DNA of 64,000 bases from positions 1-64,000 of the forward strand of contig JAHDQJ010000003.1 in the NCBI GenBank assembly GCA_018433865.1, written 5' to 3'. The position numbers and the translations under genes were made by a program. Shown here piece after piece: positions 1-64,000 of this stretch. Source of the DNA: Spirochaetales bacterium (lineage in GTDB: Bacteria; Spirochaetota; Spirochaetia; Sphaerochaetales; Sphaerochaetaceae). The notes under the pieces were generated by a model. It did no database searches, was not told the origin of the DNA, and worked only from the letters and a program-made list of their open reading frames with translations. Within the stretch, counting starts at the first letter, position 1. The number at the start of each line of letters is the position of its first letter.

Positions 1-17
1 CCAGCTTCGGAAGACCT

Positions 18-132
18 GGCCCGGTGGCCATAGCGGAGGTGCCATACCCGTTCCCATCCCGAACACGGAAGTCAAGCCCTCTCGCGCCGATGGTACTGCG
101 TTCGTCGCGGGAGAGTAGGTAGCTGCCGGGCC
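18..132 (+). rRNA. rrf: 5S ribosomal RNA
   Basis: The 5S core pattern is clear: the CCATAGCGGAGG element, CCCGTTCCCATCCCGAACACGG, and the CGCCGATGGTACTGCG / GGGAGAGTAGGTAGC blocks. The ends GGCCCGG and CCGGGCC pair as helix I, which sets the limits. A T-rich tract follows directly (133-142) and probably serves as the terminator of the rRNA operon, so bases 1-17 should be the tail of the 23S-5S spacer. Confidence 0.95.
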
Positions 133-203
133 TTTTTCTTTTTCCCCCACATATATCTTGGAATGCTCTTGCGCAACCTTCCCTTCTTTCTTATCCTATC
201 GTC

Positions 204-1229
204 ATGGCAATCAGGATGGAGAAGCCGACGTTGCGACGCAAGGACATGGATGCCGTGTTGCAGACGATGGCCGATGAACAGATCGGGCCCGGTCAGCATA
301 CACAGGCTTTCATCGACATGTTCAGACGTGCCTTGGGGACCGAAGGGTCAGCCTATGCACTGAGGACGCATGTCGATGCGCTTCTGCATGCCTTGCGTTC
401 CCTTCGTTTGACTCCGGGCTCACGCATCGCCGTCTCCGCTCTTTCTCCGCGCATGTATCGCCATGTGATCGAAAGTGCCGGACATGTGACCGTCGTCCTG
501 GATATCGATGGACAGACGGGCAATCTCGCATTCGAAAGAGTGTCCGGACAACAAGGACTCGACGCATTGCTGCTGTTCGAACCCTATGGGAACATTCCCG
601 GCGATGACGATTGGAAAGGATTGGGGATACCGATCATCGAGGACATCTCGGAATCGCTCGGAAGCACGCATGGAGAGAGAAGCGCCGGATTGATCGGCGA
701 TGTCATCGTATGTGCGTTCGAGGAGTCGTCCGTGGTTTCCACGGGTGGCGGCTCGATAGTCTACGCGAAAGATAGCGATTTCGCGAAAGGAATTGCCGAA
801 TCTGTCGATCCTTTGCTTCCCTACATCGTCATGCCGGGGATGAATGCCGCCCTTGGCGTTGTACAGTTCGAGCATATGCTGCGGAACATCGAACGGCGCA
901 GGGCAATCCACGATCGGTTCCGCCAAGCATTGATGCGTACCAGACACCGCTTGTTCGGTATCACGGACATTGAGTTCGCGACGAACGGACATGGGTTCGT
1001 CGCCGTGCTCGATGCGAAACCCGAGGAGGGCAGGCAGTTCGCGCTTCGCTATGAGGTGGCTACCTCCCTTGCCTTTCCCTTGACGGTCATCAGTGATCAG
1101 ACGGATCGCTATGATCTCTATCCCCATGCCATACCCTGCATCCACCGTGCCGTCCGCTTTCCGCTCTATCCATTTCTGAGCAAGGAGCAGGTGGCTCAGA
1201 TCGAGAAAGTCATTTCCCACTTGCCGTAG
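204..1229 (+). CDS. DegT/DnrJ/EryC1/StrS-type aminotransferase homologue lacking the PLP lysine
   Basis: A 341-residue protein with the fold-type I layout of the DegT/StrS sugar aminotransferases: an acidic block IIEDISESLGS near residues 144-153 that aligns with the family EDAAQ(A/S)LG motif, then GDVIVCAF and a GGGSIV glycine turn. The family has a Schiff-base lysine in an F-x-x-x-K-x-L context. Here the matching stretch is FEESSVV (172-178), so a serine occupies the lysine position. Transamination therefore looks unlikely, and the role is unknown. The stop lies 9 bases before nadK, so the two are probably cotranscribed. ATG 204 has no Shine-Dalgarno; ATG 216 is an alternative. A weak promoter (TTGCGC, 17 bp, TATCCT) lies at 169-197. 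Confidence 0.75.
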   Translation: MAIRMEKPTLRRKDMDAVLQTMADEQIGPGQHTQAFIDMFRRALGTEGSAYALRTHVDALLHALRSLRLTPGSRIAVSALSPRMYRHVIESAGHVTVVLDIDGQTGNLAFERVSGQQGLDALLLFEPYGNIPGDDDWKGLGIPIIEDISESLGSTHGERSAGLIGDVIVCAFEESSVVSTGGGSIVYAKDSDFAKGIAESVDPLLPYIVMPGMNAALGVVQFEHMLRNIERRRAIHDRFRQALMRTRHRLFGITDIEFATNGHGFVAVLDAKPEEGRQFALRYEVATSLAFPLTVISDQTDRYDLYPHAIPCIHRAVRFPLYPFLSKEQVAQIEKVISHLP

Positions 1230-1238
1230 GAGGAGATC

Positions 1239-2108
1239 ATGACGCACACAGAGGCCAGACACATCAGGCGCGTGGTGATATTGGCCAACAAGAACAAGAG
1301 CGAGGCCGAGACCTTCGTCCGGGATATTGCCAGGTATTTGGAGACCAAGGGTATCCCGAACGACATCATCCTCACCGTGGATGCCGACCAATCCATTTCC
1401 ATCCATCGGGAGACCGATCTTGCGATCTGTCTCGGAGGTGATGGCACGGTCCTCTCCTGTGCCCGGTTGCTGCACCCCTACGGCATTCCGATGCTCGCGG
1501 TCAACCTGGGGACATTCGGTTTCATCACCGAAGTCTGCAAGGATGAGTGGAGAGAGGCGTTCGAACAGTATGTTGCGGGGAAAGCATCTATATCGCGCCG
1601 ACTCATGGTGAGGGTTTCCGTCCTCCGCGACGGCAAGCGCATCTTCTTGGCACACGGATTGAATGAGATGACCATCGCTGCCTCAGGCATAGCGAAGATG
1701 GTTTCGCTCGATCTGTTCATCGATGGCACGAACGCGGGAAAAATTCGCAGCGACGGCATCATCGTGGCGACACCCACCGGTTCGACCGCCTACAGCCTCG
1801 CAGCCGGAGGACCCATCCTCGACGTCGATCTCGATGCCCTCATCATCAATCCGGTCTGTCCGTTCACGCTCTCCAACCGCCCGCTTGTCATCGGAGGAGA
1901 AGGCGCGGTCCGCATCGTGGTGCGGGAGGGGCAAAAGACGAACATCTCGATGACAGTCGATGGCCAGGTCTTCTGTCCGCTGCAGGACGGTGATGAGGTG
2001 GCCATCGAGAAAGCACGTTCCAAGGCATTGCTCGTCATGTCGCCGAAAAGAAACTATTACGAGGTGATACGTGACAAGCTCAACTGGTCGGGAGGCATGC
2101 ATGCTTGA
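1239..2108 (+). CDS. nadK: NAD kinase
   Basis: Cytosolic NAD kinase, which phosphorylates NAD to NADP with ATP or polyphosphate. The GGDGT motif lies near residues 66-70, followed by NEMTI and the ATPTGSTAY signature near 177-185, both in the expected order. At 289 residues the length is normal for the family. The ATG is preceded by AGGAGG at a good distance. The 3' end overlaps recN by 8 bases, which couples the two; a nadK-recN order is common in bacteria. Confidence 0.96.
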   Translation: MTHTEARHIRRVVILANKNKSEAETFVRDIARYLETKGIPNDIILTVDADQSISIHRETDLAICLGGDGTVLSCARLLHPYGIPMLAVNLGTFGFITEVCKDEWREAFEQYVAGKASISRRLMVRVSVLRDGKRIFLAHGLNEMTIAASGIAKMVSLDLFIDGTNAGKIRSDGIIVATPTGSTAYSLAAGGPILDVDLDALIINPVCPFTLSNRPLVIGGEGAVRIVVREGQKTNISMTVDGQVFCPLQDGDEVAIEKARSKALLVMSPKRNYYEVIRDKLNWSGGMHA

Positions 2109-3756
2109 GAGACTCGATATCAGCAACCTCGCCCTGATCGAAGATATCCACATCGATTTCCATGAAGGATTCAACGTGCTCACCGGTGAGACCGGTGCGG
2201 GCAAATCGATCATCCTCGGAGCGTTGAATCTCCTTCTCGGGGAAAAAGCGGATCAATCGGCTGTCCGTACCGGTGCTTCGGAAGCCTCGATATCCGCACT
2301 GATCTCCCTGGATCCCTCCCATGAACTGGTCCCCTGGCTCCGTGAACGGGGCGCGGAACCCGACGACGGGATGATCCTGGTCCGCCGTGTGTTGCGGCAG
2401 GCGGGCAGGGGGAGCATCCATGTGCAATCCGTGCCAATGACCCGGACCGACCTGACGACCATAGGAGATGCCCTCTTCGATATCCATGGACAGCATGAGC
2501 ACCAGTCCTTGCTCCAAAGCGATCGGCAACGGAAGGTCCTCGACGCCTTCGGTTCGCTTGCGGATGTCCTGGAGACCTATGGACATTCCTATCGTGAGCT
2601 CGAATCGCTCAAGGACCGGCACGGGGAACTGGTGCGCATGATCGCCCAATCCGCCAAAGAGGCCGACTACCTGCGGTTCGTCGCAGAGGAATTGGACCGT
2701 GCCCAGTTGAAAGCTGACGAGGATGTCCAGCTAGAGGAAGAGGTCGCGCTTCTCAGCCAGTTCGAAACCATACGGGACAATCTGGAGACAGTCCACGGTG
2801 CACTGAAAGGATCCGTCGGTGAGGGGGCTGTTTCGTCCCTTGCCGCCGCCTTGCACGGGTGTCGACGCGCTGCCAAGGCTGACATCTCGCTGGGGGATCT
2901 CGCCACGAGGATCGAAAGCTCGTTGATCGAGGTCCAGGATATCTCCGATTCGATACGGGACCGTCTTGCATCCATGAGCTTCTCACAGGAACGGTTGGAT
3001 GAGCTGCAAGGCAGGCTCGCCCTGCTGCAGCGGTTGAAAAAGAAGTACGGTCCCGCATTGGCAGATGTGATCGCCTATCGTGACCGAACCATCGGAAGCC
3101 TCGCACGAAGCGAGGCGAGCGACGATGAGATCAAGACGCTGGAGGCACAGATCGCGTTAGCCGACAAGAAGGTTGCCCAACTGGCTTCCCACATTACCGA
3201 GAAGAGGAAGGAATCGGCGCTTCGCTTGCAGGATCTGATCGCAAGGCGACTTTCCCACCTCGGCATGCCGCATGTGGTCTTCTCCATCGAAATCACAACC
3301 AGGGAGCGGAACATCCACGGTTCCGACCAGGTCGATTTCCTCTTCAGCGCCAACCTGGGCGAACCGCTCAGGAGCCTGCGGGAGATTGCCTCCGGAGGGG
3401 AGCTTTCGCGTGTGATGCTCGCGCTGAAGACTGTTCTGGCCGAATCGGATGATGTGGAGACCCTGGTGTTCGATGAAGTTGATGCCGGTATCGGCGGAGC
3501 AGTGGCAATCGCAGTCGGCGAGCAGATGGCGGAACTGTCCTCGAGCAGGCAGGTCATTGCGATCACCCACCTTGCGTCGATCGCGTCAAAGGCGGACAAC
3601 CACTTGGTCGTGTTCAAGGAGACCGAGGGAAGCAGGACCTACACACGGATCAGGAGCGTCACGGGAAACTCGAGGGCCGAGGAACTGGCAAGGATGCTGA
3701 GCGGTCACGGACAGGACGAGGCTGCGCTCGCCCATGCCCGGACCCTGATGGGTTGA
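2101..3756 (+). CDS. recN: DNA repair protein RecN
   Basis: SMC-like ATPase of double-strand break repair. The N-terminus MLERLDISNLALIEDI leads to the Walker A box GETGAGKS, a central coiled-coil region (roughly residues 150-370) follows, and the C-terminal head carries the SGGELSRVMLA signature and the Walker B LVFDEVDAGIGG. The length of 551 residues is typical. ATG 2101 is chosen because GGGAGG lies 5 bases upstream and the conserved N-terminus begins there. It is convergent with the GH57 gene, with only 5 bases between the stop codons and no terminator. Confidence 0.97.
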   Translation: MLERLDISNLALIEDIHIDFHEGFNVLTGETGAGKSIILGALNLLLGEKADQSAVRTGASEASISALISLDPSHELVPWLRERGAEPDDGMILVRRVLRQAGRGSIHVQSVPMTRTDLTTIGDALFDIHGQHEHQSLLQSDRQRKVLDAFGSLADVLETYGHSYRELESLKDRHGELVRMIAQSAKEADYLRFVAEELDRAQLKADEDVQLEEEVALLSQFETIRDNLETVHGALKGSVGEGAVSSLAAALHGCRRAAKADISLGDLATRIESSLIEVQDISDSIRDRLASMSFSQERLDELQGRLALLQRLKKKYGPALADVIAYRDRTIGSLARSEASDDEIKTLEAQIALADKKVAQLASHITEKRKESALRLQDLIARRLSHLGMPHVVFSIEITTRERNIHGSDQVDFLFSANLGEPLRSLREIASGGELSRVMLALKTVLAESDDVETLVFDEVDAGIGGAVAIAVGEQMAELSSSRQVIAITHLASIASKADNHLVVFKETEGSRTYTRIRSVTGNSRAEELARMLSGHGQDEAALAHARTLMG

Positions 3757-3761
3757 CGTGT

Positions 3762-6110
3762 TCAGCGTTCAGCGGAGAAGTTCAGCGCCGTCTGCAGACG
3801 TTCGAGGATGTCCATCGTCAACGGAGTGCGGTAAGTTTCCCGCAAAGGCCCTTTGATGTGGGCGTGCATGGCCTCTTGTGCCAGGGTGATTGCCGGTTGC
3901 ACTCCTTGGGTCCTGGCAACATCGATCACCTCCAGCAAGTAGGATCCCCGTTCGTAGGAGAATCCTTTCGAGGCGATGATCGCCGCAATCCGGTTTATCT
4001 CCGCTGTGAAGATGCGACGCACGATGTCCTGCTCATGCTGGCGCCCCTTGCGCTTGATGAATTCCAAAAGATGGGAAATGCTCTCGCGCTTGTCCTCCCA
4101 CGGGAGGGTGTCGGGTGTCGTGAACAGGGAGCGCAATGCCCTGAGACAGGTTCCCATGTTTTCCACATAGAGTGTCTCGGAGGGGGATGTGCGTCCGTTC
4201 TTCACCAAGAGCGAATAATGCCTGATGTCGGTCGCGATCCGTCGCAGCTCCTCATCGGTGATCCGGCTCATCGAACGATCGATCCAAGTGTAGACCTCAT
4301 CGAGCATCCGTGGCGGAATATGAGCGGAGGAGAATTCATGGACCGACGAAAGGCCGGTCATGGGTTCGCGTATCTCCATCGTCACGGCATATCCGGTCTG
4401 TGCATGCACGCGTACCTGCATCGTCACACGGTATCGGCCCAACGTCCTCGTGTCGTGTATGTCACACCGATAGTGATTCTTCCCCTCGTTCGTGAAGGCC
4501 AGCAGGCGGTATTTGCCATAGGATTCGACATGATCCTCGGTACGTGCGAAGGTCTGGTTCATCAAGAAATAGGCGGCCGCCTCGGCTTCCCCACCCGATA
4601 ATGCCATGAAGGATTTCGCGATTGTTTGCGCAGAACCTTCGTGTTTCCGGTTGCTTCTCGCCTTCGAAAGAAAAGGAGAAACCAATGAAAACAAGTCTTC
4701 ATCGGTAAACGGTTGATACAGTTGGATAGCCCGAACCGCGTATTGTATGTTCTGCCGCGGCTCTATCCCGGCCAGGTCGCTGAAGAACCATCCGCAGGAG
4801 GTGAAGCTGTACTGCTTGAACCGTTGTCCTTCGAGCAGCTGGGCAAGCCGTTGCTTCTCCTGCACCGGTTTTTCCGTACGATTCTCCCACTGGGATAGGT
4901 ACTGCTCGATGCTCTCGAAGTGGTCAATGACCGCAGCGTATCCTGCGAGCAGTTCCTGTGGATCTGCCGCTCCGCTGAACAATGCAGAAACCTGGTTTTC
5001 ATAGATGGCATCGATGCGGGAGGCAAGCAAGTCGAACGACTCCCTGAGGGGTGTCCGCCACTGTTGGTTCCAACCCTGTTCACCACCCGTGTGACACCCG
5101 CAATCCTTGTACCAGCGTGAAACTCCGTGCGAACAGCTCCAACTCGTTCCCTTCGCTTCCTCGCCCTCGTGCAAGACTGCCCGCAGAGTCGGCGGATTGT
5201 GCTCGAGGAACGTCCCGTAGTTGGTGAGCCGGAATGAGGAGCCGTCACGGACTTTCCTGATCAACGCTGCGAGCGCCATGTCTCCGAACGGCTCGTGGTG
5301 TCCGTATATCTCTCCATCGGTAGCGGTATGAAGCAGCTGGGGGCGATCTTTCCGTACGATCTCCTCAAGGGAACGGTACATCGCATCCGCATCCCTGAGC
5401 ATGTGGCCGAAGCTGATCGAGGAGGCAAGCTGAGGATGATAGAAGAACGCGGGCAAGCTTTTGTGATCCGATCCCTCGAGCAAGAACGGACAGTCGTAGG
5501 GAACCTGATCACCACTGGTCAACTGCCACGATCCTTCCGTCGTCTGTACAGCCTTGCATTGCCACGGGGAGAGGATGACGAACTTGATGCCACTCTCCCT
5601 GAGCAGGGAGATCACCGACGTGTTGATGGCGGTCTCAGGCAACCACATCCCTTCAGGCTCCCTGCCGAATCGCCTGACGAAGTCATCGATGCCCCACCTG
5701 ATCTGGATCTTTGCATCCGACGCGCTCGCAAGCGGAAGGATCGTATGGTTGTACGATTGTGCGATCGCGTTGCCATGACCGAGACGTTCGAGGCTCTTCC
5801 GATCGGCTTCGAGTATCTTCCGGTAGGTCGACAAGTGGTATCGCTCGATCCACGAGAGCAACGTCGGGCCGAAGTTGAACGAAATATACTCGTAGTTGTT
5901 CACGATGTCCCTGACATGACCGAATCCGTCAAGGTAGCGGCTGAAGGCATTCGCCCGGTAACAATCATCGTAGATGCGTTCGTTCCAATCCTGATAGGGT
6001 TTGGCAGACGGTTGCTTGGGTATGATCTCGACCAACGGATTCTCCCTTGGGGGCTGGTAAAAGTGGCCATGGAGGATCAACTCGGTCGGTGCATGCAAAT
6101 TTTGTTCCAT
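3762..6110 (-). CDS. Glycoside hydrolase family 57 protein with DUF3536 C-terminal region
   Basis: A 782-residue protein. The N-terminal half is a GH57 catalytic domain: LILHGHFYQPPRENP at the start, GMWLPETA (the region with the nucleophile glutamate) and TATDGEIYGHHEP (the acid/base region). The remaining part corresponds to the DUF3536 family, usually fused to this GH57 subtype. Members are presumed to act on alpha-glucans, but the exact reaction is not known. The reading frame runs upstream to 6236; ATG 6110 is preferred because the family N-terminus begins there. No signal peptide is seen, so it is likely cytoplasmic. It is divergent from the DUF4912/branching-enzyme pair, which suggests joint work on glycogen or maltodextrin. 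Confidence 0.88.
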   Translation of the reverse strand: MEQNLHAPTELILHGHFYQPPRENPLVEIIPKQPSAKPYQDWNERIYDDCYRANAFSRYLDGFGHVRDIVNNYEYISFNFGPTLLSWIERYHLSTYRKILEADRKSLERLGHGNAIAQSYNHTILPLASASDAKIQIRWGIDDFVRRFGREPEGMWLPETAINTSVISLLRESGIKFVILSPWQCKAVQTTEGSWQLTSGDQVPYDCPFLLEGSDHKSLPAFFYHPQLASSISFGHMLRDADAMYRSLEEIVRKDRPQLLHTATDGEIYGHHEPFGDMALAALIRKVRDGSSFRLTNYGTFLEHNPPTLRAVLHEGEEAKGTSWSCSHGVSRWYKDCGCHTGGEQGWNQQWRTPLRESFDLLASRIDAIYENQVSALFSGAADPQELLAGYAAVIDHFESIEQYLSQWENRTEKPVQEKQRLAQLLEGQRFKQYSFTSCGWFFSDLAGIEPRQNIQYAVRAIQLYQPFTDEDLFSLVSPFLSKARSNRKHEGSAQTIAKSFMALSGGEAEAAAYFLMNQTFARTEDHVESYGKYRLLAFTNEGKNHYRCDIHDTRTLGRYRVTMQVRVHAQTGYAVTMEIREPMTGLSSVHEFSSAHIPPRMLDEVYTWIDRSMSRITDEELRRIATDIRHYSLLVKNGRTSPSETLYVENMGTCLRALRSLFTTPDTLPWEDKRESISHLLEFIKRKGRQHEQDIVRRIFTAEINRIAAIIASKGFSYERGSYLLEVIDVARTQGVQPAITLAQEAMHAHIKGPLRETYRTPLTMDILERLQTALNFSAER

Positions 6111-6177
6111 GGCGTCGATCGTATCACAATTCGGCAGGAGCATGTAGTGGGCGAAGATTGGACAGCCACCCGTCATG

Positions 6178-6234
6178 TTGACTAATATTGTCGATTTCTC
6201 TACGATTGATACCGTTGCAGTACACTGGTGCAAC
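6178..6234 (+). promoter_or_regulatory. Promoter with inverted repeat before the DUF4912/branching-enzyme pair
   Basis: TTGACT (6178-6183) and TACGAT (6201-6206) are separated by 17 bases. Just after the expected start of transcription lies the inverted repeat GTTGCA-N9-TGCAAC (6214-6234), in the position of a roadblock-type operator. It also lies upstream of the divergent GH57/DUF3536 gene. Confidence 0.45.
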
Positions 6235-6262
6235 ATATTCGAAACGCCGGGGAGTGGTTTTC

Positions 6263-7000
6263 ATGATTACACCGAACATTGACGCCTTGTCGCTTGGCGA
6301 GTTGCAGTACATCGCAAGGAAACAGGGGCTGGATGATGCGGAGGTGTTGGACCGGGAAGAACTTCTGGAAGCGTTGCAGGAGCTGTACGAGGAGCAGGAG
6401 AACAGCCTCCACGGCGAAGGGATCTCCTATGCGCCCTCAGCCCAACAGCGGTTCATGAATACCTTGGTTGAGCACGAATCCGACGCAAATCTCGGATTGC
6501 TTCCGGGAGTGCAGCGTCTGCCTGAAACCTATTGCGAGACCAGGATACATCTGTTGTTCAAGGATCCCTATTGGGCCCATGCCTACTGGAGCGTCTGTCC
6601 AGCGGACCTGCAGAGGCTCGAGCAATCATCCGAGGATTTCTCGCTCTTCCTCAGGGTCGCCGTACACGAGTCGGCAGACCGCCTCCGGCCCGCGGACAGT
6701 GTGGACATCCAAGTGATGACCACCGATATCAGTTGGAACATCAACCTCCCTGAGCGGGGCAGGACCTACTCGGTATCATTGCACTATCGTGATGGAAACG
6801 GCAACGGCGGCATGCTCTGCCAATCAGATACCGTACGCACCCCGAAAAGCTATTGGATCGAACACTCCCGGACACTCCGAGAAGATGAGAAGACATTCAC
6901 ATTGCTCTTCTCATCGCTTGTTTCGAAGGGTGGGGTAATGGTCGAAGACCCGTTGCTCAGGGAAGTCATCGAACATCTCGACGCGCGGATGGGAGGTTGA
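6263..7000 (+). CDS. DUF4912 domain protein with Rho-N/SAP-like N-terminus
   Basis: A 245-residue protein. Residues 5-40 (LSLGELQYIARKQGL and on) resemble the helical Rho-N/SAP element that often precedes DUF4912. The DUF4912 region follows, marked by LLFKDPYWAHAYWSV near residue 95, and has a beta-rich, carbohydrate-module-like character. No catalytic motif is visible. The chosen ATG follows GGGGAG by 8 bases, better than the upstream in-frame starts. The stop lies inside the ribosome-binding region of the branching enzyme, so translation is coupled. DUF4912 genes commonly sit beside GH57 genes; an accessory or glucan-binding role is an inference. Confidence 0.85.
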   Translation: MITPNIDALSLGELQYIARKQGLDDAEVLDREELLEALQELYEEQENSLHGEGISYAPSAQQRFMNTLVEHESDANLGLLPGVQRLPETYCETRIHLLFKDPYWAHAYWSVCPADLQRLEQSSEDFSLFLRVAVHESADRLRPADSVDIQVMTTDISWNINLPERGRTYSVSLHYRDGNGNGGMLCQSDTVRTPKSYWIEHSRTLREDEKTFTLLFSSLVSKGGVMVEDPLLREVIEHLDARMGG

Positions 7001-7002
7001 GC

Positions 7003-8613
7003 ATGCCACGTAATTCGCTAGGATTGATTCTCAATGCACATATGCCCTATGTCCGCCACCCCGAGTATCCGAGATTCCTGGAGGAAGATTGGTTGTTCGA
7101 GGCGATCGGAGAGACCTACCTTCCCCTCTTGCGAATGTTCCGGAAGCTGCGGGAGGAGGGTGTCCCGTTCAGGGTGACGATGAGTTTCTCACCGACATTG
7201 TGTGCGATGCTCTCCGACCCGATACTCCAGGGACGGTTCACCGACTACCTTCGCCTCCACCAGGAATTGGGGGAGAAGGAGGTCGAACGGTGCACACAGG
7301 AGCAACAACCATGCCTCCCTTTGGCTAAGAGCTACCTGGAGATGATCAACCGGAACCTCCAGGAGTATTTCGAGACGTATCAGTGCAACATCCTCAGCGG
7401 ATTCAGGGACCTGGAGGCAACAGGACACCTGGACCTGATCACGACTGCAGCCACACATGCCTATCTTCCCCTCTACCATGAGTATCCGTCGGCGATAAAC
7501 GCACAGATCGAGCTTGCGGTCCAGTCCCACATCAACCACTTCAAGAAGCGGCCGAAAGGGTTCTGGTTGCCCGAGTGCGGGTATTTCCCCGGCTTGGAAG
7601 AGTACCTGCAGAAGGAGGAACTCTCCTATTTCCAGTTGGCTGCCCAGGCATTGGTCCTTTCCGAGGAACCGGTGAAGCGGGGCAACTATGCCCCCGTGAC
7701 CTGTCCGAACGGGGTTGCTGCCTTCGCACGCGATTATCATCTGACGAACCTGGTATGGTCGAACGTCGAGGGGTATCCCACCGATCCGCACTACCGAGAG
7801 TTCTACCGTGATATCGGGTACGATCTTCCCATGGAGTACATCAAACCGTACATCCACTCGCCCGAGGTACGGGTCTTCACCGGCTACAAGTACTTTGCGA
7901 TCACGGGAAAGGGGAATGACAAGAAATTCTACGTTCCCGAACTCGCAAGGCGGAAGGTTCAGGAGCATGCGGACAACTTCATCTACGAGATACGCCAAAA
8001 AGGGCGCAAACTTGCAGGACTGCTCGATCGCGAGCCGTTCTACACCCTTGCGTTCGATGCGGAGCTGTTCGGTCACTGGTGGTTCGAAGGTCTCGATTGG
8101 CTCGAATCGGTCTTGCGCAAAGTTTCCCAGACCGATGACATGCTTTTCGAGACCCAGCTCGACTACCTGAAGCGATACCCCGAGTCGCAAGTGCTCCAGC
8201 CCGCCATCTCGAGTTGGGGTGAAGGTGGCTATTCCACCGTGTGGGCCGGAGGTTCGAACGTCTGGATCTACCGCCACGTGCACAAGGCGATCGAGAGGAT
8301 GGAGGAGCTGGCGATCAGGTTCGGTGACCAAGGTTCGCTCAAGCAACGGTTCCTCAACCAGGCTGCGCGGGAAGTATTGCTTTCGATGGCTTCCGATTGG
8401 CCGTTCATCATCCACAACGGAACCTCATCCTCATACGCGGAAAAGCGCTTGAAGGAACACCTGGGCAATTTCAATGTGGTGTATGAGAACATGTGCAAGA
8501 ATGCGGTGAATACGGAATGGTTGGTCAAGGCGGAAAAGCGCGACATCGTGTTCCCTGACATCGACTACAACATGTTCAACCAGAAGAGCAATCGCAACCG
8601 GTACAACGGTTGA
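7003..8613 (+). CDS. GH57 1,4-alpha-glucan branching enzyme
   Basis: A 536-residue GH57 branching enzyme that forms alpha-1,6 branches in glycogen-like polymers. The start LGLILNAHMPYVRHPE, the nucleophile motif GFWLPECGY (near residue 187) and the acid motif FDAELFGHWWFEGLDW are the family hallmarks. The C-terminal helical part corresponds to DUF1957. The reading frame also allows TTG at 6997, but GGGAGG ends exactly there; ATG 7003 has correct spacing. It works with the preceding DUF4912 protein and the divergent GH57 protein, giving a storage-glucan block. Confidence 0.92.
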   Translation: MPRNSLGLILNAHMPYVRHPEYPRFLEEDWLFEAIGETYLPLLRMFRKLREEGVPFRVTMSFSPTLCAMLSDPILQGRFTDYLRLHQELGEKEVERCTQEQQPCLPLAKSYLEMINRNLQEYFETYQCNILSGFRDLEATGHLDLITTAATHAYLPLYHEYPSAINAQIELAVQSHINHFKKRPKGFWLPECGYFPGLEEYLQKEELSYFQLAAQALVLSEEPVKRGNYAPVTCPNGVAAFARDYHLTNLVWSNVEGYPTDPHYREFYRDIGYDLPMEYIKPYIHSPEVRVFTGYKYFAITGKGNDKKFYVPELARRKVQEHADNFIYEIRQKGRKLAGLLDREPFYTLAFDAELFGHWWFEGLDWLESVLRKVSQTDDMLFETQLDYLKRYPESQVLQPAISSWGEGGYSTVWAGGSNVWIYRHVHKAIERMEELAIRFGDQGSLKQRFLNQAAREVLLSMASDWPFIIHNGTSSSYAEKRLKEHLGNFNVVYENMCKNAVNTEWLVKAEKRDIVFPDIDYNMFNQKSNRNRYNG

Positions 8614-8634
8614 CCTGAGAGAGCGCAAGCCTTC

Positions 8635-8853
8635 TTAGCGAAGGCTGCGGCCCCAACCGGCTAACAAAGCCTCTGCCTTCGCGGTATCGAGCTCGTCATA
8701 GAGCGCGGGATTCGATTGCGCCTCGTCGAGATAGTCGTTGTCCTTCTCCCAATCCTCGATGGGATCGGTGATGTAACACACGTCGTCGTCGATGCAAACG
8801 ATCCAATCATAGCCGCTCTTCTTCGAGCGCCTGCCAAAGTATTTCTTGGACAT
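8635..8853 (-). CDS. Small acidic hypothetical protein
   Basis: A 72-residue protein with a basic first 15 residues (KK, RR, KK) and a strongly acidic middle (IDDDV, DPIEDWEKDNDYLDE). AGGAG stands 6 bases before the ATG, which supports translation. No known domain or membrane segment is recognised. It converges with the branching-enzyme gene; a small hairpin (AGCCTTC/GAAGGCT, 8628-8646) covers both 3' ends. The AT-rich stretch upstream is shared with the division cluster's leader. Function unknown. Confidence 0.6.
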   Translation of the reverse strand: MSKKYFGRRSKKSGYDWIVCIDDDVCYITDPIEDWEKDNDYLDEAQSNPALYDELDTAKAEALLAGWGRSLR

Positions 8854-9007
8854 GCTCTTCTCCTGCAGGTACAGTAAACACTTTTTGCGCGTTAGGCAAC
8901 TGTCCCATCATATAATTTTTAATTGGACAATAATAATATATCATGTCAATAAAAAGCGGTATAAGGCGTACAAATGTTTAGTATATTATGAGTTGGAGGT
9001 GTTACTC

Positions 9008-9070
9008 ATGGCATATTCATTCCATGCCCAGGTTGTTCCGGGGTGGGTAAGGGGGTATAGTTTGTGGTAA
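9008..9070 (+). CDS. Putative 20-codon leader ORF ahead of mraZ
   Basis: ATG 9008 is preceded by GGAGG (8995-8999) with an 8-base gap, better than the ribosome-binding site of many full genes here. It encodes 20 residues rich in aromatic amino acids (2 Trp, 2 Tyr, 1 Phe) and stops within the direct repeats thought to bind MraZ. It may be a translated leader peptide or a chance ORF. No homology can be judged from this length. Confidence 0.35.
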   Translation: MAYSFHAQVVPGWVRGYSLW

Positions 9071-9080
9071 AGAGTGGTAA
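9043..9080 (+). promoter_or_regulatory. MraZ-binding direct repeats
   Basis: Repeated GTGG(G)TAA units: GTGGGTAA at 9043, GTGGTAA at 9064 and GTGGTAA at 9074, plus a degenerate GGGGGTATA at 9051, with about 10-base periodicity. MraZ is known to bind tandem GTGG-type boxes spaced by one helical turn upstream of its own gene, so this is a likely autoregulatory operator for the division cluster. Confidence 0.65.
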
Positions 9081-9121
9081 TTTTCCCCAATTGAAGCCGC
9101 TCTGGACCAAGGTGGGTGGAC

Positions 9122-9583
9122 ATGTTGACGGGAGAGTATCGGAACACGATCGATGAAAAAGGTCGAATCCTCATTCCTTCCAAGTTGCGAACTGCGCTGG
9201 GAGACCAGAACACGCTCGTCATCACACGCGCCGTCGAGAGCTGTCTATGGCTCATGCTCCCGCCATTTTTCGAGAATCTCAGGGCAAAGATCATGGACGG
9301 TCCCGGAGCTATGTTCGACTCCAACCTCAGGCTTCTCCAAAGACGCATCATCGCCCCCGCGATGGAGTGTGAGATCGACAAGGCCGGCAGGTTGCTCGTT
9401 CCTCCCCAGTTGCGGGACGGAGTCGGACTCGCACTGAAGGAGGAATCGGTCCTTCTCGGCATCAGTACCTATCTCGAGTTGTGGAGCGTCGGAGCCTATG
9501 AGCGGTTCCTCAGTGAGAGCGAACCATCGTTTGCAGCCGCATCGCAGAGCCTCAGCGTATTGCTGCAGGATGGAGGATACTGA
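9122..9583 (+). CDS. mraZ: Transcriptional regulator MraZ
   Basis: A 153-residue MraZ with two AbrB-like SpoVT/MraZ repeats: GEYRNTIDEKGRILIPSKLR at the start and CEIDKAGRLLVPPQLRD near residues 82-98, each with the DxxGR core. It is a ring-forming DNA-binding repressor of the mra cluster. An in-frame GTG lies at 9116; ATG 9122 matches the family start. Its stop overlaps the spacing region before rsmH, the usual partner, and GTGG boxes lie upstream. Confidence 0.96.
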   Translation: MLTGEYRNTIDEKGRILIPSKLRTALGDQNTLVITRAVESCLWLMLPPFFENLRAKIMDGPGAMFDSNLRLLQRRIIAPAMECEIDKAGRLLVPPQLRDGVGLALKEESVLLGISTYLELWSVGAYERFLSESEPSFAAASQSLSVLLQDGGY

Positions 9584-9584
9584 T

Positions 9585-10523
9585 ATGGAGTATGTCCACC
9601 AGTCTGTCCTCGCCCATGAGGTACTCGAACATCTTGTGCCTTCCGGAACCGATCCGCTCATGATCGATTGCACCTTGGGAGAAGGCGGGCACACCAACCT
9701 TTTCCTCGAGACCTATCCCGATCTTCGCGTGATCGGTCTTGATCGCGATCCGAACATCATCGAGAAAGCGACGTACCGCCTGTCGAAATTCGGCAAGCGC
9801 TTCACCGCAGTGAACACCTGGTTCGACGATTATCTGGCGACCTACCATGGAGAGGCTCCTGCGTTGATCCTCTTCGACCTCGGTATCTCGGTATACCATT
9901 ATGAGGAATCGAAACGGGGTTTCAGTTTTTCCAAGGACGAGGAGTTGGACATGCGCCTCGATCCGTCAGCACCGTTCTCGGTCGCGGACATCGTGAACAC
10001 GTTCACCGAACAGAACATTGCCGACATCATCTATCGTTTCGGCGAGGAACGGTATTCGAGAAGGATCGCCGCCTCCATCGTCAGGCATCGCAAGGAATCG
10101 GCGATCACGAAAGCCGATGAACTGGCCTCCATCATCAGGCAAGCGGTTCCCGCTTCCTATCGGTATGGAAGGATCCATCCCGCCACCAGGAGCTTCCAAG
10201 CGCTCCGGATCGCGGTGAACCGCGAACTCGAGCGGATCGTACCCGCGGTCGATCGAGCAATCGACTTGTTGCGCCCGGAGGGACGGGTAGGGGTCATCAG
10301 TTTCCATTCGCTCGAAGATCGGCCGGTCAAACAGTTGCTGAGAAAGCGAGCCGACGGTTGCGTGTGTCCTCCGGACACTCCCCGTTGCACCTGCGGCGGC
10401 AAGCCGGCGATCAAGATCATCACGAAGAAGCCTATCGTGCCGACGGAGCAGGAGTGCCTGCAGAATCCTCCCTCCCGCAGCGCGAAACTGAGAATCGCAC
10501 AAAAGTTGGAGGTGGCCACATGA
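9585..10523 (+). CDS. rsmH: 16S rRNA (cytosine1402-N4)-methyltransferase RsmH
   Basis: SAM-dependent methyltransferase of C1402 in 16S rRNA (formerly MraW). N-terminal HQSVLAHEVLEHL, the SAM-binding DCTLGEGGHTN, FDLGISVYHYEES and the C-terminal ISFHSLEDRPVKQ motif are all present. The length of 312 residues is normal. ATG 9585 follows GGAGG by 8 bases. The end overlaps ftsL by ATGA. Confidence 0.96.
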   Translation: MEYVHQSVLAHEVLEHLVPSGTDPLMIDCTLGEGGHTNLFLETYPDLRVIGLDRDPNIIEKATYRLSKFGKRFTAVNTWFDDYLATYHGEAPALILFDLGISVYHYEESKRGFSFSKDEELDMRLDPSAPFSVADIVNTFTEQNIADIIYRFGEERYSRRIAASIVRHRKESAITKADELASIIRQAVPASYRYGRIHPATRSFQALRIAVNRELERIVPAVDRAIDLLRPEGRVGVISFHSLEDRPVKQLLRKRADGCVCPPDTPRCTCGGKPAIKIITKKPIVPTEQECLQNPPSRSAKLRIAQKLEVAT

Positions 10524-10840
10524 GCGGCATGGACCAGACGATCGTTCGGAGCAGGCACATCAGCTTGCGTGAGAAGATCCTTGTCCTGGGCATGCTGGTA
10601 CTGGTATGCGCCGCATGCATGGTTCCGGTGAGCCAAGCCGCGCACAACCGGGAGCTTTCGTTGCGGATGGCACGGATGGAACGTGATCATGCGAGCATGG
10701 AGGAACAGCAGCGGCTTTCGAGTGCAAGGATCGCCGAGGCGCGTATTCCGGAACAGACCATGCGGCAATCGGTGTTGAAGGGACTTTCGCTCGAGAAGAT
10801 CGTCTTCGAGGAAGCGAAGATCGTCTCGGTGGGGGAGTAA
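10520..10840 (+). CDS. ftsL: Cell division protein FtsL-like
   Basis: A 106-residue bitopic protein: a short cytoplasmic N-terminus, one transmembrane segment (about residues 21-41, ILVLGMLVLVCAACMV), then a helical, coiled-coil-prone region. Sequence conservation in FtsL is very low, so the name rests on size, topology and position between rsmH and murF. FtsL joins FtsB and FtsQ in the divisome. ATG 10520 overlaps the rsmH stop and has GGAGG upstream. Confidence 0.75.
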   Translation: MSGMDQTIVRSRHISLREKILVLGMLVLVCAACMVPVSQAAHNRELSLRMARMERDHASMEEQQRLSSARIAEARIPEQTMRQSVLKGLSLEKIVFEEAKIVSVGE

Positions 10841-10843
10841 GCC

Positions 10844-12217
10844 ATGAAACTGATGGATTGCATGCATATGGCCGCCATGGCCGGAGGAACGGTCCTTGGG
10901 AAGCAACCGTTCCCACCGATCTCTTCGATCACCATCGATTCCAGGAAGGCAGGCAAGGGAAGTCTGTTCGTCGCGCTTTCGGGAGAGGTTTCCGATGGTC
11001 ATGAGTATGTGACCGAGACTTTTGCATCCGGAGCCTCCGCGGCCATGGTGAGCTCGCGTCACGCACACCGCATCAAATCCCGCCTGTCGAGCGAGCATCA
11101 TGCACTCATCGTCGTGGAGGATCCGCTGGCAGCCTTGCAACAGATGGCTGCAAGCCACGTCGCTTCCTTCCCCGACGTGAAGCGCGTGGGGATCACCGGC
11201 AGTTGCGGAAAGACCACGACGAAGGAGATGGTCGCCTCCATACTCGGTGCGGCGGGAAAGACCGCAAGGACCCCGGGCAATTTCAACTCTGAGATCGGTT
11301 TACCGATCAGTGTCTTTGAAATCGACGGAGAGACCGAGTACGGTGTGTTCGAGATGGGAGTCGACCATGTCGGCGAGATGGACAGGATGCTCGATATCTG
11401 GCGTCCCCAGGTCGCGGTGATCACGAACATCGGGCTCTCCCACGTCGGGAAGATGGGCTCGATGCAGGTCATCGCCAAGGAAAAGAGCAAGTTGTTCCAC
11501 CAGGATATCGAATCTGCCTTCATCGCGGAGAACAGTGCATGGACGAGCTACATCAGGAAACTGCGCAGTGTCGACGTGCATACGTTCGGTCGTCTCGGAA
11601 CAGAGGGTGTCTCCTCGATAGAATCCCTTGGGATCCACGGATGGAAACTGGTCTACCACGGTGCGGATATCCATCTGAGGGCCGTTGGCACACACAACCT
11701 CATGGACGCCCTGGCAGCCATTTCCGTCTCCCAATCCTTCGGACTCGAACCGGAGCTTGTCCGCGAGGGGCTTGAGGGATTCGCCTCGGTACCCGGAAGA
11801 AGCAGGATCACCGACGGATCGGTGACGGTCATCGAAGACTGGTACAATGCGAGCGTCGATTCCACCACGACGATCCTTGATTACATGGGGACGCTCCCCT
11901 GGTCCGGAAGGAAGCTTGCTGTTCTCGGATCCATGAAGGAACTGGGTGCGGCAACCGACTCTGCGCATCGCCAGGTAGCGAGAAAACTTCTTTCATGCGA
12001 CCTTGATGAGATCTATCTCTATGGGAAGGAGATGGAGAGTGCATTCAGCGAGCTCAAGAAACTCGGGTTCGACAGGAATGTATTCTTCACCGATGACTAT
12101 GATGCATTGCAGGACCGTATGGCCGCGCAGACTCGCAAAGGGGATCTGGTCTTGCTGAAAGGGTCGCGGGCGATGGCGATGGAACGGCTTGTGCCGGCCC
12201 TCACCTCGATCGCGTAG
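10844..12217 (+). CDS. murF: UDP-N-acetylmuramoyl-tripeptide--D-alanyl-D-alanine ligase
   Basis: A 457-residue Mur ligase that adds D-Ala-D-Ala to the UDP-MurNAc-tripeptide. The P-loop is GITGSCGKTTTKEM (near residue 118), followed by the FNSEIGLP and FEMGVDHVGEMD motifs and the C-terminal domain start DWYNAS. The N-terminal ITIDSRKAGKGSLFVAL is typical of MurE/MurF. The TTTKEM form and the following TPGNFNSEIGLP favour MurF. murE, murD and murC are not in this cluster. Confidence 0.94.
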   Translation: MKLMDCMHMAAMAGGTVLGKQPFPPISSITIDSRKAGKGSLFVALSGEVSDGHEYVTETFASGASAAMVSSRHAHRIKSRLSSEHHALIVVEDPLAALQQMAASHVASFPDVKRVGITGSCGKTTTKEMVASILGAAGKTARTPGNFNSEIGLPISVFEIDGETEYGVFEMGVDHVGEMDRMLDIWRPQVAVITNIGLSHVGKMGSMQVIAKEKSKLFHQDIESAFIAENSAWTSYIRKLRSVDVHTFGRLGTEGVSSIESLGIHGWKLVYHGADIHLRAVGTHNLMDALAAISVSQSFGLEPELVREGLEGFASVPGRSRITDGSVTVIEDWYNASVDSTTTILDYMGTLPWSGRKLAVLGSMKELGAATDSAHRQVARKLLSCDLDEIYLYGKEMESAFSELKKLGFDRNVFFTDDYDALQDRMAAQTRKGDLVLLKGSRAMAMERLVPALTSIA

Positions 12218-12226
12218 GGGGATGTG

Positions 12227-13261
12227 ATGTCTTCGATGATGATCCTGAAAGCCTTGTCCGCACTCTTGGTCTCCTGGATCATCTCCATGGTATTGGGGTT
12301 ACTTCATGTCCGGATGATGAAAGGTTCCAATTTGAGCCAGCCGATAAATCCCGACGGACCGGAGGAACATTTCAAGAAGTCGGGGACCCCGACCGCCGGT
12401 GGAGTGTTCTTCATTCTCGGGATTACGATCTCGGCACTGCTGTTCGCCGATATTGCCCATCCCTACGCGTATATCCCGCTCGTGGCGAGCTGGACTTTCG
12501 CACTGATCGGCATGATCGATGATGCGGTGAAGATGACGAAACGGCAATCGGTAGGATTGAAGAGTTCCCGCAAGCTTGCGATGCAGATCCTCGCCGCAGC
12601 CTTGGTCCTCTGGCTTCACTCCTCGGTGTCGGGACTGCAATCCACCGTGGTGACGCATCCGTGGATTCCCTCGGTCTCCTGGAACATCGGCATCTGGTAC
12701 CCGATCGTATTCCTTCTCTACATGATCACCTTCGTCAACGCAGTCAATATCTCCGACGGTCTCGACGGACTCGCGACCGGCATCTCATTCGGACCGTTGT
12801 TGCTTCTCGGGATCCTTGCCGCACTATTCGGTACCGGATTGCATGTCGAATACATCCAGAGTCCGATCCATGACGGAGCACTTGAATTGCTCATCGTGAT
12901 CTGTGCCGCCTTTGGCGGATTGCTGGCTTTCCTCTGGTACAACGGACCGAAGGCCCAGGTGTTCATGGGTGATGTGGGCAGTCATGCGATAGGTGCCCTC
13001 ATCGCCAGCAGCGCATTGCTGATGAAGGTCGAACTCACGATGGCTGTCGCGTCCGCGGTATTCCTGGTCGAGTGCCTCTCCTCCTTCCTGCAGATCGTCT
13101 CCATACGGTTGTTCGGGAAGAAACTGTTCAGGATGGCACCGTTGCATCATCATTATGAAAAGAAGGGGGTTTCGGAGAGCAGGATTGTCAACAGGTTCCA
13201 GATCACAAGCGTACTGACTACTGTGGTTGCAGGAATCCTGTTCATGGTGAAGTATCGCTGA
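12227..13261 (+). CDS. mraY: Phospho-N-acetylmuramoyl-pentapeptide-transferase
   Basis: Integral membrane enzyme that makes lipid I from UDP-MurNAc-pentapeptide and undecaprenyl phosphate. Landmarks are GTPTAGGVFFILG, MIDDAVKM (the DD pair), NISDGLDGLATG, FMGDVGSHAIG and the HHH motif in APLHHHYEKKG. About ten hydrophobic segments and 344 residues agree with the family. GTG 12224 directly before is an alternative start; ATG 12227 is better placed behind the G-rich site. Confidence 0.96.
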   Translation: MSSMMILKALSALLVSWIISMVLGLLHVRMMKGSNLSQPINPDGPEEHFKKSGTPTAGGVFFILGITISALLFADIAHPYAYIPLVASWTFALIGMIDDAVKMTKRQSVGLKSSRKLAMQILAAALVLWLHSSVSGLQSTVVTHPWIPSVSWNIGIWYPIVFLLYMITFVNAVNISDGLDGLATGISFGPLLLLGILAALFGTGLHVEYIQSPIHDGALELLIVICAAFGGLLAFLWYNGPKAQVFMGDVGSHAIGALIASSALLMKVELTMAVASAVFLVECLSSFLQIVSIRLFGKKLFRMAPLHHHYEKKGVSESRIVNRFQITSVLTTVVAGILFMVKYR

Positions 13262-13284
13262 TACGAACCTGCCGACCGGTCATC

Positions 13285-14484
13285 ATGGTAAGAAGCGATT
13301 TCTATGACGATTCCGAACTGCAACGCTACCGATTCCCCGAAGATCTCACCGTGGTGGAGTCGAACTCCAGTGCGATTTCCCCATTCCTGTTCCTGTGCAT
13401 CGTATTGTGCCTGGTCGGATTCGGGTTGGTGACCCTCTACTCGGCATCTTACGACGAAGCGCTTCGCAACGGGTTGGCCCCCTCCTATTATGTGGTGCGG
13501 CAGCTGGTGTTCGCGATGATGGGATTCGCGGCATTCGCAGTACTCCGATTCGTACCGCTTTCCTGGATCAGGAAGGCGATCCCGCTTTTCCTGCTGCTTT
13601 CCTTGGCCTTGATGGTGCTCACCCTCGCCACGCCGCTGGGGGTCGTGCGGCTCGGTGCAAGACGATGGTTGCAGATCGGGCCTTTGCCCTCGTTCCAACC
13701 CTCGGAATTGCTCAAGGTTTCCGTGGTCCTGTATCTTGCCCACCTGTTCGCTGGTGAGCAGGAACCTGCTGTCCGGTTCCGGAGAATCCTCGTCGCGATC
13801 GTCATCGTGCTGCTCTCGGCGATCCTCATCCTCCTGCAACGGGACTATTCCACCACATTGGTCTTCCTGCTCGTCTCGTTGGCGATGTTCCTTGTCGGCG
13901 GATTGCATCTTCGCTACATCGCGCTGTTCTCGTTCGGCATCCTGGTGCCCGCCCTGATCTTCCTCTTGACCGAACCCTACCGGATCAAGCGTGTGGTGAG
14001 TTTCCTCTTCCCCTCGATCGATCCCACAGGATTGAACTGGCAGGTAAGGAATTCCCTTGCGGCGATTGCCTCTGGCAGATTGCTCGGCAAGGGAATCGGC
14101 AACGGTATCTATAAACTCGGGATCATACCGGAAGTCCAAAGCGACTTCATCTTCGCATCCCTGGCAGAGGAGACCGGGTTCGTGGGCGTACTGTTCTTCT
14201 TCCTCCTGTTCGCAGCATTTGCCCTTCTGGGATTCAGGACTGCATGGAAACACGTGGGGACAGAGAGTCGCTTTGCCTCATCCGCATCCTTCGGCATCAC
14301 GTTCATGATCCTCTGCCAAGCACTCGTGAATCTTGCCGTGGTCACATCACTGCTTCCTCCGACCGGGATTCCCCTCCCGTTCTTTTCCCAAGGAGGCACG
14401 AACCTGTTCATGATCCTCGCCGAGTGCGGATTGTTGTACCGTTTCATGATCAGCAGTTCGCAGGAGGTCCGTGCCGATGGATAA
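13285..14484 (+). CDS. ftsW: Septal peptidoglycan polymerase FtsW
   Basis: SEDS-family glycosyltransferase, 399 residues with about ten membrane segments. The LGARRWLQIGPL loop with the following PSFQPSELLKV is the SEDS signature, and the end PTGIPLPFFSQGGTNL is also conserved. Its position between mraY and ftsQ favours FtsW over RodA. The N-terminal 35 residues are cytoplasmic and charged. The 3' end overlaps ftsQ by 8 bases. Confidence 0.93.
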   Translation: MVRSDFYDDSELQRYRFPEDLTVVESNSSAISPFLFLCIVLCLVGFGLVTLYSASYDEALRNGLAPSYYVVRQLVFAMMGFAAFAVLRFVPLSWIRKAIPLFLLLSLALMVLTLATPLGVVRLGARRWLQIGPLPSFQPSELLKVSVVLYLAHLFAGEQEPAVRFRRILVAIVIVLLSAILILLQRDYSTTLVFLLVSLAMFLVGGLHLRYIALFSFGILVPALIFLLTEPYRIKRVVSFLFPSIDPTGLNWQVRNSLAAIASGRLLGKGIGNGIYKLGIIPEVQSDFIFASLAEETGFVGVLFFFLLFAAFALLGFRTAWKHVGTESRFASSASFGITFMILCQALVNLAVVTSLLPPTGIPLPFFSQGGTNLFMILAECGLLYRFMISSSQEVRADG

Positions 14485-15370
14485 TGCCTACTCGAACGGA
14501 TTCGATTATGATGCGTATCGCACCAACTTGCACGACGAGAGCCCCTATGCCCTCTACGTCGAAACGGAACCGCGCCGGTCCGTCAAGGTCCTGCACAAGC
14601 GGACGATGATCCTCATCGCCATACTCGCCCTCCTGCTTTCCGTCACGTGGTATGCGATGCGCCATGTTCCCCTGTTCGATCTGAAGCGAGTCGAATTCTC
14701 CGTTTCGGGAGGATTCTCCGCGGTGCCGGAACAAGCGGCGGTTCTTGCACAGCAGGTGATGGGGCAATCGATCATGTCGGGCATGCCCTCTCGCCTGGAA
14801 AAATCCTTGCGTGCCATTCCTGTTGTCCAGGAGGTCAAGGTCCATCGACGGTTCTTCTCCTCCCTTGAGGTGAGACTTGTCATCATCCAACCGCAGCTGT
14901 TCTTGGCTACCGTCTCTGCCGATGATGCCGTAGAAGCGATCCATCTTGTCGATTCACAGGCTTTGCGGGAGATCTCGATGCGGGATTATTCGATGTACGG
15001 CAACAAGGTGTTCGTTATAGAAGTCTCTCCTGCATATGCTGAACACCTAAAACGGTATGGATTGGATGATGGGGTGCGCCAGGCGATCGGGCTGGCCACA
15101 GAGATGGGAATGGACGAAGGAGACCGGTATCGCATCATCGGAAGGATCAGGTACGAGGAGAGCCTCGGCAAGGGGTTCGGCAACCTGGTGATGGATCTTC
15201 CTGCGTATCAAAGCCGCCTGTTCATACGTGAACCTGTTTCCGAATCGAGGTTGCACGATGCGGTGCGATTGATTAAACTGGAGCGTGAGACTGACGCTGC
15301 TCGCAATATTGCCCTTATCGGGCAGTTGCGGTATGATTTGTATGCCCAGTCACTGGTGAGGCGACGATGA
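14477..15370 (+). CDS. ftsQ: Cell division protein FtsQ/DivIB
   Basis: A 297-residue bitopic membrane protein: a cytoplasmic N-terminus, a transmembrane helix near residues 42-58 (MILIAILALLLSVTWYA), then a POTRA domain beginning PLFDLKRVEFSVSG, and the FtsQ beta domain. It links to FtsL/FtsB in the divisome. AGGAGG lies 9 bases upstream of the ATG; a GTG at 14471 is in frame but too close to it. Conservation is low, so order in the cluster supports the call. Confidence 0.88.
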   Translation: MDNAYSNGFDYDAYRTNLHDESPYALYVETEPRRSVKVLHKRTMILIAILALLLSVTWYAMRHVPLFDLKRVEFSVSGGFSAVPEQAAVLAQQVMGQSIMSGMPSRLEKSLRAIPVVQEVKVHRRFFSSLEVRLVIIQPQLFLATVSADDAVEAIHLVDSQALREISMRDYSMYGNKVFVIEVSPAYAEHLKRYGLDDGVRQAIGLATEMGMDEGDRYRIIGRIRYEESLGKGFGNLVMDLPAYQSRLFIREPVSESRLHDAVRLIKLERETDAARNIALIGQLRYDLYAQSLVRRR

Positions 15371-15385
15371 TTCGGAGGTATTGCG

Positions 15386-16630
15386 GTGAGCACGGATAAA
15401 ATCATGATGGGTCTGGATATCGGCAGCACTTGGGTTCGTGCCGTCATAGGTACGGTAAGCGCCGATGGCACCGTCATGGTGGACAGCATGTGCGAGCGGC
15501 CTTCCGAGGGCGTGCGCGGCGGCGCGATCGTGAACATCGAGCAAACCATCAAATCGATCACCTCCGTGATCTCGGAAGCCGAGCTGCAAGCCGGTGCCGA
15601 TATCCAGCAGATCATCATCGGCATTGGCGGGGACCACATCGATGGCATTCCCTCGCAGGGCGTGGTCGGTATCAACGCGAAGGACCAGGAGATCAAGCGG
15701 GAGGACATCTTTCGCTCGCTCGAGGTCGCCCGTGCGTTCGAGATGCCTCTCGACAGGGAAATCCTCCACACCCTCGTCCAGGACTTCCGCGTGGACGGAA
15801 GGGATGGGATCAAGGATCCGATCGACATGCTCGGTCATCGCCTGGAGAGCAGGGTACTCGTGGTCACCGCTTCCTCCAGCGTATGCCAGAACCAGCGCAA
15901 GTGCATCCAGCGTGCCGGATTCCAGGTGCAACGTCTGGTTGCCCAACAGCTTGCGGACGCGGAATCGGTCTTGAGCATCGAAGAGAAAGAGATGGGAACG
16001 TTGCTGATCAACATCGGTGGCGGCATCACCAACATGATCGTCTACGCCAACGGAGCTCCTGTCTTCACCGGAGGAGTGAACATCGGCGGAAGCCACGTGA
16101 CGAATGACATCGCATTCATCCTGAACAAACCCAAGATCATCGCAGAGCAGATCAAGTGCGAGTACGGCAATTGCCATATCCCTTCCGTGGGAAATGATGA
16201 GGCGGTACTCATCCCCCAGGTCGGAGGGTTGCCTTCGATCAGGATGCCGAAGAAGGAACTGAGCAAGATCATCGAGCCTCGCATGGCGGAAATCTTCTCG
16301 ATGCTCCAGGTGGAGCTGGAGAAGAAACAGATTCGCGGTTCTTTCGGAGGCGGAGTGGTGCTCGTCGGAGGCGGAGCGTTGCTCTCCGGCGCGACCGAAC
16401 TGGCCTCCGAAATCTTCAGGTTGCCCGCACGGATCGGATTCCCCGAAGCCCTGCACGGACTTGACCGTTCCTTCATCAATCCCCGGTACACCACGACGCT
16501 CGGATTGGTGATGACCGAGGCAAGGAGAATCAGGGATCAGTATGCATCGGGAGGCGCCAAGGTGGAACGGACCAAGTCTACCGGGAAGGTCGGCAAGAAG
16601 ATCCGTGGTTTTTTCAGGACCATTTTCTGA
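15386..16630 (+). CDS. ftsA: Cell division protein FtsA
   Basis: Actin-like ATPase that ties FtsZ to the membrane. GLDIGSTWVRAVIG is the phosphate-1 motif, the 1C domain follows, and GTLLINIGGGITNM and VVLVGGGALL are the phosphate-2 and adenosine motifs. The last residues (KKIRGFFRTIF) form the short amphipathic membrane-targeting helix. The start is GTG with GGAGG 7 bases upstream. 414 residues is normal. Confidence 0.96.
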   Translation: MSTDKIMMGLDIGSTWVRAVIGTVSADGTVMVDSMCERPSEGVRGGAIVNIEQTIKSITSVISEAELQAGADIQQIIIGIGGDHIDGIPSQGVVGINAKDQEIKREDIFRSLEVARAFEMPLDREILHTLVQDFRVDGRDGIKDPIDMLGHRLESRVLVVTASSSVCQNQRKCIQRAGFQVQRLVAQQLADAESVLSIEEKEMGTLLINIGGGITNMIVYANGAPVFTGGVNIGGSHVTNDIAFILNKPKIIAEQIKCEYGNCHIPSVGNDEAVLIPQVGGLPSIRMPKKELSKIIEPRMAEIFSMLQVELEKKQIRGSFGGGVVLVGGGALLSGATELASEIFRLPARIGFPEALHGLDRSFINPRYTTTLGLVMTEARRIRDQYASGGAKVERTKSTGKVGKKIRGFFRTIF

Positions 16631-16664
16631 TTCCGCATGAACGTTAATCTGGAGGATACCGCCG

Positions 16665-17891
16665 ATGGACTTTGATATGCTTGAAGACTTGTTGCAGAAC
16701 GAACAGACCCCGCCGACCGACATCAAAGTCGTAGGTATCGGAGGAGCCGGAGGCAATGCCATCAACCGGATGATTGCCAGCGGACTCAAGAAAGTCACCT
16801 TCGTAGCCATGAATACCGACATTCAGGCCTTGCAGCGGTCAAATGCACAGATTCGCATGCCGCTCGGACGCCAATTGACCGGCGGTCTCGGTGCCGGTGG
16901 CGTCCCCGATGTCGGGGAAAAGGCCGCACAGGAATCCAGGGAGGAGATCAAGAAACTTCTCGCGGGAACCGACATGGTCTTCATCACCGCGGGAATGGGC
17001 GGTGGTACCGGAACGGGAGGCGCCGCGGTGGTCGCGGAGGTCGCTCGTGAGGTGAATGCACTTACCGTCGCAGTGGTGACGACGCCGTTCGCTTTCGAGG
17101 GGAAGAAGAAACTGCAGCTGGCACTGAGTGGAATCGAAAAACTGCGCAAGCAGGTCGATACCTTGATTCTCATCCCCAACCAATACTTGCTGAAGGTCGT
17201 GGAGAACAACACACCGATCAAGAAAGCATTCCTTCTTGCCGACGATGTGCTTCGCCAGGGAGTGCAGGGCATCAGTGAGCTGATCACCGAACCAGGTGAG
17301 ATCAACATCGATTTCGCCGACGTGAAGACGGTCATGAAAGGGCGGGGTGATGCGCTCATGGGCATCGGTATCGGAGAGGGGTCCACCAGGGCGGTCGATG
17401 CCGCGAGGGCTGCGATCAACAATCCTTTGCTTGAGAATGCAAGCATCGACGGCGCGAAATCAGTATTGGTCAACCTTGCGGGAGGCGACGGCCTTACATT
17501 GCAGGAGTACCAGGATGTCGTGGAGCTGATCACCGAGAACTGTGCCGAGGATGCTCTGATCATCGCCGGACAGGCGTACAATCCGGAACTTGGCGAGAAG
17601 ATCAAGGTGACCGTCGTGGCCACCGGCTTCGAGCGGAACGAAGAGGTGCTCGAGGAGCAGGCAGAGCTGATCGACTACCGGCGCAGGAAGCCGGAAGGCC
17701 CTGTCGTCCAGCCGAAGAGTCCTGAGCGGAGCGAACAGGTGGCGAAGAGCGTGCCCGAGGCGCAACAGGACGTGATCACCGTGAACCGATGGCAGGACCT
17801 GCAGCAACAGCTGGGCAACCGACAGCAGAGCAACGATTACAGCTTTCCCGCGGTCCTGCGGTATCAACGGGGCGAGGAAGAGGGGTCCTGA
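16665..17891 (+). CDS. ftsZ: Cell division protein FtsZ
   Basis: Tubulin-like GTPase that forms the Z-ring. VVGIGGAGGNAINRM opens the GTP-binding domain, the tubulin signature is GMGGGTGTGGA, and the T7 region is NIDFADVKTVM. The C-terminal linker is rich in Glu and Gln and ends in the conserved tail peptide NDYSFPAVLRYQRG that binds FtsA. 408 residues. GGAGG stands ahead of the ATG. Only 5 bases separate it from xerD, so the division operon probably extends into the recombination genes. Confidence 0.97.
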   Translation: MDFDMLEDLLQNEQTPPTDIKVVGIGGAGGNAINRMIASGLKKVTFVAMNTDIQALQRSNAQIRMPLGRQLTGGLGAGGVPDVGEKAAQESREEIKKLLAGTDMVFITAGMGGGTGTGGAAVVAEVAREVNALTVAVVTTPFAFEGKKKLQLALSGIEKLRKQVDTLILIPNQYLLKVVENNTPIKKAFLLADDVLRQGVQGISELITEPGEINIDFADVKTVMKGRGDALMGIGIGEGSTRAVDAARAAINNPLLENASIDGAKSVLVNLAGGDGLTLQEYQDVVELITENCAEDALIIAGQAYNPELGEKIKVTVVATGFERNEEVLEEQAELIDYRRRKPEGPVVQPKSPERSEQVAKSVPEAQQDVITVNRWQDLQQQLGNRQQSNDYSFPAVLRYQRGEEEGS

Positions 17892-17896
17892 GTCCG

Positions 17897-18808
17897 ATGC
17901 GTGGCACAAGCGCAGACTTGATCGCCGATTACCGTGATTATCTGGCGGTCGAGCGGCGTCTCGGCGTTGCCACGATCGAAGTATACCTTGCGGAAGCGGG
18001 GCGATTCCTCGAATATCTTGAGCAGCACGCGTTGTCGGTGGAATCGACCGGTTCCCCACAAATCGCAGTCTATCTGATCAGCCGCTCATCGGCCTCGAAT
18101 ATCTCCGTCCGCACCCAAGCACGGAATATCAGTGCATTGCGATCCTTTCACCGGTTCCTCATCGATTCCGAGATCAGGCAGGATAATCCCGTCGATCTGG
18201 TCGACAGGCCGCGCCTTCCCCTGACAATCCCGGCCAGCGTTTCCTATGATGCGGTGGAACAGCTGTTGCGGGTGATCGACCGCAGTGATGCGCTCGGCAT
18301 CCGTGACGTGGCTATGTACGAGCTCATCTACTCTTGCGGGTTGCGTGTTTCGGAGGTGTGTTCGCTCCAGCTGTCCGATTATCGTGAGGGGCAGCGGAGC
18401 GTACGGGTGATTGGCAAAGGAAACAAGGAACGCCTGGTGCCGGTCGGCGATTATGCGATACTCGCAATGCGGGACTATCTGGATCACTCCCGGCCGATCC
18501 TCTTGGGAAACCATGTGCACGAGAAGTCACTGTTCATCGGACGGAGGGGACAACCATTGACCCGAGCGCTCGTCTGGAAACGGTTCAAGTCGTACTGTGC
18601 GCTTGCAGGGATCGATGCGAAGGTCCATACGCTCCGGCACTCGTTTGCAACCCATCTGTTGCGCGGTGGTGCCGACCTGCGATCGGTGCAGGAACTGCTT
18701 GGACATAGTGACATCAGGACGACGCAGATCTATACCCATGCCGATACCGAGGATCTTCTTCAATCCTACCGTAAGTTCCATCCCGACGGGGAACCTGAGA
18801 AGAAGTGA
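17897..18808 (+). CDS. xerD: Tyrosine recombinase XerD-like
   Basis: A 303-residue site-specific recombinase. The N-terminal SAM-like core-binding domain spans about residues 8-95; the catalytic domain carries Arg in CGLRVSE, Lys in IGKGNKER, His-x-x-Arg in HTLRHSF, His in LLGHSD and the nucleophile Tyr in TTQIYTH. The C-terminus (RKFHP) resembles XerD. It would resolve chromosome dimers at dif with XerC, encoded two genes downstream. The frame is open far upstream inside ftsZ; ATG 17897 is the first start after ftsZ. Confidence 0.9.
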   Translation: MRGTSADLIADYRDYLAVERRLGVATIEVYLAEAGRFLEYLEQHALSVESTGSPQIAVYLISRSSASNISVRTQARNISALRSFHRFLIDSEIRQDNPVDLVDRPRLPLTIPASVSYDAVEQLLRVIDRSDALGIRDVAMYELIYSCGLRVSEVCSLQLSDYREGQRSVRVIGKGNKERLVPVGDYAILAMRDYLDHSRPILLGNHVHEKSLFIGRRGQPLTRALVWKRFKSYCALAGIDAKVHTLRHSFATHLLRGGADLRSVQELLGHSDIRTTQIYTHADTEDLLQSYRKFHPDGEPEKK

Positions 18809-18840
18809 TGCGATACGGTCGCCTTTCGGGTTGATCTCAT

Positions 18841-19728
18841 ATGAAACACATCGAACGCCTCATCCTGTTGCATTGCATGCCCTGCATATCGCATGCGGAC
18901 CGTATCTCGCTCGCAGAGTCGAAAGAAAGCCGAAGCCAGTTGCTCGCGCGGTTGTCGCGGCAGCAGGGAGTCCGCGCATGGTCTTGTTCGCAAGTCCTCG
19001 CCAGCTGTGCTTCGTTCTCTGAGTGGCTCCGGTATCCCGTCAATCATGTATTGAGCTGGTTCGATGAGGAATATCCCGCGCTTCTGCGTGAAATCCCGGA
19101 CCCGCCGCTCTTGCTCACCTACGTCGGACAGGAACCCGGGTTTTCCGACTGCATCACCATCGTAGGAGCTCGCCAGCCGTCGATGGCTTCAGCCAGACAG
19201 GCTTTCACATTCGCATCAGGATGCGCACGCTCCGGTCTTGCGGTGGTCTCCAGCTTCGCACGCGGCATCGACCGGGAAGTCCTGTGCGGATCCCAGGTGG
19301 CACGCGGCCGATCGATCGCAGTACTCGGATCGGGTCTCGACTGCCTGCGTATGATGAATCGACGTTCGGTATGCAAGTTTCTCCTCGGAGGAGGAACATT
19401 CCTCAGTGAGTGCCATCCGCGTGCAAAACCCTTGTACTGGAGATTCCCCTTGCGCGACAGGATCATTTCCGCCCTTTCGCCGCTGACGGTCGTGATGAAA
19501 ACCCCGCATGGGTCGGGTGCGATCACCGTGGCGCGGTGCGCGCTGGATCAGGGCAGGGACGTGGTGGTCCACAGCAGTGCCCTCGAAGGAGAGGGAGGGG
19601 AAGGTTCTTGTCACCTGGTGGATTGCGGTGCTCCTGTCATTTTCTCCCCCGATGACCTGATGCAAGGTTCATTGTACCCGACAGCCTCTCCATGGTATAC
19701 TTTCGGCAATGGATGTACCGAGCCATGA
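18841..19728 (+). CDS. dprA: DNA-processing protein DprA, divergent
   Basis: A 295-residue Rossmann-like protein of the DprA/Smf family, which loads RecA on incoming single-stranded DNA. Family motifs are recognisable but altered: GARQPSMASARQA, SFARGIDREV, GSGLD, LSECHPRAKP and FPLRDRIISALS where the usual form is FPxRNRxIAgLS. The final PG-containing loop is replaced by a Gly/Glu-rich stretch (EGEGGEGS). The dprA-xerC-hslV-hslU order is known from other bacteria and supports the name. Overlaps xerC by 20 bases. Confidence 0.85.
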   Translation: MKHIERLILLHCMPCISHADRISLAESKESRSQLLARLSRQQGVRAWSCSQVLASCASFSEWLRYPVNHVLSWFDEEYPALLREIPDPPLLLTYVGQEPGFSDCITIVGARQPSMASARQAFTFASGCARSGLAVVSSFARGIDREVLCGSQVARGRSIAVLGSGLDCLRMMNRRSVCKFLLGGGTFLSECHPRAKPLYWRFPLRDRIISALSPLTVVMKTPHGSGAITVARCALDQGRDVVVHSSALEGEGGEGSCHLVDCGAPVIFSPDDLMQGSLYPTASPWYTFGNGCTEP

Positions 19729-20662
19729 CGACGCACAGCTCATCGACGATTATCTGGCATACCTGACGGAGATCCGGCACCTTTCTCCCCATACCTTGGT
19801 CTCGTATCGGCACGACTTGTCCTCATGCGCCCGATTCTTTGCATCCCGGAAGCTGGGCATCAGGGAGGCGACACCTCTCGATGGACGACGGTATGTCGCT
19901 TTCCTGTTGCGGGAGAAGGGATACGGGAATACCAGCGTGAACCGGATGCTCTCCACGCTGCGGGGATTCTATCTCCATCTGCAGAAGAACGGACTGTGCG
20001 AGACGAATCCTTTCGGCAGGATCGAAGGCAGCCCCCGTTACCGTAGGTTGCCTGATGTGCTCGAACGGGAGGATGTCGAGCGGATACTCCGTGTCCCCCT
20101 CACCGATTTCGCATCGTTGCGCGACTCGATGATGTTCCATCTCTTTTATTCCACGGGTTGCCGGCTCAGTGAGCTGCTCGGGGCCGATCTTGCCGACCTG
20201 GAAGTCTCGGATGAACGATTGTTGGTACGGGGAAAGGGGAACAGGCAGCGGTACGTATTCCTCAATCCCTCGACGATCGCGCTGCTCTCTCGGTATCTCC
20301 CACTTAGGCAGGCGTTCCAAGCTGAGTTCGGTGTGCATGAAGGGAATGATTGCCGTGCACTTCTCATCGGGAATCGTGGCAAACGGTTGTCGGCCTCAAG
20401 CGTACATAGTATCTTTGGGAAGTACCGAAAACTGCTCGGCTTCAGCACACGGTTCACTCCGCATATGTTGCGCCACAGTTTCGCCACGCACATGCTTGAC
20501 AATGATTCGGGAATCCGGATCGTACAGGAGCTTCTGGGCCATGCTTCGATATCCACGACCCAGATATACACGCATGTGACCCAACGGAGATTGCGGAGCG
20601 TGTATGAGCACAGTCATCCGCATGGAAGGAAAGAGAAATGGAAATCAGAGGAACAACCATAA
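19709..20662 (+). CDS. xerC: Tyrosine recombinase XerC-like
   Basis: A 317-residue tyrosine recombinase with an N-terminal SAM-like domain ([20 protein letters not shown]) and the full catalytic set: Arg in TGCRLSE, Lys in RGKGNRQR, His-x-x-Arg in HMLRHSF, His in LLGHAS and Tyr in TTQIYTH. It sits directly before hslV, the usual place of xerC. The basic C-terminal tail overlaps hslV by 25 bases, so translation of the two is linked. Confidence 0.93.
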
Positions 20663-21180
20663 TCGCGGTGAGACGGGGCAACCAGGTTGCCATCGCCGGT
20701 GATGGACAAGTGACCGCAGGAGATGCGATTCTCAAGGGGAACGCAAGGAAAGTCCGTCGCATGATGGATGGAAAGATCCTATCGGGATTCGCCGGAGCCA
20801 CCGCCGATGCATTCACTCTCTATGAGGTGATCGAAAAGAAGCTGAAGGAGTATCGGGGAGATCTGACACGAGCCGCGGTGGAGATGGCCAAGGAGTGGCG
20901 GATGGACAGGAACCTGAGGAAACTCGAGGCGATGATCCTGGTTGCCGATGCCTCGAAGACCTTTCTCATCAGCGGCATGGGTGACGTCATCGAACCGGAA
21001 CATGACGTGATCGCCATCGGTTCGGGGGGCAACTACGCTTTGGCGGCAGCTCGCGCATACATGGATTGCTCCGACTATCCGGCTGAGACGATTGCACGGA
21101 AGGCTCTTGAGATCGCGAGCGACATCTGTGTCTATACCAACAAATCCATACTGGTCGAAAGCCTTCAGGAGAATACATGA
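20638..21180 (+). CDS. hslV: ATP-dependent protease proteolytic subunit HslV
   Basis: Threonine protease of the HslUV complex, 180 residues. The conserved [20 protein letters not shown] start places the catalytic threonine behind a five-residue leader (MEIRG), so cleavage after Gly5 would expose Thr6. This longer leader is usual outside the enterobacteria. The stop overlaps the hslU start as ATGA. Confidence 0.97.
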
Positions 21181-22532
21181 AACTGGATGAGATGACACCC
21201 GCAGAGATCGTGCGGGAGCTGGACAAATACATCATCGGGCAGGATGCCGCAAAAAGGACCGTCGCGATCGCACTGCGCAACCGTTCCCGCAGGAAACGTC
21301 TTCCCGATGCGATGCGTGATGAGGTGTCACCGAAGAACATCATCATGATCGGGCCCACGGGAGTGGGGAAGACCGAGATAGCCAGGAGGATCGCGAAGCT
21401 CGCGAACACCCCTTTCATCAAGGTGGAGGCGACCAAGTATACCGAGGTGGGGTATGTGGGCAGGGATGTCGAGTCCATGGTCCGCGATCTCATGGGCAGT
21501 GCCGTGCAGATGACCCGGCGGGAACTGGCGGAACTCAGGAGAACCCAGGTCGAGAAGCAGGTGGAGGAGCGATTGCTCGACCTCCTGCTCCCCCACGACA
21601 AGGAGGGCAAGACCGTCTCCGCTGATGCGCATGCGCTTGCCGATGCGACCCAGAACACCCGGGAGAAGTTCCGGCAGTTCCTTGCAGAAGGCCGGTTCGA
21701 GGACCGTGAGGTGGATTTGGTGGTGCATGGTAGGAGCCCCTCGCAAGGGATCGAGTTGCTCGCGGGAGGAAACCTGGAAGACATCGAGAACACCATCCAA
21801 AGCCTGGGGAGCATTTTCGGTGGAAAAGGGAAGAAACGGCGGATCCCGATCCGCAGGGCCCGTGAGATCCTCATGGAAGAGGAGACCGAACGGAGTCTCG
21901 ATCAGGAGCAGGTGATAGAGATCGCGAAGGAACGGGTCGAACAGATGGGGATCATCTTCATCGACGAGATCGACAAAGTCGCGGGAAACAAAGGCGCACA
22001 CAGCGGCCCGGATGTCTCCCGCGAAGGTGTCCAACGCGATATCCTGCCGATCGTGGAGGGAAGCAAGGTCAGCACCAAATGGGGCATGATCGATACCACG
22101 CACATCCTGTTCATCGCCGCGGGAGCTTTCCATGTCTCGAAGCCAAGCGACCTCATTCCGGAACTCCAGGGACGGTTCCCTCTCCGGGTGGAGTTGCAGG
22201 AACTTACGGGTGAGGATTTTTTGCGCATCCTCCAGGAACCGGAGAATGCCATCGTCAAGCAATATGTGGAGCTGATGCGGACCGAGGATGTCGAGCTTGT
22301 GTTCACCGCTGATGCACTGAAACGGGTGAGCGAGATCGCCTACACGGTCAATGCGACTACCGAGAACATCGGAGCCCGTCGGCTGTATACGATCATGGAA
22401 CGTCTGCTCGAGGACATCTCGTTCAATGCATCCGATATGGCGGGGCAGAGAATCGAGCTAGACAAGGCCTATGTCGATGACCGACTTTCGGGTATACTGG
22501 GAAATGAGGACCTGAGCAGGTACATCCTCTGA
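21177..22532 (+). CDS. hslU: ATP-dependent protease ATPase subunit HslU
   Basis: AAA+ unfoldase (ClpY) that feeds HslV. The N-terminus has the family stretch [14 protein letters not shown]; Walker A is GPTGVGKTE, Walker B is [10 protein letters not shown] and sensor 2 is in NIGARRLYT. The I-domain lies between the Walker boxes (about residues 110-240). The C-terminal LSRYIL provides the tail that inserts into HslV. 451 residues is normal. Confidence 0.97.
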
Positions 22533-22557
22533 GATCCACTGGTGGAGGTGAGCGTCC

Positions 22558-23745
22558 ATGAAATACATCACGATCGTCGCCAACAATTTCGACGAGGCTG
22601 TGCGCAAGGCCCGGGAGCAGTACGGAAGTGCGTTGCGCATCCACAGCCGTCGTGATGTGATGGCCAGGGGAGGGTTCCTCTGGCTCGGCAAGCAGATGCA
22701 CGTGGAGCTGACCTGTTACCTCGCCGACGACGACAGGCCGAACGTCGCACAAGCCGATGAGCAGAAAGTCATGGTACCGGAGTCCGTCAGTGAGCCGGAA
22801 ACACAACCTGTCGAAGCTCGTGAACCGGAGAAGGAGGCACCCGCAGCCGAGGAAAAACCTGCGGTAGCGGACAAACGCGATGCGCTGATCGCACATGCAC
22901 GGACGCTCCTCCAGGCCAACCAGTTCTCTTCTCCATTCATCGACGAAGTGCTCGCGCTCCTGGTCGGATCGATCGGTGAATCTCCCAACGGCGATCTTTC
23001 ACTTGAGGAGTTCGAACTCATGCTCGTGGACAAGATCGTATCCTTGGTGAAGATCGATCACGAGACCCAGTTGCGCCCCCCGAGGATTTTCGTTCTTCTC
23101 GGACCCACCGGAATCGGCAAGACGACGACGATCGCGAAGATCGCAGCCTTGTACGGATTGCAACAACTCTCCGAGTTCAGGCGTACCGTCCACATGATCA
23201 CCATCGATTCCTTCCGCGTCGGAGCGTTCGAGCAACTCAATGCATTCGGAAACTCCCTCGGAATGCCTGTCGACCAGGTCTCCGACGAACAGGAATTCTA
23301 CAAGGCATTGGACAGTGCTTCCGATGCCGACCTGATCCTTGTCGATACCATCGGCAAGAGTCCGAGAGACAAGGACCTTGCCGTGAAGATGAAGACGCTG
23401 CTGTCCGTTCCGCGTCAGGACGAGTGCGGATTCTATCTCGCCCTCAGCGGTTCGATGAAAGAACAGGATCTGATCAGGTCCATCGACCAGTATGCGGTGT
23501 TCGGTCTCTCGGCACTGATCGTCACGAAGCTCGATGAGACCGAGACGATCGGTAACGTCCTCAGCGTCTGCAGGCAGCGGGATCTTCCCCTCCTGTTCCT
23601 TACGGATGGACAGCGGGTTCCCAAGGATATCCACAAAGCGAGTGCCTCGACACTTCTCGGACAATTGAAAGGATTCTCGCTCGACTTCGGAACACTCTGG
23701 TCGAACCAGGTCGGTCCGGTGGTCGACCCGGTCAACGAACCGTGA
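22558..23745 (+). CDS. flhF: FlhF-like SRP-family GTPase
   Basis: A 395-residue protein. Residues 1-60 (KYITIVANNFDEAVRKAREQYG) form the FlhF B-domain; residues 60-110 are an acidic Pro/Glu-rich linker; the NG GTPase domain follows with G1 GPTGIGKTTT, DTIGKSPRD (G3) and TKLDE (G4). FlhF places the flagellum in polar and spirochaetal bacteria, where it usually sits beside flhA and fleN. Here no flagellar gene is near; the gene follows hslU. The 3' end overlaps the convergent penicillin-binding protein gene by 14 bases. Confidence 0.88.
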   Translation: MKYITIVANNFDEAVRKAREQYGSALRIHSRRDVMARGGFLWLGKQMHVELTCYLADDDRPNVAQADEQKVMVPESVSEPETQPVEAREPEKEAPAAEEKPAVADKRDALIAHARTLLQANQFSSPFIDEVLALLVGSIGESPNGDLSLEEFELMLVDKIVSLVKIDHETQLRPPRIFVLLGPTGIGKTTTIAKIAALYGLQQLSEFRRTVHMITIDSFRVGAFEQLNAFGNSLGMPVDQVSDEQEFYKALDSASDADLILVDTIGKSPRDKDLAVKMKTLLSVPRQDECGFYLALSGSMKEQDLIRSIDQYAVFGLSALIVTKLDETETIGNVLSVCRQRDLPLLFLTDGQRVPKDIHKASASTLLGQLKGFSLDFGTLWSNQVGPVVDPVNEP

Positions 23746-25405
23746 TCGTCCCGACTGCGGAGGACCTGATCTTGCCTTGCCGCACCATGTCCGCGATGAT
23801 CGACCCGATTGCCGGTGCGGCGATGTTGCTTCCCCAGATGGTCGCACCCGTAGGATTTGCCACCCCGATATAGATGACGTATGCAGGATCGTCGGCTGGC
23901 ACGATCGCCAAGGTGCTCGCGAGGAATGCGTCGGACCTGTAGTTTCCGGTTACCGGGTCCGCCATCTGGGCGGTACCGGTCTTCGCGGCCACCCGCACTC
24001 CATTCACCGCCACTTTTGTTGCGGTCCCGCCTGTCATGGTAGCTTTCTCCATCCCCGCGAGCACGGTCGAAGCGACTTCCCGCGTGATGACCGACTTCCG
24101 TGCGATCGTCGGTTCGGTGTAGAGCACGACCGTCCCATCGTGTGATCGTACATTCCTGATGATGTAGGGCTGCATCAGATCACCGCCGTTGGCAATCGCG
24201 GTCGCCGCGGTCGCCAGCTGCAAAGCCGTGACCCCGAGTTCCTGTCCGAACGATATCGTCGCCTTGGTCCGTCCCGACCAGCTTTCGACTGGCTTGAGGA
24301 CCCCGCTGATGCCCCCGGGCATTCCACTCTCCCATTTGGTGCCGAACCCCAGGGCCACCAAGATGTCCCTGAACGCCTTGTCATCGGTCTGCAAGGCCCA
24401 ATGGGTCACCGCTCCGTTGCAGGAGTAGGCGAGCATGGTCTCACGATCAACGGTACCATGCGGCGACACGCAATTGATGACTGTCCGGTTTCCGTTCGGC
24501 ATGATGAATTCATAGGTCCCGTCACAGAAGAACGGTTCCGAGAAATCGGCTTGGCCGGCAGCGAGCTCAGATGCGAGACTGAATATCTTGAACACGGAAC
24601 CGGGTTCGAACATCGAGGTGATGATGCGGTTCTGCCTGAGCTCGGGATCAGATTCCTGGTAGTTGTTCGGGTCATACCAGGGGAACGAGGTAGCCGCGAG
24701 GATCTCTCCCGTCTTGGCTCCCATGATGATTCCCACGATGCTGTCGGGAAGATGTTCCCTGTCTATGGCGAGCACCGCGGTATCGAGCAGGTACTGCAGC
24801 TCCATGTCCATCGTGAGTTGCACGTCATGACCGTAGGTGATGTCCTTGCCGATCTCAGGGTAAGGGGAGAGGTACTCATCAAGTGTCAGCTCCAACCCTT
24901 CGAGGCCTTGGTTCTCGGTATTGGTGAATCCGATCGATTGTGCCGCATGATAATGTTGGGGAAAGGTCCGTCCGAAGCGTTTCTCGAGGACCACGCCCTT
25001 CATCTCCTTCGATCCGATCAAGCTGCCGAGCCGTTCGAATTCTTCGTCCGTCAGATAGCGTTTCACGAGATAATAGGTGGAGTAGGCGGCAGATCCGGCT
25101 ATGATGCGGTCCGGATCTATCGAAAGGACTGAACCGATGACCTTGGCCGTCTCGCGCAGGTCAGCGATCTCCCTGAGCAAGAGCGCACAGGAGTGATACG
25201 GAGTCTCGATCGCGATGATACGGCCGTTGCGGTCGGTTACCGTACCCCGTACGACCCGAGTCGCGACTACCGGGTCGCGATAGGCGGCTTCCTCCGGACC
25301 GGTGATGATGGCGACCCAGAACACACGCAACAAAATTGCCATCGCTACGACTCCTGTGATGATGGAAAGCAAAATTGGATACCTGCGTTTTTCTCTGGAT
25401 ACCAT
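23732..25405 (-). CDS. Class B penicillin-binding protein (FtsI/PBP2 type transpeptidase)
   Basis: A 557-residue D,D-transpeptidase with an N-terminal signal anchor (about residues 10-34), a PBP dimerisation domain opening RVVRGTVTDRNGRIIA, and a complete transpeptidase domain: the nucleophile motif S270-V-F-K273, the S328-C-N330 motif and K475-T-G-T478. It cross-links septal or side-wall peptidoglycan. The GTVTDRNGRIIA start and the length favour FtsI. It lies outside the mra cluster, where ftsI usually stands between ftsL and murE, and is divergent from a LysM/M23-like protein gene that may share its control. Confidence 0.92.
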   Translation of the reverse strand: MVSREKRRYPILLSIITGVVAMAILLRVFWVAIITGPEEAAYRDPVVATRVVRGTVTDRNGRIIAIETPYHSCALLLREIADLRETAKVIGSVLSIDPDRIIAGSAAYSTYYLVKRYLTDEEFERLGSLIGSKEMKGVVLEKRFGRTFPQHYHAAQSIGFTNTENQGLEGLELTLDEYLSPYPEIGKDITYGHDVQLTMDMELQYLLDTAVLAIDREHLPDSIVGIIMGAKTGEILAATSFPWYDPNNYQESDPELRQNRIITSMFEPGSVFKIFSLASELAAGQADFSEPFFCDGTYEFIMPNGNRTVINCVSPHGTVDRETMLAYSCNGAVTHWALQTDDKAFRDILVALGFGTKWESGMPGGISGVLKPVESWSGRTKATISFGQELGVTALQLATAATAIANGGDLMQPYIIRNVRSHDGTVVLYTEPTIARKSVITREVASTVLAGMEKATMTGGTATKVAVNGVRVAAKTGTAQMADPVTGNYRSDAFLASTLAIVPADDPAYVIYIGVANPTGATIWGSNIAAPAIGSIIADMVRQGKIRSSAVGTITVR

Positions 25406-25458
25406 TGTCCAAATATAGTAATATGTAACGGCATCATTGTCGAGAGCAGGTGGGTGGC

Positions 25459-26556
25459 ATGGGCTACAAGGATAAGGGCGGTTACGATGACATGGGCAGC
25501 GTCTCCAGGGTGGGACACGGCGGTAATGAGCGCATGGATCGAAAGAGCAAGCGCATCATCATCTCCGTAGTCCTCATCGGTGTGCTTCTTTGCGTCGGCG
25601 TGGTCGCACTTTGGCTCCGCTACTTTTCCGGTCCTGTCACCCCGGCAGAGACTGCCAGTCCCATGGTGGTGGAACCGATCGCGGTTCCCGCTGCTCCGGT
25701 GCAGGCGCAGCAAACCCCGGCGCCGGCTCCCCAGGCGACCGATGCAAGTGCCCTGACGCGAAGCGGTACCATCCAGATCGAGACTCCCGTACCCGCCCGT
25801 TCAGCCGTCAGTGCTCCCGAATCCCGTTCCGTATGGTATACGGAGCATGCAGTGCAGGAGGGAGAAACGCTCGACATCCTCTCTGAGCGTTATGGCATCA
25901 CCAAGGAGACCATCCTGAGTGTGAATGCGATCAAGAACATCTCTGCGATCAAGAGCGGGCTCACCTTGCGCATTCCCGATCGCAACGGCCAACTCTATAC
26001 CGTGCAATCGGGGGACTCGCTTTCCATCATCACGAACCGTTTCAACCCGGCCTTGGGCTGGAAGACATTGCAGGAGATCAACGGACTGCGTTCCGAGGTG
26101 ATCTTCCCGGGCCAGAAATTGTTCATCCCCAGCGCTGAGGTGGGTGACGACGGTTCCTTGGCCTCCTTCGACCGCTTCGTCCGACCTGCGGAGGGCCGGA
26201 TCACCGGACTCTACGGACAGACCGTCGTGTATGGGACATCGGAGTCCATCGTGGTATTGCAAGGCATCTGGATCGAAGGTCCGGCGGGTGCTCCGGTGAC
26301 TGCTTCGGGAAGCGGAGTGGTGGTTGATGCGGGGCACGTGCCCGACACGCTCGGCCGGTTCGTCGTCCTCTCCCATGAGAACGGATACAGGACCACCTAC
26401 GCTCATCTTGGGGAGACGATGGTAAAAGTCGGAGACCAAGTGAAGCAGGGCGATCAGCTCGGGACGCTTGGCAATACGGGAAACATCGGCAAGAATACCC
26501 TCTATTTCACCATCGAGCAGGAAGGAGTCGCACTCAATCCTGCCAACTTCTTCTGA
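25459..26556 (+). CDS. LysM domain protein with degenerate M23/LytM domain (EnvC/NlpD-like)
   Basis: A 365-residue envelope protein. It has a charged N-terminus, a transmembrane segment (about residues 32-52) and an Ala/Pro-rich spacer, then two LysM repeats (HAVQEGETLDILSERYGI and YTVQSGDSLSIITNRFN) that bind peptidoglycan, and a C-terminal LytM/M23 fold (GYRTTYAHLGETMVKVGDQV). The zinc ligands are missing: the usual HxGxD reads LQGIW, and HLHFE reads LYFTIE. It is therefore probably not a peptidase but an amidase activator or scaffold like EnvC/NlpD. GTG 25450 is an alternative start. Confidence 0.88.
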   Translation: MGYKDKGGYDDMGSVSRVGHGGNERMDRKSKRIIISVVLIGVLLCVGVVALWLRYFSGPVTPAETASPMVVEPIAVPAAPVQAQQTPAPAPQATDASALTRSGTIQIETPVPARSAVSAPESRSVWYTEHAVQEGETLDILSERYGITKETILSVNAIKNISAIKSGLTLRIPDRNGQLYTVQSGDSLSIITNRFNPALGWKTLQEINGLRSEVIFPGQKLFIPSAEVGDDGSLASFDRFVRPAEGRITGLYGQTVVYGTSESIVVLQGIWIEGPAGAPVTASGSGVVVDAGHVPDTLGRFVVLSHENGYRTTYAHLGETMVKVGDQVKQGDQLGTLGNTGNIGKNTLYFTIEQEGVALNPANFF

Positions 26557-26561
26557 AACCC

Positions 26562-29288
26562 TTACGCATCCCTTCCGTGACAATGCTTGTACTTCTTTCC
26601 GCTGCCACACGGACACGGTTCGTTCCGTCCGACCTTCGCGGCGGTGCGCCTGATCTGTACTGCAGCTTGGCCCGGCAGCGCGCCTTGGACCCTTGCCGGA
26701 CCTGAGAACTGGTTGATGCCACCATGGGATTCGACCGTTCGGGTCACCGGACTCCGCTGCGCTTGGGCTGCACCGTCGGTGCTCCTGACCTGCACCCGCA
26801 CCATCAACGTCGCGATATAGGAACGTATCTGGGAAATCATCGAGTCGAAGATCTCAAAGCCCTCGAGCTTGTATTCCAACAGCGGATTCTTCTGTGCATA
26901 GGTGCGCAGGTAGACCGCCTCGCGCAATGCCTCAAGCTGATCAAGGTGGTCCTGCCACCGCATGTCGATCTGCCTGAGGTATTGGAAACGGAGGAAATCG
27001 TTGAACGGTGCATCCCCGGTCAACGCAAGCTTCTCCTCGATATGGACCTTGATCGCACCGAACAGGGTTTCGGCAATGGATCCGGAATCCTTCTGTTCGG
27101 CCTTCGAAAGATCGAAAGGCGGAACGAAGTGGAACCGCTGCTCCAACGCATCACGCAGTGCATGGACGAGCTTGTCATGGTCCTTTTGTGCGGTATCGAT
27201 CTCTCCGACGATCTCTCCGACGATCGATTTGCAGGTCTCCAGCCCCCGTTCCACCAGGTTCTGTGCACGCAGTATGTCGTCACGCTGCGTATAGAGATAA
27301 TTCCGCTGCTCATTGAGGACGTCATCGTACTCCAGCAGGTGTTTCCTGATCTCGAAGTTCTGCTCCTCGACCCGCATCTGTGCTTTCTCGATCGCCTTGC
27401 TGACCATGGAGTGTTCGATCGGTTCTGCTCCCATGCCGATCCTTCCGAGCATCGCCCGCACCGAATCCTTCGCGAACAGACGCATCAGCGTGTCGTCAAG
27501 GGAGAGGAAGAACCGCGAGACCCCGGGATCGCCTTGGCGTCCCGACCGCCCCCTGAGCTGGTTGTCGATACGACGCGATTCGTGACGTTCGGTTCCGAGG
27601 ATGTACAGGCCGCCGAGGGACTTCACCTCCTCGTATGCATTCTTCCATTGCGGAAGCACGCGCTGCTTCGCCGCTTCCCGTTCCTGTGCCGTGGCCTCGG
27701 AGCTGCAGACCGTGCGGATCAGGGCTTCGATGGAACCTCCGAGCTTGATGTCGGTTCCACGGCCTGCCATGTTCGTGGCGATCGTGACCGAGCCCTTCGC
27801 CCCCGCATTTTCGATGATCGCGGCTTCACGTGCATGGTTCTTGGCATTCAGCACTTCGTGACGGATGCCACGTTTCTTCAGCAGGATGGAAAGCTGCTCC
27901 GATTTCTCGATCGAGACGGTACCGATGAGGATCGGTTGTCCGATGGCGTGTACCCGCTCGATCTCCTGGCAGATGGCATCCAGCTTGTACGCTTCGGTGA
28001 GATAGACGAGGTCCTGCAGGTCCTTGCGCACGACCGGAAGGTGCGTGGGGATCACTACGACATCGAGGTTGTATATCTTCTGGAACTCGGGGGCCTCGGT
28101 ATCGGCCGTGCCCGTCATGCCGGAGATCTTGTCATACATGCGGAAGAAATTCTGGAACGTGATGGTGGCGAGTGTCTTGTTCTGTACCTCTACCCTGATT
28201 CCTTCCTTCGCTTCGATCGCCTGGTGCAATCCGTCACTGTAGCGTCTGCCGTGGAGCACGCGACCGGTGAACTCATCGACGATCTCGACCTTCTTGTCGG
28301 ATACCACGTAGTCGACATCGAGATGGAAGAGCTTGTGTGCCTTCACCGCTTGGGTCATGTAGTGGACGAACTCGAAGTTGTCCCCGTCATAGAGCGAGCC
28401 GGTGATGATGCGGTTTTTCTGGAGCAGGGATTCGATCTGCATGAGGCCTTGGTTCGAGAAGGTGATGCGTTTCTGTTTTTCATCCACCTGGTAATCACCT
28501 TCGGCATCGTCGGGGTATTCGCCGGTTTCCGGGTCCTTCGTGCATTCCTGCAAGGCCGCGACGATGGAATTCGCCGCCCGGATCTTCATGGTATCATCGG
28601 CCGCCTGGCCGCTGATGATCAATGGCGTGCGCGCTTCGTCGATGAGGATCGAGTCTATCTCGTCGACGATGCAGTAGTGGTGCAACGGCTGGATCTTGTC
28701 CCGCCAGTCCCACTTCATGTTGTCCCTGAGATAGTCGAATCCGAATTCATTGTTCGTTCCGTAGGTGATGTCGCAGTCATAGGCAACACGGCGTTCCTCG
28801 GTGGCCATGTCACTGACGATGGTTCCCACCGTAAGTCCGAGGAACCGATAGATCGGTCCCATCCATGAAGCGTCGCGCCGTGCGAGGTAATCGTTCACGG
28901 TGACGATGTGCACCCCCTTGCCCTCCAGGGCGTTGAGGTATGCCGCAGGTACGCAGGTCAGGGTCTTTCCCTCTCCGGTCTTCATCTCAAGGATCGAGCC
29001 CTGGTGGAGGACGATCGCTCCCATGATCTGCTCATCATAATGTCGTTCATGGAGTACGCGGTCGGCAGCCTCGCGCGCCAGTGCGAACGCTTGCGGCAAC
29101 AGTGCATCGAGCTTCTCTCCGGATCGGATGCGTTCTTTCAGGTCATTCGTGATCCTGGGAAAATCCTCATCATGCAACGCCTTGGCCCAATCGGCCTGCG
29201 CATTCACCGACTCGACCAACGGTGCGAGCCGCTTGATATCCTTCTCCTGTTTCGTGCCGAATAACCGCCTGATCAGACTCATAGCCAT
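26562..29288 (-). CDS. secA: Protein translocase subunit SecA
   Basis: ATPase motor of the Sec export pathway, 908 residues. Walker A is MKTGEGKTL and the DEAD-like box is [16 protein letters not shown], followed by [22 protein letters not shown] and the [11 protein letters not shown] motif VI. The last 20 residues carry the SecB/zinc motif [14 protein letters not shown] with its Cys and His ligands. ATG 29288 follows GAGGG by 5 bases, so the upstream open frame is not used. It converges with the LysM gene, with 5 bases between stops. Confidence 0.97.
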
Positions 29289-29338
29289 GAAAACCCTCTG
29301 TAATGGTGGATTTGACCTGATAAAGTATAGCAATAATG

Positions 29339-29359
29339 ATTGCGAGTGTATATCGCAAT
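29339..29359. promoter_or_regulatory. 21-bp inverted repeat between secA and murG
   Basis: ATTGCGA-N7-TCGCAAT is a perfect 7-bp inverted repeat in the only divergent control region between secA and murG. On the plus strand TTGACC-16-TAATGA (from about 29312) overlaps it; on the minus strand TATACT lies just downstream of it. The position suits an operator for one or both promoters. Confidence 0.45.
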
Positions 29360-29376
29360 CCGCTAGACTATGGGAC

Positions 29377-30501
29377 ATGCCAGAACCGACGAAATTGTTG
29401 CGCGTCTGCTTCACCGGAGGAGGTACCGGTGGTCATGTCTTCCCCGCGTTCGCTGTCGACGAATTCCTGTCGGCACAGTCTCGCCGCGGGGAATTCCGCT
29501 ACGAGCGATTTTGGATCGGCAGTCGTGACGAACGGGAGCGACGCTGGATAGCAGAAGCCGGTTTCAGGCATGTGGCAATCTCCACGGGAAAGCTGCGGCG
29601 GTATGTCTCCTTGAGAAACATCACCGATCTCTTCGGGATAGTCGCGGGATTCTTCCAATCGCTCGCGATCCTGCGTCGGGAGAGGCCCGACATCCTGTTC
29701 AGCAAGGGAGGGTTCGTCTCCGTGCCTCCGGTGCTTGCGGCTTGGATGCTCCGCATCCCCAGCATCACCCATGAATCGGATGCCACCGCAGGCCTGGCAA
29801 CGAGGATCAACGCACGGTGTGCGTTGCATACCTGCATTCCGTTCCCCGAGGCCGCAGCTTCCTATCCTCGGCGGTTGCAGGGACATCTGGTGGTGACCGG
29901 AGTTCCCTCACGGCTCTCAAGGAAGGGATGCGATGCGAATCGGGCGAGAGCGAAGTTCGCCCTCACGGAAGACAAGCCGGTGGTGGTGGTGCTCGGGGGC
30001 AGCCAGGGAGCTCTCCAGATCAATGAGCTGGTTTGGGATCAGCTTGACCAGTTGCTCCGATTCGCCCAAGTGGTCCATCAGACTGGGCCGGCAACCTACC
30101 GCACGATTGAGAAACGCGGTTACCGATGTGTTCCCTTCATCGGAGAGGAACTTGGGGACCTTCTGAGCGCAGCGACGCTGGTCGTCTCGCGCGCGGGAGC
30201 GACCGCGCTGGCCGATTTCATGGAGATGGAAGTTGCGATGCTCCTCATCCCTCTCGGACTGGGGGCAAGCAGGGGAGACCAGATCGAGAACGCACGGAGA
30301 CTGGAGCGATACGGTGCCGCGTGGGTCCTTGACGGCAATACAGTCGAACAGGGAACGTTCACTGATGCTGTAAGAAAGTTGTCATCTCATGCTATAGTAC
30401 GGAATGAATTGGTATCGAGGGCGAAAGCCTTGCATGCAGCCGACGCTGCGGAAAGGATCGCGCATCTGATATGCTCGAGTGCACGAGTGAGGAGGGATTG
30501 A
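29377..30501 (+). CDS. murG: UDP-N-acetylglucosamine--lipid I transferase MurG
   Basis: GT28 glycosyltransferase that turns lipid I into lipid II at the inner membrane face. [15 protein letters not shown] is the N-terminal glycine-rich loop, [16 protein letters not shown] the acceptor-side motif, [12 protein letters not shown] the second G-loop, and [13 protein letters not shown] the donor-binding motif. 374 residues. ATG 29377 begins the conserved domain after eight residues; the open frame upstream is antisense to secA. Only one base separates it from cvpA. Confidence 0.95.
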
Positions 30502-30502
30502 G

Positions 30503-31018
30503 ATGGCAGCTTGGGGATTGTCATTGGGGCCGTATGTTTTCAATATCGTCGATGTGGCGATCGTGGCCATCGCCTTCTTTGCTGCGGTGGCCGGAGCCGT
30601 GCGCGGATTCGCGTTGGAATTCTCATCCAGGGCAGGGTTTCTCGTCGGTTTCGTCATCGCGCTCGTGTTCAGCCGTCTCGGTGCGAACCTGGTGCTCGAT
30701 ACCTTCTCGCTACCGCTCTTCTGGTCGACCCTCATCGCCTTCATCGTCTTCTTCATCATCGGGTACTTGTTGGTGATGGCAGTGGGTTCACTTCTCGACA
30801 GGACGCTCGATGCGATGGGACTCGAGTGGCTCGACCGCTTGCTGGGGCTGGTGCTCGGTGTCATCGAAGTGTTCGTGGTGGTGGCCTTCATCATCTATCT
30901 CCTCGACCTGCAAAAGGTGATCGACCTGTCGGCATACATGAACCCGAGCGTGATCACCACCCGTTTGCTCAGGCCGTTGACCCCGAAAGGAATCGAGTTG
31001 GTGAAGGGCTTGCTGTGA
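30503..31018 (+). CDS. cvpA: CvpA family membrane protein
   Basis: A 171-residue protein with four hydrophobic segments and the CvpA hallmark NIVDVAIVAIAFFAAVAGAVRGFALEF near the start. CvpA proteins are linked to colicin V production and envelope homeostasis; the biochemical role is not established. It is encoded between murG and holB with a one-base overlap (TGATG) to holB. Confidence 0.85.
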   Translation: MAAWGLSLGPYVFNIVDVAIVAIAFFAAVAGAVRGFALEFSSRAGFLVGFVIALVFSRLGANLVLDTFSLPLFWSTLIAFIVFFIIGYLLVMAVGSLLDRTLDAMGLEWLDRLLGLVLGVIEVFVVVAFIIYLLDLQKVIDLSAYMNPSVITTRLLRPLTPKGIELVKGLL

Positions 31019-32199
31019 TGTTCGAATCGGTGATGCCCTACCGCAGGGAAGCTGCCACCTTGCTTTCCCAACAGATATCCTCCGACAGCTTTCCCCAGGC
31101 GGTGCTTTTCGCGGGATCGCGGTACAGCGGCCGTCTCACGCTTGCGATGGAGAGCGCCCGGGTTCTCTCCTGCAGCAACACGGGAGAGGCGAATTGTGCC
31201 TGTCGTTCCTGCATCGATTTCTCCTGGTATGCCATGGATAATGTGATTGCCGTGGGAAACCGGGATCATGTGACCAGGATCGATGCGCATCTGGCGGAAT
31301 TCCTTCGCCTCGGCACGCAAGAATCGCACAAGCGGTTGGTCAGGGCGCTTCGGCTCATGCTCCTCCAATACCATGGAGCCCTCTTGGGAAGCACCGAAAG
31401 CAAGAATTCCAGCACATTCAATGCTGCAGCATCCCTCGACGAGTTCCTCCTCTCTTCGGATGACATCGATCGGCCCGAAGGGCGGAAGGAGTACGTGAGA
31501 CAGCTGACTGATCTTCTGAAGCCGCTTCAATCGTCGCGAAGCCGTTCGGGAGCCCTATCCATCGCCCAAGTACGTGCGTTGCAGGAGTGGACGATGCAGA
31601 CCAGCTTCGGTCGGCAAAACCGTTTCATCCTGTTGGAAGGCGTTGAGCAAAGTACCGAAGGAGCGCGCAACAGCCTGCTCAAGATGCTCGAGGAGCCTCC
31701 CGCGCATACCTATCTGTTCCTACTCAGCGAACAGCCCTCGCGCTTGCTTGCCACGATCCTGTCACGTGTGCAAAGACATCACGTCTCTCCCTATTCGGAA
31801 GGAGAGAAGAACCGGCTTCTTGCCGACCTGTTCTTCATCGACGGAGCGGAGCATCCTTCGGTGGAGGAATACTTCTTGAGCAGGGCAGGCATCCCCTGCG
31901 AGAAAATCAGGTCTCTCGCGAAGCGGTATGCACAAGCATCCGGTGCTCGTGAGGCCATCGGCCGCGAGGAGCTCGATGTGATGTGCACCGAGCTTGACGA
32001 GCCGGTACGGCTTGGGTACTTTCTCAGTGAATTCCAACGTTCCGTACGGGAAATGTTCTTGTGCGGAACCCTAGCGGAATCCCGTGCCGCCCGCTTGGTC
32101 TCCGTAGCCGGTGAGGCCGAGATGAAGGCTTCGGTATATAATCAAAGCGGAAGGCTCATGGTCGAGACGCTCCACTACCGGCTGTTGGAAGAGTCATGA
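31018..32199 (+). CDS. holB: DNA polymerase III delta' subunit-like protein
   Basis: A 393-residue clamp-loader-type protein. FPQAVLFAGSRYSGRLTLA takes the Walker A place but lacks GKT, as in classical delta' subunits. A Cys cluster (C-x8-C-x-C-x2-C near residue 58) corresponds to the zinc module. RFILLEGVEQSTEGARNSLLKMLEEPPAHTYLFLLSE is the best family signature, followed by SRVQRH. An insertion between the zinc module and this region (about residues 75-180) is longer than in Escherichia coli. The last codons overlap the kinase gene by ATGA. Confidence 0.88.
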   Translation: MFESVMPYRREAATLLSQQISSDSFPQAVLFAGSRYSGRLTLAMESARVLSCSNTGEANCACRSCIDFSWYAMDNVIAVGNRDHVTRIDAHLAEFLRLGTQESHKRLVRALRLMLLQYHGALLGSTESKNSSTFNAAASLDEFLLSSDDIDRPEGRKEYVRQLTDLLKPLQSSRSRSGALSIAQVRALQEWTMQTSFGRQNRFILLEGVEQSTEGARNSLLKMLEEPPAHTYLFLLSEQPSRLLATILSRVQRHHVSPYSEGEKNRLLADLFFIDGAEHPSVEEYFLSRAGIPCEKIRSLAKRYAQASGAREAIGREELDVMCTELDEPVRLGYFLSEFQRSVREMFLCGTLAESRAARLVSVAGEAEMKASVYNQSGRLMVETLHYRLLEES

Positions 32200-33389
32200 A
32201 CAATTTCGTCAGACGTGCGTTCAACAAGATCGAAAAGCTCAGTACCGACGAGATCAAGACACTGGTCCGCTACCAAGCCTCGGAAAACGAGCTGCTTGGA
32301 AAGGTGTTGCAGAAGATCGATATCGGGATCATGGTCACCAATACTACCGGACGGGTGCTGACCTGCAATGACGAGGTGAAACGGCTGTTGCCCCTCTCCC
32401 GACAGCTCACCGAGGGGACGAGCCTCAGGTTCGTGATCGCTGATGAGGATGTGGGAAAGTTCATGGAGTCGGCACTCAAGCAAGTCTCCGACGACAAGGA
32501 GCTGGAGAAAGAGTTTCATTTCCAGAGAGGTGAGTTGGTCAGGACGCTGGTGATCGGCGTGTCAGCCTTCACCAGCGACCTCGATCCCGTGTTCCACCAG
32601 GACAACGGCAAGCGGATGCTCTTCATCGTCCGCGACGTATCCGACCAGAAACGCCAGGAAGCCCGGTTGCATCGTTCTGAGAGCCTCGCCTCGCTCACGA
32701 CCGTTGCCGCCGGGGTCGCGCATGAGATCAAGAACCCGCTGGCTTCGATCGGCATCCACCTGCAGCTCCTTCGCAAGGCATTCCAGAGGAAGAAGACCCT
32801 TGCGCTTTCCGATGCCACGCGGTATCTCGATGTCATCGATGAGGAAATCGACCGGCTCAATGGCATCGTGGTGGATTTCCTCTTCGCCGTCCGACCCATG
32901 GATGTGCGGCTGCGGCTCGAGTCGCTCAACCGCATCGTCGAGGATGTGCTCAATTTCGTGAGCTACGAGCTGTCGGAGCAGAGGATCGTCATCAAAAAGC
33001 ATCTGGGAGAATTCCTCCCGAAACTGAAACTTGACGAGAACCTGATGAAACAGGCCCTGTTGAATATCATCAAGAACGCAATGAATGCCATGGAGGACAC
33101 CGGTGGAACGCTTACCGTTTCGACCAAGCTCGCCGGGGATTCCGTATCGTTGACCATCACCGACACGGGGACGGGGATGGATGAGGCGACGATGGCAAAA
33201 ATATTCGAACCCTATTTCACGACCAAGGCTTCGGGCTCCGGGCTTGGCCTCACCATGGTGTTCAAGGTGGTGAAGGAACACCACGGGGAGATAGCTGTCA
33301 CGTCGAAGAAGAAGGTAGGCACCAACTTCACCATCACGCTGCCGGTACCGACGAGCGAGCGGCTGGCCCTGGAGGCGACGAAAGCATGA
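32196..33389 (+). CDS. Sensor histidine kinase, NtrB/AtoS class
   Basis: A 397-residue soluble kinase. A PAS-like domain spans about residues 30-150, HisKA carries the phospho-acceptor His176 in GVAHEIKNPLAS, and the HATPase domain has NIIKNAMNAM (N box), DTGTGMDEA (G1), EPYFTTKASGSGLGL (F and G2). No membrane segment or periplasmic sensor is present, so it senses a cytoplasmic signal. It is coupled (ATGA) to the NtrC-type regulator directly downstream, its probable partner. Confidence 0.93.
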   Translation: MNNFVRRAFNKIEKLSTDEIKTLVRYQASENELLGKVLQKIDIGIMVTNTTGRVLTCNDEVKRLLPLSRQLTEGTSLRFVIADEDVGKFMESALKQVSDDKELEKEFHFQRGELVRTLVIGVSAFTSDLDPVFHQDNGKRMLFIVRDVSDQKRQEARLHRSESLASLTTVAAGVAHEIKNPLASIGIHLQLLRKAFQRKKTLALSDATRYLDVIDEEIDRLNGIVVDFLFAVRPMDVRLRLESLNRIVEDVLNFVSYELSEQRIVIKKHLGEFLPKLKLDENLMKQALLNIIKNAMNAMEDTGGTLTVSTKLAGDSVSLTITDTGTGMDEATMAKIFEPYFTTKASGSGLGLTMVFKVVKEHHGEIAVTSKKKVGTNFTITLPVPTSERLALEATKA

Positions 33390-34750
33390 TGCGCAGAACC
33401 ATACTGATCGCGGACGATGAGAAGAATATCCGCAACGGATTGCAAATCGCCCTTGAGGACGAAGGGTATGATGTGTTGCTTGCCTCCGACGGCGAGGAGG
33501 CTTGGAAGACCATCACCTCGAACAATATCGACATGCTGGTCACCGATCTCAGGATGCCGGGCATGAGCGGCCAGGAGCTGCTCAAGCGGGTCTCCTCACA
33601 TTATCCGATGATGCCTGTCGTCATCCTCACAGGACACGGGACCATCGAATCGGCGGTCGAGGCGATGCGCAACGGTGCGGTGGATTTCATGACCAAGCCG
33701 TTGAACCTTGACCGTCTGTTCCTGCTCATCCGGAGGGCATTCAGCAATCTCGACCTCTACGACCAGAATGCAGCCTTGAAGAAGGAACTGGCGGAACTGA
33801 AGAAGCAGAGCGGATACAACAAGATCATCGGCAAGAGCGAACGGATGATCCGGCTCATGGATACGGTACGCCAGGTTGCGGAAGCGACGGCGAGCGTGCT
33901 GATCACCGGTGAGAGCGGGGTGGGCAAGGAGTTGGTCGCAGATGCGTTGCACCAGCTTTCCAGTCGGTCGGCAGGGCCATTCATCAAGGTGAGTTGCGCC
34001 TCCTTCGCGGAGACGCTTCTCGAGGATGAGCTGTTCGGGCATGAGAAAGGGGCGTTCAGCGGTGCGGTCTCCTCCCGGAAAGGCCGGTTCGAGCTCGCCC
34101 ATGGTGGGACGCTCTTCCTCGATGAGATCGGGGAGATCAGCCAATCGACGCAGGTGAAGCTGCTTCGCGTACTCCAGGAGCGTCAGTTCGAGCGACTTGG
34201 GGGAGAGAAGACCATCACGGTCGATGTGCGACTGGTCGCTGCGACGAACCGTGACCTGCGCACGGAGGTCGCGGAGGGGCGCTTCAGGGAAGACCTATTC
34301 TATCGCCTGAACGTCATCCATCTCGAGGTGCCGCCATTGCGTGAGCGAAAGGAGGACATCCCCTTGCTCATGTCGCACTTCCTCGAGCTCTACAACGAGC
34401 GGAACAAACGTCGCGTCGAGGGATTCTCTCCCCGGGCAAAAGCTGCGATGCTCGCCTATGATTGGCCGGGAAACATCAGGGAGTTGGGTAACTGTGTCGA
34501 AAGCACGGTGGTCATGGCGACCGGTCCGGTGATCGATCTCGATGAACTTCCCGCGAACGTGCGGAATGCAAGCAGCGAGGAACGGGTGGTCATCCCCGTG
34601 GGAACGACCATGGAACAGGCCGAGAAGGCCCTGATACTGGCGACGATCGCCAGTTGCGGTGGAAACAAGTCGAAAGCTGCCGATACGCTCGGCATCGCAC
34701 GCAAGACTCTGCATCGGAAGGTACAGGAATACCAGCTTGGAAACGAATGA
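33386..34750 (+). CDS. Sigma-54-dependent response regulator, NtrC/AtoC family
   Basis: A 454-residue enhancer-binding protein. The receiver domain has D54 in VTDLRMPG. The AAA+ domain has Walker A GESGVGKE, the sigma-54 contact loop GAFSGA (usual form GAFTGA) and Walker B LFLDEIGE. The C-terminal Fis-type helix-turn-helix reads NKSKAADTLGIARKTLHRKV. It activates sigma-54 promoters after phosphorylation by the adjacent kinase. A good -24/-12 promoter lies about 3.3 kb downstream ahead of an RpoS-like sigma gene and is the best target in this window. Confidence 0.95.
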   Translation: MMRRTILIADDEKNIRNGLQIALEDEGYDVLLASDGEEAWKTITSNNIDMLVTDLRMPGMSGQELLKRVSSHYPMMPVVILTGHGTIESAVEAMRNGAVDFMTKPLNLDRLFLLIRRAFSNLDLYDQNAALKKELAELKKQSGYNKIIGKSERMIRLMDTVRQVAEATASVLITGESGVGKELVADALHQLSSRSAGPFIKVSCASFAETLLEDELFGHEKGAFSGAVSSRKGRFELAHGGTLFLDEIGEISQSTQVKLLRVLQERQFERLGGEKTITVDVRLVAATNRDLRTEVAEGRFREDLFYRLNVIHLEVPPLRERKEDIPLLMSHFLELYNERNKRRVEGFSPRAKAAMLAYDWPGNIRELGNCVESTVVMATGPVIDLDELPANVRNASSEERVVIPVGTTMEQAEKALILATIASCGGNKSKAADTLGIARKTLHRKVQEYQLGNE

Positions 34751-36833
34751 CATCTACCGGATCTTCGATGCGGACGGGCTCCTGTCGACCCGATTTCCCG
34801 GGTACGAGTTCCGGGAGGGGCAGCTCGACATGGCGCTCCTCATCACCCGGGCCTATGAAGAGGATGCGATCGCTGCGATCGAGGCGGGAACGGGGATTGG
34901 CAAGTCGTTCGCCTACCTGGTTCCCGCGATCCTGTGGGCCCAGGAGCATCCACAGGAGAGGACGGTGGTCGCCACCTCCACGATCAACTTGCAGAAGCAG
35001 CTTTTCGACAAGGATCTCGTCCAGCTCTTTGCCATTCTCGGGACCTCGTGCCCGGTCGCACTGGTGGTGGGGAGGAGCAATTATCTTTGCCAGCACCGGT
35101 TGGAGGAGCGGGCATCCGAGGCTCCCCTGCTGGCGCACGATCCGCTGGGCGAGCTCGGATCGCTCGTCGCATGGAGTGGCGAGACCGATACGGGGTTGCG
35201 GTCCGATTTCCCCGGGAAGCTGCGGGGCGAGCTGTGGCAGGATGTATGCAGCGACACCGATCTCTGTCTCGGATACCGCTGTTCGTTCGCGAAGGATTGT
35301 TTCTTCATGAAGTCCCGGAAGAAAGCCTCGGAGTCCCGGTTGCTGATCACGAACCATCATCTGCTCTTCACCGACTCCCGTTCAAGGATGATCGATGGGA
35401 TCGGATACGATGAGGAGGCGGTACTGCCCTCGTTCAATCGCCTGGTGATCGACGAGGCGCACAACATCGAGAAGAACGCGACCGATTATTTCACCGCGAC
35501 CTACAGTGCCTATGAGATGATGCGGTCCCTCTCTCGCGCGGTTCAACAGAAAAGACAATCGAAATCCCTGGTCGAGGAGGTTGCTCCGTATGCCAAGGAC
35601 CAAAGGCTCGTGGATACGATTCTCGGTACCGCTTCGCTGTTGGGTGAGTCCATCGGCTATGTCGACACCTACCTCAGCCAGATGATGCAACAGGTACGTT
35701 CCTCAAGTTTCCTGGTGAACCGGGCCATGAAAAGCCAGCTGGCCGATTTCATCCGTCTTTCTCAGGCTGTGGTGGAGCATGCCGGTCGCTTTGAGTCGCA
35801 AACGCGAACCTTGGTGATGGAGAGCAGCCTTCCTGAGGAGCTTGAGTTCCGTGGCAAGGAGCTGGCTGTACACGCGAAACGGGTCCTGGCAGGTTCCGAG
35901 GCGTTGCGCACCTTCATCGACATGGAGGGATGGAACGAGGATGTGCATTGGTTCGAGACTGTGGAGCATGGCAGGTCCGTGAAGGGAGTCGATGTCCATA
36001 TCTCGCCGCTTTCCGTCGCACAGTCGCTCAGGGAGGCATTGTTCGGCAAGCTCGAGACCGTGATCTGCACCAGCGCGACTCTCGATCTGAACGACCGGTT
36101 CGCCTACTGGGGCTCACGCATAGGGCTTCCGCTGGATGATTTCAGAACCTACCTGACTGCGGTTCACCATTCTCCGTTCGACTTCAAGAGCCGTCTCCTG
36201 TTGCTGACACCGCATGATGCCCCGCTCTTTTCCGAGAAGAATCCGCAGGAATTCTTCTCCTACTGTACCGCTACGATCGGCAATGCGATCCTCAGCAGCG
36301 GCGGGGGAGCCTTGGTGCTCTTCACCTCGTATGCCATGCTCACCAGCGTCGCGAAGGAGGTCGAGCCGTTGCTGGCGGCATCGGGGATCACGCTGCTTCG
36401 TCAGGGAGATGCGGATCGTTCCCACCTGCTCAAGCGATTCAAGGAGGATGTCGACAGCGTGCTCTTTGCCACCGACTCCTTCTGGGAAGGGGTCGATGCT
36501 CCGGGAAACGCACTGCGGATGGTGATCATCGTGAAGCTTCCGTTCAGATTGCCTACCGACCCGGTGTTCCGTGCACGTCAGGAGGCGTTGGATGGCGAGG
36601 GGAAAGGTGGTTTCTTCCAGTTGGCACTTCCGGAAGCCACCATGAAGCTGAAACAGGGCTTCGGTCGACTGCTGCGCAATACGTTGGATAGCGGGATCGT
36701 ACTGATCCTCGACAGCAGGGTGGTGAACAAGCAGTATGGGAAATGGATGCTCCAGGCGCTTCCCGAGTCGTACCACCCCGAGACTGCGACAGAGGGGATC
36801 GCGTCCAAGATCGAGTCGTTCCTCTTCTCCTGA
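34737..36833 (+). CDS. dinG: DinG/XPD-family ATP-dependent helicase
   Basis: A superfamily 2 helicase of about 698 residues. Walker A is AGTGIGKSFAYLVPA, the DEAH box is VIDEAHNIEKNA, and motif VI lies in QGFGRLLRN. Four cysteines between them (SNYLC, DLC, YRC, DCFF) match an XPD/DinG iron-sulphur cluster. The conserved start (YEFREGQLDMA) lies soon after TTG 34737, which has AGGA 8 bases upstream and overlaps the regulator by 14 bases; ATG 34659 lies too deep in the regulator. It likely clears DNA:RNA hybrids or damage intermediates. Confidence 0.9.
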   Translation: METNDIYRIFDADGLLSTRFPGYEFREGQLDMALLITRAYEEDAIAAIEAGTGIGKSFAYLVPAILWAQEHPQERTVVATSTINLQKQLFDKDLVQLFAILGTSCPVALVVGRSNYLCQHRLEERASEAPLLAHDPLGELGSLVAWSGETDTGLRSDFPGKLRGELWQDVCSDTDLCLGYRCSFAKDCFFMKSRKKASESRLLITNHHLLFTDSRSRMIDGIGYDEEAVLPSFNRLVIDEAHNIEKNATDYFTATYSAYEMMRSLSRAVQQKRQSKSLVEEVAPYAKDQRLVDTILGTASLLGESIGYVDTYLSQMMQQVRSSSFLVNRAMKSQLADFIRLSQAVVEHAGRFESQTRTLVMESSLPEELEFRGKELAVHAKRVLAGSEALRTFIDMEGWNEDVHWFETVEHGRSVKGVDVHISPLSVAQSLREALFGKLETVICTSATLDLNDRFAYWGSRIGLPLDDFRTYLTAVHHSPFDFKSRLLLLTPHDAPLFSEKNPQEFFSYCTATIGNAILSSGGGALVLFTSYAMLTSVAKEVEPLLAASGITLLRQGDADRSHLLKRFKEDVDSVLFATDSFWEGVDAPGNALRMVIIVKLPFRLPTDPVFRARQEALDGEGKGGFFQLALPEATMKLKQGFGRLLRNTLDSGIVLILDSRVVNKQYGKWMLQALPESYHPETATEGIASKIESFLFS

Positions 36834-36844
36834 ACGAACGGGCA

Positions 36845-36879
36845 GGAAAAAGGGCTTGTCCCTCGCGGAACAAGCCCTT
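36845..36879 (-). terminator. Rho-independent terminator of groES
   Basis: A 10-bp stem (AAGGGCTTGT/ACAAGCCCTT, loop 10 bases). On the minus strand the stem runs into TTTTT, so it ends groES transcription; on the plus strand no T-run follows, though the hairpin may also stop dinG transcripts. Confidence 0.8.
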
Positions 36880-36898
36880 CAAAAGGATCGATGACCGA

Positions 36899-37162
36899 TC
36901 AGTCGATAACCGCAAGGATGTCGGACATGTGGAGGATCAGGTACTCCTCTCCGTCCTTCTTGACGGAAGTGCCCGCATACTTGTCATACATGACCCGATC
37001 GCCTTCCTTCACCTTGATGCTCTCGTCATCGCCGACCGCGATGACCTGGGCGATCTGCGTCTTCTCCTGGGCGGTCTGGGGAATGAAGATGCCCCCGGCG
37101 GTCTTCTCCTGGACCTGTTCCATCTTGACAAGCACTCTGTCTCCCATCGGTTTGATAGTCAT
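36899..37162 (-). CDS. groES: Co-chaperonin GroES
   Basis: An 87-residue GroES. TIKPMGDRVLVKMEQVQEKTAGGI is the conserved start, followed by the mobile loop region IPQTAQEK and the roof-loop part; it ends ILHMSDILAVID. AGGAGG stands 5 bases before the ATG. groEL is not adjacent, as also known for treponemes, so the two chaperonin genes must be matched in expression from different places. It has its own strong promoter. Confidence 0.96.
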   Translation of the reverse strand: MTIKPMGDRVLVKMEQVQEKTAGGIFIPQTAQEKTQIAQVIAVGDDESIKVKEGDRVMYDKYAGTSVKKDGEEYLILHMSDILAVID

Positions 37163-37223
37163 AAGTTCCTCCTGTATGCAGTGTTCTTTCTCAATATTGG
37201 ATGTTTGAATGAAATCCTCTTGC

Positions 37224-37252
37224 AATATACGCACAATGGTGCGTGCGGTCAA
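37224..37252 (-). promoter_or_regulatory. groES promoter with dyad in the spacer
   Basis: On the minus strand TTGACC (37252-37247) and TATATT (37229-37224) are 17 bases apart. The spacer is mostly filled by a perfect inverted repeat, ACGCAC-N4-GTGCGT (37229-37244). No CIRCE element is present, so this dyad may be the heat-shock operator. Confidence 0.7.
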
Positions 37253-37365
37253 GCAATCGGCGAAAAATGGAACAAGTTGTCGAGGTGGTGCGACAAACTC
37301 TTCAGCAATCTCTTTCCGATTCGGATTCGAATCTGTATATTGTGTGTGTGAGAGGGGTAGATGAG

Positions 37366-37875
37366 GTGAAGCCGACAACAGACCAACGATACAGGAAAGC
37401 ACTCATGATGTGTTCGGCGGATCTGTCGGGAGCCGATGGCAATGACCTGCAGGCCAGCGCCACCTGTTTTTTCCGGATGGGGGTGGTCCTGAGTCGGCTC
37501 GGTGAGATCGGCGGTGCGATACGATGTTTCAATGATGCCTTCATCATGCGTGACCCGATCACAAGCACGCAGGATGAACACCTGTGGCGCATGTTCCATG
37601 ATGTGCAGATGGCCATCTATATCCTCGGCAAGCGGAACAAGCTGATCTCCTGTCTGGCAGAGGGCGATATGGTGCACGATCTGATCAAGCATCGTTGGAA
37701 GCAGCTGCAATCGGAGATCCTGGGATCGGAGATTCCCTTTGCCGGCACCGACATGCGCGCATGGTTCGAGACAGTGCGGATCGACTTCCCATGGGAAATG
37801 GAGGATTTTCATATTCCTGAAGAAGATGTGGAGGATGAGCCGTACGAATCGTTCCTCACGAGTGTGTCAAAATAA
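37366..37875 (+). CDS. Hypothetical protein with TPR-like segment
   Basis: A protein of about 169 residues without a recognised family. Residues about 25-60 (FFRMGVVLSRLGEIGGAIRCFNDAFIMRD) look like one tetratricopeptide-type helix pair, and the last 30 residues are acidic (EDFHIPEEDVEDEPYE). No signal or membrane segment. The frame is open from 37243, but codons before 37366 have unusually few G/C third bases, overlap the groES promoter and lack a ribosome site; GTG 37366 has GAGGGG upstream and TATATT at 37336. It lies between groES and the sigma-factor gene. Confidence 0.65.
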   Translation: MKPTTDQRYRKALMMCSADLSGADGNDLQASATCFFRMGVVLSRLGEIGGAIRCFNDAFIMRDPITSTQDEHLWRMFHDVQMAIYILGKRNKLISCLAEGDMVHDLIKHRWKQLQSEILGSEIPFAGTDMRAWFETVRIDFPWEMEDFHIPEEDVEDEPYESFLTSVSK

Positions 37876-37903
37876 CTCAGGATTCGTCCATTTCCTGCCC
37901 TGT

Positions 37904-37918
37904 GTGTCATTTTGACAC
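37904..37918. promoter_or_regulatory. Palindrome upstream of the sigma-54-type promoter
   Basis: GTGTCATTTTGACAC is a perfect palindrome with 6-bp arms. It is centred about 155 bases upstream of the predicted start from the -24/-12 element, the usual distance for an enhancer-binding protein site. A further GTGTCA half-site lies at 37864-37869. It could also be a weak terminator hairpin of the preceding gene, although no direct T-run follows. Confidence 0.45.
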
Positions 37919-38040
37919 GGTTGTTTTGCCGGTTTGGTTCCAACAGGTCATTTCGCACCGAAACCTTCCTGCATCGATAAACTGTCCAATTCCCGCACTG
38001 TAAAAGAATAAGACACATAGTACCACCTCAGTGATCTTTT

Positions 38041-38057
38041 TGGCATGATTCTTGCAT
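38041..38057 (+). promoter_or_regulatory. Sigma-54 (-24/-12) promoter
   Basis: TGGCATGATTCTTGCAT agrees with the consensus TGGCACG-N4-TTGCW at every key position: GG at -24 and GC at -12 with the exact spacing. Transcription would start near 38067, directly before the GGAGGAG ribosome site of the sigma-factor gene. Confidence 0.75.
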
Positions 38058-38080
38058 GTGTATGGGCAGGAGGAGTTGAT

Positions 38081-38950
38081 ATGAACCGTAACGCAAGAGT
38101 GCTGAATGAATTTGATCAGTTCGAGGACGAGAATATCCTCTCCATGTATCTGAAGGAAATCAACCGTATCCCGTTGCTCACGAGGGAAGAGGAAGACAAT
38201 CTGGCCAGGCGTTCCGCAAAGGGTGACGAGTTTGCCCGCAAGAGGATGATCGAGTCCAACCTCCGCTTCGTCGTGAATGTGGCCAAGAAATACCAGAACC
38301 AGGGGCTTCCCCTGATAGATCTGATCAACGAAGGGAATATCGGGCTGATGAATGCCCTTGAGAAATACGATGTGGATCGTGGCTACCACTTCATCAGTTA
38401 CGCTGTATGGTGGATCCGCCAGGCGATCCTGAAGGCGATCTGCGAGAAATCGCGCACCGTGCGGCTTCCGCTGAACCGCGCCAACGAGCTGGTGCAGATC
38501 CAGAAGATGCAGCGCAAGCTGATGAACGATAGTGGTGAGGAACCTACGATGGAGGAGCTCGGTGCTGCATTGAACCTGGATCCTGGTCTGGTCGGCGACC
38601 TGCTTTCCATCAGCCGTGACATGGTCAGCCTTGATGCTCCCGTGTACGGCGATCCCTCGAACTCGTCGGTAGGAGACTTCATCGAGGACAACTACAGGTC
38701 GGCTGAGGATATCATCATGGAGAAGTCATTGCGTGACGACATCAACGAGGCGTTGCAGACTCTCACCGACAAGGAACGCGAGATTATCGAGATGCGTTTC
38801 GGGCTGAACGGGGCGATCCCGATGTCACTCAAGGAGATCGGCGAGCTGTACAACCTGACGAAGGAACGGATACGCCAGATCGAGAAGAAGGCGATCGAAC
38901 GGATGAAGCAACCCACGCGCCTGAAAGCGCTTGAATCATATACGGCTTGA
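38081..38950 (+). CDS. Sigma-70 family RNA polymerase sigma factor, RpoS-like (group 2)
   Basis: A 289-residue sigma factor that begins at region 1.2 (ILSMYLKEINRIPLLTREEE) and lacks region 1.1, so it is a group 2 alternative factor rather than full-length RpoD. Region 2 (RFVVNVAKKYQNQGLPLIDLINEGNIGL, and YAVWWIRQAI for 2.3/2.4), region 3 and region 4 (MSLKEIGELYNLTKERIRQIEKKA) are complete. GGAGGAG precedes ATG 38081. The gene is headed by a -24/-12 element, so expression probably needs sigma-54 and an activator such as the NtrC-type protein encoded nearby. Confidence 0.9.
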   Translation: MNRNARVLNEFDQFEDENILSMYLKEINRIPLLTREEEDNLARRSAKGDEFARKRMIESNLRFVVNVAKKYQNQGLPLIDLINEGNIGLMNALEKYDVDRGYHFISYAVWWIRQAILKAICEKSRTVRLPLNRANELVQIQKMQRKLMNDSGEEPTMEELGAALNLDPGLVGDLLSISRDMVSLDAPVYGDPSNSSVGDFIEDNYRSAEDIIMEKSLRDDINEALQTLTDKEREIIEMRFGLNGAIPMSLKEIGELYNLTKERIRQIEKKAIERMKQPTRLKALESYTA

Positions 38951-38955
38951 CGGCT

Positions 38956-38989
38956 GAAAGCCCTCCTTGCATTGACAGGGAGGGCTTTC
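38956..38989 (+). terminator. Hairpin after the sigma-factor gene
   Basis: An 11-bp stem GAAAGCCCTCC/GGAGGGCTTTC, 12-base loop, immediately after the stop codon. The following sequence is AT-rich but not a clear T-run, so termination may be partial. Confidence 0.6.
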
Positions 38990-39053
38990 ACATATTAGAT
39001 TTATTGATCGTGAAACAATTGTAAAAAGAACAAACAAAGGGGGTTTCCCATAT

Positions 39054-41753
39054 ATGGCAAAAAGTGGAACCAAGTACGTGTACTTCTTTGGCGAAGGCAA
39101 GGCCGAAGGAACCGCAGCAATGAAGAGTCTTCTCGGTGGCAAAGGTGCCAACCTTGCGGACATGACTTCGATCGGTCTTCCCGTTCCTCCGGGATTTACC
39201 ATCAGCACTGAGGCTTGTGCCTATTACAGTGCGAACAATGGCGCGTATCCCGAAGGATTGCGCGAAGAGGTGCTCGAACACTTGCACCACCTTGAGAAGG
39301 TCATGGGAGCCAAGCTCGGAGACAGTGTCAATCCGTTGCTCGTTTCGGTCCGTTCCGGAGCAGCCCAGTCGATGCCCGGCATGATGGACACGGTGCTCAA
39401 CCTTGGCATGAACCCTGCATCCGCGAAAGCGCTCGCCGAGAAGACCGGCAACGAACGGTTCGCCTGGGACAGCTATCGCCGGTTCATGCAGATGTTCGGT
39501 GATGTGGTCATGGGAGTTCCCCATGATGATTTCGAGCATGCCCTTCAGTCTGTGAAGACCGAACGCGGACGTGAGTTCGATACCGACCTGGATGTCGAGG
39601 ATCTCAAGGAGGTCATCGCACGATACCGGGCCATCTACAAGAAGGCCATCGGCGAGGATTTCCCGACCGATCCGATCGATCAGCTGTTCAAATCCATCAA
39701 CGCCGTCTTCGGTTCCTGGAACAACGAGAGGGCCATCAAGTACCGCCAGATGAATGATATCCGTGGACTGCTCGGCACTGCCGTCAACGTACAGTCGATG
39801 GTCTTCGGCAACATGGGTGCAACCAGCGGTACCGGTGTGGCATTCACCCGCGACCCTTCCACCGGAGAGAACAAGTTCTATGGCGAGTACCTGATGAACG
39901 CCCAAGGTGAGGATGTCGTCGCAGGAATCAGAACCCCGCAGACGATCGACACGCTCCGTCAGGTCAACGAGAAAGTCTATGACCAGCTCGTGGGGATCCG
40001 CGAACTGCTCGAGAAGCACTACAAGGATATGCAGGACATCGAGTTCACCATCCAGGAAGGCACACTCTACATGCTCCAGACCCGTAACGGAAAGCGGACC
40101 GTTTTCAGCTGGCTCCGCTCCCAGGTCGAGATGGTGGAGGAGGGCCTGATCACCAAGGAGACCGCAGTCTCCAGGGTTCCCGCCGGTGAGTTCAACAAAC
40201 TCTTCGCTCCGGTCCTCGATAGCGAGCAAATCTCCTCACGTGGAATCACCGAAGTGTCCCGCGGTCTGAACGCCAGTCCGGGAGGAGCTTGCGGCAAGGT
40301 CTATTTCTCCGCGGAGAAGGCAGAGCAGATGGCTGCCCTTGGCGAGGATGTCATCCTCGCACGTATCGAGACCAGTCCTGAGGATATCGGTGGCATGGCG
40401 GTTGCGAAAGGTGTGCTCACCACTCGCGGCGGCATGACCAGCCACGCGGCAGTCGTTGCTCGTGGCATGGGTTGTCCCTGTGTCTCCGGTGCAGGCGACA
40501 TCCAGATCGACTACGCGAAGGGGACCCTCTCCGTGAAAGGCCAGACGGTCAAGGAGGGTGATTTCATCAGTCTTGACGGATTCACCGGTCAAGTGTTCAA
40601 CGCGAAGATCGACGTGAAGCCTTCGGAGATCGTACAGGTGCTCAACGGCTCGATGAAGCCCGAGAACTCCTTGCTCTTCCAGGACTACAACAAGTTCATG
40701 GGATATGTTGACGAGATCCGGACGATGCGCGTGCGCACCAATGCCGACACTCCCGCCGATACACGCATGGCGGTGAAGCTCGGGGCAGAGGGTATCGGGC
40801 TTTGCAGGACAGAGCACATGTTCTTCGGGGGCCAGCGGATCATCAGCGTCCGCAAGATGATCCTTGCGAACAACAAGATCGACCGCGAGCGGGCCCTCTC
40901 CGAGCTGCTTCCGATGCAGCGTGGCGATTTCGAGGAAATCTTCACCGAACTCAACGGACTTCCGGCGACAGTCCGGCTCTTGGATCCTCCCTTGCACGAG
41001 TTCCTTCCCAACGACCACACCAGCAGGCATGAGATGGCTCTGCAGTTGGGAATCTCGGTCGAGGAGATCGCGCAGAAGACCGCGCAGCTGCATGAGTTCA
41101 ACCCGATGCTCGGCTTCCGTGGATGCCGCCTCGCGGTTGTCTACCCCGAGATCCTGCACATGCAGGTGCGGGCCATCATCGAAGCTGCGCTCAACGTCGC
41201 CGAGAAGGGTATCGAGGTCCATCCCGAGATCATGATTCCCCTCGTAGGTCACTACAAGGAGTTCGAATACACCAAGAAGCATGCGCTCGAGACGATCGAG
41301 AAAGTCTTTGCGGAACGTGGCAAGAAGGTCGCCTACAAGATCGGTACGATGATCGAGGTTCCTCGTGCTGCCATCACCGCTGACGAGATCGCAAAGTCCG
41401 CCGAGTTCTTCAGCTTCGGAACGAACGACCTCACACAGATGACCTGCGGATTCAGCCGTGACGACGCAGCCAGCTTCCTCGGTCCTTACGTGAACGACAC
41501 CGACAAGCAATTCTACGAATATGATCCGTTCGCCAGCATCGATATCGATGGCGTGGGCAAGCTCGTCAGCCTGGCGAGTGAGCTGGGACGTTCGGTAAAT
41601 CCCAAGATCAAGCTGGGAATCTGTGGAGAGCACGGCGGAGATCCCAAGACCATCGCGTTCTGCCAGAAGGTAGGCCTCGACTATGTGTCCTGCTCTCCCT
41701 TCCGTGTTCCTGTGGCTCGCCTTGCTGCAGCCCAGGCAGTTCTCAAGAAATAA
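39054..41753 (+). CDS. ppdK: Pyruvate, phosphate dikinase
   Basis: Interconverts pyruvate, ATP and phosphate with PEP, AMP and PPi; in anaerobes it often runs as a PPi-linked glycolytic step. The N-terminal ATP-grasp domain opens YFFGEGKAEG and LLGGKGANLADM; the phosphohistidine loop is GGMTSHAAVVARGMGCPCVSG; the PEP/pyruvate barrel has GLCRTEHMFF and ends with FGTNDLTQMTCGFSRDD and LGICGEHGGDP (catalytic Cys). At 899 residues it is full length. GGGGG lies before the ATG. Confidence 0.97.
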   Translation: MAKSGTKYVYFFGEGKAEGTAAMKSLLGGKGANLADMTSIGLPVPPGFTISTEACAYYSANNGAYPEGLREEVLEHLHHLEKVMGAKLGDSVNPLLVSVRSGAAQSMPGMMDTVLNLGMNPASAKALAEKTGNERFAWDSYRRFMQMFGDVVMGVPHDDFEHALQSVKTERGREFDTDLDVEDLKEVIARYRAIYKKAIGEDFPTDPIDQLFKSINAVFGSWNNERAIKYRQMNDIRGLLGTAVNVQSMVFGNMGATSGTGVAFTRDPSTGENKFYGEYLMNAQGEDVVAGIRTPQTIDTLRQVNEKVYDQLVGIRELLEKHYKDMQDIEFTIQEGTLYMLQTRNGKRTVFSWLRSQVEMVEEGLITKETAVSRVPAGEFNKLFAPVLDSEQISSRGITEVSRGLNASPGGACGKVYFSAEKAEQMAALGEDVILARIETSPEDIGGMAVAKGVLTTRGGMTSHAAVVARGMGCPCVSGAGDIQIDYAKGTLSVKGQTVKEGDFISLDGFTGQVFNAKIDVKPSEIVQVLNGSMKPENSLLFQDYNKFMGYVDEIRTMRVRTNADTPADTRMAVKLGAEGIGLCRTEHMFFGGQRIISVRKMILANNKIDRERALSELLPMQRGDFEEIFTELNGLPATVRLLDPPLHEFLPNDHTSRHEMALQLGISVEEIAQKTAQLHEFNPMLGFRGCRLAVVYPEILHMQVRAIIEAALNVAEKGIEVHPEIMIPLVGHYKEFEYTKKHALETIEKVFAERGKKVAYKIGTMIEVPRAAITADEIAKSAEFFSFGTNDLTQMTCGFSRDDAASFLGPYVNDTDKQFYEYDPFASIDIDGVGKLVSLASELGRSVNPKIKLGICGEHGGDPKTIAFCQKVGLDYVSCSPFRVPVARLAAAQAVLKK

Positions 41754-41781
41754 GTCATTTCAACGATTATGTACAGGCAAG

Positions 41782-41812
41782 GGGTTCGGTCCTATGGGAT
41801 CGGACCCTTTCC
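41782..41812 (+). terminator. Rho-independent terminator of ppdK
   Basis: Stem GGGTTCGGTCC/GGATCGGACCC (11 bp with two G-T pairs) and a four-base loop TATG, followed by TTTCC and another T-rich stretch. Confidence 0.75.
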
Positions 41813-41855
41813 TATTTCCAGGGTGTCGTGATACCATGAACCCAAGAGGTCTGTC

Positions 41856-42104
41856 ATGTCATCACGGTACCGGTTGTTCTGGTGCATGCCCATCTTGCTC
41901 ATCTTCTCTTCCTGTGCGACCCCGCCGACCTATGCACAAAGGATCCAGTCCTTCGGTATCCCACGCCTGGAAAGTGTCCCGCTGCATCTTGCGGAACAGG
42001 TCGTTCCCTTTGCGACTACCGGTCCGATGCTGCATGCGAAAGGTGGTGGGGATGTCGCAATCGAGGAAATGGAGCTTTCCGTGGAAACCATCGATCCTGA
42101 ATGA
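41856..42104 (+). CDS. Small putative lipoprotein
   Basis: An 82-residue protein. The first 20 residues form a signal peptide with a basic start (SSRYR), a hydrophobic core (LFWCMPILLIF) and a relaxed spirochaete-type lipobox FSSC, which would be lipidated at the Cys near residue 20. The mature part is short and has no known domain. AGAGG lies upstream of the ATG. It is flanked by terminators and so is probably a single gene. Function unknown. Confidence 0.6.
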   Translation: MSSRYRLFWCMPILLIFSSCATPPTYAQRIQSFGIPRLESVPLHLAEQVVPFATTGPMLHAKGGGDVAIEEMELSVETIDPE

Positions 42105-42106
42105 AA

Positions 42107-42131
42107 AAACGGGAGCGATGTGCTCCCGTTT
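42107..42131 (-). terminator. Terminator between the lipoprotein and symporter genes
   Basis: Perfect 10-bp stem AAACGGGAGC/GCTCCCGTTT with a five-base loop. The minus strand continues with further Ts, fitting an end for the symporter gene; on the plus strand it may also serve the lipoprotein gene. Confidence 0.8.
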
Positions 42132-42152
42132 CATCAAGTCCAAGGAGGACAC

Positions 42153-43502
42153 TCAACGTTCCGTTGCCATGTCATTGCCGAGGTCCTGTTCAAGGAATGC
42201 TTCGCGATCGAATTCTCCGAGCGAGTTTGCGACCACCACCGAGGTGGTCAGGTCCCCGGCGACGTTGGTCATCGTCCTGAACATGTCGACCAGGAAATCG
42301 ACTCCCGCAACCAAACCGATAGCCTCGACAGGAAGTCCGACGGTCGTGAGCGTGATGACGGTGAAGGCCGTCGCACCCATGGGTACCGCGGCGCTTCCCA
42401 GGCTCGCGAGCACCGAAACCACGACGATGAGCACGTAGTGGCTGAACATGAGTTCGATACCGAATGCATTCGCTGCAAAGATGGATACCAGGGCGGGAAA
42501 GATTCCGCCGCATGCATCCATGTTCATGACCGCTCCCAATGGGCCGACGAAATTGGCCACCCGTGAGTTCACCTTGAGCCGGTCGGTCATGGTGCTGATC
42601 GTCATGGTGAGGGTGCCGAGGCTCGAGCGGCTCGAGAATGCGAGGAGCAGGGCAGGGCTTGCCGCCCGGTAGAAGCGGATCGGATTCACTTTGGCGAACA
42701 CGGACACCAACGAACCGTAGACCAAGCCCATCTGGATCAGGCAGGCGATGATCACCGCGAGTACGAAGATGCCGAGGTGGACGACCGCGGAGAGTCCTGC
42801 GTTGCTCAGCCAATAGGTGGTCAGCCCGAGCACTCCGTAGGGAGTGAGGCGAAGGACGATCTTGGTCAGCTGCATCACGATCTGCAGGAAGCTCTCGAGC
42901 AGTTGCTCGAACGGCTTGACCGCATCAGGTTTCTTCGTCTTCACCCCGATTGCCGCGATACCGAGGAAAACCGAGAACACGACCAATGGGATCATCTGCA
43001 TCTCGGCGGCAGCCTTGACGGGGTTGGAGGGGATGAATGCCCTGAATTGGGAGAAGAGGTTGGTCACGGTATTCGGTTCACGCGTCGCAAGCTCGGTGAC
43101 AACGATCCCGCTTCCGACCTGGAACAGGTTGCCCACCAGCAGTCCGAGTATGCCCGCGACCGTGGCGGTGAAAAGGAATATGCCGATCGTCCTGGTACCC
43201 ATCCGCTTCAACTCATCGGTCGAACTGAGTCTGAGCAATCCAGCGATGATGCTGGTCGGGACCAGTGGGATCACGAGCATCCTCAGAAGGTCGACATACC
43301 CGTTTCCCACGAGCGCTATCCATCGCCTTGCCTCCTGCGAAACCGCTTTGTCGGCAAAGAAGAACATGGCCAGCCCGAACAGTGCTCCCAAGACGAGGGA
43401 TATCGCTACCCTGATGGAAAACGAAACATGCCATTTGCTCTTCAACAATGCAAGAGCCACGATCAGCAATACGAACGGAACCATCCACAACACCACTTGC
43501 AT
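42153..43502 (-). CDS. tcyP: Dicarboxylate/amino acid:cation symporter family, L-cystine type (TcyP-like)
   Basis: A 449-residue DAACS-family carrier with eight or more membrane helices and the two re-entrant loops. LLAFSSRSSLGTLTMTI is the HP1 serine-rich motif in the form seen in TcyP/YdjN cystine carriers (the glutamate and dicarboxylate branch has SSSA-rich forms), and GAVMNMDACGG is the TM7 motif. Substrate cystine is inferred from this. GGGAGG precedes the ATG. The AT-rich upstream region has two dyads. Confidence 0.85.
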   Translation of the reverse strand: MQVVLWMVPFVLLIVALALLKSKWHVSFSIRVAISLVLGALFGLAMFFFADKAVSQEARRWIALVGNGYVDLLRMLVIPLVPTSIIAGLLRLSSTDELKRMGTRTIGIFLFTATVAGILGLLVGNLFQVGSGIVVTELATREPNTVTNLFSQFRAFIPSNPVKAAAEMQMIPLVVFSVFLGIAAIGVKTKKPDAVKPFEQLLESFLQIVMQLTKIVLRLTPYGVLGLTTYWLSNAGLSAVVHLGIFVLAVIIACLIQMGLVYGSLVSVFAKVNPIRFYRAASPALLLAFSSRSSLGTLTMTISTMTDRLKVNSRVANFVGPLGAVMNMDACGGIFPALVSIFAANAFGIELMFSHYVLIVVVSVLASLGSAAVPMGATAFTVITLTTVGLPVEAIGLVAGVDFLVDMFRTMTNVAGDLTTSVVVANSLGEFDREAFLEQDLGNDMATER

Positions 43503-43517
43503 GACAACCTCCCGATC

Positions 43518-43559
43518 TATACTTAACTAAGTCTATAGATATACTATGATATAATCATA
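43518..43559 (-). promoter_or_regulatory. AT-rich control region with two inverted repeats before the symporter gene
   Basis: TATGAT-N3-ATCATA (43545-43559) is a perfect inverted repeat. CTATACTTA-AC-TAAGTCTATAG (43518-43539) is a second, imperfect one. Both lie 16-57 bases before the start codon in a stretch much richer in A+T than its surroundings, where promoter and operator are expected. Confidence 0.5.
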
Positions 43560-43616
43560 TGCCGTCCATCCGTCAAGCCTAAAGGGAAAATCCTGATGGT
43601 ACGCTATGGGTTGCCG

Positions 43617-43653
43617 GGAAAAACGGATGCCGGGCGAACAATGCCCGGCATCC
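43617..43653 (-). terminator. Terminator of tRNA-Thr
   Basis: An 11-bp perfect stem GGATGCCGGGC/GCCCGGCATCC with a seven-base loop, followed on the minus strand by GTTTTT. Confidence 0.9.
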
Positions 43654-43668
43654 ACGATTCACAAGACA

Positions 43669-43739
43669 GCCAAAAGTGGGATTCGAACCCACGACCTGCG
43701 CATTACGAGTGCGCTGCTCTACCCCTGAGCCATTTTGGC
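43669..43739 (-). tRNA. tRNA-Thr (CGT)
   Basis: Full cloverleaf on the minus strand: acceptor GCCAAAA/TTTTGGC, D arm GCTC/GAGC, anticodon arm GCGCA/TGCGC with loop CTCGTAA (anticodon CGT), T arm GTGGG/CCCAC with TTCGAAT. 71 nt without a templated CCA. An own promoter and terminator flank it. Confidence 0.95.
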
Positions 43740-43758
43740 AATCCTTCAGACCGGTACC

Positions 43759-43787
43759 ACACTAGCGGATTTCGCGGTAAAATGCAA
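43759..43787 (-). promoter_or_regulatory. Promoter of tRNA-Thr
   Basis: On the minus strand TTGCAT (43787-43782), 17 bases, TAGTGT (43764-43759). It lies 20 bases upstream of the tRNA 5' end. Confidence 0.6.
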
Positions 43788-43819
43788 TACCCGTAGGGTT
43801 TTCAGCTTGAGGGCGGTAC

Positions 43820-43848
43820 TTGACCAAAGGAGGGATACCATCTAATTT
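43820..43848 (+). promoter_or_regulatory. Promoter of the tsaD operon
   Basis: TTGACC (43820-43825), 17 bases, TAATTT (43843-43848). It is placed just before the small gene that is coupled to tsaD. Confidence 0.6.
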
Positions 43849-43871
43849 ATACCGACGGAGCCCTGCTCCGA

Positions 43872-44099
43872 TTGGAGTGCCTTCTGGATAAGAAATTTCC
43901 CCGGCATCGGCCGGAATCCTCGGTACCCGAGGAACGCGTCGTCGCCATACGTGTCTCATACAACAGGAATCTGCGCGTCGGTGTACCCTGGTCACCAGCA
44001 GTTGCCGACTTCTACATGGAGATGTACCCCGACATGATGGAGTACGGTCACTCGCTCGAGGATCTGGCCGACCTGTCATATCTTGAGGATTGGACATGA
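43872..44099 (+). CDS. Small hypothetical protein coupled to tsaD
   Basis: Up to 75 residues from TTG 43872; the exact start is unsure because the nearest G-rich site (CGGAG) is 12 bases away. The C-terminal half is acidic and Met/Tyr-rich (YMEMYPDMMEYGHSLEDLADLSYLEDW). No known domain. The stop overlaps the tsaD start as ATGA and a good promoter lies upstream, which supports a real gene. It could be a spirochaete-specific small protein or a translated leader that sets tsaD expression. Confidence 0.5.
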   Translation: MECLLDKKFPRHRPESSVPEERVVAIRVSYNRNLRVGVPWSPAVADFYMEMYPDMMEYGHSLEDLADLSYLEDWT

Positions 44100-45109
44100 A
44101 AGTTCTCGGGATCGAGACCTCCTGCGACGAATGCTCGGTAGCGGTCGTCGAGGATGGACGCAACATACTCAGCAATGTCGTCGCCACGCAGATCGAACTG
44201 CACACCCCGTATCAGGGGGTTGTGCCTGAAATCGCCTCCCGGTTGCATACGGAGTGGATCAGCCAAGTCGTACGTTCCGCACTTGACAAGGCTTCCATGC
44301 GCACCACGGATGTCGATGCAGTGGCGGTGACCAACAGGCCAGGTCTTCTCGGATCGCTGTTGGTGGGGGTGAACTTTGCCAAGGCATTCGCTGCCACGCT
44401 GGATGTGCCGTTCATAGGCATCGACCATATCCGTGCGCACCTCTACGCTTCCCAGATCGAACAGCCGTTGGAATATCCCTATCTCGGCGTATTGGTCTCC
44501 GGCGGGCATACCGTGATCTGCAAGGTGAATGGGTATGATGCGATCGAGGTGCTCGGAACCACGATCGACGATGCGATAGGGGAGGCGTTCGACAAGGTCG
44601 CCAAACACCACGGTTTCGGCTATCCCGGCGGGGTGGTCATCGATCGGCTGGCAAAGGAGGGAGACCCCATGGCGTTCCTCTTCCCCGGACCGGCGTTGCA
44701 GAAAGGGGATCATCCCTATGACGTCTCCTACTCGGGCCTGAAGACGGCGGTCATCAATCAGTTGGATCAGTTCTGGAACGGAACCAGCGAAAAATCCCCG
44801 CAGAACATCGCCGCCTCCTTCCAACGTACCGCGGTGGGAATCCTCATGAAGCGTGTGCGCAGGGCATTGCTGGATACAGGCCTCAAGAGGCTTGCAGCGG
44901 GGGGCGGGGTAGCCGCGAACAGCCTGCTGAGAAGCGAGTTGAAGAAACTTGAGGGGATTGAGGTCGCTTTCCCCTCGATGAAGCTCTGTACAGACAACGG
45001 CGCGATGATCGCGGGGTTGGCGTATCGATATCTGGCCGATGGCATCACCAGCGATCTCGACATCACCGCATCCGCACGTGTCACCGCATTCAAGAAATCC
45101 TATCCCTGA
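44096..45109 (+). CDS. tsaD: tRNA N6-adenosine threonylcarbamoyltransferase TsaD
   Basis: ASKHA-fold enzyme that completes t6A37 in ANN-decoding tRNAs (with TsaB/E and TsaC elsewhere). GIETSCDECSVAVV is the start, VPEIASRLH and VTNRPGLLGSLLVG are typical, and AAGGGVAANSLLR and TDNGAMIAG close the fold. The metal motif reads HIRAH (usual form HxEGH or HxEAH), so both His ligands remain but the Glu is Arg. 337 residues from ATG 44096; TTG 44090 is possible. Confidence 0.95.
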   Translation: MKVLGIETSCDECSVAVVEDGRNILSNVVATQIELHTPYQGVVPEIASRLHTEWISQVVRSALDKASMRTTDVDAVAVTNRPGLLGSLLVGVNFAKAFAATLDVPFIGIDHIRAHLYASQIEQPLEYPYLGVLVSGGHTVICKVNGYDAIEVLGTTIDDAIGEAFDKVAKHHGFGYPGGVVIDRLAKEGDPMAFLFPGPALQKGDHPYDVSYSGLKTAVINQLDQFWNGTSEKSPQNIAASFQRTAVGILMKRVRRALLDTGLKRLAAGGGVAANSLLRSELKKLEGIEVAFPSMKLCTDNGAMIAGLAYRYLADGITSDLDITASARVTAFKKSYP

Positions 45110-45119
45110 GGAGCCAGCC

Positions 45120-45650
45120 ATGAGTGAATTCAACCTTGATTCCGCCATCCGCAAGATCCATGATTTCCCGCGAGCAGGAATCCTGTTCTACGACATCACC
45201 AGCATCCTTACCGACCCGCAAGCGTTCCGCTATTGCATCGACAGCATGTGTGCGATGTACGAAGGAAAGCAGATCGATGCGATCGCGTGTGTCGAGGCAC
45301 GGGGATTCGTATTCGCCGCGCCGTTCGCCTACCGCATGGGCATTCCCCTGATCCTCGTGAGGAAGAAGGGCAAGCTCCCCGGGAAGACCAGGGAGAAGAA
45401 ATACAACCTCGAATACGGACAGGATTTCGTGGCGATCCATGAGAGCGACATCACCGAGGGTTCGAGGATCCTGCTCGCCGACGACCTGATCGCCACCGGC
45501 GGAACGATCAAGGCCGCAGCTGAGCTCATCGAGGAAATGGGGGGTATCGTGGCCGGAGTCTTCGGTGTCATCGGATTGCCGTTCCTCGATTACCATAAAG
45601 CCTTGCCCGGGTATGAGATCAAGACGCTGATCACCTATGACAGCGAATGA
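45120..45650 (+). CDS. apt: Adenine phosphoribosyltransferase
   Basis: Purine salvage enzyme converting adenine and PRPP to AMP. ACVEARGFVFAAPFAYRMGIPLI is the family signature, and ILLADDLIATGGTIKAA is the PRPP loop. 176 residues. GAGGAG stands 6 bases before ATG 45120. It follows tsaD by 10 bases and is probably the last gene of that operon. Confidence 0.96.
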   Translation: MSEFNLDSAIRKIHDFPRAGILFYDITSILTDPQAFRYCIDSMCAMYEGKQIDAIACVEARGFVFAAPFAYRMGIPLILVRKKGKLPGKTREKKYNLEYGQDFVAIHESDITEGSRILLADDLIATGGTIKAAAELIEEMGGIVAGVFGVIGLPFLDYHKALPGYEIKTLITYDSE

Positions 45651-45665
45651 TTTTCCCGTGAAGGG

Positions 45666-45694
45666 TTGACAAACCAGCCTGTTTTCGGTATGTT
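45666..45694 (+). promoter_or_regulatory. Promoter of the tRNA-Gln/tRNA-Glu pair
   Basis: Consensus TTGACA (45666-45671), 17 bases, TATGTT (45689-45694), 20 bases before tRNA-Gln. Confidence 0.8.
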
Positions 45695-45713
45695 ACAGCA
45701 GGATTTGATATGT

Positions 45714-45784
45714 TGGGATGTAGTGTAATGGTAACACTGCAGATTCTGGTTCTGCCTTTAGGGGTTCGAATCCCTTCATCCCAG
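45714..45784 (+). tRNA. tRNA-Gln (CTG)
   Basis: Acceptor TGGGATG/CATCCCA, D arm GTGT/ACAC, anticodon arm GCAGA/TCTGC with loop TTCTGGT (anticodon CTG), T arm with GGTTCGAATCC. No templated CCA. Transcribed with tRNA-Glu 10 bases downstream. Confidence 0.93.
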
Positions 45785-45794
45785 TCCTTCATAT

Positions 45795-45866
45795 GGTCCC
45801 TTCGTCTATCGGCTAGGACGGGAGATTCTCAGTCTTCAAAGAGGGGTTCGATTCCCCTAGGGACTA
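45795..45866 (+). tRNA. tRNA-Glu (CTC)
   Basis: Acceptor GGTCCCT/AGGGACT (first pair G-T), the typical Glu start TCGTCTATCGGCTAGGAC, anticodon arm GGAGA/TCTTC with loop TTCTCAG (anticodon CTC), and T arm GGGGTTCGATTCCCC. No templated CCA. Confidence 0.92.
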
Positions 45867-45871
45867 ACGCT

Positions 45872-45900
45872 TACCAGCCCCCAACGGGCTGGTATTTTTA
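45872..45900 (+). terminator. Terminator of the tRNA pair
   Basis: Stem TACCAGCCC/GGGCTGGTA with a five-base loop and a TTTTT tail. Confidence 0.92.
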
Positions 45901-45940
45901 TGCGATAGCAAGTACTATCGTCTACGGATAAGGATTTGTC

Positions 45941-47578
45941 ATGATCACAGCTTCCAATATTTCTCTCTCATACGGTACCCAAGTTCTCTTCAAGGAAGTG
46001 AACATCAAGTTCACCCCGGGAAACTGCTACGGTGTCATCGGCGCGAACGGTGCCGGAAAATCGACCTTCCTCAAGATCCTCTCCGGTGAGATCGAACCCG
46101 ATACAGGCGATGTCATCGTGACTCCCGGGGAACGGATCGCAGTGCTCAAGCAGGACCACTTCGCTTTCAACGACCACACGGTGCTCGAGACCGTCATCAT
46201 GGGGTATGAGCGACTATACCAGGTGATGACCGAGCGGGATGCCATCTATGCGAAGGAACACTTCACCGAGGAAGACGGCATCAAGGCAGCGGAACTGGAA
46301 GGTGAGTTTGCCGAGCTTGGCGGTTGGGAAGCGGAGGCCGAAGCCGGCGTCATGCTCAACGGCCTGGGAATCCAGGACGACTTGTTGCAGAGAAGGATGG
46401 GAGATATCGAGGACAACCTCAAGGTCCGCGTCCTGCTCGCCCAAGCACTCTTCGGCAATCCCGACATCCTGCTCCTGGACGAACCGACCAACCACCTCGA
46501 CCTTGAGTCCATACACTGGTTGGAGAACTTCCTCGGAGAGTTCAACAATACCGTGATCGTCGTCTCCCACGACCGGCACTTTCTCAACTCGGTATGTACG
46601 CACGTCGCTGACATCGATTATGGCAAGATCCAGCTCTATGTCGGCAACTACGACTTCTGGTACCTTTCCAGCCAATTGGCGGCGAAGCAGATGAAGGATG
46701 AGAAACGCAGGAGGGAAGACAAGATCGCCGAACTGAAGGAATTCATCCAGCGGTTCAGCTCCAATCTGTCCAAGGCACGCCAGGCAACCAGCCGCAAGAA
46801 ACTGATCGACAAGCTGACCATCGATGATATCCGTCCCTCGTCGAGGAGATTCCCCTATGTCGCTTTCAAGCCCGAGCGCGAGCCGGGTCGCAACATCCTC
46901 GAGGTCCGCCAACTCACGAAGGTCATAGACGGGGAGAAGGTCCTTGACAATTTCACCCTCACGGTGAACAACGGAGACAAGATCGCATTCGTCGGTCCGA
47001 ACCACTATGCGAAGACGATCTTCTTCGAAATCATCAGCGGTCGGATGAAAGCGGACAAGGGAACCTATGAGTGGGGAGTCACCACGAAGAGCAGCTATTT
47101 CCCCAAGGACAACAGCCTGTACTTCACCGAACACCTGAGCATCACCGATTGGCTGCGCCAATACTCAACCGAAAAGGATGACACCTTCGTCCGTTCCTTC
47201 CTCGGGAGGATGCTGTTCTCGGGCGATGAATCATTGAAAGATTGCACGGTCCTGAGCGGAGGGGAGAAAGTGCGGTGCGTCCTTGCACGGATGATGCTCG
47301 AACAGGGCAACGTACTGATCTTCGATGAACCGACAAGCCACCTCGACCTCGAAGCGATCTCCAGCCTCAACGACGGCCTGATCGAATTCAACGGAGTTCT
47401 GCTGTTCAACAGCCATGACCACCAGTTCGTCGATACGATCGCGAACAGGATCGTGGAATTCGCTCCCGATGGCAATGTGATCGACAGGATGATGGGTCTT
47501 GAGGAGTACCTCGAGAACGAGGACGTGCGAGCGTTGCGCGATTCCTTCTATCATGGCCATAACGGGGTCATGATCTGA
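45941..47578 (+). CDS. ABC-F family ATPase with one degenerate composite site
   Basis: A 545-residue soluble protein with two ABC ATPase domains and a charged linker (about residues 240-300), the layout of ribosome-associated ABC-F proteins; length and motifs are nearest to the YbiT type. Domain 1 has Walker A GANGAGKS and LLLDEPTNHLD, but its signature reads IEDNLKVR. Domain 2 has the signature LSGGEKVR and IFDEPTSHLD, but its Walker A reads GPNHYAKT. In the head-to-tail dimer this leaves one normal ATP site and one that looks dead. It has its own ribosome site after the tRNA terminator. Confidence 0.93.
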   Translation: MITASNISLSYGTQVLFKEVNIKFTPGNCYGVIGANGAGKSTFLKILSGEIEPDTGDVIVTPGERIAVLKQDHFAFNDHTVLETVIMGYERLYQVMTERDAIYAKEHFTEEDGIKAAELEGEFAELGGWEAEAEAGVMLNGLGIQDDLLQRRMGDIEDNLKVRVLLAQALFGNPDILLLDEPTNHLDLESIHWLENFLGEFNNTVIVVSHDRHFLNSVCTHVADIDYGKIQLYVGNYDFWYLSSQLAAKQMKDEKRRREDKIAELKEFIQRFSSNLSKARQATSRKKLIDKLTIDDIRPSSRRFPYVAFKPEREPGRNILEVRQLTKVIDGEKVLDNFTLTVNNGDKIAFVGPNHYAKTIFFEIISGRMKADKGTYEWGVTTKSSYFPKDNSLYFTEHLSITDWLRQYSTEKDDTFVRSFLGRMLFSGDESLKDCTVLSGGEKVRCVLARMMLEQGNVLIFDEPTSHLDLEAISSLNDGLIEFNGVLLFNSHDHQFVDTIANRIVEFAPDGNVIDRMMGLEEYLENEDVRALRDSFYHGHNGVMI

Positions 47579-47592
47579 ACAGGAGGTAGCAT

Positions 47593-48357
47593 ATGCTGCT
47601 GGTAGTCGACATCGGCAATACCAATGTGGTGATGGCGATCCATGACGGATCTGGGTGGATCGCCAACTGGCGCATCCACAGCGACCAAAGGAAGACCAGC
47701 GACGAATACTTTGTGATCGTGGAACGGATGGTGAGCCACGGGGGATTCGACCCCGCGGATATCGACCGGACCATCATCTCCTCGGTAGTACCTAATCTCA
47801 CCCGGACGTTCCAGAAAGTCATCCGGACGCTCAGCGGTACCGAACCCTTGATGGTGAGTCATGACTGCGCAGTCGGTCTGGTCCGTTCCAGCATCCCTTC
47901 CGAGTTGGGAAACGACCTGTTGGCCAACGCAGTCGCTGCCCACCGCATCTTCCCCGATGAGACGTGCGTCGTACTCGATTTCGGTACCGCGCTCACGCTC
48001 ACGACCGTGGATGCCGCGGGAAAGATCCTCGGAGCCTCCATAGCTCCGGGATTGGTCACCGCGGTGAATTCCCTTTTCCACAATACCGCCCAGATTCCCC
48101 AGGTCCAGCTTCGGGTTCCCGAGCGGGCGATCGGAAGGAACACAGAGGAATCCATCCGCAGCGGCATCATGTATGGATTCGCGGGTCTGGTGAAGGAGCT
48201 CATCGCAGTCACCGAATCGGAGCTGGGCACCAAGGTCAAGGTGATCGCCACCGGCGGACTCTCGCAGACCATCGCGCCGTTGATCGGCCGCATCGATCGC
48301 CTCGAACCCTTGCATACCCTCGAAGGGCTCAGGATCATATCCGACGCACGATCCTGA
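47593..48357 (+). CDS. coaX: Type III pantothenate kinase
   Basis: First step of CoA synthesis, ASKHA fold. LLVVDIGNTNVVMAI is the phosphate motif at the N-terminus, LGNDLLANAVAA and VLDFGTALTLTTVD follow, and GASIAPGLVTAVNSLF and VIATGGLSQTIA close the site. 254 residues. AGGAGG is in front of the ATG. CoaD, a later step of the same pathway, is encoded at 59.1 kb. Confidence 0.95.
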   Translation: MLLVVDIGNTNVVMAIHDGSGWIANWRIHSDQRKTSDEYFVIVERMVSHGGFDPADIDRTIISSVVPNLTRTFQKVIRTLSGTEPLMVSHDCAVGLVRSSIPSELGNDLLANAVAAHRIFPDETCVVLDFGTALTLTTVDAAGKILGASIAPGLVTAVNSLFHNTAQIPQVQLRVPERAIGRNTEESIRSGIMYGFAGLVKELIAVTESELGTKVKVIATGGLSQTIAPLIGRIDRLEPLHTLEGLRIISDARS

Positions 48358-48367
48358 GCATGATCGG

Positions 48368-49597
48368 TCAAAGCGTGAACCGTCCCTCGCGCATGATGGT
48401 GACGACAGATCCGTCCTTCGTCGTGGCCTCGATCGTCATGTCGGGAGATCCGACCATGAAATCGGTGTGAACGAGCGAACGGTTGCATCCCGCAGCCAAC
48501 AACTTCTCTTCGGTGGACAGCTCTGCCGCATTCGCGAGACAGCTCGGGTACCCGGCACCGAGAGCAAGGTGGCACGAGGCATTCTCATCGTAGAGGATAG
48601 AGTTGAACACGCGCTTTGAGAGTGCGATCGGGGAATCCTCGTCCACGAGTGCGACTTCCCCAAGGTATCGTGCACCCTCGTCGACGGACAGGAACCGGTC
48701 CATCACCTCCTGGCCCCGCTCGGCGGTGCACGCGACGACTTTGCCCTCCTTGAATGTCAGCTTCACACGCTCCACCCGCGAATCCATCACGGAGACGGGC
48801 CTTGTGGTGACCACGTAGCCTTCGGCAGTCAACCGATCGGGCGTGGAGAATATCTCTTCGGTCGGGATGTTGGCGATGAACCATCCACCATTCGGCAAGG
48901 GATCCCCGCCACCCATCCAGCGATGCTGTTCGGTGAATCCGATCGTCAGGTCGGTCTCCTTGCTCATGAAATGCAATGAACGGATCTGCAGCGCATCAAG
49001 GCGCTGTCCACGGGCGAGCAGGGTATCCGCATGTTCTTTCCATGCGAGCGCAGGATCTTCCCGGTCGAGCTTGAGGATCGGTGCGAGCAGTTTCCAGAAA
49101 TCCTCTACCGAGGCATCGGGACCGAGAACCGATCGGGCCCACTTCGGACCGGGAGCACAGACGACGCACCATGGGTGTTCATGACGCATCCTGCTTCTCT
49201 GGTATACTGCTCCGGAACGTCCGAGCGCGCTTTTGTAGGTGGACAGCTTCCCGGCGTCTGCATCAGCGAGATACTCACGATCCTCGGTGTTGTCGATGCG
49301 GATATATGCCCAATCCTTTGCCATCATCTCATAATCGACGGCCTTGGCGAAATCGGGGACGGTCTCGAGCTGCTCCTGTTCCTGGTTGTCCAACCGGGTG
49401 CGCACCAACAAAAGATCATCGATGTCGATACGGACCAGAAGTGCTTTCCGCTTGTACGCGGCCACGGCGATTTCCTGGGCGAACCAGTAGTTCTCAGGCC
49501 CGGTCTTGATCTGAAGGCACTGTCCAGGATAGAGTGCCACTCCGCTGCTGACGATGAGATCAGCATATTCCTTTGTCATCCGTTCAATACTTTTCAT
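48368..49597 (-). CDS. M29-family metallo-aminopeptidase (thermophilic aminopeptidase type)
   Basis: A 409-residue aminopeptidase II/T type enzyme. The metal site is intact: Glu in the AERGQEVMDRFLSVDEGARYLGEVALVD region, His in ASCHLALGAGYPSC, and His/Asp in VHTDFMVGSPDMTIE. It is cytoplasmic (no signal) and would release N-terminal residues from peptides. ATG 49597 has AGGAG 5 bases before it. Its paralogue lies directly upstream on the same strand, so the pair came from a duplication. Confidence 0.92.
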   Translation of the reverse strand: MKSIERMTKEYADLIVSSGVALYPGQCLQIKTGPENYWFAQEIAVAAYKRKALLVRIDIDDLLLVRTRLDNQEQEQLETVPDFAKAVDYEMMAKDWAYIRIDNTEDREYLADADAGKLSTYKSALGRSGAVYQRSRMRHEHPWCVVCAPGPKWARSVLGPDASVEDFWKLLAPILKLDREDPALAWKEHADTLLARGQRLDALQIRSLHFMSKETDLTIGFTEQHRWMGGGDPLPNGGWFIANIPTEEIFSTPDRLTAEGYVVTTRPVSVMDSRVERVKLTFKEGKVVACTAERGQEVMDRFLSVDEGARYLGEVALVDEDSPIALSKRVFNSILYDENASCHLALGAGYPSCLANAAELSTEEKLLAAGCNRSLVHTDFMVGSPDMTIEATTKDGSVVTIMREGRFTL

Positions 49598-49628
49598 AAG
49601 TGCTCCTTCTTGTCCTGAATGCAGGAAT

Positions 49629-50819
49629 CTATAGTTTGAATACTCCATTTTCCATGATTGCAATTTCTTCGCCTTCATCTGTGATGCCGGTCACACAGAG
49701 ATGGGAACTTCCGATGGGAATCCTTGAGCGGACAACGCTGACATTGCAACCGGTCAGACGCTGCAACTCCGATTCGTCATCGTAGGTCTCCAATGCCTCG
49801 AGGTGTCCCGAATCACCCATGCCCAGGACGATGCTGCTCGAACGGTTCTCGTCAAAACCCGCATGGCCGAAATGGCCGGATGCCGCAGCAAGCGGAGTGA
49901 GCAGGTCGACAAGCGACAATTCGCTCAGGACCGATGCTCCCTCGTCAGCTTGCAATGTGCAGGCGAGCGCATGTGCGCCTTCGGCCGCTTCGAACGAAGT
50001 AACGCGTCCGTCGAATAATTGCAGCTTGGCTTCCTGTACGACAGTACCGAGGAGGTTGAAAGGTTGTGAAGCGCAAACCGTGCCTCGGGCACTGTCACGT
50101 TGCGTGAGCATGCTCACGCGCTCGGGGGGAAGGTAGGGAATGAATGACCTTCCGTCGGCGAGTGTATGCACGCCGCCTCTCCACCTCGATTGCGGTGCCA
50201 TGCCCAAGGTGAGATCATTTCCTCCGCCGGTGATGCGTATCTGATGCAGATTGAGCCGATTGAGGAAGGCAAGCCGCTGCCTGAGAACCGACAAGTGCTC
50301 TTGCATCGCTTGTATCGGATTTGCCGATCCGAGTGACAGCATCCGTGCGAACAATTCCCACAGGTCCTCCTCCGTTGCGTGCGGGCCGAGAACCCGCTTG
50401 GCCCAACGGGGGCCGGGGACCGCGATCACCGCCCACGGTGCGACAGGCTTGTTCAGCTGCGGAGGGGCGAGATTCCCTGTCTTCTGCAACAGTGCAAGAT
50501 CGCCGAGTTTCTCCTCGGGTGTCCCCGGTACTTCCCACTGACGGTCTTCGGTATCGTCGATGCGCAACAACAGCCCACGCACGGGAGCACTCGCCAACGG
50601 ATCGCTGAGCACACAGGTCATGCTGGTCACATCCCCAGGAATTCCTTCGGAGATCGAGACCACATGAACCGGTTGGCGTGTGATCTCGCTGGCACGTTGG
50701 GCCAAGTCACGGGCAAAGTCCAGGTGCGACGGATTCGCATTGATCGCGAGCGACTCGCCCTCGGCGAGACGGATGACTGCATGCAGCAGCAAGTCCATGT
50801 AACGGGTCCGGTAATCCAT
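49629..50819 (-). CDS. M29 aminopeptidase paralogue without the metal ligands
   Basis: A 396-residue homologue of the neighbouring aminopeptidase: AVIAVPGPRWAKRVLGP matches its CVVCAPGPKWARSVLGP, and QADEGASVLSELSLVD matches SVDEGARYLGEVALVD. The later metal ligands are lost: where the paralogue has HLALGAGYP this one has SIVLGMGDSGH, and where it has VHTDFMVGS this one has VRSRIPIGS. It is a full-length open frame, so a decayed gene is unlikely; a non-catalytic partner or regulatory subunit is possible. Confidence 0.85.
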   Translation of the reverse strand: MDYRTRYMDLLLHAVIRLAEGESLAINANPSHLDFARDLAQRASEITRQPVHVVSISEGIPGDVTSMTCVLSDPLASAPVRGLLLRIDDTEDRQWEVPGTPEEKLGDLALLQKTGNLAPPQLNKPVAPWAVIAVPGPRWAKRVLGPHATEEDLWELFARMLSLGSANPIQAMQEHLSVLRQRLAFLNRLNLHQIRITGGGNDLTLGMAPQSRWRGGVHTLADGRSFIPYLPPERVSMLTQRDSARGTVCASQPFNLLGTVVQEAKLQLFDGRVTSFEAAEGAHALACTLQADEGASVLSELSLVDLLTPLAAASGHFGHAGFDENRSSSIVLGMGDSGHLEALETYDDESELQRLTGCNVSVVRSRIPIGSSHLCVTGITDEGEEIAIMENGVFKL

Positions 50820-50919
50820 ATTCCTCCGGGCGGGTTGTACCGCCGACCCACCTATAGTACAATATTTGTCGGAGGATGACCAAGGGGCGTCCTTTGCTCA
50901 GGAATTTCGGGAGGATGGC

Positions 50920-50948
50920 TTGACCATCCGCAGCGTTTCCGGTATACA
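50920..50948 (+). promoter_or_regulatory. Promoter of tRNA-Gly
   Basis: TTGACC (50920-50925), 17 bases, TATACA (50943-50948), 26 bases ahead of the tRNA. Confidence 0.78.
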
Positions 50949-50974
50949 TTGTTTCCATACGAAACCGAAAGCGT

Positions 50975-51045
50975 GCGCCTGTGGTATAGTGGTATTACCT
51001 CAGCCTTCCAAGCTGAAGAGGCGGGTTCGATTCCCGTCGGGCGCT
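50975..51045 (+). tRNA. tRNA-Gly (TCC)
   Basis: Acceptor GCGCCTG/CGGGCGC, anticodon arm TCAGC/GCTGA with loop CTTCCAA (anticodon TCC), T arm GCGGG/CCCGT with TTCGATT. No templated CCA. Confidence 0.95.
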
Positions 51046-51056
51046 TAACCGGAGAG

Positions 51057-51077
51057 CCTGGCCCAGCCAGGTTTTTT
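51057..51077 (+). terminator. Terminator of tRNA-Gly
   Basis: CCTGGC-CCA-GCCAGG stem-loop directly followed by six Ts. Confidence 0.9.
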
Positions 51078-51142
51078 CATGTCCGGCTTGCGACGGATGC
51101 AAGCGGTCCACAGGACCGCCACAAGGATACAAGAGGTACAGA

Positions 51143-51385
51143 ATGGGAGTTCGAGGAGAAGTGTTTTCGACCAAACTGGTCACCAATGACAGGACCTATT
51201 TCTTCAATGTGAAGGAGAATGTCTACGGAGACCTGTTCCTCAATATCGTGGAGAGCAAGGGAACCGAAGGCGGTGCCGGCAAATTCATCCGCCAGTCGAT
51301 CCTCGTGTATCAGGAGGACCTGGGAGAGTTTGTCCAGGAGTTCCAGAAGACGCTCGATTTCATCAAGAAAACCACGAAGCAATAG
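51143..51385 (+). CDS. PUR-domain DNA/RNA-binding protein (BpuR/DUF3276 type)
   Basis: An 80-residue protein that is one PUR repeat: GEVFSTKLVTNDRTYFFNVKENVYGDLFLNIVESK, then a helix with ILVYQEDLGEFVQEFQKTLDFIK. It resembles Borrelia BpuR and the Bacteroidetes/spirochaete PUR proteins, which bind single-stranded nucleic acid as dimers and regulate transcription or translation. AGAGGT precedes the ATG. It stands alone, after the tRNA-Gly terminator and convergent with rnhB (stops 5 bases apart). Confidence 0.9.
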   Translation: MGVRGEVFSTKLVTNDRTYFFNVKENVYGDLFLNIVESKGTEGGAGKFIRQSILVYQEDLGEFVQEFQKTLDFIKKTTKQ

Positions 51386-51390
51386 ATCCT

Positions 51391-51942
51391 TCACCAACTG
51401 AACGACATGCGCTGTATGGGACTCGGTCCGTACGTGTGGCATGCCTGCCTGTGTGCGGCCGTGGGGTATCCTTTGTGCTTTGCGTATCCGTATAGCGGAT
51501 AGCGTCCATCCAGCAGTACCATCAGCCGGTCACGCGCGGTCTTCGCCAGGATCGAGGCCGCCATGATCTCGAATACCTTGGCATCTCCCTGCACGATCGC
51601 CTGGCACGGGGTTCCCAGGTCAGGCGTCCGGTTCCCATCGACAAGAACAAGATCGACGTGTCCGATACGGTTTGCCACCTTCGCGTAGGCCCGCTGCATC
51701 GCGTGCATGGAAGCGTGCAGGATGTTCACGCGATCGATCTCAGCGCGGCTTGCCCACCCGACAGCCCATGCGACGGCACGTTCCTTGATGATCCGTTCGG
51801 CTTGCTCGCGCCTGGCTGTACTCAGCTTCTTCGAATCGGCGAGGATCTCGAACGGAAAGTCCTTCGGGAGGACGACCGCGGCTGCCGACACCGGTCCTGC
51901 GATCGGACCCCGTCCCGCTTCGTCGATACCACATATGATCAT
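51391..51942 (-). CDS. rnhB: Ribonuclease HII
   Basis: Removes RNA from RNA-DNA hybrids and misplaced ribonucleotides. CGIDEAGRGPIAGPV carries the first two acidic residues (DE), SKKLS and LVLVDGNRTPDL the third Asp, and KVFEIMAASILAKTARDRLM the fourth (D). 183 residues from ATG 51942; three in-frame ATGs (51954, 51945, 51942) compete and none has a clear ribosome site, so the start is chosen from the family N-terminus. Confidence 0.94.
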   Translation of the reverse strand: MIICGIDEAGRGPIAGPVSAAAVVLPKDFPFEILADSKKLSTARREQAERIIKERAVAWAVGWASRAEIDRVNILHASMHAMQRAYAKVANRIGHVDLVLVDGNRTPDLGTPCQAIVQGDAKVFEIMAASILAKTARDRLMVLLDGRYPLYGYAKHKGYPTAAHRQACHTYGPSPIQRMSFSW

Positions 51943-51975
51943 CATGCATCGCATCTTAGGACTTGCCGTTGCGAT

Positions 51976-52025
51976 TTGTCAATTCGCTTGCGGTATGCTA
52001 TACTCGCCCACAGGACGGCCGTCCT
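51976..52025 (+). promoter_or_regulatory. smc promoter with 14-bp palindrome at the start site
   Basis: TTGTCA (51976-51981), 17 bases, TATACT (51999-52004) is a strong promoter. The perfect palindrome AGGACGGCCGTCCT (52012-52025) covers the expected transcription start, where an operator or a 5' stem-loop in the 60-base leader would lie. Confidence 0.65.
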
Positions 52026-52087
52026 ATCGGTCCGGGGGACTGAGAGAGAGCAGCCGCGCCAACAGCTCATGCAGGTGGGAGATCCGG

Positions 52088-54928
52088 TTGTTTCTCAAGA
52101 GTCTCGAACTATATGGTTTCAAATCGTTCGCCGACAAGACCCGTCTGGAATTCGCCGACGGAACGACGAGTCTGCTCGGTCCCAACGGATGCGGCAAGAG
52201 CAATATCGTCGATGCGATCAAGTGGGTTCTCGGGGAGCAGTCCACCAAGACCTTGCGTGCCGGCAAGATGGAGGATGTCATCTTCAACGGCACGGAGGCC
52301 CGCAAGCCGCTCAATGTAGCCGAGGTCACGTTGGTCGTCAACAACGAGGAAGGACTCCTCCCCGTGGACCATGCGGAAGTTGAGATCAAGCGTCGGCTTT
52401 TCAGGACCGGGGAGAGCGAATTCTTCATCAACCGTACACCTGTCAGGCTGAAGGACATTCGCGAACTGTTCTTCGACACCGGGGTGGGGAAGTCGGCCTA
52501 TTCGATACTCGAGCAGGGGAAGATCGACCAGATTCTCAGTCACAAGCCCGAGGACCGCCGCTATATCTTCGAGGAGGCAGCGGGTATCACCCGCTACAAG
52601 CTGCGGAGCATCGAAGCTTCCAGGAAGCTCGAGCGGACCGAGGAGAATATCGAGCAGGTCGAGACGCTTCTGGGAGAGATCAAGCGCCAATACGATTCGA
52701 GGAAAGCCCAGGCGGCAAAAGTCCAGAGGTATCGTGAACTGGAGAAAGAACAATCGGCGATCGAGGTGGATGTCCAGCTCTCGACGGTCAAGAGCCTGAT
52801 GCTCCTCATCGATTCGAGGAACGGGCAGCTCGCCGAAGCACAGGAAGCCTACGATCGTCTCAAGGATGAGATTGCCGAGCTCGCGCAGCTCCTCGAGGAA
52901 CAGCAGGGCGAGATACGACGGCATGCGGAGAATCGCCAGGCCGTCCAGAGCCGCATCCAGAGGCTCGAGGAACAGTTGAACGGAAAGCGTGACCAGCTGG
53001 AATTGCTGCAACAACGTTACAAGGACTTCCTCAGGAACAAGGACGAGGCCGACAGTCGTGCGCAGAGGATTCTCGAGAGAATGGAGCGCGATCGCGAGGA
53101 ACTCGAGGTGCAAAGGGACCACGTGACTGCGATGGAACAATCCATCAAGGAGTTGCAGGACAAGGTCTCGGGACATGAGCGGCAGATGCTCTCGACACAG
53201 AAGCAGATAGCCGAACACGATGCGGCGATCGGTTCTCACGAGGATTCGATGCTCACGGAGGAGGAGAAGCAGCGGGACCTGGCTCTCCGATTGCAGGAAC
53301 TTACCGACCGCATGGTGCAGGAACTCGACCAGAGGCTCAGCGAGAGCGGGTACTCCACACAAGTACGCAAGAGTGCGGAGCAGGCTTTCCTTCAGCGCCT
53401 GGCACACCTGAAGGCCCTGCTCGGCGAACGGAAGCAATTCTCGGGCAACCTGCGGAACATGATTGAAACACACGCTGCGGATCTGCAGGGTGCCTTGGGT
53501 CAGTGGGACCGTTTCCTCGAAGAGTTCTCCCGTTCGGTCGACGCGCTCTCCGATCTGTTCGATGCCTATGGGAAGACGCTCCCGAGCTTCATGGATGAAT
53601 TGCTCGCCCCAGAAGGAATCATCACCCGCAAGCATGCGATTGACAAGGAGATGCGTGATTCCCGTTCGCGCACGCAGAACCACCGCCAGTCGATCTCCAC
53701 GCTCCGCGAGGAGAACAAAGGCCTGGCGGACCTGCTGGAGCAGTATCGTGAACGGATGACCCAGATGAAGGTTTCCCTCGGTGAGAACACGGCCCGGTTG
53801 GCTTCGGCACGCAGTCTTGTCGAGACTCTAGAACGTCAGGAAACGGAACAGGGATATCTGCATGGGGATGCGCTGAGGGATGCCGAGGTCGCACAACAGC
53901 GCGTCGAGGAATCGATCGGCCAGATGGCCGAGGTCCGCGACGATCAGCAGAGGATCGCACGGGAGAAAGACTCGCTCGAGGGGCAGCTCGCAGAACTGAT
54001 ACAGCTCATCGAGACCGAGAACGACCGACTCGGTGGCGAGCGGCAGAAGATCAACCATCGGTACGAACAACTGAGCACGATACGGACCGACATCGACAAG
54101 TTCACCTTCCATATCGAATCGATCAACGAGCAGGTCCAGGCAGTCTACCGGAATTATTTCGATACCTATGGAAAGAGTCTGAAGGAGTATGAGGGACGAC
54201 TTGGAAGCGAGCTTGAGGATGTCGCGCTTCTTCGCGAACGTCTTGTGCAGATCAAGAAGCAAATCCAACAGATGGGCTACATCAACCATATGGCGCAGGA
54301 GGAATTCGAGGAGATCAAGGAACGATATGATTTCCTCATGCAACAAATGGGAGATCTCGTGAAGGCCAAGAATGACCTCACCCGCGTGATCGAGGAGATC
54401 CGCACACGATCTGAACAACTGTTCATGGACTCGTACCACAAGATCCGGGTGAATTTCCAGGAGATGTTCCATAGGATGTTCGGCGGGGGGAGGGCGGAAC
54501 TGAGACTGCTCGATCCCGAGAACATACTCGAGAGCGGCATCGACATCCTCGCGCAGCCTCCCGGGAAGAAGCTGGACCGTTTGGCACCGCTCTCAGGTGG
54601 CGAGAAATCGCTCACCGCGGTCGCACTGCTGTTTGCGACCTACAAGGTCAAGCCGTCACCGTTCTGCATCCTCGATGAGATCGATGCGGCGCTCGATGAC
54701 CGGAACATCGGATACTTCCTCAGCGTGCTGGAGGATTTTGCCGCGAGCAGCCAATTCATCATCATCACCCACAACAAACATACGGTGATGGGATCCAAGA
54801 CGCTCCTCGGGGTCACGATGCAGGAGCGTGGGGTGTCGAAAGCGATCAGTTACCGGATGGGATGGGAAGCGGACAAGGAAGTAATTCACGATGTACAGGT
54901 TGACACAGGTTTTGATAATGAAGTATAA
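52088..54928 (+). CDS. smc: Chromosome segregation protein SMC, short form without clear hinge
   Basis: A 946-residue SMC ATPase. The N-terminal head opens LKSLELYGFKSFADKT with Walker A GPNGCGKSN (residues 31-39); long coiled coils follow; the C-terminal head has LSGGEKSLTAVALLF and Walker B FCILDEIDAALDD. Most bacterial SMCs have about 1150-1200 residues and a glycine-rich hinge. Here the middle (about 430-560) holds a short stretch with LPSFMDELLAPEGIITRK and no recognisable hinge. The start is TTG 52088 with GGGAG about 7 bases upstream. Confidence 0.92.
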   Translation: MFLKSLELYGFKSFADKTRLEFADGTTSLLGPNGCGKSNIVDAIKWVLGEQSTKTLRAGKMEDVIFNGTEARKPLNVAEVTLVVNNEEGLLPVDHAEVEIKRRLFRTGESEFFINRTPVRLKDIRELFFDTGVGKSAYSILEQGKIDQILSHKPEDRRYIFEEAAGITRYKLRSIEASRKLERTEENIEQVETLLGEIKRQYDSRKAQAAKVQRYRELEKEQSAIEVDVQLSTVKSLMLLIDSRNGQLAEAQEAYDRLKDEIAELAQLLEEQQGEIRRHAENRQAVQSRIQRLEEQLNGKRDQLELLQQRYKDFLRNKDEADSRAQRILERMERDREELEVQRDHVTAMEQSIKELQDKVSGHERQMLSTQKQIAEHDAAIGSHEDSMLTEEEKQRDLALRLQELTDRMVQELDQRLSESGYSTQVRKSAEQAFLQRLAHLKALLGERKQFSGNLRNMIETHAADLQGALGQWDRFLEEFSRSVDALSDLFDAYGKTLPSFMDELLAPEGIITRKHAIDKEMRDSRSRTQNHRQSISTLREENKGLADLLEQYRERMTQMKVSLGENTARLASARSLVETLERQETEQGYLHGDALRDAEVAQQRVEESIGQMAEVRDDQQRIAREKDSLEGQLAELIQLIETENDRLGGERQKINHRYEQLSTIRTDIDKFTFHIESINEQVQAVYRNYFDTYGKSLKEYEGRLGSELEDVALLRERLVQIKKQIQQMGYINHMAQEEFEEIKERYDFLMQQMGDLVKAKNDLTRVIEEIRTRSEQLFMDSYHKIRVNFQEMFHRMFGGGRAELRLLDPENILESGIDILAQPPGKKLDRLAPLSGGEKSLTAVALLFATYKVKPSPFCILDEIDAALDDRNIGYFLSVLEDFAASSQFIIITHNKHTVMGSKTLLGVTMQERGVSKAISYRMGWEADKEVIHDVQVDTGFDNEV

Positions 54929-54929
54929 A
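54900..54929 (+). promoter_or_regulatory. Promoter of the ffh-rpsP operon inside the smc 3' end
   Basis: TTGACA (54900-54905), 18 bases, TATAAA (54924-54929): both hexamers agree very well with the sigma-70 consensus. It lies within the last codons of smc and 35 bases before ffh. Confidence 0.75.
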
Positions 54930-54963
54930 TCTTTACCGTAACGCAGATAGATGTGGATGGATA

Positions 54964-56295
54964 ATGTTTGATTCAATAAGCGAGAAATTTTCCTCAATCG
55001 TCAGGTCACTCGGTGGCAAGGCGAAAATCACTGAAAAGAATATCCAGGACGCGGTCGAAGAGATCAAGATTGCGCTGCTTGAGGCAGACGTAAATCTACG
55101 TGTCGTCAGGCGTTTCATCAACAGGACGATGGAAGAGGCCACCGGTGAGAAGGTGCTCAAGTCCGTCGATCCGGGGCAGCAATTCATCAAGATCGTCTAT
55201 GACAAGATGGTCCAGCTGCTCGGTGACGAGGAGAGCCAGCATCTCAACCTGAAGGGGCCCGACACCACGACCGTCATCCTCATGATGGGGTTGCAGGGTT
55301 CCGGAAAGACCACCACCGCAAGCAAGCTTGCCTACCGGCTCAAGAAACAGGGAAGGCGACCGATGCTGGTAGCGGCGGACTTGGTCCGTCCCGCTGCGGT
55401 CCTGCAACTGCAGGTCCTCGGCGAGAAGGTCGGAGTTCCCGTCCACGCCGAGGAATCGAAGGATCCCGTCTCCGTAGCCCGCAATGCCTTGGCAAGGGCG
55501 AAGCGCGAGCAGCATGACATCCTGATTGTCGATACCTCGGGGCGCATGCACCTTGATGAGACGATGATGGATGAGATCAAGCGGATCCACCACGCCGTCA
55601 ATCCGGACGAGACGCTTTTCGTGGCCGATGCGATGACCGGCCAGAATGCCGTCACGATCGCACAGGAGTTCGAACAGAAGGTCGGCATCTCGGGAGTGAT
55701 CCTGAGCAAGTTCGATTCCGATACACGCGGTGGTGCCGCACTCTCGCTCCGCTCGATAGTGGGAAAGCCGATCAAGTTCATCGGCACAGGCGAGAAGCCT
55801 GAGGACCTCGATCCCTTCTATCCCGACCGGATAGCTTCCAGGATCCTCGGAATGGGTGACGTCGTCTCCTTGGTGGAGAAAGCACAGGAGACGATCGACC
55901 AGGACGAGGCGCTTCGGATGCAGGAGAAGATGAGCAAGAACGCCTTCGACCTGCAAGACTACCTGGACCAGATCGACAGGATGAACAAGATGGGTTCGAT
56001 CGACAAGCTGATCGAGATGATCCCGGGAGCGAAGGGCAATGTCAGCGAGGATGACATCGACACGGCGGAATTGCGCCGGGAGAAAGCGATCATCCAATCG
56101 ATGACCTATGCGGAACGGACGAATTACCGTATACTGGGACCGACCAGGCGCAAGCGGATCGCCCAAGGTAGCGGAACGACCGTCTATGACGTGAACCGGC
56201 TGCTGAAAAAGTTTGAGAAAATGCGGCTTACGATGAAGAAGTTCGCAAAAAATAAGAAATACCAAGCTTCAATGTTGAAACACATGGGTATGTAA
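54964..56295 (+). CDS. ffh: Signal recognition particle protein Ffh
   Basis: SRP54 GTPase that recognises signal sequences and brings ribosomes to FtsY. The N domain comes first; G1 is GLQGSGKTTTASKLA, G3 is DTSGRMHLDE, G4 is SKFDSDTRGG; the C-terminal M domain is Met-rich and carries RRKRIAQGSGTTVYDVN, the 4.5S RNA-binding helix. 443 residues. It heads the run ffh-rpsP-khpA-rimM-trmD-rplS. Confidence 0.97.
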   Translation: MFDSISEKFSSIVRSLGGKAKITEKNIQDAVEEIKIALLEADVNLRVVRRFINRTMEEATGEKVLKSVDPGQQFIKIVYDKMVQLLGDEESQHLNLKGPDTTTVILMMGLQGSGKTTTASKLAYRLKKQGRRPMLVAADLVRPAAVLQLQVLGEKVGVPVHAEESKDPVSVARNALARAKREQHDILIVDTSGRMHLDETMMDEIKRIHHAVNPDETLFVADAMTGQNAVTIAQEFEQKVGISGVILSKFDSDTRGGAALSLRSIVGKPIKFIGTGEKPEDLDPFYPDRIASRILGMGDVVSLVEKAQETIDQDEALRMQEKMSKNAFDLQDYLDQIDRMNKMGSIDKLIEMIPGAKGNVSEDDIDTAELRREKAIIQSMTYAERTNYRILGPTRRKRIAQGSGTTVYDVNRLLKKFEKMRLTMKKFAKNKKYQASMLKHMGM

Positions 56296-56317
56296 TTGCG
56301 TTGAGCAGGAGGAAGTT

Positions 56318-56584
56318 GTGAGTACGAGTATCAGGTTGAAGAGGTTCGGTTCGAAGAAGAGACCCTACTACCGGTTGGTGGTGATCGATTCCCAGGCGGC
56401 ACGGGACAGCCGTTCGATCGAAGAGGTCGGACAGTACCATCCCATCGAGGCCGAGGACAAGCAGGTCATCCTTAAGGAAGACCGTCTCAAGGAGTGGATT
56501 GCAAAGGGTGCGCAGCCTTCCGCTACCGTGAAGAAGATCCTCAACAAGCATGCCATCACACTGAACAGAACGCCCCAAGCTTGA
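56318..56584 (+). CDS. rpsP: 30S ribosomal protein S16
   Basis: An 88-residue S16 with SIRLKRFGSKKRPYYRLVV and the RDSRSIEEVGQYHP motif. GTG start preceded by AGGAGGA. The order after ffh and before the KH protein and rimM is the usual one. Confidence 0.97.
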   Translation: MSTSIRLKRFGSKKRPYYRLVVIDSQAARDSRSIEEVGQYHPIEAEDKQVILKEDRLKEWIAKGAQPSATVKKILNKHAITLNRTPQA

Positions 56585-56599
56585 TCGGAGGGTTTTGTC

Positions 56600-56833
56600 G
56601 TGGAAAAGGATCTGGTTGAATATATCGCGAAATCGCTGGTGGACCAGCCTGACGAAGTTGCCGTGAACGTGATCGAGGGGGAGCAATCCACCATCCTCGA
56701 GCTCAAGGTCGCTGCGGACGATGTCGGAAAGGTCATCGGCAAGCAGGGACGGATCGCGAACGCAGTCAGGGTCATCCTCAGTGCCTCTGCGGCGAAGAGC
56801 GGCAAGCACGTCCAGTTGGAAATCCTCGACTGA
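56600..56833 (+). CDS. khpA: KH-domain RNA-binding protein KhpA
   Basis: A 77-residue single KH domain; the RNA-binding loop is GKVIGKQGRIANAVR. KhpA proteins bind a broad set of RNAs and are encoded between rpsP and rimM in many bacteria. The start is GTG 56600 and the stop overlaps rimM by one base. Confidence 0.94.
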   Translation: MEKDLVEYIAKSLVDQPDEVAVNVIEGEQSTILELKVAADDVGKVIGKQGRIANAVRVILSASAAKSGKHVQLEILD

Positions 56834-57336
56834 TGGAGTATCTTGCCACGGGAGTCCTCAAGGGACCCCACGGAATACAGGGATTCATCAAGTTGCACAC
56901 CTACTCTCAGGAGTCGGACCACTTGCATCGCATAGGGTCCGTCTCATTGCGCAAGGAGGGTGCCGAACGGCGAGTGGAGCTGGAGACCATCCGGATTACC
57001 GGACGTGAGATCCTGGTGAAGTTCAAGGGAATCGACAATCCCGAGGATGCCAGGAAATTCAACGGATGGGAAGTCTGGATTCCCCGGGAGCAGGCAGCCC
57101 CCCTGGATGATGGAGAGTTCTATGTCGCCGACTTGGCAGGGCTCTCGCTCACGGTGGGGGGAAAGCGGGTCGGACAGATCGTCGGCGTGATCGACGGTCC
57201 GCAGGCCTTGTTGCTCGAAATCCTCTCCGAAGCCGACGGAAAAACCCATCTGGTGCCATTCATGGCCCGGTATGTAGGCACGGTGGATCTCGAGAGGAAG
57301 GAGATGGAGCTTCTGGCTCCTGAGTTGTTGGGATGA
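56833..57336 (+). CDS. rimM: Ribosome maturation factor RimM
   Basis: A 167-residue 16S processing factor that binds S19. The N-terminal barrel has GVLKGPHGIQGFIKLHTY, and the PRC-barrel has EFYVADLAGLSL and later LVPFMARYVGTVDL. The 3' end overlaps trmD by ATGA. Confidence 0.95.
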   Translation: MEYLATGVLKGPHGIQGFIKLHTYSQESDHLHRIGSVSLRKEGAERRVELETIRITGREILVKFKGIDNPEDARKFNGWEVWIPREQAAPLDDGEFYVADLAGLSLTVGGKRVGQIVGVIDGPQALLLEILSEADGKTHLVPFMARYVGTVDLERKEMELLAPELLG

Positions 57337-58094
57337 ACTTCGATATCGTCACGCTGTTCCCGCAGATCGTGGAGAGCTTCTTCACCAGCTCCATCATGGC
57401 CAGGAGCGTCGAGGAGAAGTCCGTCACCTACAATCTCGTGAACTTCCGTGACTGGGCTTCCGATCGGCACAAGACCTGTGACGATGCCCCCTATGGGGGA
57501 GGTGCGGGGATGGTGATCAAGCCGGAACCGCTCGGACGTGCCCTGGATGCCATCGGAGCGAAGGAGAAGCGGGTGATCTACCCGACTCCCAGCGGAAAGC
57601 CGTTCACCCAGGATTATGCGCGGCAATTGAGCCGTGAGAAGGACTTGGTGATCATCTGCGGACGATACGAAGGTATTGACCAAAGGATCATTGACCTGTA
57701 TGTTGATGACGAGATTTGCATAGGAGACTATGTCATCTCGTCGGGCGAGGTCGCTGCGCTGGTGATCGTCGATGCGGTCTATCGGCTGCTTGACGGGGTG
57801 ATCAGTGGCGAATCGCTGGTCGAGGAGAGCTTTACCGACGGATTGTTGGAATATCCTCACTACACTCGGCCCGAAACCTATTGCGGAATTGCTGTTCCTA
57901 CGATATTATTGTCGGGTCATCATGCACGCATAGACCAATGGCGCTTGCGGAAACGGTTGGAGAAGACCCTGCTGAACCGTCCTGAACTGTTGGAACGTGC
58001 CGAGCTGGACGATCAAGCGAAACGGATTGTAGCTGAATTGAAACCATATGTTGCGAAGGGGACTGAAGAAGATGGATGTGATCAAGGCAATTGA
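57333..58094 (+). CDS. trmD: tRNA (guanine37-N1)-methyltransferase TrmD
   Basis: SPOUT methyltransferase of G37. [20 protein letters not shown] is the conserved start, [17 protein letters not shown] the substrate loop, and [15 protein letters not shown] and [15 protein letters not shown] the trefoil-knot SAM site. 253 residues; the C-terminal helical part is present. Overlaps rplS by 23 bases. Confidence 0.97.
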
Positions 58095-58425
58095 GTCTAA
58101 GCAAATGAAAGAGAACGCGGAGAACTTCCACGTTGGTGATACGGTGAAGGTCTACTTCACCATCAAAGAGGGTGACAAGGAACGCGTACAGGTATACGAA
58201 GGGCTGGTGATCGCATTCAAGAACGGCGGCATCCGCAAGACCTTCACCGTGCGCAAGAACTCCTACGGTGTCGGCGTCGAGAGGATTTTCCCGCTCCACT
58301 CGCCGAAGATCGAGAAGGTCGAGCTGATTCGTCGCGGTCGTGTCCGCAGGGCAAAGCTCTACTACATCCGCACCAAGATCGGAAAGGCGGCGAAGGTTCC
58401 CGAGCTCATCATCAAGAAGCGCTGA
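58072..58425 (+). CDS. rplS: 50S ribosomal protein L19
   Basis: A 117-residue L19: [26 protein letters not shown], the [26 protein letters not shown] core and the [14 protein letters not shown] end. ATG 58072 is the family start; the frame is open slightly further upstream. A terminator follows, closing the ffh-rplS run. Confidence 0.97.
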
Positions 58426-58449
58426 CAACCATTCGGTTGGACGACGGAG

Positions 58450-58480
58450 GGACGGTGGCCACTGCTATCGTCCTTTTGTT
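58450..58480 (+). terminator. Terminator after rplS
   Basis: Stem GGACGGTGGC/GCTATCGTCC (10 bp with two G-T pairs), loop CACT, followed by TTTTGTTG. Confidence 0.8.
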
Positions 58481-58506
58481 GTGTCCGGAGGTTCGCGTTG
58501 CCTCCG

Positions 58507-58535
58507 TTGCAAGGCTCGGCCGATTGCAGTATCAT
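58507..58535 (+). promoter_or_regulatory. Promoter of the zinc-site protein/coaD pair
   Basis: TTGCAA (58507-58512), 17 bases, TATCAT (58530-58535), 50 bases before the gene. Confidence 0.55.
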
Positions 58536-58585
58536 CTGAACGGTAGCGAAGCGGTCACCCGGTTCGTAGCGGAGGAAAGGCCAGA

Positions 58586-59074
58586 ATGGAAAACGATCAC
58601 GATACGAAGGGAAAGGAGATGCCGCACGGTCGCCCGTCCAAGAAGGACGGCAACCGGCGCAAGCGAAGGCGCCAGGGCAAGCCGGGCCAGAAAGCTGCCA
58701 AGAACGAGCAGAATCCTGTCCAGCAGGCCGAACACAAGCGGAAGAGCGAACGGAACCGCGAGCCGGTCATCGTGCCGATGGTCCACGAGCCGGTACCGAC
58801 TTGTGCCTTGTGCGGAAAGCCGATCGATGCGATCGCCCAGGCGATCTGTGGTCCCGAATCCGAGACGTTCAATCATTTCGATTGCGTGTTGCGCAAGATT
58901 GCCGATGACGAACACGTGAAGCCCCACCAGAAAGTCTCGTACATCGGAAGGGGAGTCTTCGCGATCGTTGAGACCGATGAGCAAGGCCGTTTCGTATTCG
59001 TCAAGAGGATCCCGTTCGAGAGTCCCGAGATCTTCCAGTCGATGAAACGGTATGTGGAGGATCACAAGAAATGA
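58586..59074 (+). CDS. Hypothetical protein with basic tail and putative zinc site
   Basis: A 162-residue protein of unknown function. Residues 1-60 are very rich in Lys/Arg/Gln and likely disordered, as in RNA-binding tails. Then CALCGKPIDAIAQAI, a further Cys and NHFDC form a C-x2-C...C...H-x2-C cluster that could bind zinc. The last 50 residues look folded (VSYIGRGVFAIVETDEQGRFVFVKRIPFE). AGGAAAGG lies upstream of the ATG. It overlaps coaD by ATGA, so both are made together. A nucleic-acid-binding role is only inferred. Confidence 0.75.
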   Translation: MENDHDTKGKEMPHGRPSKKDGNRRKRRRQGKPGQKAAKNEQNPVQQAEHKRKSERNREPVIVPMVHEPVPTCALCGKPIDAIAQAICGPESETFNHFDCVLRKIADDEHVKPHQKVSYIGRGVFAIVETDEQGRFVFVKRIPFESPEIFQSMKRYVEDHKK

Positions 59075-59586
59075 CAGGGATTACGCAGAAGACGATACGC
59101 GCGATGCTCCCCGGAACGTTCGATCCGCCGACAAACGGTCATCTCAACCTGATCGAGCGATCGGCGAGGCTGTTCGAGCGGCTCGATGTCGTCGTAGCCG
59201 ACAACATCAGCAAGAAGTGCCTCTTTTCCGCCGAGGAGCGGATGGAGATGCTCAGGGAGATGCTCAAGCCGTTCGACAACGTACGCGTGGTGTCCTTCAA
59301 CGGCCTGATCGTCGATTATGCACGGAAAGAGCGGATCTCGGTGATGATCCGTGGGGTTCGGGCGTTGGTCGACTTCGGTTACGAGTTCGAACTCGCGATG
59401 ACGAACAAGCAGCTCTACCCGGAACTGGAGGTGCTGTTCATGCCCACGGACCCGATCTATTTCGTTCTGAGATCATCCGCGATCAAGGAAATGGCAGCTT
59501 TCGGAGCAGATATCAGCACCATGGTGCCGAAGTCTGTCGCCGAAAAGCTAAGAAGCAGGGTGAATGTTGTTGACACGACACCCTGA
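59071..59586 (+). CDS. coaD: Phosphopantetheine adenylyltransferase
   Basis: Penultimate enzyme of CoA synthesis. MLPGTFDPPTNGHLNLIERS includes the T/HxGH-type nucleotide site, and FVLRSSAIKEMAAFGADIS is the second motif (usual form ISSSxVKE). 171 residues with a C-terminus that is a little longer than in E. coli. The promoter of rpmF lies inside its last codons. Confidence 0.95.
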   Translation: MTGITQKTIRAMLPGTFDPPTNGHLNLIERSARLFERLDVVVADNISKKCLFSAEERMEMLREMLKPFDNVRVVSFNGLIVDYARKERISVMIRGVRALVDFGYEFELAMTNKQLYPELEVLFMPTDPIYFVLRSSAIKEMAAFGADISTMVPKSVAEKLRSRVNVVDTTP

Positions 59587-59598
59587 TTTCGTTATTCT
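59570..59598 (+). promoter_or_regulatory. Promoter of rpmF-acpP-rnc
   Basis: TTGACA (59570-59575), 17 bases, TATTCT (59593-59598), overlapping the coaD stop codon and 36 bases before rpmF. Confidence 0.8.
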
Positions 59599-59633
59599 CA
59601 CAAAAGCACATTCAGGATTGAAGAGGTTAAGAT

Positions 59634-59822
59634 ATGGCAGTACCTAAACATAAGACTTCGAAGGCGAGCGCAGCTTCAAGAAAGGCAGCAAATATGCGTC
59701 TCACGACCCCGACACTCTCCGTCTGCGGAACATGCGGAAACCTTGTGGTTCCCCACCGCGTCTGTCCCAAGTGCGGTTTTTACCGTGGCAAGCAGGTGAT
59801 CGACCAGGAGAAAATGGCGTAA
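59634..59822 (+). CDS. rpmF: 50S ribosomal protein L32
   Basis: A 62-residue L32: AVPKHKTSKASAASRKA start and a zinc ribbon C-x2-C...C-x2-C (CGTCG and CPKCG). The four-cysteine form shows this is the zinc-bound version. plsX and fabH, the common neighbours, are absent; acpP and rnc follow. Confidence 0.97.
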   Translation: MAVPKHKTSKASAASRKAANMRLTTPTLSVCGTCGNLVVPHRVCPKCGFYRGKQVIDQEKMA

Positions 59823-59860
59823 GCAGACAAGCGACGTCACACGATTCAGGAGGACATACC

Positions 59861-60103
59861 ATGGATGCAAGTACAGTGTTTGATAAAGTGAAGAGTCTGA
59901 TCGCCGAGAAACTCGAGATCGACGACAGCAAGATCACCCTCGATTCCTCGTTCCGCAAGGACCTTGGTGCGGACAGCCTCGACACCTATGAGCTGGTCTA
60001 TGCCATCGAAGAGGAACTGGGCGTATCGATTCCCGATGAGAAGGCCAACGAATTCGAAACCGTCCGCGATGCGGTCGACTTCCTAGCAAAGTTGTTGAAG
60101 TAG
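59861..60103 (+). CDS. acpP: Acyl carrier protein
   Basis: An 80-residue acidic four-helix carrier of fatty acid synthesis. The phosphopantetheine serine stands in LGADSLDTYELV near residue 39. GGAGGACATACC precedes ATG 59861. The upstream open frame through rpmF is not real coding. Confidence 0.97.
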   Translation: MDASTVFDKVKSLIAEKLEIDDSKITLDSSFRKDLGADSLDTYELVYAIEEELGVSIPDEKANEFETVRDAVDFLAKLLK

Positions 60104-60116
60104 TTTCCGATTCCCC

Positions 60117-60866
60117 ATGCCTGTCTTTTCAAAGTCATTTCCATACGGAAAAGCTCCTGACATCTCCACGGAGAGAAAGCGGGAGCTTTTGCTGTTTCAG
60201 AAACTTGCCGAAATCAAGTTCAAGAGCCTCGACTTGCTGAACCTCGCGTTCTGCCACCGTTCGTATGCGAATGAGAGCCAGAGCGATGTGGACAACAACG
60301 AGCGGCTTGAGTTCTTGGGCGACAGCGTGCTCGGTCTTGTCGTGGCCGATTGGCTGTTCGTTCACCTTCCAGGTTCCGATGAAGGCGATTTCTCGCGCAT
60401 CAAATCGTTCGTCGTCAGTGAGGAAAGCCTCGCGGAGATCGCGAAACACTTGCGGGTCGACAACTTCATCCTCATCGGCAAAGGTGAGGAGTTCAGCGGC
60501 GGACGGAACAAGAAGGCACTCCTCGCCGATTGCATGGAAGCCATATTCGGTGCCTATTTCCTGGACTCCGGATTCAAGGCAGCCACCGACCTGGTGCAAC
60601 GCCTGCTGGTTCCGGTGATCCGGACGGTGCTCGACAACAAGCATCGCAAGGATTACAAGACCCTGCTGCAAGAACATGTGCAGAAGAGGTACAAGACCTA
60701 TCCCCGTTATGAGGTGGTGAAGCGAACCGGTCCCGAGCACGACAATACCTTCTGGGTGAAAGTCATCGTCCAGAAGAAGACGTTCGGTCCGGCCTCAGGG
60801 AACAACAAGAAGGAAGGGGAGCAGGCGGTCGCCAAGATCGCCTACGAGGAACTTGTCGGCGAGTGA
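60117..60866 (+). CDS. rnc: Ribonuclease III
   Basis: Double-strand-specific RNase, 249 residues. The catalytic domain has NNERLEFLGDSVLGLVVADWLF and later ADCMEAIFGAYFLDSGF with the metal ligands; the C-terminal dsRNA-binding domain runs from KDYKTLLQEHVQKRY to the end (EGEQAVAKIAYEEL). The order acpP-rnc is common. No clear ribosome site stands before ATG 60117. The stop adjoins the stop of the convergent CCA enzyme gene. Confidence 0.95.
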   Translation: MPVFSKSFPYGKAPDISTERKRELLLFQKLAEIKFKSLDLLNLAFCHRSYANESQSDVDNNERLEFLGDSVLGLVVADWLFVHLPGSDEGDFSRIKSFVVSEESLAEIAKHLRVDNFILIGKGEEFSGGRNKKALLADCMEAIFGAYFLDSGFKAATDLVQRLLVPVIRTVLDNKHRKDYKTLLQEHVQKRYKTYPRYEVVKRTGPEHDNTFWVKVIVQKKTFGPASGNNKKEGEQAVAKIAYEELVGE

Positions 60867-62228
60867 TCATCTTCCGTGCACATCGATCCTTTGCTCATGA
60901 AACAGACGTGCGATCGTTCGCAACCGCTCAGGTTCGTTCTGTGATGGATCATCAAGCACCGTCTGCAACAGCATATCCAGCACCCTCCCCATCAACGGTC
61001 CCCTCGGGATGCCCAGCGCCGCGAGGTCATTGCCGTTTATCCGCAACTCCCTGACCGTCATGGCCGAGGATTCCGCGAGTACCCGCTCGATCCTCTTCAT
61101 GAAATCAACCAAGTCATCGAAACGACTCTCCCCGTTGATTGCCATGCGGTCGGCTCTCCTGAGATCGAACAAGTCTGCGATCGCATCGCATCCCACTCTG
61201 TTGATGAATCTCCGTACCGCACCGTCGGTCCACTCTTCGGTATAGTGGAACATATGGTTCCTGATCAGGTTGAGTACCGTGGATTTCTCTTCGTTCGAGC
61301 ATTTGAGCCGGTCGAGGATCCCTTTCGCAAGTTGTGCGGAGATGATCTCATGCTGGTGGAATGTCACTTCACCGTCGGAACTCACCGCCTTGGAACGCGG
61401 TTTGCCTATGTCGTGCAGCAATGCTGCCAGACGTACCAAGGGTTTGCCCCGGGGAGCGGCGTCGCAACAGGCGATCGCGTGGTCCAGCACATCGAACCTA
61501 TGGTTTCCCTTCTGGGTGACCGAGGCTCCTTCGGCAAGCTCGGGGAGCAGGACCTCCAATGCGCCGCACTTCTGCATCGCGCGCAGTCCGACTGAAGGAC
61601 GCCCGGCATCGAGGATCTTGAACAGTTCTGCACGCACGCGCTCTCCGGAAACCGACACGAGGGTATGCGCCAGGGAAGACATCGCATGAAGTGTCGTCTG
61701 CTCGATGGAAAATTCCAGCTGTGCACTGAAGCGGCAGCCGCGGAGTATCCTCAGCGCATCTTCGGTGAAGCGGAGCAAGGGGTCTCCTATGGCACGGATG
61801 CACTTGTCTTCGATGTCCCGCATGCCGCCATGAAGGTCGATGATCTCTCCGGTCCGGGCATGTGCTGCCAAGGCGTTGATCGTGAAATCCCTCCGGGACA
61901 GATCGTCTGCAAGCGAGCTGACGAAATGCACCTGCTCGGGATGGCGGTGGTCATCATAGGTCCCGTCGGTGCGGAACGTGGTCACCTCGTAGGACTCCCC
62001 CCTGAGCAGCACGGTGACCGTCCCGTGCTTGATGCCTGTCAGGACGACGTTCCTGAAGAGTGCGACCACCTGTTGTGGCAAGGCGTCGGTGGCGAAATCA
62101 TAATCGTTCGTCGACCTGCCGATCACCTGGTCGCGTACTGCCCCTCCGACGATGTAGAGGGAAAATCCAGCATCGTGGAAACGGGTGGCGAACTGTCTGA
62201 TCCGGGATGGTACGGGGAATCGGTTCAT
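60867..62228 (-). CDS. cca: CCA tRNA nucleotidyltransferase with HD domain
   Basis: A 453-residue class II nucleotidyltransferase. LYIVGGAVRDQVIGRSTNDYDFAT gives the GG and DxD motifs, RRDFTINALA the base-recognition region, FTEDALRILRGCRF the EDxxR template motif, and ALLHDIGKPR the HD phosphohydrolase domain. Poly(A) polymerases look similar, but all four tRNAs in this window lack an encoded CCA, so CCA addition must exist in the cell and this gene is the natural candidate. Confidence 0.9.
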   Translation of the reverse strand: MNRFPVPSRIRQFATRFHDAGFSLYIVGGAVRDQVIGRSTNDYDFATDALPQQVVALFRNVVLTGIKHGTVTVLLRGESYEVTTFRTDGTYDDHRHPEQVHFVSSLADDLSRRDFTINALAAHARTGEIIDLHGGMRDIEDKCIRAIGDPLLRFTEDALRILRGCRFSAQLEFSIEQTTLHAMSSLAHTLVSVSGERVRAELFKILDAGRPSVGLRAMQKCGALEVLLPELAEGASVTQKGNHRFDVLDHAIACCDAAPRGKPLVRLAALLHDIGKPRSKAVSSDGEVTFHQHEIISAQLAKGILDRLKCSNEEKSTVLNLIRNHMFHYTEEWTDGAVRRFINRVGCDAIADLFDLRRADRMAINGESRFDDLVDFMKRIERVLAESSAMTVRELRINGNDLAALGIPRGPLMGRVLDMLLQTVLDDPSQNEPERLRTIARLFHEQRIDVHGR

Positions 62229-62270
62229 GCGGCAATGCTACCGGTCGGCCGACTCTATTGTCAATACAGA

Positions 62271-62299
62271 TTGAATATGACGGGCAAAATGACTATAGT
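62271..62299 (+). promoter_or_regulatory. Promoter of ileS
   Basis: TTGAAT (62271-62276), 17 bases, TATAGT (62294-62299). The leader of about 60 bases starts with CTATGG (62305-62310) and has CCATAG at 62343-62348, which could pair over a long loop. No T-box features are seen. Confidence 0.6.
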
Positions 62300-62364
62300 T
62301 GACCCTATGGTTGTCTTGAGTGTCAGCTCCGACCACCCGTATCCATAGCACAGGAGTTCCAGCA

Positions 62365-64000
62365 ATGTTCAATCCGGTAGACCCGAAAGCAGATTTCCCC
62401 AGGATGGAAGAGCACATACAGAAGTATTGGGAGGACCACGACATCTATCGCAAGTCGGTGGAGCAGAGAAGCGCCGACAACGAATATGTGTTCTACGACG
62501 GGCCTCCGTTCGCCACCGGATTGCCCCACTTCGGTCACCTGGTCCCGGGTACCATCAAGGACCTGTATCCACGGTATCAGACCATGAAGGGAAAGCGTGT
62601 GAACCGCCGGTTCGGTTGGGACTGCCATGGGCTTCCGGTCGAGTACGAAATCGAAAAAAGTCTCAAGATCAGCGGACACAAGGCGATCGTGGATTATGGG
62701 GTGGCTGAATTCAATGAACAGTGCCGCTCCATCGTCTTGCGCTATACGGCTGAATGGAAGTCGACGATCAACCGGATGGGACGATGGGTCGATTTTGAGA
62801 ACGGGTACCGGACCATGGATACCTCCTACATGGAGACTATCTGGTGGGTGTTCAAGACACTGTACGAGAAGGGCCTGATCTATGAAGGCTACAATATCCT
62901 GCCTTACAGTCCGGCGCTGGCCACTCCGCTCTCGAATTTCGAGGTCAATCTCGGAGGTTACCAGGATGTCGTGGACCAAGCGGTCACCGTACGGTTCAAG
63001 GTCGACGGGACGGAAGACACCTACTTCCTCGCATGGACCACCACACCGTGGACGCTTCCTTCGAACCTCGCGCTCGCCCTCGGCCCGCAGATCGATTACG
63101 TGAAGGTGCGGGACTTGCAGGAAAACCTCTGTTACATCCTCGGCAAGGACCGGCTCTCCTCGTACTACAAGGATCCGGCATCCTATGAGATCGTGGGCAC
63201 CTACAAGGGTTCCGAACTCGCCGGGATGCGGTATGAACCGCTGTTCCCGTTTTTCGCACATCTGAAGGACTCGGGAGCTTTCCTTACGGTGCTCGGCGAC
63301 TACGTGACCGTTGAGGACGGTTGCGGAATCGTCCACACAGCCCCCGGCTTCGGTGAGGATGACTATCAGGTGCTCAAGGGAACCGGGATTCCGGTAGTCT
63401 GTCCGATCGACGAGGATTGTCGGTTCACCTCGGAGGTCCCGCTTTGGGAGGGGATCTTCGTCAAGGATGCTGACAACGGCATCATCAAGTGGCTCAAGGA
63501 GAATGGAAAGCTGGTGAAGCGGGAGAATTACCTGCACAGCTATCCCTTCTGCTACCGTACCCACAAGCCGCTCATCTACCGGGCGATGGCCTGTTGGTAT
63601 GTGGATGTCACCAAGCTCAAGAGTTCGATGCTCGCGGCGAATGACAGGATCACCTGGATGCCCGCACACCTGAAGACCGGCCGGTTCGGCAAATGGCTCG
63701 AGGGTGCTCGGGATTGGGCAATCAGCCGGAACCGATTCTGGGGCAATCCCATTCCCGTGTGGAAGTGCGATGGTTCCGATCATCTCGAGGTGATCGGATC
63801 GATCGATGAGCTCGAGCGGAAGAGCGGCGTGCGGGTCTCCGACCTGCACAAGCACTTCGTCGACGACATAACCTGGCCCAGTCCCGATGCGAAGGGGACC
63901 ATGCGACGTATCCCCGATGTGCTCGACTGCTGGTTCGAATCGGGGTCGATGCCCTATGCGCAGAACCATTATCCGTTCGAGAACAAGGAGTTCGTCGAGG
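62365..64000 (+). CDS. ileS: Isoleucyl-tRNA synthetase, eukaryote-like type (3' end outside the window)
   Basis: The first 545 residues of a class I synthetase; the frame is open to the window end. [20 protein letters not shown] contains the HIGH-type motif as [19 protein letters not shown] follows, the editing domain runs from [16 protein letters not shown] to [14 protein letters not shown], and [18 protein letters not shown] leads towards the KMSKS part, not yet reached. The [13 protein letters not shown]-type sequence and HFGH are those of the second bacterial IleRS group, which is related to the eukaryotic enzyme. CAGGAG lies before ATG 62365. Confidence 0.93.

Follow-up and report, generated by a model that had tools for sequence, protein, structure and literature searches.

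The question raised by this locus is whether a chromosomal SMC protein can do without its hinge and, if so, what stands in its place. The window (the whole stretch of DNA analysed here, 64,000 nt from a Spirochaetales bacterium) carries an smc gene on its forward strand at 52088..54928, encoding 946 aa from a TTG start, with a stop codon ending at 54928. The frame is open upstream of 52088, where an ATG at 51707 would give 1073 aa; the best 80 relatives also match as far as residue 1 of the 946-aa form, beginning (L/V/M)FLKSLEL..GFK.

The original prediction was of a protein with two normal ATPase heads and no recognisable hinge, and the heads bear it out. The N-terminal head (52088..52585, forward strand; residues 1-166) has the Walker A sequence GPNGCGKS, and the C-terminal head (54350..54925, forward strand) has the signature LSGGEKS and the Walker B sequence ILDEIDAALD. 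All three motifs (GPNGCGKSN at residues 31-39, LSGGEKS at 835-841, ILDEIDAALD at 861-870) lie within near-invariant blocks of a 70-sequence alignment. PF02463 (SMC_N) matches over residues 2-918 (1.3e-69), a span that takes in both ABC half-heads together with their Walker A, signature, and Walker B motifs, and by sequence comparison the closest solved heads are those of the B. subtilis and Geobacillus Smc proteins. The match to TIGR02168 (SMC_prok_B, chromosome segregation protein SMC) scores 810.3 bits against a curated cut-off of 567.35; it is split in two, leaving the model's middle unmatched.

It had also been proposed that the protein might be closer to Rad50-like or MukB-like forms. A Rad50/SbcC-like or MukB-like protein would explain why there is no Smc hinge and why the protein is shorter than usual, but the Rad50 models score about 48-59 bits against cut-offs of 700-1087, far below the TIGR02168 score. 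No MukB family appears in the Pfam matches at E up to 10, nor among the 25 NCBIfam matches listed of 27 (E up to 0.01). The CxxC motif of the zinc hook was found in 0 of 157 spirochaete Smc sequences, whether in residues 395-525 or in the arms and middle together, so that there is no zinc hook. The surroundings of the gene and its partners also speak against this identity, which we regard as very improbable. Immediately downstream of smc is ffh (SRP54; 54964..56295, forward strand), which gives context for orthology, followed by the conserved neighbourhood rpsP, rimM, trmD, and rplS (56318..58425, forward strand); RNase HII is the divergent neighbour. The smc genes of Firmicutes have a similar neighbourhood.

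The presence of scpA and scpB had been suggested as a check, and a profile search of the genome finds both: ScpA at C34:124438-125076 (5.4e-28) and ScpB at C34:123734-124210 (3.6e-47), adjacent to each other elsewhere on the contig that carries smc. Two perfect parS-like palindromes are found on another contig of this genome (C18). The heads, ScpAB, parS-like sites, and neighbourhood all point to an ordinary Smc-ScpAB cycle. Across 296 Spirochaetota genomes, ScpA was matched in 244 and ScpB in 246, and TIGR02168 in 295, in 235 of them above its cut-off.

Since this is a draft genome of 55 contigs, loss of the hinge from this one assembly or its annotation has to be considered. The same architecture is present in the best 80 relatives, including the complete chromosomes of Treponema vincentii and Breznakiella homolactica, and motif B of the middle region (described below) is recognisable across the phylum. 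An artefact is refuted by these shared features, and we give it practically no weight. Every one of the 80 relatives carries a spirochaete label (Sphaerochaeta, Treponema, Breznakiella, Gracilinema, and others), with 39-78% identity over nearly the full length.

The canonical hinge is an alpha/beta domain. Its profile, PF06470 (SMC_hinge), has no match in the 946-aa protein at E up to 10, nor anywhere in the 2.9 Mb genome; the same search was positive in 10 of 14 control genomes. A second set of controls consisted of nine smc genes from a plasmid collection, eight of them scanned with Pfam (L183 was left out); PF06470 was strong in six of the eight, with E from 4e-14 to 1.5e-33. Among these, a Mesomycoplasma Smc (L178) of 979 aa has short arms like those of the window protein, but keeps the hinge, matched at residues 419-538 (E 1.2e-27). 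When 47 spirochaete Smc proteins were scanned, PF06470 was not among the 25 commonest of the 103 families found.

Over the 296 Spirochaetota genomes, PF06470 matches occur in four, apparently none of them in smc. Two of these places were read, and by eye one is a JetC-like ORF, distinct from the smc of its own genome, and the other a phosphofructokinase-like ORF of 563 residues (L122, G236). With two of the four places read, none of the spirochaete smc genes yielded a hinge. The remaining two (G228 and G263) lie in ORFs of nearly equal length (562) in the same family as that of G236, and the matches of about 20 bits in these three genomes are apparently false positives of the hinge profile. 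The JetC-like SMC (L121/L169, G116:C27), from a genome of the window's class, is about 1085 aa long, with a PF06470 match of 26.7 bits, and stands beside a small ORF; by eye this locus is probably a Wadjet-type system.

A profile miss by itself is weak evidence, because PF06470 misses or barely sees the hinges of Alphaproteobacteria: it is absent from the Sphingomonas Smc (L179) and reaches 25.3 bits in that of Azospirillum (L181), where the hinge looks reduced or strongly diverged. It likewise had no match in Caulobacter or Bacteroides ihuae, among the 14 control genomes. The profile could thus miss a canonical hinge that is still present in spirochaetes, and the case for hinge loss is carried instead by the helical prediction for this region and by the small size of some tips.

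The region in question is a module at 53288..53641 (forward strand; about residues 401-518). It contains a conserved motif A, LTDRMVQELDQRLSESGYS (53300..53356, forward strand; residues 405-423), for which an alignment of 157 spirochaete Smc sequences gives the consensus L-T-D-x-I-V-x-x-L-D-x-x-L-x-x-x-G-Y-S; this motif is clear in the window's class. About 75 variable residues follow, corresponding to a helical hairpin of variable length (53357..53578, forward strand; residues 424-497), and then motif B, LPSFMDELLAPEGIITRKHAID (53579..53644, forward strand; residues 498-519), recognisable in most of the phylum, with the consensus P-x-F-I-D-E-F-L-A-P-E-G-I-I-T-K-K-R-x-I-D over residues 499-519 in the same alignment. 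The original prediction singled out a short insert, LPSFMDELLAPEGIITRK (residues 498-515), as the replacement for the hinge. The string is conserved rather than a chance one: in 70 aligned sequences G510 and K515 never vary, and conservation reaches at least 90% at P499, F501, P508, R516, and D519. It is, however, just the second half of the module. A loose pattern for motif B matches 140 of the 157 sequences, and the window's own copy (with TRKH) is among the 17 it misses; a family taken for Leptospiraceae has it as LLFDKEGTYMQKEAIDKEI.

Two AlphaFold2 models were made, from 70 and 78 of 79 sequences (the best relatives plus the window), and the tip is all helical in both. The full-length model (70 sequences; mean pLDDT 78.9) predicts no strand between residues 142 and 798. 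The model of residues 355-585 (78 sequences; mean pLDDT 89.6, falling to 68-80 in places within the tip) predicts helices up to residue 420, at 424-461, 466-497, and 501-506, and from 511 on. Searched against the PDB with Foldseek and VIA-align 2, the middle segment finds generic coiled coils and fragments of Smc arms among the matches listed, and the full model finds heads or whole SMC-like chains among those listed for it. Solved hinge domains on their own do not appear in these lists, an absence that carries no weight as proof.

Profile-profile comparison with hhalign links the tips of the window's class to those of other spirochaete families (98.5%, E 3.8e-15), to Leptospira-like tips (95.4%, 1.7e-8), and to those of a long-armed set (89.1%, 2.3e-6). 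Windows of canonical arms, used as nulls, gave at most 6.4% in 24 comparisons, and Leptospira-like arm windows at most 0.4% in four. A positive control of one canonical hinge against another gave 99.2%. Against six canonical hinges the three spirochaete tip sets gave 0.1-0.6%, while the alphaproteobacterial pair still gave 19.7%. Judged by such profiles, the tip is homologous across the phylum and unlinked to canonical hinges.

These results bear directly on the idea of a canonical hinge that has diverged past detection. Besides the hhalign values and the lack of any predicted strand in the middle of either model, size argues against it: measured from landmark to landmark, the tip goes down to 74 residues (usually 101-110), and in a Borrelia-like family the whole module is about 79 residues, both short of the 116 positions that the hinge profile spans. 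We therefore consider a hidden canonical hinge quite improbable. The claim of no recognisable hinge within residues 400-600 holds by profile, by profile-profile comparison, and by predicted secondary structure. What had been presented as the peculiarity of a single protein is a trait of the phylum.

The tip is carried on two coiled-coil arms, an N-terminal one of 234 residues (52586..53287, forward strand; residues 167-400) and a C-terminal one of 236 (53642..54349, forward strand; residues 519-754). Among the 154 sequences above 800 aa, and with the tip set at 401-518, the N arm has this same length in 138 and the C arm in 111. Distances between landmarks were also read without alignment. The one between the head motif and motif A is 244 in 78 of 78 parsed sequences, and the one between motif B and the C-head motif is 223 in 77 of 78; the span between motifs A and B, by contrast, has 20 different values, from 74 to 112, in these 78. 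Because the landmarks were taken from the window's class, the parsed sequences come mostly from that class; 79 of the 157 were left unparsed by these strict landmarks, which replaced a first pattern with too little stringency on the C side (84 of 157 unparsed). For prokaryotic SMC arms, Burmann and colleagues give length modes of 238, 341, and 515 residues (PMC5344682), and by these figures the 234/236 arms are on the shortest of the major modes, 238. The same work gives 253-267 residues as short arm lengths that still function in B. subtilis. Several deep spirochaete families (L127, L128, L129, L135, L138, L140, L171, and L174) have longer Smc proteins, of about 1000-1120 aa, with a C arm of about 310 by alignment, between the modes 238 and 341, and mostly the same motif B.

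The set of 157 excludes two of the 80 relatives with an internal stop (L084, L087), the window itself met again (L117), and the non-SMC loci L121-L124, L169, and L170; L146 is represented by two fragments and L147 by one. Not all of the sequences are independent, as some genomes may share a species with the 80 relatives. The smc of L146 (G075:C30:51032-53766) is halved by in-frame TAG and TAA stops in a genome with ScpA and ScpB matches, and may be a pseudogene, an assembly error, or a split gene. Two nearly complete genomes of one family (G149 and G237, f9) have Smc matches of E about 1e-7 to 1e-8, none of them convincing, and no ScpA or ScpB match.

The Borrelia-like family (f5; L162, L163) has an Smc of 817 aa, with arms of about 201/211 and 195/212 and the tip of about 79 residues noted above. 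Motif B is lost in this family and is thus not indispensable. Among the matches listed, its members occur exclusively in genomes without a ScpA or ScpB match, and ScpB loss and erosion of the tip coincide in it. The Smc of Borrelia burgdorferi itself (BB0045) belongs to the same phylum. By profile, the Borrelia-like family in this sample lacks a hinge as well; compared with the window protein, the arms and tip of that family are shorter still and motif B is gone, and Borrelia has no ScpB.

Taken together, the protein is probably the chromosomal Smc of an ordinary Smc-ScpA-ScpB complex, in which a helical, putatively self-binding tip has taken the place of the hinge. The alpha/beta hinge would have been exchanged, at or near the root of the phylum, for a small helical tip built from motif A and the N-arm helix end that carries it, the variable helical hairpin, and a short helix and loop (FIDEFLAPEG) that runs on into the C-arm helix at TKKRxID. 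Two of these tips would most likely bind each other through motifs A and B, closing the ring at this end as the heads and ScpA close it at the other, and the arms, locked at 234/236, would serve as rigid spacers of fixed length that carry the ATPase cycle between heads and tip. The complex would load at parS and extrude loops, and the tip may touch DNA.

That the tip dimerises is suggested by two considerations: motifs A and B are the best conserved parts of the middle, and B. subtilis Smc is reported to need a tip that dimerises, of whatever fold. In that species growth is normal when a Rad50 zinc hook stands where the hinge was, so that no particular tip fold seems to be needed, and the protein is non-functional once hinge dimerisation is abolished (PMC5344682). 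Alternatively, the tip might not dimerise at all, with nothing but ScpA at the heads and contacts between the arms joining two Smc proteins (a rod), or it might bind some other protein. The free variation in hairpin length would suit this, as would the reduced tip of the Borrelia-like family and reports that Borrelia Smc acts in vivo without ScpB (PMC10406323, PMC9712426). One argument against it is that conservation within the middle is highest at motifs A and B, which fits an interface and not the bare end of a hairpin; the B. subtilis result is another, and we think a non-dimerising tip unlikely. A mean-field coupling analysis of the tip was discarded, because its top pairs (5.6 SD) did not reach the maxima obtained from five alignments with shuffled columns (6.0-7.0 SD), and it says nothing about intermolecular contacts. 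Most likely the tip has replaced the hinge as a homodimerisation module, on an Smc-ScpAB that is otherwise ordinary. Of the two alternatives first offered for the protein, a new dimerisation module is thus the better reading of the sequence, and a Rad50-like or MukB-like form is not borne out.

Compared with B. subtilis-type Smc-ScpAB, the window Smc shares the heads, antiparallel arms, scpA and scpB, gene neighbourhood, and parS-like sites, but has a helical tip of about 118 residues without the alpha/beta hinge, on shorter arms (234/236 residues, against 344 reported for wild-type B. subtilis; PMC5344682). The engineered B. subtilis Smc with a Rad50 zinc hook likewise carries an unrelated module on Smc arms and heads (PMC5344682); that protein was made in the laboratory, whereas the spirochaete case is natural, without CxxC, and phylum-wide. 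The closest published case, matched by description, is that of hinge-less SMC proteins in uncultured marine Actinobacteria, described in 2025 as a new kind of biology (PMC12153180). These share Smc-like heads and arms and have neither hinge nor CxxC, but form a small clade known only from environmental sequences, and the part of that account drawn on here describes no conserved replacement module (PMC12153180). Within the spirochaetes, Borrelia Smc is termed canonical in work that followed its effects by Hi-C (PMC10406323) and is reported to be recruited by ParB (PMC9712426); the word "hinge" does not occur in either paper. A T. pallidum interactome (PMC2386257) names SMC in its reference list alone. 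No statement of hinge loss in spirochaete Smc was found in the open-access literature; older subscription surveys may mention it. Prokaryotic SMC proteins were reportedly surveyed by Soppa in 2001.

The hinge is usually seen as a conserved part that helps to define SMC motors: the dimer interface, a possible DNA gate, and a DNA-binding site. One experiment has shown that another fold can stand in for it in B. subtilis (PMC5344682). A phylum that appears to have swapped its hinge would provide a natural test of the hinge's role, and a control for models based on hinge opening or DNA binding there; its fixed arms and tip of free length lend the published arm-length rule support of a purely sequence-based kind. 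On balance we favour the view that, near the root of the Spirochaetota, the hinge gave way to an unrelated, all-helical dimerisation module without a zinc hook, kept under the same strict arm-length rule. If this is true, it would amount to a hinge swap made by nature in a whole phylum, Treponema and Borrelia included, and in a part generally taken to be universal for SMC complexes, and DNA gating or obstacle bypass at the hinge would work otherwise, or not at all, throughout the phylum.
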